The notes under the pieces: generated by a model
Told to the model about the DNA's origin: nothing
The model's database searches: none
Seen by the model: the letters and a program-made list of their open reading frames with translations, nothing else
From: a virus
Virus record (IMG/VR): IMGVR_UViG_3300030106_006793
Span: 13,139 to 35,040 of that record
Length of the DNA stretch: 21,902 bases
Direction: 5' to 3' (one strand)
Program-made: the position numbers and the translations under genes
Part shown: piece by piece, positions 1-21,902 of the stretch
Layout of the letters: every line of letters begins with the position of its first letter
How positions within the stretch are numbered: position 1 is the stretch's first letter

Positions 1-55
1 TTAGTTAACGATCCATTTTAGTGACCTGGGTAAGTCCCTAAAAGGCCCCTCTACT

Positions 56-238
56 ATGAATAAAACCAGAATACAGTTCAAGCTATCTGAAATCGAAAAT
101 CAGATCCATTCACTATCTGAAAGACTCTACAATCCAACTATTTCTAACGGTGAGTTAAAAGAATTGACCCGTAAGAAGAAGAAGTTGATTAAGTCTAAGT
201 CTAAATTAATCAAAAGACTAGACGGCTGTACAGAATAA
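56..238 (+). CDS. Small basic coiled-coil protein, unknown function
   Basis: I do not recognise this 60-residue protein. Residues 7-24 and 31-55 have the charge and hydrophobic spacing of short amphipathic helices, so a helical hairpin or coiled coil is likely. The second half (residues 39-53) is very Lys-rich, which would allow contact with nucleic acid; that is inference. An AAAGG about 10 bases upstream could serve as ribosome site. Its TAA stop overlaps the ATG of the next gene by one base, so it opens a chain of four coupled small genes. It could be an accessory or host-takeover protein, but nothing in the sequence fixes the role. Confidence 0.6.
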   Translation: MNKTRIQFKLSEIENQIHSLSERLYNPTISNGELKELTRKKKKLIKSKSKLIKRLDGCTE

Positions 239-411
239 TGAAAAACTTTGAGTTTACAGAATACATCACTCTTGTGGTGACTTTTCTCTATGCGGGTGCG
301 GGTATCTCTTACCTACTCAAAAAAGAGTATGCTTGGGCCTTGGTGTGGTTTTCTTATGCTATGGCTAATGTTGGTCTCGTTATTCTTTCATTAACAAAGA
401 AGCAAATATGA
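238..411 (+). CDS. Small two-helix membrane protein, unknown
   Basis: This 57-residue reading frame starts at the ATG that overlaps the previous stop (TAATG) and ends in TGA overlapping the next ATG (ATGA). That junction geometry on both sides is the best evidence it is a real gene despite its size. Two hydrophobic stretches at about residues 10-27 and 32-53, separated by a short KKEYA loop, predict a membrane hairpin with both ends on the same side, followed by a short basic tail (KKQI). Small two-helix membrane proteins in phages include holins, antiholins and superinfection-exclusion factors. I cannot choose between these, and the better holin candidate here is at 4195-4410. Confidence 0.65.
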   Translation: MKNFEFTEYITLVVTFLYAGAGISYLLKKEYAWALVWFSYAMANVGLVILSLTKKQI

Positions 412-611
412 ATAAGAAACAGCAACAGAAAAAACAAAAAAAACAAAAAGAAAGAATGGAAGCATACAGACAGAAAAAGCACACACGAAGACTAAATAAT
501 GCCGCCGAAAAGAAGGCGGAAAATGAAACATGGAAGATGCAGAGACAAGTCGAGAAGATTCAAAACAAAGAAAACCAAATAATCAAATCTAGGACGCAAA
601 ACGATGACTAA
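408..611 (+). CDS. Highly charged Lys/Gln-rich helical protein, unknown
   Basis: A 67-residue protein dominated by Lys, Gln, Glu and Arg, with almost no hydrophobic residues until the middle. The composition predicts one long charged helix (about residues 5-60), possibly a coiled coil or an intrinsically disordered nucleic-acid-binding tail. It begins inside the stop of the two-helix membrane gene (ATGA overlap) and its own stop lies within the first codons of the next gene (8-base overlap), so it is probably made by translational coupling. Low-complexity composition makes homology hard to judge. Reality of the gene rests mainly on the overlaps at both ends. Confidence 0.55.
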   Translation: MNKKQQQKKQKKQKERMEAYRQKKHTRRLNNAAEKKAENETWKMQRQVEKIQNKENQIIKSRTQNDD

Positions 612-1014
612 CACGGGCACTTGGAATTCCGATCTTGCACTATTGTTCTTGTTTGCCTTTATGCTACCCATGTTTATTATGCTTTGGGGCAGACTAATTC
701 AGTCTATCATTTCTTTAGGGGGTAGTCATGTCTCTGCCGATGTAGTCGGAGTTACAGAAGAGCCCATCAGAGATATTCAGTTTGAGTTACATTCCAGTAA
801 ACCTAAAAAAGTCAAACAAAAGAAGAAGAAGAAGAAAAAGAAGAAAATGCCACCAGAGTGTGCTGATATGGAGTACTTTGCCGAAACTGTAGAAGCACTG
901 AGGGGTCTGGGTCTCAAAAAGACTGAGGCCAGTTCTCTTGTTCAGGATCTTTGCTCAAGGAAGAGATTTGCCTCAGCCGAAGATCTTATTAAAGAAGCGA
1001 TTTTGTGTATATAA
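604..1014 (+). CDS. Membrane-anchored protein with poly-Lys linker and RuvA C-terminal-like domain
   Basis: The 136 residues fall into three parts. Residues about 10-38 form a hydrophobic membrane segment. Residues 66-81 are an almost unbroken run of Lys. Residues about 92-134 read like the small three-helix C-terminal domain of RuvA (pattern EALRGLGL, KTEAS, AEDLIKEAI), a fold that in RuvA contacts the RuvB motor. RuvA's DNA-binding domains I and II are absent, so this is not a Holliday-junction RuvA. Tethering such a domain to the membrane through a basic linker is unusual. AGGA at 591-594 is a suitable ribosome site 9 bases upstream. The RuvA resemblance is by eye, since the three-helix fold is small and similar to UBA-type domains. 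Confidence 0.6.
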   Translation: MTNTGTWNSDLALLFLFAFMLPMFIMLWGRLIQSIISLGGSHVSADVVGVTEEPIRDIQFELHSSKPKKVKQKKKKKKKKKMPPECADMEYFAETVEALRGLGLKKTEASSLVQDLCSRKRFASAEDLIKEAILCI

Positions 1015-1030
1015 GGGAGGGAGGCCCTAT

Positions 1031-1696
1031 ATGCGTAATATTTTAGAACTGGACAATACTATCGTTGAGTCCATAGAGAACATCAAATACTCTACAGACA
1101 AAGATTTTGAATACTGGAAGAAAAATCCTTATCCAACTATCACCGGCTTAGATATTGATTGGAAAAATCTTATTGCAAATCCTCCACCTAATAGGAGCGA
1201 GCAAACTAAAGCCGAGTTGCATAAAGTACAGCTTATGTCTAGTAATTTAACAGCAGAGGAAGTTAAATTAGTCCACGAGGTTGATAAAGATCCGGGACTT
1301 CTCTTTGTTTCTACCTTACAAGAAAAAAATCTACCTTATCCAAAAGAAGAAATAGAAGCGTACTGGTCTGTCATATATCCTATCGTTATGAATCTTAAAT
1401 GGTTTTACAATAGACCTCGACCTTATCAACTTGGACCAAAATACGGGATGGAAATTAAGTACATTAGGACTGAGACACATCATACTCCAGCATATCCATC
1501 TGGACATACTTCATATGGCCATTTGGTTTGTTTAATACTTTCAGAGAAATATCCTAAATATGCTAAAGACTTTAAAACATTTTCAGATCAAACTGGGGAA
1601 GCTAGAGTATTACAAGGAGTTCATTATCCATCAGACAATGATGCCGCAGTTAAACTCACCAACAATATTTGGAGAGATCTAAAATACAAAACTTAA
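1031..1696 (+). CDS. PAP2-family acid phosphatase
   Basis: A 221-residue PAP2 (type 2 phosphatidic-acid phosphatase / haloperoxidase-type) enzyme. All three signature motifs are present: K123-x6-R130-P131, P156-S-G-H159, and R192-x5-H198-x3-D202. H198 would carry the phospho-enzyme intermediate and H159 act as acid/base. There is no signal peptide or clear membrane span, so it looks like a soluble enzyme, perhaps acting on nucleotides, lipid head groups or polyprenyl phosphates; the substrate cannot be read from sequence. The frame is open back to 938, but the strong GGAGGGAGG at 1015-1023, 7 bases before ATG 1031, sets the start. That site follows the stop of the upstream gene at once. Catalytic family is secure; role in infection is inference. 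Confidence 0.85.
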   Translation: MRNILELDNTIVESIENIKYSTDKDFEYWKKNPYPTITGLDIDWKNLIANPPPNRSEQTKAELHKVQLMSSNLTAEEVKLVHEVDKDPGLLFVSTLQEKNLPYPKEEIEAYWSVIYPIVMNLKWFYNRPRPYQLGPKYGMEIKYIRTETHHTPAYPSGHTSYGHLVCLILSEKYPKYAKDFKTFSDQTGEARVLQGVHYPSDNDAAVKLTNNIWRDLKYKT

Positions 1697-1708
1697 CAGG
1701 AGTTAATC

Positions 1709-2239
1709 ATGCCAATCCCATCCAAGAAAGATAACGAAAAGCCTAATGATTTCATGTCGAGATGCATGACAGACGATAAGCTTAAGCAAGAATTTCCAAG
1801 TAGCCAGCAGAGAACAGCGGTATGTCTATCCAAAGCTACTGAAAATCTTGACTATATGGAGGCGGCAGATTTTAATTACTATTACGATTCATACGGTTTC
1901 GAAGAAGAAATCAATGAAGATAATTTTGTGATTCCTACAGAAGAAGACTATGTTGATTGTGAGGGGGAAGAAGAATTAGAATGGGATTTTGCTGCTGAAA
2001 AACCGGGCTTATGGGAAAATATTCGTCGCAAGAAAGAGAGAGAAGGCAAAAACTACAAGCCTGCTCAACCCGGAGATCCTGATAGACCTACTCCAGAACA
2101 GATCAAAAAGGCTCAGTCTGACAAACCCGGCAAAGATGATCCACGTAGAACTCCCGCTCCCAAGAAGGATCAGAAAAAGGGTTCCAAAAAGAACAAACCC
2201 GATAGTGCTAAAAACCCTAGTGGCAAGATCACATTCTAA
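1709..2239 (+). CDS. Conserved phage protein, N-terminal part of a split gene
   Basis: A 176-residue protein of a type I recognise from large marine and environmental phages but cannot name. Residues 1-42 hold a short Cys-containing module (FMSRCM then a spaced AVC), 48-97 are strongly acidic with many Tyr, and 98-176 are basic and Pro/Lys-rich, including KPGLWENIRRKKERE at 98-112. AGGAG at 1698-1702 gives a good start. The frame ends in TAA at 2237-2239 and continues open in the same frame into the next gene, whose content normally follows the SGKITF segment in related proteins. It may therefore be one half of a formerly or functionally continuous protein. No enzymatic motif is visible. Confidence 0.75.
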   Translation: MPIPSKKDNEKPNDFMSRCMTDDKLKQEFPSSQQRTAVCLSKATENLDYMEAADFNYYYDSYGFEEEINEDNFVIPTEEDYVDCEGEEELEWDFAAEKPGLWENIRRKKEREGKNYKPAQPGDPDRPTPEQIKKAQSDKPGKDDPRRTPAPKKDQKKGSKKNKPDSAKNPSGKITF

Positions 2240-2260
2240 GGTTCTAAAGCCACATTGGGT

Positions 2261-2698
2261 ATGTTAAAGGCTGTATATCGTAGGGGTGCTGGTGCATACT
2301 CTACTAGTCATGCCCCGAAGATGAGTCGTCATGGATGGGCAATTGCTAGAGTAAATGCTTTTCTAACATTACTTAGAACTGGCAAACCTTCTAATTCTGC
2401 TTATACTCAAGATAATGATCTACTTCCGAAGGGACATCCTAAGAAAAGTAAAGCAAGTGAATACCAAGGTAGAAAAGTCAAGCTAAACAAACCTTTCAGA
2501 ACTCCAGATGGACCTAAAAAGTTTTCAGTCTATGTGAAGAACGAGAAAGGAAATGTTGTTAAGGTTAATTTTGGCGACCCCAATATGGAGATCAAGAGAG
2601 ATAATCCCGCAAGAAGAAAAAGCTTTAGGGCACGTCATAAGTGCGACACACCCGGTCCAAAATGGAAAGCACGGTACTGGTCTTGTAGAATGTGGTAA
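2261..2698 (+). CDS. Conserved phage protein, C-terminal part of a split gene
   Basis: Residues 1-55 carry a basic module with LKAVYRRGAGAYSTSH and ARVNAFLTLLRTGKP. The rest holds a second module built around KFSVYVKN, VKVNFGDPNMEIKRDN and a C-terminal CRMW with spaced Cys. Both modules occur in many environmental phages and giant-virus-like genomes, in virion-associated or unknown contexts. Start is uncertain: ATG 2261 or TTG 2255. Neither has a convincing ribosome site (AAGG lies at 2238-2241), and the frame is the same as the upstream gene with only one TAA between. Translation by readthrough or re-initiation is possible. Very basic throughout, which fits DNA or RNA contact. Confidence 0.75.
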   Translation: MLKAVYRRGAGAYSTSHAPKMSRHGWAIARVNAFLTLLRTGKPSNSAYTQDNDLLPKGHPKKSKASEYQGRKVKLNKPFRTPDGPKKFSVYVKNEKGNVVKVNFGDPNMEIKRDNPARRKSFRARHKCDTPGPKWKARYWSCRMW

Positions 2699-2719
2699 TT
2701 TTACTTAACAGGAAATTTT

Positions 2720-3787
2720 ATGATTAATTTGGTAGCTCCAATAAACACGCTAGGGTATGGTGTAGCATCATACAATATTCTGCAGGCACTATGGAAAGAC
2801 CATAAGGATGTGACACTATATCCTATCGGACAACCAGAATTTACCAATGATGTGGTATCAGGGGCTCTTAACAACCAAGAGACTCTCTCCGATTTACCAA
2901 TTGTAAAAATCTGGCATCAGAATGAGCTACACATATTGCCAGAAGACTTACAAGGTGCTAAACCTTTGATAGGATATCCTATTTTCGAATTGGATAAGTT
3001 TAGAGATGATGAAATTGCTAGCATAGAACAATGTGACAAGATTTTTGTATGTTCTCACTGGGCTAAGAATGTTATCATCAATAACACTAAATTTGAAGAT
3101 GCTGATGTCCATGTGGTTCCTCTTGGGGTGGACACAGAAATCTTTAAACCAAATGGGCTTAAGGGTAGACCACAGACCATCTTTTTCAACTGTGGTAAAT
3201 GGGAGAAAAGAAAAGGCCATGATGTTATCTTAGAATGTTTTAATGTGGCCTTTTCGCACAATGACGATGTAGAATTGTGGATGATGTGCGATAATCCTTT
3301 TATTGGTGAGGGAAATAGTCAATGGAGAAATTTGTATCAGACTTCGCCATTGGGTCATAAGATAAAGATTATTCCCCGACAGGCAACACATCAGGATGTG
3401 TATAATATTATGTCTCAGGTTGACTGTGGGGTGTTCCCAGCAAGAGCTGAAGGTTGGAACCTTGAATTGTTGGAAGTGATGGCATGTGGGAAGCATGTCA
3501 TTTCTACTGATTATTCAGCCCATACAGAATTTTGTAATGGAGGTAATTGTAGATTAGTCTCAATAGAGAATATGGAAACGGCATATGATGGCGTATTCTT
3601 CAATGGTCAGGTGGGAAAATGGGCAGAGATATCTGATAATCAAAAGGATCAAATCATTACCCATATGAGAGATATCCACACCGCCAAGAGGGATGGAGAG
3701 CTTGCTATTAATCAGGCAGGTATCGATACAGCAAATCAATTTTCGTGGGCAAATTCTGTTAAGGAGTTAATCAATGGGTTGGTTTAA
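2720..3787 (+). CDS. Glycosyltransferase, GT-B fold (GT4-like)
   Basis: A 355-residue retaining glycosyltransferase of the GT1/GT4 superfamily. The N-terminal domain has the Gly-rich nucleotide-sugar-fold opening LGYGVAS (residues 11-17). VVPLGVDTEIF lies at 132-142, the typical linker to the C-terminal domain. A basic GKWEKRKGHD at 159-168 corresponds to the phosphate-binding loop. The E-x7-E donor-site motif is E244...E252 within EGWNLELLE. No membrane span or signal is seen, so it acts in the cytoplasm. Targets could be modified phage DNA bases, virion proteins or host surface glycans; the sequence does not tell. AGGA at 2710-2713 supports the start, and its end overlaps the next gene by 14 bases. 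Confidence 0.88.
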   Translation: MINLVAPINTLGYGVASYNILQALWKDHKDVTLYPIGQPEFTNDVVSGALNNQETLSDLPIVKIWHQNELHILPEDLQGAKPLIGYPIFELDKFRDDEIASIEQCDKIFVCSHWAKNVIINNTKFEDADVHVVPLGVDTEIFKPNGLKGRPQTIFFNCGKWEKRKGHDVILECFNVAFSHNDDVELWMMCDNPFIGEGNSQWRNLYQTSPLGHKIKIIPRQATHQDVYNIMSQVDCGVFPARAEGWNLELLEVMACGKHVISTDYSAHTEFCNGGNCRLVSIENMETAYDGVFFNGQVGKWAEISDNQKDQIITHMRDIHTAKRDGELAINQAGIDTANQFSWANSVKELINGLV

Positions 3788-4202
3788 TTCGCTGATAATT
3801 TCATCCGTTGTAACTATTTCCACTATTGTTGGGCTCAATAGCCTCAGTCCTCGATCGGACGGCGAGCCTTACGACTATGAGCTACATGTTTTTGGTGCGG
3901 AATCGTGTCCGCCATGCAGAAGAATGGATCGTGAAGTATGGCAAAGTTTAAGCGATCCCTTAAAATATAAAGATGAACAACATAAAACTATGGAGCTTTT
4001 TCTTAAGCAACATAATATCGAATTTCACAAACATATGTGGAACAAAGGAACCGGTCCTTTCAAGAAGTATAAAATCAACAAAGTGCCTACAATTTTATTG
4101 ATACAAGGCGAAGAAGTTATACTATCTACAAGAGGATACAAAAGCAAGGAGCAGGTAAAGAAACTAATCCAGACTAAAATTAAGGGGCAAAACAATGAGT
4201 AA
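3774..4202 (+). CDS. Membrane-anchored thioredoxin-like protein
   Basis: A 142-residue thioredoxin-fold protein with an N-terminal hydrophobic anchor or signal sequence (about residues 5-24). The active site is C45-P-P-C48 in AESCPPCRRMD, and the cis-proline loop is KVPTILL with P105. The CPPC dipeptide differs from the CGPC of cytosolic thioredoxin. With the anchor, it points to thiol-disulfide exchange on the outer face of the cytoplasmic membrane rather than to serving as the reductant of the phage RNR encoded further on. An insert of about 30 residues (60-90) separates the active site from the cis-Pro strand. AAGGAG at 3761-3766 lies inside the glycosyltransferase gene, and its own end overlaps the next gene by 8 bases. 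Confidence 0.8.
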   Translation: MGWFNSLIISSVVTISTIVGLNSLSPRSDGEPYDYELHVFGAESCPPCRRMDREVWQSLSDPLKYKDEQHKTMELFLKQHNIEFHKHMWNKGTGPFKKYKINKVPTILLIQGEEVILSTRGYKSKEQVKKLIQTKIKGQNNE

Positions 4203-4410
4203 TGGTTCTCCGAAGTACAATTTAAACAGTGCTGATATCTATAATTTAGGTAAGAATGCCGTCTTGGTAGCTGTAGCTGCAGGACTGACCTACGTGGCTC
4301 AAAACCTTGGTAATCTTGAGCTTGGTGAGTTAGGAGTGCTTGTGGTTCCGGTTATTTCTACAGCGATTCAGTCGATGATTACATGGATTAGGGACAATTC
4401 TGAAAATTAA
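4195..4410 (+). CDS. Small two-helix membrane protein, holin candidate
   Basis: 71 residues with a polar N-terminus, hydrophobic segments at about residues 20-36 and 46-64, and a short charged tail (WIRDNSEN). Size, topology and composition fit a class II holin, and many environmental phages encode a protein of this build. No endolysin is encoded beside it, so lysis function is inference from topology only. AAGGGG at 4184-4187 with flanking A gives a good ribosome site. It is the last gene before the terminator-like hairpin at 4438-4477, so it closes the first transcription unit of the window. A structural or membrane-docking role is an alternative. Confidence 0.6.
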   Translation: MSNGSPKYNLNSADIYNLGKNAVLVAVAAGLTYVAQNLGNLELGELGVLVVPVISTAIQSMITWIRDNSEN

Positions 4411-4424
4411 ATGAAGAAATTGAT

Positions 4425-4453
4425 TTGACATATATGCGAGCACTTGCTATAAT
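4425..4453 (+). promoter_or_regulatory. Consensus sigma70 promoter
   Basis: TTGACA at 4425-4430 and TATAAT at 4448-4453 with exactly 17 bases between: both hexamers and the spacing match the bacterial housekeeping consensus perfectly. Transcription would start near 4460 and serve the gene group from 4498. The consensus implies use of the unmodified host polymerase, so these are probably early genes. The -10 box lies in the loop of the inverted repeat at 4438-4470. Confidence 0.8.
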
Positions 4454-4477
4454 ATAATATACAAGTGCTCTTTTTTT
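4438..4477 (+). terminator. Terminator-like hairpin enclosing a -10 box
   Basis: GAGCACTTG (4438-4446) and CAAGTGCTC (4462-4470) are a perfect 9-base inverted repeat around a 15-base AT-rich loop, followed at once by seven T (4471-4477). As RNA from upstream this is a rho-independent terminator for the operon ending at 4410. RNA started at the nested promoter begins in the loop and lacks the left arm, so it escapes. As DNA, the palindrome around the -10 could also be an operator. Confidence 0.7.
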
Positions 4478-4497
4478 AGAAACAGGAAGGAAGAAAC

Positions 4498-4722
4498 ATG
4501 AACTTACTTCAAGCGGCTGAAAGTATTATTAGATCCAGAATGGACGAATATGGTTTTATAATGAATTCGTGTTTGCATGATCAAAAAACAGAAAATTTGG
4601 ATAATTTTTTAAAAGCTTTAGATAGTTATCAGAGAGCTTTAGCGGAATATGAGATTGTTCAGGGTCTAAAAAATCAAGTGCCAAATACAGACCCTGAAGA
4701 AGTGCTCGGCGAGGATACCTAA
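4498..4722 (+). CDS. Small unknown protein, first gene after sigma70 promoter
   Basis: A 74-residue acidic, mainly helical protein that I do not recognise. It has no membrane segment and no motif, and the Leu/Ala/Tyr pattern from residue 33 to 60 suggests one amphipathic helix. The purine-rich AGGAAGGAAG (4484-4493) is a strong ribosome site. Lying directly behind a consensus host promoter, it is probably expressed early and well, the usual setting for small host-takeover proteins; that is inference from position alone. Its stop overlaps the next ATG (TAATG). Confidence 0.65.
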   Translation: MNLLQAAESIIRSRMDEYGFIMNSCLHDQKTENLDNFLKALDSYQRALAEYEIVQGLKNQVPNTDPEEVLGEDT

Positions 4723-5105
4723 TGAAGATAAAGGTATCATTACTCTTTACACAGTATAACAGTATGTTAAAAATGACAGACTATAATCATATTGCTATCT
4801 TTTTTAATGATGATTTGCAATTTCCGTCTTGTTATCTGGGTAATAAAGATCCATATGAGGCTTTAGAAAATATATATTTTGAAAATTTCAGAGTTGATAA
4901 ATCATGGTTCTTGCCAAAGGTTAGCGACTTTAGAAAAACAGACCAACTTGATTATGAAATTGTATATACCTCAAGTAGACCTCTCATACCAAATATGAAT
5001 AAAGCGGGTCACTTTTACACCATGCATGAGATTCAATCAAAGAACATAGAAATAGATCCATATTATGAACAACTCATTCGATCCAACAACTTCCTCATCA
5101 TCTAA
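4722..5105 (+). CDS. Unknown 127-residue protein
   Basis: I cannot assign this protein. It begins with a hydrophobic beta-like stretch and contains many aromatic residues, with NHIAIFFNDD at 22-31 and ending in a hydrophobic FLII. It has the alternating pattern of a small alpha/beta domain and no membrane span. I looked for a Nudix box and found none. It starts on the stop of the preceding gene (GAGGA at 4711-4715 as ribosome site), and its last 41 bases overlap the start of the next gene. Part of the presumed early unit behind the 4425 promoter. Confidence 0.6.
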   Translation: MKIKVSLLFTQYNSMLKMTDYNHIAIFFNDDLQFPSCYLGNKDPYEALENIYFENFRVDKSWFLPKVSDFRKTDQLDYEIVYTSSRPLIPNMNKAGHFYTMHEIQSKNIEIDPYYEQLIRSNNFLII

Positions 5106-5415
5106 TGACGATGATGACTTGCATGTTGCACAACTAACAATTTACGCAGACGCTGATGGCTTGATATATTTTGCCTGTGATTGGAAAAATGAGCCGCTTG
5201 CTATTGAAAGCATGGCAGATATCTTCTATAAGATAGATCAGCAGGATTTAATAACAGAAATCCTAACAGATCTAAAAGAGCAATGTGTATTAGAAGATAA
5301 GGAGGAGATATTCTACCAGATGTTTGATATGATAAAACTCAGGATTACAAACAGTAAAACTGGAGAAAAATCAGATAACGTGGCAGTGCCTCCTAGTAAA
5401 GTAACTAGAATTTAA
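5065..5415 (+). CDS. Unknown acidic protein
   Basis: A 116-residue acidic protein. A Ser/Asp-rich N-terminal run (residues 4-18) leads into a compact part with beta-like HVAQLTIYADADGLIYFACDW and helical segments at about 45-95. It is not recognised as a named family. The start is uncertain: ATG 5065 makes a long 41-base overlap with the upstream gene and lacks a clear ribosome site. A TTG just before HVAQ would trim the disordered Ser/Asp leader, but it also has no good site. The folded part is the more likely conserved region. Confidence 0.6.
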   Translation: MNNSFDPTTSSSSNDDDDLHVAQLTIYADADGLIYFACDWKNEPLAIESMADIFYKIDQQDLITEILTDLKEQCVLEDKEEIFYQMFDMIKLRITNSKTGEKSDNVAVPPSKVTRI

Positions 5416-5436
5416 CCCTTATTTGGAGAAGATAGC

Positions 5437-6075
5437 ATGGCTACTCGAAAAACTATTGCGTGGGAGAGCTGGAATGCTAAACTTGAAGATCTCCAAGTGA
5501 GTCAGATAGAGGAGGTGGGCGAACAGGAAATGTCCTATACGGAAATCGAAAATGCCGCCTCTGCAGATATTGTTTATCCAGATTTGTTCGGTGGTCAACC
5601 AAAGATCATCCATACTCCTTTAGGTCCATATCCAGAAGACTCACTACTAAAACCATCAAATAGGTGGGATTGTTGGATAGGTCACACAAATTTTGATATC
5701 ACTACAGACATGGCTGAGAAATTAGAAACTGAAGTGAGTGGTGTTGAAGCTCTCAAAGTGATTGGTCGTTACTCTTTTTTCATTGGTATTGCTAAATTAT
5801 TTGATATTACGGAGGTGCGTAAAGATGTAGAAACTCTATTATGTGACTACACAGAACAGGAAGTGTTGGAGTCTAAGGAAGTTCGTATTACCGTTGACTT
5901 AGTAAAGGAGCAACTTGAAAGTAAAAAATATTGGTCCTTGTTCGTGTCTCCTGCGGGAGAAGTTGAGTACGTCGTTTCTGACGAGATGGATAAAGGATAT
6001 TTAGATGGTCTAAATAGCTTGTTAGAAATGAAGTCTTTGATTGGTGGTATTATTTTAAGGGGAAATGATGGATAA
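5437..6075 (+). CDS. Conserved phage protein of unknown function next to sigma factor
   Basis: A 212-residue acidic protein. The central block RWDCWIGHTNFDIT (residues 76-89) through GRYSFFIGIAKLFD (about 110-123) reads like a conserved core that I associate with large environmental phages, without a known function. No catalytic motif or membrane span is apparent. GGAG at 5425-5428 supports the start. It overlaps the sigma factor by 8-11 bases, so the two are likely co-translated. A co-regulator of the phage sigma factor is one possibility suggested by position only; a structural or assembly role is equally open. Confidence 0.7.
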   Translation: MATRKTIAWESWNAKLEDLQVSQIEEVGEQEMSYTEIENAASADIVYPDLFGGQPKIIHTPLGPYPEDSLLKPSNRWDCWIGHTNFDITTDMAEKLETEVSGVEALKVIGRYSFFIGIAKLFDITEVRKDVETLLCDYTEQEVLESKEVRITVDLVKEQLESKKYWSLFVSPAGEVEYVVSDEMDKGYLDGLNSLLEMKSLIGGIILRGNDG

Positions 6076-6541
6076 ATCTTTTGAGGATCTTCTGAAGGAT
6101 CCAAACATTGTAAATATTATGAATAAAGTTTCACTCAGGTATAATCGCCATTTTCACGCCGACGATATTGAATCAGCTCAAATGTTGACATTGTGGAAAT
6201 GCGTGGAGAATTTTGACGAATCTAAGGGTGCTAAGTTCACGACTTATCTACATAATCAATTGAATTATGCCTTTAAGAGCGAACTAAAAAAACAGAGACC
6301 TGACCATCATTTGGGAGACATCCACCCAGATGTTAAGCAGAAAGAAGGATACTCCACAGAGGTGCATGATTTGGTATCAGGATTACCTAATCATATCTCT
6401 CGTATCTTAGAACAAAGGTTTTTGTATAACATGACGATGGTTGAGATTGGTAGAGCTAATGGCTATAGCCGAGAAACAGCCCGTCGTCGCTTGAGAAATG
6501 CTATTAAAATATGCAAAAAAAAGCATCATGACTTGATTTGA
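6068..6541 (+). CDS. Phage RNA polymerase sigma factor (sigma70-family, minimal)
   Basis: About 157 residues with the two parts of a minimal sigma factor. A region-2-like segment at about residues 33-76 has DDIESAQMLTLWKCV, then ENFDESKGAKFTTYLHNQL, the usual F-D-x(3)-G-x-x-F-x-T-Y-x-x-x-x-I/L pattern. A region-4-like helix-turn-helix at about 110-150 has ILEQRF, MTMVEIGRANGYSRETARRRLRNA. Regions 1, 3 and the long linkers of host sigma70 are missing, as in phage late factors such as T4 gp55, which probably makes it the late-gene specificity factor. ATG 6068 is preferred over the adjacent ATG 6065 because AAGGGG (6057-6062) is then at workable spacing. Confidence 0.85.
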   Translation: MDKSFEDLLKDPNIVNIMNKVSLRYNRHFHADDIESAQMLTLWKCVENFDESKGAKFTTYLHNQLNYAFKSELKKQRPDHHLGDIHPDVKQKEGYSTEVHDLVSGLPNHISRILEQRFLYNMTMVEIGRANGYSRETARRRLRNAIKICKKKHHDLI

Positions 6542-6636
6542 TTTGTGTATAACGATAGATAAGTATTAGGAATTGGATCTTCTTATTGGATAATTGAGGA
6601 AAAACTATTTTTTTGTTTCTGTAAAGGAGATCTATT
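6542..6636 (+). promoter_or_regulatory. Leader of virion gene with possible late promoter
   Basis: A 95-base gap before a probable virion gene. It holds TGTGTATA (6544-6551) followed by AC, shared with the gap before the other virion gene at 12618. It also has a tandem ATTGGAT repeat (6572-6578 and 6585-6591, 13-base period), a T-rich run near 6608-6615, and a very strong AAAGGAG ribosome site (6623-6629). No sigma70 consensus pair is seen, which fits use of the phage sigma factor encoded just upstream; that link is inference. Confidence 0.4.
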
Positions 6637-7314
6637 ATGGCAGTTCCTAGTAGTAATTCACATTTAGTGAATACAGCTGGCGGTGCTTTCACCGCACCAA
6701 CCGAAGGTGGTACTATTCTTGGTAATACCACAACCAGTACTGAGAGGGTTACGAAAGCTTTGGCGTTAAAAGATAATGCCACTGTTTTTAGTGATGGCAC
6801 TAAACCTAAAGTGTTAGCAAATGGTTTAAGTGCAAATCAAAAAGTGCTTTCTGGTGGTACTTTTGCTTATGAAGAGGCCGGAAAATATGTTATTGCTTCT
6901 AGTACTGACACTCTTTCTGGTGTAGCTAATACCAACATTCTTATTACTGGACGTGGAAATACGAATAATTCTATTCACAAGTTCCGTCATTCGTTCGGTG
7001 CTAAGACTGTTACAGCATTGCGTGCTGGTAGATTTAGTTGGACTTCTACCAAGCGTACTGGTGCCGCCATCGGTGCTAGAATTAACTGGTTGCAAGTTGC
7101 TAGTGGTGGTATGGATACCGCGACAGCTCCAGCTGCTCTGAATGAGAATATGTTTGATATTAGTGATGGAGATGCTACTGATGTCGCGGCTGACTCAGCA
7201 GCAGAGCCAACACGAGCAGTTCCGGGTGAATTGGTCATGAAGGTAGACTTTGTCACTCTTGGTGTTTCAAGTGGTGGAGACTTCTTCGACTACAAGGCAA
7301 TTACAGGTATGTAA
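6637..7314 (+). CDS. Probable virion structural protein
   Basis: A 225-residue protein rich in Gly, Ala, Ser and Thr with few Cys and no enzymatic motif, the composition typical of abundant capsid decoration, tail or fibre proteins. Its beta-strand-like repeats of small residues, strong AAAGGAG ribosome site, own leader and own terminator indicate a monocistronic, highly expressed gene. The codons (many GGT, GCT, ACT) look more constrained than in neighbouring genes, also in line with high expression. The C-terminal part around ELVMKVDFVTLG resembles a jelly-roll or Ig-like strand pattern, but I would not name a fold. Candidate identities are head decoration, tail-tube or neck protein. Confidence 0.6.
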   Translation: MAVPSSNSHLVNTAGGAFTAPTEGGTILGNTTTSTERVTKALALKDNATVFSDGTKPKVLANGLSANQKVLSGGTFAYEEAGKYVIASSTDTLSGVANTNILITGRGNTNNSIHKFRHSFGAKTVTALRAGRFSWTSTKRTGAAIGARINWLQVASGGMDTATAPAALNENMFDISDGDATDVAADSAAEPTRAVPGELVMKVDFVTLGVSSGGDFFDYKAITGM

Positions 7315-7326
7315 AATTACCTCAGG

Positions 7327-7353
7327 GGGCGGCTCCATTTGGGGCCGTCCTTT
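7327..7353 (+). terminator. Rho-independent terminator
   Basis: GGGCGGCTCC (7327-7336) pairs with GGGGCCGTCC (7341-7350) around an ATTT loop, a 10-base-pair stem with two G-U pairs, extendable outward by an A-U and G-U pairs. It is followed by TTTGCTTTG. It lies 12 bases after the stop of the virion gene and is the GC-richest patch in the area. Confidence 0.85.
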
Positions 7354-7399
7354 GCTTTGTCTAAAATTTTTGTGAAAACTTTACCAAGGTTATTGATAA

Positions 7400-7419
7400 T
7401 AGTAATATCCCTATTACTA
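7400..7419. promoter_or_regulatory. Palindrome upstream of nrdA, operator candidate
   Basis: TAGTAATA (7400-7407), spacer TCCC, TATTACTA (7412-7419): a perfect 8-base inverted repeat ending 20 bases before the nrdA start. It overlaps or follows a weak promoter-like pair, TTGTGA (7370-7375) and GATAAT (7395-7400, 19-base spacing). It is too AT-rich and lacks a T run, so a repressor-binding site or an mRNA hairpin near the ribosome site is more likely than a terminator. Confidence 0.5.
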
Positions 7420-7439
7420 ATACAATTTGAAGGAAGATA

Positions 7440-9668
7440 ATGCAGATCTCAAAACGCAATGGACAATTGGAGGACTATGATGTTGAAAAGATTCATAAAG
7501 TTGTACAGTGGGCCACAGAGGATCTGAATGGTGTTTCTCTATCAGATATAGAAATGAATGCCAATCTATCTCTGTATGACGGAATACAGACCTCAGAAAT
7601 ACAACAAATTCTAATTAAATCCGCTAATGATTTAATTTCAGAATCAGCCCCTAATTATCAGTATGCCGCCGCCCGACTGCTGAATATGCAGCTAAGAAAA
7701 GATGTGTGGGGTTGTGGAACAAAGCCACCCAATTTCTATGACTTTATAGCGGTTAGAGTTGATAATGGTGTTTATGATCCAGAAATTCTGGAAAAGTGGA
7801 CAACCGAAGACTTAGAAAAGATCGAATCATATATCAATCATTCGAGGGATGATCTATTCACATATGCTGGACTACAGCAATTGATTGACAAGTATCTTGT
7901 TAAGAATAGATCTACAGGAGAAATATTCGAAACTCCGCAGTTTGCCTACATGCTTATTGCTATGTGTTTGTTTAACACGACTGATGAAGTCAAAGAAGCT
8001 TATGATACCTATTCTACATTTAAAATTAATTTGCCTACACCAATTATGGCTGGTGTTAGAACTACAATTAAGCAATTTGCTTCCTGTGTATTAGTTGATG
8101 TAGATGATGACCTTGATGGTATTTTCTCTTCGCTCCATGCTGTTGGTAAGTACACTGCTCGTCGTGCCGGTATCGGTTTGAACATGGGGCGTATCAGACC
8201 TATCAATGCTCCTATTAGAGGCGGTGAGGTTATCCACACAGGCATCATTCCATACCTAAAGAACTTTGAGTCGGCTGTTAAGTCAACGAGTCAGAACGGC
8301 CTCAGAGGAGGCTCAGCAACTGTGTATGTGCCTTTCTGGCATTATGAGATTGAGGATGTGCTTGTTCTAAAGAATAATGCGGGTACTGACGACAATCGTG
8401 TAAGGAAACTTGACTATTCAATTCAGTTTTGTAAACTGTTCTATGAGAGACTGGTTGCCAACGAAGATATTACCCTGTTTAATCCTAATGAATGTAAGGG
8501 TTTGTATGAAGCGTTTGGTGACAACGAAAAGTTTGAAGAACTATATAAGAAATATGAGAATGCTCGTAGTATCAAATTTAAGAAAAAGATTTCTGCTCGT
8601 AAGTTATCTGAAATTTTTGCGAGAGAGAGACTTGAAACTGGTCGTATTTATTCTATGAATCTGGATACAGCAAACGAGCATGGGTCATGGGATATTCCAG
8701 TAAAGATGTCTAATCTCTGCTGTGAAATTGTTCATCCTACAGTGCCTATCAAAGATATCAATGATTCAGAAGGGGAAATCGGGATCTGTATTCTATCCGC
8801 TCTGAATCTTCTTGAACTGAATTCAGATAATGACATCGCAAAGGCTTGTAAAGTTGCTGTAAAAACATTAGAATCAGTTATAGATTACCAAGATTACCCA
8901 GTCTTGGCTGGTGAAAACTTCACTAAAAACAGAAGGTCTCTTGGTATTGGTATTACAAACCTTGCAGGATTCTTCGCAAAGCACAAAGTATTCTACGGTG
9001 ATCCAGAAGCTCTTAATTTAATTCACGAGACAATGGAAAAGATCCAATGGAATCTGATTAATGCATCCTGTGATCTTGCTAAAGAATTAGGGCCGTGTGA
9101 AAAATTTGGAGATACCAAATATGCACAAGGCTTGTTGCCTATTGATTGGTACAAAAAGTCGGTTGACAAATTAGTTAAACCCAAATATACAATGGATTGG
9201 AAAGACCTAAGAAAAAGGATTAAAGAATATGGATTACGCCACTCTACTTTTTCTGCTATCATGCCCTGCGAGTCTTCCTCTGTTATACAGAACAGTACAA
9301 ATGGCATCGAGCCAGTTAGGAATCTTCTCTTATACAAAAAAGCAAAGAACGGAATCTTAAAACAATTGGTGCCGAATTATCATTCTCGTAAGAACTACTA
9401 CACTAAAGCTTGGGAGATGACGGATAATGAGGCTATGCTGAATACTGCTGCCGTAATTCAAAAATTTGTAGATATGAGTATGTCTACCAATCTATATTAC
9501 AATTATGCTCATTATGAAGACGGCAATATTCCGTTAAGTGTTTTAATTAAAGATCAAATATACGGATATAAATACGGTCTAAAAAATTTCTATTATGCTA
9601 ACACTCCAGATGGTGATGGCGATACTGAAAAAGATTTAGGTTGTGAAAGCGGAGCTTGTGCAATATGA
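7440..9668 (+). CDS. nrdA: Ribonucleotide reductase class Ia, large (alpha) subunit
   Basis: Full-length 742-residue catalytic subunit reducing ribonucleoside diphosphates to deoxy forms. An N-terminal ATP-cone (about residues 1-90) suggests allosteric activity control. The active-site set aligned by eye to E. coli NrdA is complete: redox pair C216 and C450, thiyl-radical C427 flanked by N425 and E429 in SNLCCEI, radical-relay Y718-Y719 in FYYANT, and the C-terminal C735/C740 of CESGAC for re-reduction by thioredoxin. It has no intein or intron. AAGGA at 7430-7434 gives the start, and the stop overlaps nrdB (ATGA). It supplies dNTPs for phage replication together with NrdB, and is likely regulated through the palindrome at 7400-7419. 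Confidence 0.97.
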   Translation: MQISKRNGQLEDYDVEKIHKVVQWATEDLNGVSLSDIEMNANLSLYDGIQTSEIQQILIKSANDLISESAPNYQYAAARLLNMQLRKDVWGCGTKPPNFYDFIAVRVDNGVYDPEILEKWTTEDLEKIESYINHSRDDLFTYAGLQQLIDKYLVKNRSTGEIFETPQFAYMLIAMCLFNTTDEVKEAYDTYSTFKINLPTPIMAGVRTTIKQFASCVLVDVDDDLDGIFSSLHAVGKYTARRAGIGLNMGRIRPINAPIRGGEVIHTGIIPYLKNFESAVKSTSQNGLRGGSATVYVPFWHYEIEDVLVLKNNAGTDDNRVRKLDYSIQFCKLFYERLVANEDITLFNPNECKGLYEAFGDNEKFEELYKKYENARSIKFKKKISARKLSEIFARERLETGRIYSMNLDTANEHGSWDIPVKMSNLCCEIVHPTVPIKDINDSEGEIGICILSALNLLELNSDNDIAKACKVAVKTLESVIDYQDYPVLAGENFTKNRRSLGIGITNLAGFFAKHKVFYGDPEALNLIHETMEKIQWNLINASCDLAKELGPCEKFGDTKYAQGLLPIDWYKKSVDKLVKPKYTMDWKDLRKRIKEYGLRHSTFSAIMPCESSSVIQNSTNGIEPVRNLLLYKKAKNGILKQLVPNYHSRKNYYTKAWEMTDNEAMLNTAAVIQKFVDMSMSTNLYYNYAHYEDGNIPLSVLIKDQIYGYKYGLKNFYYANTPDGDGDTEKDLGCESGACAI

Positions 9669-10729
9669 AAACGATCTTCAATACTAAAAACGTAGATGCA
9701 ATGAGTCAACCCTTATTCTTGGGTAAGGACTTAGGGGTACAAAGATTTGATATCATCAAGTATCCAGTATTTACTAATCTTGATAGTAAGATGATGGAGT
9801 TTTTTTGGCGACCACAAGAGGTGGAGCTGAAGAAAGACCGATCTGATTTCAAAGAAATGTCTGATAACGAGAAGTTTATTTTTACTTCTAATCTAAAGTA
9901 TCAGACTATGCTTGATAGTGTTATATGCCGTGGAGTACCTACGCTTCTGGAATATGTTTCTAATACTGAATTGGAAGCGTGTTTAATGACTTGGCAATTC
10001 TTTGAGAAGATTCATAGTCAGAGTTACTCCTATATCATTCAGAATGTTTACGCGGATTCTTCAGAAGTATTTGACGGTATTTATTCTGACAAAGAAATTA
10101 TGAAAAGGGCCGCTAGTGCTATTGAGGATTATAACAATCTTATGGGTATGGCGGACAATAAGACTATAGATTTAAGGAAACAAATCTATATGACTATTGT
10201 TAGTATCAATATTCTTGAAGCAGTAAGATTTTATGTGAGTTTTATATGCTCATTTGCTTTTGCGGAAAACAAGAAGATGGTAGGTAATGCCGATATCATC
10301 AAGCTTATTAAACGAGACGAAGCACTACATCTATCTAATACGCAGGAAATTCTGAGAATCCTTCACAAAGAAGAAAGTGAAGGTTTTGTGAAAGTGGCAG
10401 CACAATGCCAAGATGCTGCTATAGAGATGTTTGACAGAGCTGCCCAAGAAGAAAAAGACTGGGCATCATATCTATTTAAAGATGGATCAATTATTGGTCT
10501 CAACGAAACTGTATTACATCAATATATTGACTGGCTATGTATGTCCCGTCGTAAGTCAATTGGATTACCTTATGAAAAGGTTGGTAAGAATCCTGTTGCT
10601 GGATGGACAGATCCTTGGATGCAAAGTGAGTCTGTTCAGGTCGCACCACAAGAACATGAAATTACCAGCTATAAAATTGGTGCCAGTAAAAATGATTTAG
10701 AAGATATGGATTTTGGAGATCTATTATGA
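9665..10729 (+). CDS. nrdB: Ribonucleotide reductase class Ia, small (beta) subunit
   Basis: 354-residue diiron subunit. Metal ligands are D84, E114, H117, E185, E219 and H222, in the usual settings (LKYQTMLDS, FEKIHSQSY, LEAVRF, RDEALH). The radical-bearing tyrosine is present as Y121, so this is a tyrosyl-radical class Ia protein rather than a Tyr-less class Ic form. The C-terminal tail EDMDFGDLL would dock on NrdA. The frame is open from TTG 9656, but ATG 9665 forms an ATGA overlap with the nrdA stop and is the better start; GGAG at 9651-9654 is the ribosome site. The end overlaps the DUF1501 gene in the same ATGA way. Confidence 0.96.
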   Translation: MKTIFNTKNVDAMSQPLFLGKDLGVQRFDIIKYPVFTNLDSKMMEFFWRPQEVELKKDRSDFKEMSDNEKFIFTSNLKYQTMLDSVICRGVPTLLEYVSNTELEACLMTWQFFEKIHSQSYSYIIQNVYADSSEVFDGIYSDKEIMKRAASAIEDYNNLMGMADNKTIDLRKQIYMTIVSINILEAVRFYVSFICSFAFAENKKMVGNADIIKLIKRDEALHLSNTQEILRILHKEESEGFVKVAAQCQDAAIEMFDRAAQEEKDWASYLFKDGSIIGLNETVLHQYIDWLCMSRRKSIGLPYEKVGKNPVAGWTDPWMQSESVQVAPQEHEITSYKIGASKNDLEDMDFGDLL

Positions 10730-12015
10730 GAACCAGAAGAAATTTTTTAAAGGGTGGGACTGCTTCATTATTTCTACCCATGCATTCATATGCGTCCGAA
10801 GTGGCTGAAGCTTCTGACAAATCTCTTATCATCGTATTCTTAAAGGGTGGACCCAGTACGATTGATATGTTTGATCTGAAACCAGATGCTCCTGCTGAAT
10901 ATCGCGGAGACTTTAATCCAATTTCAACATGTGTACCAGATATACATATCTCAGAGCATCTACCTCTACTGGCACAACAGCAGGATAAATTTTCTATAGT
11001 TAGATCTATGTCACATAGTGACTCTAATCATGGATCAGGCGATCATTATATGCTGACTGGCTACAAGGCGAGTCCATCATTCCAAGCTAAACAAATGCCG
11101 AATAATGAAAATCCGTCTTTTGGCTCGATTATTTCTCACGAAAAGGGTGGCGTTGGATCTGTGCCGCCGTATATCTGCTTACCAAATATGCACAAAAGTG
11201 GTGGGTCCTCTTACTTAGGACCAATGCACGCCCCGTTTATCATCGATGCAGACCCTAATTCTCCATCATTTGCCGTGCCAAACCTTGTGCCACCAGCAAT
11301 TCTATCTGACGATAGAATATCTATCAGGGAAAAATTAAGGCGTCAACTGTCTAGATTTGAAGGAACTCAAGAAGTTTCACCTAAAGTGAATCGTAAAGCA
11401 AATAGTTTTGATACATTTAGAGAGTCAGCTCAGATTTTAATGTTGTCTAAAGAAGCCAAGGAAGCATTTGACATTGAAAAAGAACCAGCTAAAATCAGAG
11501 ATCAATATGGTAGAACTACATTAGGTCAAAGTTGTTTAATGGCCCGTCGCTTAGTAGAGGCCGGAGTTAGATGTGTGACTATCCAGCATACTGATTGGGA
11601 TACGCATGATGAAAATTTCCGACTATTGAAAGATGAGTTACTACCACCACTAGATTCTGCTGTCTCTACTCTGTTTGCAGATTTGGAAGATCGTGGACTA
11701 TCAGATAAAACATTGGTATTAGTCACTGGAGAATTTGGTAGAACTCCAAAAATTGATGGTAATGCTGGGGGACGTGGACATTTTCCAGCAGCTTTTAGTT
11801 TGTTGTTAAGTGGCTGTGGGCTTAATTCAGGTATGTGTGTTGGAGAAACTGATAGAGTTGCAATGTCGTGCGTTGATGGACGTTATACACCAGAAGATTT
11901 AACACAGACTATATTAAAGTCTTTAGATGTCGATACTCACAAAGAATTTTACTCACCTCAAGGTAGACCGTTCATGATGGTGAATGGTGGTAAAATTATT
12001 AAAGAACTTTTTTAG
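10726..12015 (+). CDS. DUF1501 protein with Tat signal (alkaline-phosphatase-superfamily-like)
   Basis: A full-length 429-residue DUF1501 protein. The N-terminus has a clean twin-arginine export motif, T3-R-R-N-F-L-K9, then a short hydrophobic stretch and a likely cleavage near residues 22-25. Family motifs are in order: FLKGGPSTIDMFDLKP (38-53), ADKF-type QDKFSIVRSM (86-95), NHGSGDHYMLTG (101-112), WDTH (291-294), GEFGRTP (335-341) and GRGHFPAA (349-356). DUF1501 proteins are distant relatives of alkaline phosphatases and sulfatases, abundant in Planctomycetes and otherwise uncharacterised. GGAG at 10715-10718 and the ATGA overlap with nrdB tie its synthesis to the RNR operon. It is probably exported to the periplasm or cell surface during infection. 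The reaction is unknown; host-derived origin is likely. Confidence 0.93.
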   Translation: MRTRRNFLKGGTASLFLPMHSYASEVAEASDKSLIIVFLKGGPSTIDMFDLKPDAPAEYRGDFNPISTCVPDIHISEHLPLLAQQQDKFSIVRSMSHSDSNHGSGDHYMLTGYKASPSFQAKQMPNNENPSFGSIISHEKGGVGSVPPYICLPNMHKSGGSSYLGPMHAPFIIDADPNSPSFAVPNLVPPAILSDDRISIREKLRRQLSRFEGTQEVSPKVNRKANSFDTFRESAQILMLSKEAKEAFDIEKEPAKIRDQYGRTTLGQSCLMARRLVEAGVRCVTIQHTDWDTHDENFRLLKDELLPPLDSAVSTLFADLEDRGLSDKTLVLVTGEFGRTPKIDGNAGGRGHFPAAFSLLLSGCGLNSGMCVGETDRVAMSCVDGRYTPEDLTQTILKSLDVDTHKEFYSPQGRPFMMVNGGKIIKELF

Positions 12016-12026
12016 GAAACATTACT

Positions 12027-12614
12027 ATGTCACAACCAGATAACAGGGAAATTCTAGCACGCATGAGGCAATTTAATGAACAGTATCAGAATGTCGAACC
12101 TCCCACGATCCCGCTCAGTGCTTGTATTTCTGGCACGGCACTTGATGAAACGTCTGTAGATCTCGCGGGTCAAATTTTGGGTAGTTATTCCTCTCAAATC
12201 CCTGTAGTCCTACTAAATGACAAGGCTAAAATGCCTACAAAAGCCCATACATCAGATGCTGGGTGGGATTTATATGCAGCGAACTCGACTATAATTTCTG
12301 AGCATCAGCGTAAAACAATAGAAACTGGTATCGCGTTAGAAATCCCAGACGGATATGTTGGTTTAATTTGGCCTCGTTCTGGGTTATCTGTGAAGCAAGG
12401 TATCGATGTATTGGCTGGTGTAGTGGATTCTGGTTATAGGGGTGAAATTAAAGTTTGCCTATATAATACCTCTACTCTACCTGTTGAAATAGAGGCTGGA
12501 GACAGAATTGCCCAAATTTTAATTCAACCAGTCTCACAAATGGAAATGATAGCAGTGGATACTTTATCTGATACCGAGCGTGGAGAGGGTGGATTTGGTT
12601 CTTCTGGAACCTAA
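12027..12614 (+). CDS. dut: dUTP diphosphatase with N-terminal extension
   Basis: Trimeric-type dUTPase, hydrolysing dUTP to dUMP and pyrophosphate. All five motifs are present: I HTSDAGWDLYA (74-84), II PRSGLS (116-121), III GVVDSGYRGEI with catalytic D134 and uracil-gating Y137, IV GDRIAQI (158-164), V RGEGGFGSSG (185-194). The usual enzyme is near 145-150 residues. This one is 195 because of an N-terminal extension of about 55 residues (helical 1-24, then Pro/Ser-rich) with no recognised domain. AGGA at 12014-12017 supports ATG 12027, so the extension appears to be translated. It works with RNR to feed dTTP synthesis and keep uracil out of phage DNA. Confidence 0.95.
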   Translation: MSQPDNREILARMRQFNEQYQNVEPPTIPLSACISGTALDETSVDLAGQILGSYSSQIPVVLLNDKAKMPTKAHTSDAGWDLYAANSTIISEHQRKTIETGIALEIPDGYVGLIWPRSGLSVKQGIDVLAGVVDSGYRGEIKVCLYNTSTLPVEIEAGDRIAQILIQPVSQMEMIAVDTLSDTERGEGGFGSSGT

Positions 12615-12658
12615 ATGTGTGTATAGCATATTAAACTAATAATATGTAAGGAATAGAC
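12615..12658 (+). promoter_or_regulatory. Gap with possible late promoter before structural gene
   Basis: This 44-base gap separates dut from a structural gene. It contains TGTGTATA (12618-12625) followed by GC, as in the leader of the other virion gene (6544). It also has a small inverted repeat CATATT (12627-12632) / AATATG (12641-12646), and the ribosome site AAGGA (12648-12652). A phage-sigma promoter is plausible but unproven. Confidence 0.35.
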
Positions 12659-14041
12659 ATGAGTTTTACTGATCCAAATGCTAGAATATTCTATGCTTGC
12701 CAAGCTGTATTGGTTGTTGAGAGAAATACAGCTGAGGTCACCGCTCCTAATCATGCCGATTCTAAGTGGTTATCTGGTGTTCAATCTATAGGTGTGAGCA
12801 GGGTTACCCCTTCTGAAAGTCTTCCCGATATTGGCAGATTTCAGCAGCAGTTCAATTACTATGGACAGCAGGAAATTGAGATCACTATTGAGCGTGTGAT
12901 CGATCAAGATGCTGACTTGTTCTATCATGTAAACCCCAGTAATTACACTGATGACGAGTTCCCATATAAAAAGTCTCATCTTTTGTATGAGGACAATCTC
13001 AATGTTAGTGGGTTTGTGGATACAGCTAACCCCACAGCTACAAAATCCTTAAAAAATTATGACATTAGTCTGATATATACTTCCGACAAATTCTCAAGAG
13101 TGGGTAGTGACAGATATAATTCCTCTGGGGGTGGTGATGCTGACAGGAATGCACTGCTGCTCAATGTGTATAGAAATTGCCTACTTATAAATGTCGCTTA
13201 CAATATTTCCATTGATGGTTCTATCACCGAAACTCTGACCCTTATCACAAGATATAGTGAGAAGATTACAAGTCTAGATTTACAAGACTTTAGCAATGCT
13301 CAATTACCAGCAGCCGACAGAAGTGGAGGACTTCCTTCGGCGGAATCTGGCAATACTGTTAAGTGGCATGATTTTAAATTTAGAGAACCTGGACTAAGTA
13401 GGTATAGTGGTTCTAATCTAAGGAGACAAAACTCAGACTCTACATATATTTCCATCTTGCCAGATGAAGTAGAGTTAATGTTTGATTTGTCTAATAAGTT
13501 GGACGGTATAAAAATTACAGGACTCCAGAGTATTCAAATAAATCTTGGCATAAATTATACAGATTTTACTGATGTGGGTAGATGGCCCGGATCACACACC
13601 GCTGGCACAGGTTTTAAAGGTCAAAAGATTCAAAATCTATGGAGGGTTGTAGACCTGCCGGTCGATGTGGCGGTGACTTTTGAGGGTATTGCTCGGCAGG
13701 ATTTCCCGCAACAGATAAACAATGATGGTACATTTTTTACTCCGGCTACTAACTTTAATACCGCATTGGGCAAACCCGCACCGACCACCAATGCTGGCGG
13801 AGATGTGACCGAATGGAACAAGACAGATAGACCCATTCTAATTACCGCACTCAAGCAGAATGGTTCATATTTTATATGGGATCTTGGTGAGCATAATTAT
13901 GTGACCGTCATCAACACTGATGGTGGCAATACTGAAGGTCAAAACTTAACAACATCAATATCATACGAAAACAACTTTAGTGAGGCGGTATTCGTCAAGC
14001 ATACATCTGTCCAGAACTTGGTTTACGATGGTCCTTATTAG
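12659..14041 (+). CDS. Virion structural protein, tail-tube-like
   Basis: A 460-residue protein without enzymatic motifs, rich in Asn, Ser, Thr, Asp and beta-forming residues. Its N-terminal part (about residues 38-90: SGVQSIGVSRVTPSES, then QEIEITIERV and DLFYHV) has the layout I associate with phage tail-tube-like proteins: a first hairpin around a ligand-free VQSIG turn, then an EITIERV strand. The middle repeats the same strand logic (INVAYNISIDGSITETLTL at about 176-194), and the C-terminal half is looped. The assignment is by pattern and is not certain; a baseplate or fibre component is the alternative. It has its own leader with a possible late promoter. A short 8-base gap separates it from phoH. 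Confidence 0.6.
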   Translation: MSFTDPNARIFYACQAVLVVERNTAEVTAPNHADSKWLSGVQSIGVSRVTPSESLPDIGRFQQQFNYYGQQEIEITIERVIDQDADLFYHVNPSNYTDDEFPYKKSHLLYEDNLNVSGFVDTANPTATKSLKNYDISLIYTSDKFSRVGSDRYNSSGGGDADRNALLLNVYRNCLLINVAYNISIDGSITETLTLITRYSEKITSLDLQDFSNAQLPAADRSGGLPSAESGNTVKWHDFKFREPGLSRYSGSNLRRQNSDSTYISILPDEVELMFDLSNKLDGIKITGLQSIQINLGINYTDFTDVGRWPGSHTAGTGFKGQKIQNLWRVVDLPVDVAVTFEGIARQDFPQQINNDGTFFTPATNFNTALGKPAPTTNAGGDVTEWNKTDRPILITALKQNGSYFIWDLGEHNYVTVINTDGGNTEGQNLTTSISYENNFSEAVFVKHTSVQNLVYDGPY

Positions 14042-14049
14042 GAGGTAAA

Positions 14050-14721
14050 ATGTCCAAGAGGCGAACAGCTAAGAAAAATACTCAACCCAAACCATTACGA
14101 AAAAAATTAACCCCAAAAACAGAAAATCAGCGGGATTATATATTGCAAATGGCTGAATCTGATATCACTATTTGCACTGGACCAGCAGGAACTGGTAAGA
14201 CGGCAGTGGCTGTGGCATTGGCCTGTGAATACATACTTGACAAAAAAATAGAAAAGATTATAATCACACGACCAGTAGTAGAAGTGGGAACCAGAGGTCT
14301 CGGTTATTTGCCGGGATCTTTAAATGAAAAAATGCAACCTTGGGTTGTACCATTGTTAGAAGAAATGAATGCATATTTATCAAGAGAAACTGTGAATTCA
14401 ATGCGTGCATCTAACACTATAGAAATCGCCCCTTTAGAATATATGCGTGGTAGAAGTTTTCATGATAGCTTTATGATCTTGGACGAGGCACAGAATTGTA
14501 CCTTTGAACAGATTAAAATGTTTTTAACCAGAATTGGTTATAACTCTAAAGCGGTAATTAATGGTGATATTGATCAGAGCGATCTGATTCAAAATCATAG
14601 TGCGTTGGGGGAATGTGTAGACAGGCTGGAAGGTGTGAAAGGTTTATCAGTATGCGAGCTGACCGAAGAAGATATCCTGAGAAATGGAATTATCCGTAGA
14701 ATTCTTTCAAGGTTAAAATAA
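14050..14721 (+). CDS. phoH: PhoH-like NTPase
   Basis: 223-residue P-loop protein. Walker A is G44-PAGTGK-T51, Walker B is FMILDEAQN with D145-E146, and VINGDIDQSDL at 169-179 is the sensor region typical of PhoH. The C-terminal EEDILRNGIIRRIL matches the family's end. The N-terminal 20 residues are basic and Lys/Arg-rich. PhoH proteins are common in marine phages; the family is thought to act in RNA metabolism as an ATPase/helicase, and its link to phosphate starvation in phages is not established. Missing relative to cellular PhoH are KH or PIN domains, so this is the stand-alone core. GGAGG at 14041-14045 is the strong ribosome site. Confidence 0.93.
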   Translation: MSKRRTAKKNTQPKPLRKKLTPKTENQRDYILQMAESDITICTGPAGTGKTAVAVALACEYILDKKIEKIIITRPVVEVGTRGLGYLPGSLNEKMQPWVVPLLEEMNAYLSRETVNSMRASNTIEIAPLEYMRGRSFHDSFMILDEAQNCTFEQIKMFLTRIGYNSKAVINGDIDQSDLIQNHSALGECVDRLEGVKGLSVCELTEEDILRNGIIRRILSRLK

Positions 14722-14722
14722 A

Positions 14723-15073
14723 ATGCGATATATTATGTTTTATCTCCAGTTATTAACTATAATACTGGTATCGTCTGTAGATATTATGTACACCTTAGAA
14801 ACCAAAGAAACCATTTTGGATAGAGAGCAAAATCCCGTAGCTCACTATCTGATTGAAACCTATGATCCATATAATTTTGTGTCCGTTAAAGCTGGAATGA
14901 CATGTTTAGTTGTGTTAATATTCCAGGCTGCTTTCTATAATATCAAGAGAAAGCATATGCGGTTTTTATGGGCCATACTCGCTGGAGTGACTCTTTTCCA
15001 AATTTGGCTGTTGTGTTGGTTGCATATGCCTGCATCATATTGGTATGTTTTTTATAACTTTTGTAGGATATAA
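14723..15073 (+). CDS. Three-helix membrane protein, DUF5658-like
   Basis: 116 residues with hydrophobic segments at about 4-22, 54-72 and 80-101. The first helix carries D20 and T24 and is followed by a polar loop with Q-N-P-V-A (residues 36-40), then a second helix starting with Lys. That arrangement (Asp in helix 1, NP loop, Lys at helix 2) is that of the DUF5658-type small membrane family found in bacteria and phages; the match is by eye. Function unknown. It starts just after the phoH stop with only a weak AAGG site, suggesting translational coupling, and ends 4 bases before the next start. Confidence 0.65.
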   Translation: MRYIMFYLQLLTIILVSSVDIMYTLETKETILDREQNPVAHYLIETYDPYNFVSVKAGMTCLVVLIFQAAFYNIKRKHMRFLWAILAGVTLFQIWLLCWLHMPASYWYVFYNFCRI

Positions 15074-15077
15074 CACT

Positions 15078-15413
15078 GTGCCCCTGTATGATTATGTATG
15101 CTCTAACTGCGATCATGAAATAAATGATGTCCAGCAGTCCATCAAAGACAAACCGCTGCAGAAATGCCCTCAGTGCGGCATGAAAAAATTGGAGCGTGTA
15201 ATATATGGGGGTGATATCTTTGTTAAAGGCGAAGCCAAGACTATCGGTCAATTGGCCGATAGAAATAGTAAAAAGATGGGAAAATATGAGCGTCAAACTA
15301 AGCAAAAAGAACATAATATGAAGCAGGAGATGTCTGAAAAAAGAAAACTCAATAGAAAAATTAACTCTATGAGTGCTGAACAAAAGCGTAAATGGATTAT
15401 GGATGGTAAATAG
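15078..15413 (+). CDS. FmdB-like zinc-ribbon protein, GTG start
   Basis: The protein begins (V/M)PLYDYVCSNCDHE, the classic opening of the FmdB-type putative regulatory zinc-ribbon family. It has CxxC at its start and KCPQCG about 20 residues later, then the family's RVIYGG. The remaining half is a charged, Lys-rich helix, probably a coiled coil. The frame runs open from ATG 15045, but GTG 15078 gives the family N-terminus and has TAGGA (15064-15068) 9 bases upstream, while the ATG would overlap the membrane gene. Small zinc ribbons of this kind are common in T4-like phages and may bind nucleic acid or polymerase; the exact job is unknown. Confidence 0.85.
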   Translation: MPLYDYVCSNCDHEINDVQQSIKDKPLQKCPQCGMKKLERVIYGGDIFVKGEAKTIGQLADRNSKKMGKYERQTKQKEHNMKQEMSEKRKLNRKINSMSAEQKRKWIMDGK

Positions 15414-15431
15414 TCCAGAAAGGATGCTGAA

Positions 15432-15731
15432 ATGCAATGGTTATTAATTGCCTTAATGTGTGCTACTCCAGTCTCTAAGCCCTTAACATTACAACAAGTG
15501 GCTGAGGTACGGGTAAAATACATGGCTGATAGAAATTATAGGTGGCATCCACCTTATTCAATTGCTAATCCTTGGAGGTACGGGGCAAGATTTGAGGGCT
15601 GTGGATGGGGTCGCAGAGGCCGCAACCCTAAAACATTGGGCACCTGTGTGCCAAGAAGAAGAATGACATTAGCTGCTGATGCTACTGCGACTGGAAAATA
15701 TGGAACATATCGTCTTAGATTGTGGAAATAG
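15432..15731 (+). CDS. Small secreted Gly/Arg-rich protein
   Basis: 99 residues with an N-terminal signal-like segment (hydrophobic residues 3-14, then Pro-Val-Ser-Lys) and no Tat or lipobox motif. The mature part is rich in Arg, Gly, Tyr and Trp. GARFEGCGWGRRG (51-63), T-C at 71-72 and a final TYRLRLW recall the pattern FEGVG...C...W/Y that I associate with small secreted planctomycete proteins. That resemblance is loose and from memory. Two Cys (57, 72) could form a disulfide after export. AAAGGA-type site near 15419-15424. A surface-acting or host-mimicking protein is possible; no function can be given. Confidence 0.6.
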   Translation: MQWLLIALMCATPVSKPLTLQQVAEVRVKYMADRNYRWHPPYSIANPWRYGARFEGCGWGRRGRNPKTLGTCVPRRRMTLAADATATGKYGTYRLRLWK

Positions 15732-15746
15732 AATTAAGGTTAGAAA

Positions 15747-15971
15747 ATGTCTAAAAGAAATTTCCCTCATGTGGCTGTAATTAATTTTGATATTGATATT
15801 AGAGCCATCGATTTAAGGGGAGATCCTGCATCAGCGATAAGTGATGAGAGGTTGGCAAAATATAACATAGCTAGGAAGGCTCAAATTACTGTTTCGGGGG
15901 TCTCGGAGGCGGACTGTGTACAAAATATTAAAAACAAACTGGAGAAATTAAATGAGCCGCTGGGAGAATGA
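15747..15971 (+). CDS. Unknown 74-residue protein
   Basis: A short protein with beta-like opening HVAVINFDIDIRAIDL (residues 8-23), a basic middle and a C-terminal helix (about 53-70). It looks like a small alpha/beta domain. I do not recognise it and see no metal site or membrane span. AAGG at 15736-15739 serves as ribosome site. Its last 20 bases overlap the next gene, which supports coding, since both frames stay open through the overlap. Confidence 0.6.
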   Translation: MSKRNFPHVAVINFDIDIRAIDLRGDPASAISDERLAKYNIARKAQITVSGVSEADCVQNIKNKLEKLNEPLGE

Positions 15972-16293
15972 GGATATATCAGATTTAAATTTGCCAGACC
16001 AGCCAGACAGAACTGAAATGTTTTTGGGCATAGGTGGTCATCACACAAAAGAGAATAAAGCATACGCAAAAATTGTTATCAACAAGACTGACGATAAAAG
16101 CGAGCAAAGATTTTATATTAGATTTGGAAGAGGGGAAATTTTAGATGCTCATAGAATGGATAAAAGAATCGATGAAAAACTTTATAAGTTTAAAAAGGTT
16201 TCCAAGGCTACGTTCGATCTTTACAAAAAGTATTTATCATCTAAGAATTTGCTTCACTTCACACATGCCAGAAGATCTTTAATGGGAGAATGA
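15952..16293 (+). CDS. Unknown basic protein
   Basis: 113 residues, acidic at the N-terminus (residues 5-20) and strongly basic afterwards. YAKIVINKTDD (38-48) and RFYIRFGRGEILD (53-65) suggest a beta hairpin, followed by a Lys-rich helical C-terminal half. The basic half could bind nucleic acid. Not recognised as a named family. GGAG inside the upstream gene lies 9-10 bases before the ATG. Its stop is one base before the next ATG, so this small gene set is tightly coupled. Confidence 0.6.
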   Translation: MSRWENEDISDLNLPDQPDRTEMFLGIGGHHTKENKAYAKIVINKTDDKSEQRFYIRFGRGEILDAHRMDKRIDEKLYKFKKVSKATFDLYKKYLSSKNLLHFTHARRSLMGE

Positions 16294-16294
16294 T

Positions 16295-16582
16295 ATGAAA
16301 AAGGGACCATTGTCAAACAAGGAAAAAGAATTCATCGACAATAATCATGCGATGGATATTAAGGATATTTCAAAGAAATTAGATAGGTCTGAAGAGGTGT
16401 TGGCTCGGTATATGCAAATCTCTGAAAGTCCTCGACCAAATTTATTTGCGACTAAGCCTGAGCGTGGTGTTGTGATTATGACGGAAAATGCTTCTATGGC
16501 AGCCGATGAATCTAGGCCAAAAAGAACATCCACATCTAAACGATATCAGGAAGGGGTCATTCATAGGATAAAGGATAATTAG
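16295..16582 (+). CDS. Conserved phage protein with N-terminal helix-turn-helix
   Basis: 95 residues. The first 40 (KKGPLSNKEKEFI..., DIKDISKKLDRSEEVLARY) read as a small homeodomain-like or sigma-type helix-turn-helix. After a Pro linker comes RGVVIMTENASMAADESR (57-74), a block that I have seen in several T4-like environmental phages without assigned function, then a basic tail ending HRIKDN. It lacks a ligand domain, so it may be a small DNA-binding regulator or adaptor. GGGAG 10 bases upstream of ATG. It sits in a run of genes leading to the recombinase. Confidence 0.7.
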   Translation: MKKGPLSNKEKEFIDNNHAMDIKDISKKLDRSEEVLARYMQISESPRPNLFATKPERGVVIMTENASMAADESRPKRTSTSKRYQEGVIHRIKDN

Positions 16583-16583
16583 T

Positions 16584-17099
16584 ATGATTTGTACAGAGGT
16601 AGATCCATATTTCTATAGACTTACTCACGATCAACTGATGATCAGTTGGGTAATTACATTGACAGACGGTGTAAAGGTTTACGGGGATTATGACAGGCCC
16701 GATATGCCAAATCCTTGGTTGAGACTCAGGAATCATTGTGAAACTAATAAAGTCTGGCCTGCGTGTGTCGAGCTTTATATGTTTGGTGCAGAGAAAAAGA
16801 TTTTCTTTGAGAATGAAAATGGATTAGATGGTATAGCCGTTATGCGGGGAATTGCCAAAGATCAGGCTATGGATGGATCTCACTCTCAATCATTCCAAAC
16901 ATTGACAGTTTTACATCTGAGAGATGACTGCTCTATGGTAGATGTTGCCAAATATACTTGGCCTTATAATGAATTTGAGCAAAAAGAATCAGAAAGAATC
17001 TTGACTCGTGACAACCTTCATAATATGATCTTCAAAGATGACTCAGAAAAAAGACAACACGAAGAAGTTAAAAAGCATCTCGACGGGGAACTTGTGTAG
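16584..17099 (+). CDS. Conserved unknown phage protein
   Basis: 171 residues with a beta-rich first half (LMISWVITLTDGVKVYGDYDR at 18-38 and VELYMFGAEKKIFFEN at about 62-77) and an acidic, helical C-terminus. It resembles single-domain unknowns next to recombination genes in T4-like phages, but I cannot name it. No membrane segment or catalytic triad is visible. AAGGA at about 16570 is the likely ribosome site. The last 62 bases (or 8, depending on which start is used downstream) overlap the next gene. Confidence 0.65.
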   Translation: MICTEVDPYFYRLTHDQLMISWVITLTDGVKVYGDYDRPDMPNPWLRLRNHCETNKVWPACVELYMFGAEKKIFFENENGLDGIAVMRGIAKDQAMDGSHSQSFQTLTVLHLRDDCSMVDVAKYTWPYNEFEQKESERILTRDNLHNMIFKDDSEKRQHEEVKKHLDGELV

Positions 17100-17529
17100 T
17101 GCCGCTCAATACGTGGCCGAAATGGTCTGTTTGAGAAAGGCTGAAAAGGACAATAAAGGGAGTTTGGAATATAAGTTTTGGAATAAATCTAAAGATAAGG
17201 AGTATCAAACCCAAGTGCGTGCAGCACATAAGTTAGTCAAGAAATACGGTGAGGATGCTCTATTAAAATATATCAACGGCCCTAGCGGTAGAAATGTTTA
17301 TTCGCTAGGGTTTTTACATAAGTCTGGTAGATATGTTTTGATACTGCGATTCGTAAACACGGGTGTTGCCAAGGTCGCAAAACTTTTGGAGAAAGAATCA
17401 AAAAAAGAAAAGAAGGTAATCGACTCCACTGTTGAGATCGAGCACAAACCAAGAAAGTCATTCAGAAATCAGTCCACATTATTCTCTAAGATTAGAAATA
17501 TAGAAGATGATACAAGCAAAGAAACCTGA
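17038..17529 (+). CDS. Conserved phage protein upstream of recombinase
   Basis: 163 residues if ATG 17038 is used. The conserved-looking part starts at SAAQYVAEMVCLRKAE (about residue 21) and includes KFWN, VRAAHKLVKKYGEDALLKYI (60-79) and a basic C-terminus. This protein type is found beside uvsX-like genes in T4-like environmental phages; function unknown. TTG 17092 would give a protein beginning right at the conserved block, but a GGGG (17085-17088) is too close to be a good ribosome site, so the start remains open. Its stop overlaps the recombinase gene by 23 bases. Confidence 0.65.
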   Translation: MTQKKDNTKKLKSISTGNLCSAAQYVAEMVCLRKAEKDNKGSLEYKFWNKSKDKEYQTQVRAAHKLVKKYGEDALLKYINGPSGRNVYSLGFLHKSGRYVLILRFVNTGVAKVAKLLEKESKKEKKVIDSTVEIEHKPRKSFRNQSTLFSKIRNIEDDTSKET

Positions 17530-18586
17530 ATATATTGCAAAGATTATTAAAGATTACGGGAAGATCATTACTACTGGCACACAGGTACTTGAGAGCCAAA
17601 AGAACAAAAAGGTCATTTCTGTAAGTCCTGCTATTGACATTGCTCTCGGAGGTGGTATACTGGAGGGTAGTTGGCTCACTCTTACCGGCGATCCTAAGAG
17701 CGGTAAAACCACTACAGCTATGCAGATTGCTGCCAATTGTCAAAAGGAAGGCAGACCAGTTATCTATTTAGATGTAGAGGGACGACTGAAAGGAATGAAC
17801 TTTGAGGTTGCGGATCTTGATCCAGCGAAGATGGAGATTATCCAACCAGAAGATGAGCCATTGCCCGCTGAAACATTTCTTGATGTCGCCCATAAGCTTA
17901 TGAGTAATGTAGATTATGATGGAGCTGTCCTAATTATTGACTCCATTTCATCATTACTGCCTGCTAAAGAGTTAGATGGAGATTTCACACCGGGGCGTGC
18001 GGGTCTCCCTAAGATCCTCTCAATCTTTACTAAAAAAATGGGACAACTGTTGCCCAGACAAAATGGTTTGGTAATTGCTATCACTCACTATATTGCCAAT
18101 ACTGGTGGTTTCGGTGCTTCTAAAATGGCTGATGGCGGAAACAAAATCCAGTACCAAGCGGATACAAGAATGGAAATTCGTGGTGGGGGTGAAAAAAGCC
18201 CCGCCATCTCTCCTTGGGAAGACAATAGTAAGAAGAGAATTGGACAGGCGGTCAATTGGAGAATCATTTGTTCATCGATGGGTGCTCCCGGTGGCCAAGT
18301 GCAAAGTTGGATTCGATACGGTCACGGTATTGACAAAACTCAAGAAGTCCTTATACTTGCACAGGACTTGGGTATGATTAATAAAGCTGGTGCTTGGTGT
18401 AGTTGCCCCTTTATGTTAGAGTGTAAAGATGTAGCAAAAGAAATCAAGCCAGACTTAGATATTGACGATGACGATGCTGTGATGAAAGCTTTCAAGTTTC
18501 AAGGCCAAGACAAACTGTACAATTTCCTGAACAGTAATCCCAAGTTGGTATCTATACTTGAACAAAAAATAAAGGCTATGCTATGA
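17507..18586 (+). CDS. uvsX: RecA/UvsX-like recombinase
   Basis: 359-residue RecA-superfamily strand-exchange ATPase. Walker A is G61-DPKSGK-T68, catalytic Glu is E91 in IYLDVEG, and Walker B is AVLIIDS with D145. Further core elements are KELDGDFTPGRAGL (154-167, the L1 loop region) and AITHYIANTGGFGAS with a Gly-rich L2-like loop. It lacks the long C-terminal domain of bacterial RecA and is closest in layout to T4-like UvsX, so it probably drives phage recombination-dependent replication and repair. The start has no strong ribosome site and overlaps the upstream gene, pointing to coupling. The end overlaps the nuclease start (ATGA). Orthology to uvsX is inferred. Confidence 0.88.
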   Translation: MIQAKKPEYIAKIIKDYGKIITTGTQVLESQKNKKVISVSPAIDIALGGGILEGSWLTLTGDPKSGKTTTAMQIAANCQKEGRPVIYLDVEGRLKGMNFEVADLDPAKMEIIQPEDEPLPAETFLDVAHKLMSNVDYDGAVLIIDSISSLLPAKELDGDFTPGRAGLPKILSIFTKKMGQLLPRQNGLVIAITHYIANTGGFGASKMADGGNKIQYQADTRMEIRGGGEKSPAISPWEDNSKKRIGQAVNWRIICSSMGAPGGQVQSWIRYGHGIDKTQEVLILAQDLGMINKAGAWCSCPFMLECKDVAKEIKPDLDIDDDDAVMKAFKFQGQDKLYNFLNSNPKLVSILEQKIKAML

Positions 18587-18990
18587 ATATTAAAGGTCTT
18601 GACGGTAGAGAGTACTCTTGGAATCCATCTATCCATCAGGCAGAGACAGAGGTTAGATCTTCCCTGCATACAAAAGCTAAAGAATTGCTTCAGGTTTTGT
18701 TTCCTTATGATAGGATACTCGAAGAAGTTTCTTTGCCGGGAAGTAAAACGGCAATGAGAAAAAGCACACTTAGGGCTGACTTGTTTGTACCCAACAGAGA
18801 TTTAATCGTAGAGGTTCATGGTGAGCAGCACTATAGATTTAATTCATTCTTCCATAAAAATAAAATGGCATTTTATAAAGCCAAGGCTAGAGATTCAGAA
18901 AAAAGAGAATGGTGTGAACTAAACAACATTAGATTAGTAGAACTTAGTTATGATGAGGATATAGATGAGTGGCGAAGAAAAATTGAGTAA
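18583..18990 (+). CDS. PD-(D/E)XK-like endonuclease (DUF559/Vsr-like)
   Basis: 135 residues with a restriction-endonuclease-like core. E21 or E22 lies in an N-terminal helix, and D66 in LRADLFVP. Next come E77-V-H79-G-E-Q-H83 in LIVEVHGEQHY, then D104 and R108 in a helix and the closing strand IRLVEL. This is the order seen in DUF559, DUF2726 and Vsr-type nucleases, with His where many have Asp or Lys after the Glu. It probably cuts DNA in recombination or repair, or as a host-attack enzyme, alongside the recombinase that overlaps it. Its last 26 bases overlap the next start and form the left copy of the direct repeat at 18965. Confidence 0.78.
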   Translation: MNIKGLDGREYSWNPSIHQAETEVRSSLHTKAKELLQVLFPYDRILEEVSLPGSKTAMRKSTLRADLFVPNRDLIVEVHGEQHYRFNSFFHKNKMAFYKAKARDSEKREWCELNNIRLVELSYDEDIDEWRRKIE

Positions 18991-18991
18991 A
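18965..18991 (+). repeat. Direct repeat, left copy
   Basis: Begins ATGAGTGGCGAAGAAAAATT and matches 19901-19927 at 25 of 27 bases (differences at repeat positions 6 and 23). It encodes the nuclease's C-terminus (EWRRKIE, stop) and, one frame over, MSGEEKLSK at the start of the glycosyltransferase gene. The two copies bracket a 936-base span holding that gene. Confidence 0.9.
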
Positions 18992-19900
18992 ATATTTTAT
19001 GTGCAAGATTTGCGAATGGTGTGCCCTACCTGCAACACAACACGGGAAACCTCTACATATGATACCTTTGTATATCATCATATGTCCCCCGATTGGACTG
19101 GTAGTGTTACTATGCCACCAAGTCAAGCTAGGTATTTTGAAAATCAGTTACAAAATAATCCAAACAGCCTTGATACAGCTATTATGCACTGTGGAACCTA
19201 TAGCTTAACTATGGACAAACCCGGCGTCCCAAAAAAGAAATACAAATTAGGACAACCTCTGAGAACTCTAAACTTAAACCTTGACGAAGCATTGACAAAA
19301 TATAAAAGGCTCTACACTAATAATCTTTATGAGAACATACACGATAAAATATGTCCACTCCCATTAGGTATTACCAGAAAAGAAATTGCTGATTTCAAAC
19401 ATCTTAGAATAACTAAGAAAGAACATTTGTGCTATGCTAACTTCTCAATAACGCATAACTATAGGGGCAATGTGATCCGATGGGCCAGCACGCAGGAGTA
19501 TATTAATTGCCATTTTACAAAAAGGTTTCCCGAATGGGATGAACAATTAGATCAGAAGTTCTTTGCTGATTCTCTACTACCGTTCGACGAATTTTTATCA
19601 ACGCTCGCTTCACATAAATTCTGCATAGTCCCCAACGGAGTGGGCATAGATACCGATAGGCTATGGGAATGTATCTTTATGAACGTGGTGCCGATAGCTC
19701 AAAATAATTATGGAAATCGTATTTTTTCTAAAATATGGCCAATGCTATTGGTTGAAAGATATGAGACTGTTAATCTACAGAAAATGATGCTGGATTTTGA
19801 AAATACACATGGAGAAATAACTTATGACACAGACTTACTTCTGTTAGAAAACTTACCATTCCTATTAGATAGAATATCTTTTGAGTGCAAGAGGGCTTAA
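18965..19900 (+). CDS. Exostosin/GT47-like glycosyltransferase, probable insertion
   Basis: 311 residues. The C-terminal half carries the block S216-H-K-F-C-I-V-P-N-G-V-G-I-D-T-D-R-L-W-E235, then MNVVPIAQNN. This is the donor-site signature of exostosin-like (GT47 and related) transferases, here with VPNG for the usual SPPG. The N-terminal part begins KIFYVQDL, a typical first strand, followed by a Cys pair C20/C23. It has no signal or membrane span. The first eight residues are borrowed from the repeated junction, so its start and ribosome site (GAGGA 18955-18959) appear acquired from the neighbouring gene. Target is unknown: phage-DNA, virion or host-surface glycosylation are all possible. 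Not related by sequence to the GT4 enzyme at 2720. Confidence 0.75.
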   Translation: MSGEEKLSKIFYVQDLRMVCPTCNTTRETSTYDTFVYHHMSPDWTGSVTMPPSQARYFENQLQNNPNSLDTAIMHCGTYSLTMDKPGVPKKKYKLGQPLRTLNLNLDEALTKYKRLYTNNLYENIHDKICPLPLGITRKEIADFKHLRITKKEHLCYANFSITHNYRGNVIRWASTQEYINCHFTKRFPEWDEQLDQKFFADSLLPFDEFLSTLASHKFCIVPNGVGIDTDRLWECIFMNVVPIAQNNYGNRIFSKIWPMLLVERYETVNLQKMMLDFENTHGEITYDTDLLLLENLPFLLDRISFECKRA

Positions 19901-19927
19901 ATGAGCGGCGAAGAAAAATTGAATAAA
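19901..19927 (+). repeat. Direct repeat, right copy
   Basis: This second copy (25 of 27 bases as at 18965) begins ATGAGCGGCGAAGAAAAATT and supplies the first nine codons of the gene at 19901. In the nuclease frame it still reads NERRRKIE then TAA, so it keeps the trace of a nuclease C-terminus no longer joined to a nuclease. That makes it the likely ancestral junction. Confidence 0.9.
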
Positions 19928-20362
19928 TTCTTGGAGGCTATGGACTCGTGGCTGGCCTGTAAAAGTCTACCATCAGTCGACGACAATCCACAGGTAAAAA
20001 TGATCCTCAATATGAGGTCGGAAGAAATTCAAGGATTGTCTCGTGAAGAATGTGCCTGCTATGCTTATGAGCTATATGCGTATTCAGAATATATTGAAGG
20101 TGCTAAAGTTAAAGAAAAAATTATTTTAGATTGGGCAGAGGCTAGCATTTGGTATATAATATCTACAGTGATTCAGAATTATGGCGGCAAGTTTGCCAAA
20201 TGGCAAGAGAAATACTATTCTGCTATCAAAGAGAATCCTACGGCTAGTGACATCTTGAAAATTAAGAATCATGCAGAAGCTAGGGTTACGACACTTGATG
20301 GCAAATCTGAGAGAATACAAAAGATGGCGGACATTCTAACAAACCTTTCTAGGAGAAGATGA
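19901..20362 (+). CDS. Conserved T4-like phage protein, unknown
   Basis: 153 residues, all-helical pattern. MSGEEKLNKFLEAMDSWLACK, SLPSVDDNP and SREECACYAYELYAYSEYI (about 47-65) form a layout I recognise from replication regions of T4-like environmental phages, where it lies close to dnaB-like and recombinase genes. Function is not known to me; a scaffold or helicase-loading accessory is a guess from location. AGAGGG (19890-19895) is the ribosome site. Its start is the right copy of the direct repeat, and its end overlaps the next gene (ATGA-type). Confidence 0.7.
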   Translation: MSGEEKLNKFLEAMDSWLACKSLPSVDDNPQVKMILNMRSEEIQGLSREECACYAYELYAYSEYIEGAKVKEKIILDWAEASIWYIISTVIQNYGGKFAKWQEKYYSAIKENPTASDILKIKNHAEARVTTLDGKSERIQKMADILTNLSRRR

Positions 20363-20364
20363 CC

Positions 20365-20649
20365 ATGACCATAGAAAGATCTGAAGACTATTTATTTACA
20401 ATGAAACAGAAAACAAACGAACCCACTTCTGGATCACCTGTTAACGATCAGAAGGAAAGGGTAAATCTATTTCAAGATGACGGCACTATTGCTTCAGATG
20501 TGTCTACTCCAGACTTTACTCCATCAAATAGAAACAGAACTGCATACAAACCAGTCGATCAGTTCTGTCAAAGATGCAATAAGTCTTTTGCTGTGAATCC
20601 CAAGCATGTTCGTGAATTTTTTGTCTGTGACAGATGCCTAAGCAAATAA
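20365..20649 (+). CDS. Small zinc-ribbon protein
   Basis: 94 residues from ATG 20365 (ATG 20359 adds two). The N-terminal two-thirds are polar and probably disordered; the C-terminus is a zinc ribbon with CQRCNKSF and FVCDRCLSK, so four Cys as two CxxC pairs 17 residues apart. AGGAG at 20351-20355 fits ATG 20365 better than 20359. The final 16 bases overlap the helicase gene. A Zn ribbon with a flexible tail next to the helicase may bind DNA or bridge replication proteins; this is inference. Confidence 0.75.
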   Translation: MTIERSEDYLFTMKQKTNEPTSGSPVNDQKERVNLFQDDGTIASDVSTPDFTPSNRNRTAYKPVDQFCQRCNKSFAVNPKHVREFFVCDRCLSK

Positions 20650-21902
20650 AACAACCATCCCTCCAAGATCCTGCATCCGAACGAGCTGTATTGGCCTCAC
20701 TGTGTCAGTATGGTTTGGATTGCTATTTGGATATCGATTTTATCACAGGGGATCATTTCAATGATGAAATGAATCAGATCCTATTTGACTGTATCCATAA
20801 GTCGCTCACTAATAATTCTAAGGTGGAACTGACTTCCATCCTTTCTGCGGCAAACGATCTAGGTGTAGAAGAGCATATAAGTAGTAAGGAAGAGGTTGCC
20901 TTTATTAGGTCTCTCTTTAATTTCCCCATCCACAAAGACAATGCTGGCATTTATGCGGCCAAGATTGCAAAACTCAAATTAGCAAGAGACCTAAAACAAA
21001 CACTTAAGGCTTGTGAGAAAGATTTAAATTCAGTCACAGGTGAAGAGGATATCATCGATTTGATATCTAAGGTTGAAGAACCTATCCTCGATGCTACATC
21101 AGATATCTACCAAAACTCGAATAAGAATACAGAGATTATTGGGGATAATATTGAGGATTACATTACCTACTTGGCCGAGAACCAATGTGATATTGCTGGT
21201 ATACCTACAGGATTTACTGCATATGATTTAGCTATTGGTGGTGGTCTTAGAAGAAAGTCTGTGGATCTAATTGCTGCTCGGCCTAAGGTTGGTAAGTCAA
21301 TGTTTGGGGATGCTGTAGCAATCAATGTGGCAAAGAACTCGAACATTCCGGTTCTGATGCTGGACACTGAGATGTCCAAGGAGGACCATCTAAACAGGAT
21401 GTTGGCTAATCTGAGTGGTGTTGATATCAATAAGATTTCCACTGGTCAGTTTAACGACAATGAAATCGATAAGGAAAAAGTTAGGGCTGCTGGGGAAGAA
21501 CTCAAGAGCATCCCTTATCACTATCTCAGTATTGCGGGACAGTCATTTGAAAACATCTTAGCCGTTATGCGAAAGTGGATTTACCAACATGTGGGATTCG
21601 ATGAAAATGGAAAGACTAAAGATTGTCTTATTGTTTATGACTATCTAAAACTCATGGGGTCTGAGGGTATTAGCAATGCTATGCAGGAGTATCAGGTTCT
21701 TGGATTCCAAATCACTAAGTTGCATAACTTCTGCGTGAAGTACGATGTGCCCTGTTTAAGTTTTGTACAGTTGAATAGAGATGGTATTACTAGAGAATCT
21801 ACAGATGTTGTGTCTGGTTCAGATAGATTGATTTGGTTGTGTACAAGTTTCTCGATCTTTAAGATGAAATCGGAAGAAGAAATAGCTGATGATGGTACTG
21901 AA
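20634..21902 (+). CDS. dnaB: DnaB-like replicative helicase, cut by window end
   Basis: 423 residues visible and no stop before the window edge. The N-terminal domain (about 8-100: LQDPASERAVLASL...) is the DnaB-type helical dimerisation module. The RecA-like core has A214-ARPKVGK-S222 (Walker A), E246 in LMLDTEMSKE as catalytic Glu, D336 in CLIVYDYLKLM (Walker B) and SFVQLNRDG at 376-384 (motif H4). It would unwind DNA at the phage fork. Both Walker A (ARPKVGKS) and the Walker B setting (VYDYLKLM) are slightly divergent from bacterial DnaB, as in T4-like phage gp41 relatives. ATG 20634 lies within the preceding gene and gives the expected N-terminus. A helicase-primase fusion is not excluded because the C-terminus is missing. 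Confidence 0.92.
   Translation, partial: MPKQIKQPSLQDPASERAVLASLCQYGLDCYLDIDFITGDHFNDEMNQILFDCIHKSLTNNSKVELTSILSAANDLGVEEHISSKEEVAFIRSLFNFPIHKDNAGIYAAKIAKLKLARDLKQTLKACEKDLNSVTGEEDIIDLISKVEEPILDATSDIYQNSNKNTEIIGDNIEDYITYLAENQCDIAGIPTGFTAYDLAIGGGLRRKSVDLIAARPKVGKSMFGDAVAINVAKNSNIPVLMLDTEMSKEDHLNRMLANLSGVDINKISTGQFNDNEIDKEKVRAAGEELKSIPYHYLSIAGQSFENILAVMRKWIYQHVGFDENGKTKDCLIVYDYLKLMGSEGISNAMQEYQVLGFQITKLHNFCVKYDVPCLSFVQLNRDGITRESTDVVSGSDRLIWLCTSFSIFKMKSEEEIADDGTE

Follow-up and report, generated by a model that had tools for sequence, protein, structure and literature searches.

A DUF1501 gene with a Tat-type signal in the nrdB cargo slot of a likely planctomycete phage

The stretch of DNA analysed here (the window, 21,902 nucleotides) covers positions 13139-35040 of the 35,040-base virus record IMGVR_UViG_3300030106_006793 (35 kb; record label G000) and carries a complete DUF1501 gene. 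Our favoured reading, which we hold to be probable, is that this gene is auxiliary cargo of host origin in a tailed marine phage, one that probably infects planctomycetes, and that its product is an exported, metallo-hydrolase-like protein that would alter the surface of the host. Host-derived cargo genes are known in phages as a kind; the wide DUF1501 family found here in uncultivated phages is apparently undescribed.

The DUF1501 gene and its place behind nrdB

The gene order of the window is nrdA, nrdB, DUF1501, dut, a gene for a 460-aa protein and phoH, and the features needed below are the following.

7440..9668, + strand: nrdA, large subunit of class I ribonucleotide reductase (Pfam)
9656..10729, + strand: nrdB, small subunit of ribonucleotide reductase (PF00268), whose 3' end serves as docking site for cargo (Pfam; slot survey)
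10715..10718, + strand: GGAG ribosome-binding site within the 3' end of nrdB, 7 nt 5' of the DUF1501 ATG (sequence)
10726..10729, + strand: ATGA overlap of the DUF1501 start with the nrdB stop (sequence)
10726..12015, + strand: DUF1501 gene, 429 aa, with a Tat-type signal and a predicted AP/NPP-fold domain (ORF, Pfam, predicted model, fold comparison)
10726..10800, + strand: twin-arginine signal region, MRTRRNFLKGGTASLFLPMHSYASE, kept across viral homologues (sequence)
12027..12614, + strand: dut, dUTPase (PF00692; Pfam)
12659..14041, + strand: 460-aa protein with no assigned function, which many relatives also have between nrdB and phoH (Pfam/PHROG searches, slot survey)
14050..14721, + strand: phoH-like gene closing the variable nrdB-phoH interval (Pfam; slot survey)
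17507..18586, + strand: RecA/UvsX-like recombinase of the phage replication module (profile searches)

Regarding the protein, the reading frame opens with ATG and is complete; in the Pfam search, PF07394 (DUF1501) matched it with an E of 8.1e-98 and 328.6 bits, against a curated cut-off of 27 bits, with residues 32-429 aligned to positions 2-390 of the 390 in the profile. The whole profile is therefore covered and the motifs GGPSTIDMFD, WDTH, GEFGRTP and GRGHFP are all present, which confirms the complete DUF1501 protein claimed in an earlier note on this DNA. The twin-arginine signal named in that note is also there: the N-terminus reads MRTRRNFLKGG, with TRRNFLK at residues 3-9 and a hydrophobic stretch behind it. 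A motif-based rule, consisting of the strict motif plus a hydrophobic stretch at the N-terminus, predicted a Tat-like signal in at least 121 of the 132 DUF1501 ORFs from viruses and in 1 of the 1,012 remaining ORFs on these contigs, with several of the misses due solely to the use of the longest ORF; by this prediction, the Tat-type N-terminus is specific to the viral DUF1501 ORFs among the ORFs of their contigs. No NCBIfam or PHROG model matched the window protein, nor did any PADLOC anti-phage defence model at an E of 0.01.

As for the junction, the nrdB stop (TGA, 10727-10729) sits inside the ATGA that opens the DUF1501 gene, and dut lies downstream, both as first described. What does not stand is the idea that this coupling ties DUF1501 functionally to ribonucleotide reductase. 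In a survey of 79 loci with related nrdB genes (77 for the nrdB 3' end), GGAG occurs at the nrdB 3' end in 70 of 77, and an ATGA-type overlap joins nrdB to the next gene, whichever that is, in most of the loci; since such overlaps are a general feature of this nrdB 3' end, the one with DUF1501 was rejected as a sign of partnership, and the nrdB 3' end is a docking site, or cargo slot, that bears on timing and not on function. The nrdB-phoH interval is variable, and holds MazG, ThyX, dut, sugar-nucleotide enzymes, secreted proteases, a second Tat-type protein or DUF1501, the last in 6 of the 79 loci. The slot of one relative (L294) has a 149-aa Tat-signal protein without a known domain (8642-9091) and a secreted trypsin-like protease (7065-7685).

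The nrdB slot takes DUF1501 of two types with a likeness of about 35%. One is that of the window (L222, L226); the other starts at the same ATGA in L223, L224 and L225, and L021 has both in tandem. The window and L021 share 79% identity in DUF1501 and 71% in nrdB, although nrdB is the slower-evolving protein among closer relatives, which points to exchange of DUF1501 between phages.

Close homologues of the window protein (79-88% aa identity) occur in other, independent contigs of viruses. Those of L002 and L003 share its ATGA start behind nrdB, while in L021 the window-type homologue follows a second DUF1501 gene in the slot. Because these relatives recur in independent contigs at the same junction, the locus is not a product of chance. 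On the 157,369-base contig (L003, G002), where nrdA-nrdB-DUF1501 is conserved, the large terminase subunit (2.9e-22), a tape-measure protein and a weak match to the major head protein are encoded, and DUF1501 is placed with the replication genes, at a distance from the structural ones. The phage context assumed at the outset is borne out by this relative, and the contrary reading, a piece of bacterial chromosome, has a negligible probability: DUF1501 and DUF1559 (see below) are indeed host-type genes, but the synteny with a contig that has terminase, head and tape-measure genes refutes it, the record has no PSD1, and there are many related viral contigs.

The same loci showed further genes. 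An A-type iron-sulfur carrier (HesB/IscA), absent from the window, lies between DUF1501 and dut in L003 (11856-12188) and L021 (9845-10177); a cytosine-C5 methyltransferase, with an ORF that overlaps the nrdA end, and a possible restriction enzyme of 208 aa lie between nrdA and nrdB in L021 (3889-5423); a small secreted protein comes after DUF1501 in L002, L003 and L021. The window itself has a sigma-70-like factor of phage with regions 2 and 4 (6065-6541), a PAP2-superfamily phosphatase gene (938-1696), of which ten DUF1501 loci have one too, and a thioredoxin-like protein with an N-terminal membrane or signal stretch (3774-4202), with similar genes near DUF1501 in 12 loci. Upstream on the same record (L010:12032-12478), there is a second dUTPase-like ORF, shorter and diverged, besides the full dut of the window.

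Planctomycete ancestry and spread among viruses

The nearest named cellular proteins are from marine Planctomycetaceae, namely Fuerstiella sp. ALOHA_ZT_14 (L023, 56%) and NAT155 (52%); plasmids gave distant DUF1501 matches only, at 34% or less. In a careful tree, for which the closest cellular genes were picked from the 150 family members of one such planctomycete genome, the phage clade (100/100) and the Fuerstiella pair are sisters at 100/99, inside the DUF1501 of Planctomycetaceae. The planctomycete link suggested earlier, for which a tree had been proposed, is thus upheld: judged from this phylogeny, the window gene derives from a cellular planctomycete DUF1501 with a Fuerstiella-type sister.

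The host is likely, on indirect grounds, to belong to the Planctomycetota as well, because a pseudopilin-like protein of DUF1559 (PF07596, 2.2e-51), a family apparently restricted to Planctomycetes (PMC10632474), is encoded on the record of the window itself, upstream of it (L010, record positions 4594-5622), with a prepilin-type N_methyl motif. DUF1559 is present in 7 of 40 DUF1501-bearing virus records, compared with 0 of 14 control genomes, and in none of the GenBank phages. The phage RecA profile found nothing at 1e-60 in 343 genomes of the planctomycete phylum, a result that says nothing on the host. A literature search on likely planctomycete phages such as these uncultivated ones found nothing in the library covered.

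In cells, the nearest host genes come after a PSCyt2-PSD1 (DUF1549/DUF1553) gene, and two marine planctomycete genomes have 118 and 175 DUF1501 matches. Cellular DUF1501 (PF07394; the Tat-exported planctomycete proteins, such as that of Fuerstiella) and the window protein have the same full-length domain, Tat-type N-terminus, invariant residues and motif order; the window protein and viral copies differ in being on phage genomes, in lacking the PSCyt2-PSD1 neighbour, in their tandem paralogues, and in having GRGHF in place of the usual GRDHW. Of 34 virus records, 33 lack PSD1, the usual neighbour in cells; because only one record has it, most viral DUF1501 proteins would work alone or with host partners. 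The sole exception is G163 (L111, L113), where PSD1 (DUF1553; G163:C1:139021-141708) adjoins DUF1501 on a phage-type contig, as if the whole host operon had been taken.

DUF1501 matched none of 50,697 GenBank phage records, in line with the earlier statement that it is not a usual nucleotide-metabolism gene of phages. That part of the claim stands, but the gene is no lone oddity. In one scan, a broad DUF1501 alignment picked out 193 stretches coding for DUF1501 in viral contigs; 31 of the 80 loci read carry two to four paralogues, often in overlapping tandem, and seven records have four copies each in whole-record counts, the maximum per phage contig. The carriers belong to at least two unlike types of large phage, one that has RecA, DnaB, primase, nrd and phoH in common with the window, and another of up to about 240 kb with other genes in common. 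A quick tree (LG+G4, with long branches and unsure deep joins) contains several clades with viral sequences, of which two, with 29 and 20 rows, are purely viral; its supported branches force at least four host-virus label changes. Two loci (L104, L114) have unlike surroundings, may be cellular or proviral, and support no conclusion.

As for deposited cases, A0A6J5M742 (BFVD), from an uncultured Caudovirales phage, is already a DUF1501 protein in a phage, by annotation only, with 14% identity to the window protein in a structural match; the "DUF1501" of Pseudomonas phage ZC03 (PMC5418858) was rejected as a precedent, being a weak 61-aa CDD match. The literature searched, with subscription papers outside its scope, contained no study of viral DUF1501, of its Tat-type signal or arrays, or of its link to planctomycete phages.

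Whether the gene has a selected role at all can be judged from its substitutions: the window clade of viral relatives has a dN/dS of about 0.1, and because of this value the clade is taken to be under purifying selection. A host gene recombined into a tolerant slot, with no selected role, would suit the tolerance of the nrdB-phoH interval and the few nrdB loci (only 6 of 79) with DUF1501 there, but purifying selection across the clade largely refutes this reading, the Tat motif is kept, and there have been several acquisitions and expansions; we regard a passive passenger as very improbable.

Predicted fold and putative active site

The AlphaFold2 model of the window protein, built with 51 homologues, had a pLDDT of 84.8 and a pTM of 0.86, with low confidence in the signal region. 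Its comparison with the PDB gave NPP/ENPP phosphodiesterases (Z 20.4), the phosphatase PafA (20.2) and sulfatases (about 18), and 490 of the 1000 chains compared reached a Z of at least 8; the protein is therefore predicted to have the alkaline-phosphatase/NPP fold. The likeness to NPPs and to PafA (PDB 5egh, 2gsn, 5too) extends over 250-286 residues at a Z of about 20, whereas the sequence identity is 12-15%. For the sulfatases, sequence profiles tie the C-terminal half of DUF1501 to LtaS2 and to Fuerstiella sulfatases, and the profile match with sulfatases (PF00884) over that half has an hhalign E of 6e-6; Pfam gave no sulfatase match for the window protein, whose 429 residues do not contain the C-x-P-S-R formylglycine motif of these enzymes. 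Sequence-profile comparison of DUF1501 with planctomycete NPP homologues found no link.

Eight residues, H102, W291, D292, H294, E336, R339, R350 and H352, do not vary among the 132 viral sequences nor, E336 apart (54/56), among 56 cellular ones, and the position of D47 is D or E in the viral and cellular alignment; the window protein has D47 and the other eight. The earlier note had proposed checking by structure prediction whether the metal residues of the alkaline-phosphatase fold are kept, and the answer is mixed: the fold and the invariant acidic and histidine residues are found, but the D-[HN] ligand pair, which usually follows the central strand in this superfamily, is not, and E336-F337 takes its place also in the sequence-profile alignments (F in 131 of 132 viral copies, E-F across the family). 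The superfamily has a Ser/Thr/Cys nucleophile at the start of the helix after the second strand; in the predicted model, the invariant H102 opens helix 102-111, and no nucleophile was identified, unlike in NPPs and PafA. The simplest reading of these modelled residues is a metal site with an altered set of ligands. With E-F in place of the usual pair and no assigned Ser/Thr/Cys nucleophile, the protein might be a binder instead of an enzyme. The literature gave no activity and no solved structure for any DUF1501 protein.

An exported protein with the alkaline-phosphatase fold is, as modelled, very probable, and an active hydrolase somewhat more probable than not. A hydrolase might serve scavenging, by stripping phosphate, sulfate or sugar off surface-bound polymers while infection is under way and feeding the nucleotide pools of nrdAB and dut; the AP/NPP/sulfatase-type fold and the nucleotide-metabolism neighbours (nrdAB, dut, MazG, ThyX) suit it. 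This is nevertheless unlikely: the slot also takes proteases and sugar-nucleotide genes, so that the junction is not specific to DUF1501, the ligand pair is altered, and another DUF1501 gene for bulk catabolism seems redundant in a likely host that already has more than 100. The opposite proposal, a non-catalytic mimic that replaces one of the many host DUF1501 proteins beside their PSCyt2/PSD1 neighbours as a decoy with dominant-negative effect, we consider rather improbable. The PSCyt2-PSD1 gene next to the nearest host genes and its lack in most phage loci favour it, but the putative active-site residues, which a pure decoy would not need, are fully kept in viral copies, a physical DUF1501-PSD1 complex is not established, and the G163 record has both genes.

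Proposed role

The mechanism we envisage for the favoured reading, an exported protein that acts on the host surface, would proceed as follows. DUF1501 would be translated alongside the nucleotide-metabolism genes, from the ribosome-binding site built into nrdB; the protein would fold in the cytoplasm, probably with metal, and be exported in its folded form through the host Tat system, to act on an ester-linked polymer of the envelope or surface, either within the periplasm or at the cell surface. We infer the substrate and the benefit alike, and the likeliest benefit would be a changed surface of the infected cell, for instance one that excludes competing phages. Surface alteration is favoured because non-orthologous variants are swapped in the slot, up to four are stacked, and these phages carry other exported host-type proteins (DUF1559, thioredoxin-like and small secreted proteins); as the benefit, this alteration or superinfection exclusion is put forward tentatively, at less than even chances.

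A different use of export would be late weakening of the envelope, in which the protein cleaves or loosens the planctomycete surface layer and aids the release of progeny. It agrees with the predicted export and envelope targeting, and with the small secreted basic proteins and exported proteases near the genes of relatives; yet the gene lies among replication genes, far from the structural ones on the 157-kb relative, and several diverged copies are unexpected for a lysis gene, making this improbable. The favoured surface-acting protein resembles phage auxiliary (moron) genes, where related phages have cargo of host origin in one fixed slot, and differs from them in its predicted Tat export to the envelope, instead of cytoplasmic metabolism, and in its multi-copy arrays.

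A broader and more speculative proposal, which as a whole we think rather unlikely to hold, is that planctomycete phages systematically encode the largest exported families of their hosts (arrays with as many as four DUF1501 genes, pseudopilin-like DUF1559 proteins and, once, PSD1), swap variants in fixed cargo slots, and use the host Tat system to re-dress the surface of the infected cell and exclude competing phages.

In conclusion, DUF1501 is among the most multiplied protein families of planctomycetes, yet it has no known function; its presence in several large-phage lineages, selected, export-signalled and in multiple copies, suggests that it matters at the interface between host and phage. 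The phage genes offer small, single-gene systems for finding what DUF1501 does, and the survey marks a large number of uncultivated phages as likely to infect planctomycetes. If phage DUF1501 does re-dress the cell surface, this would be the first functional handle on a family with more than 100 copies per planctomycete genome.
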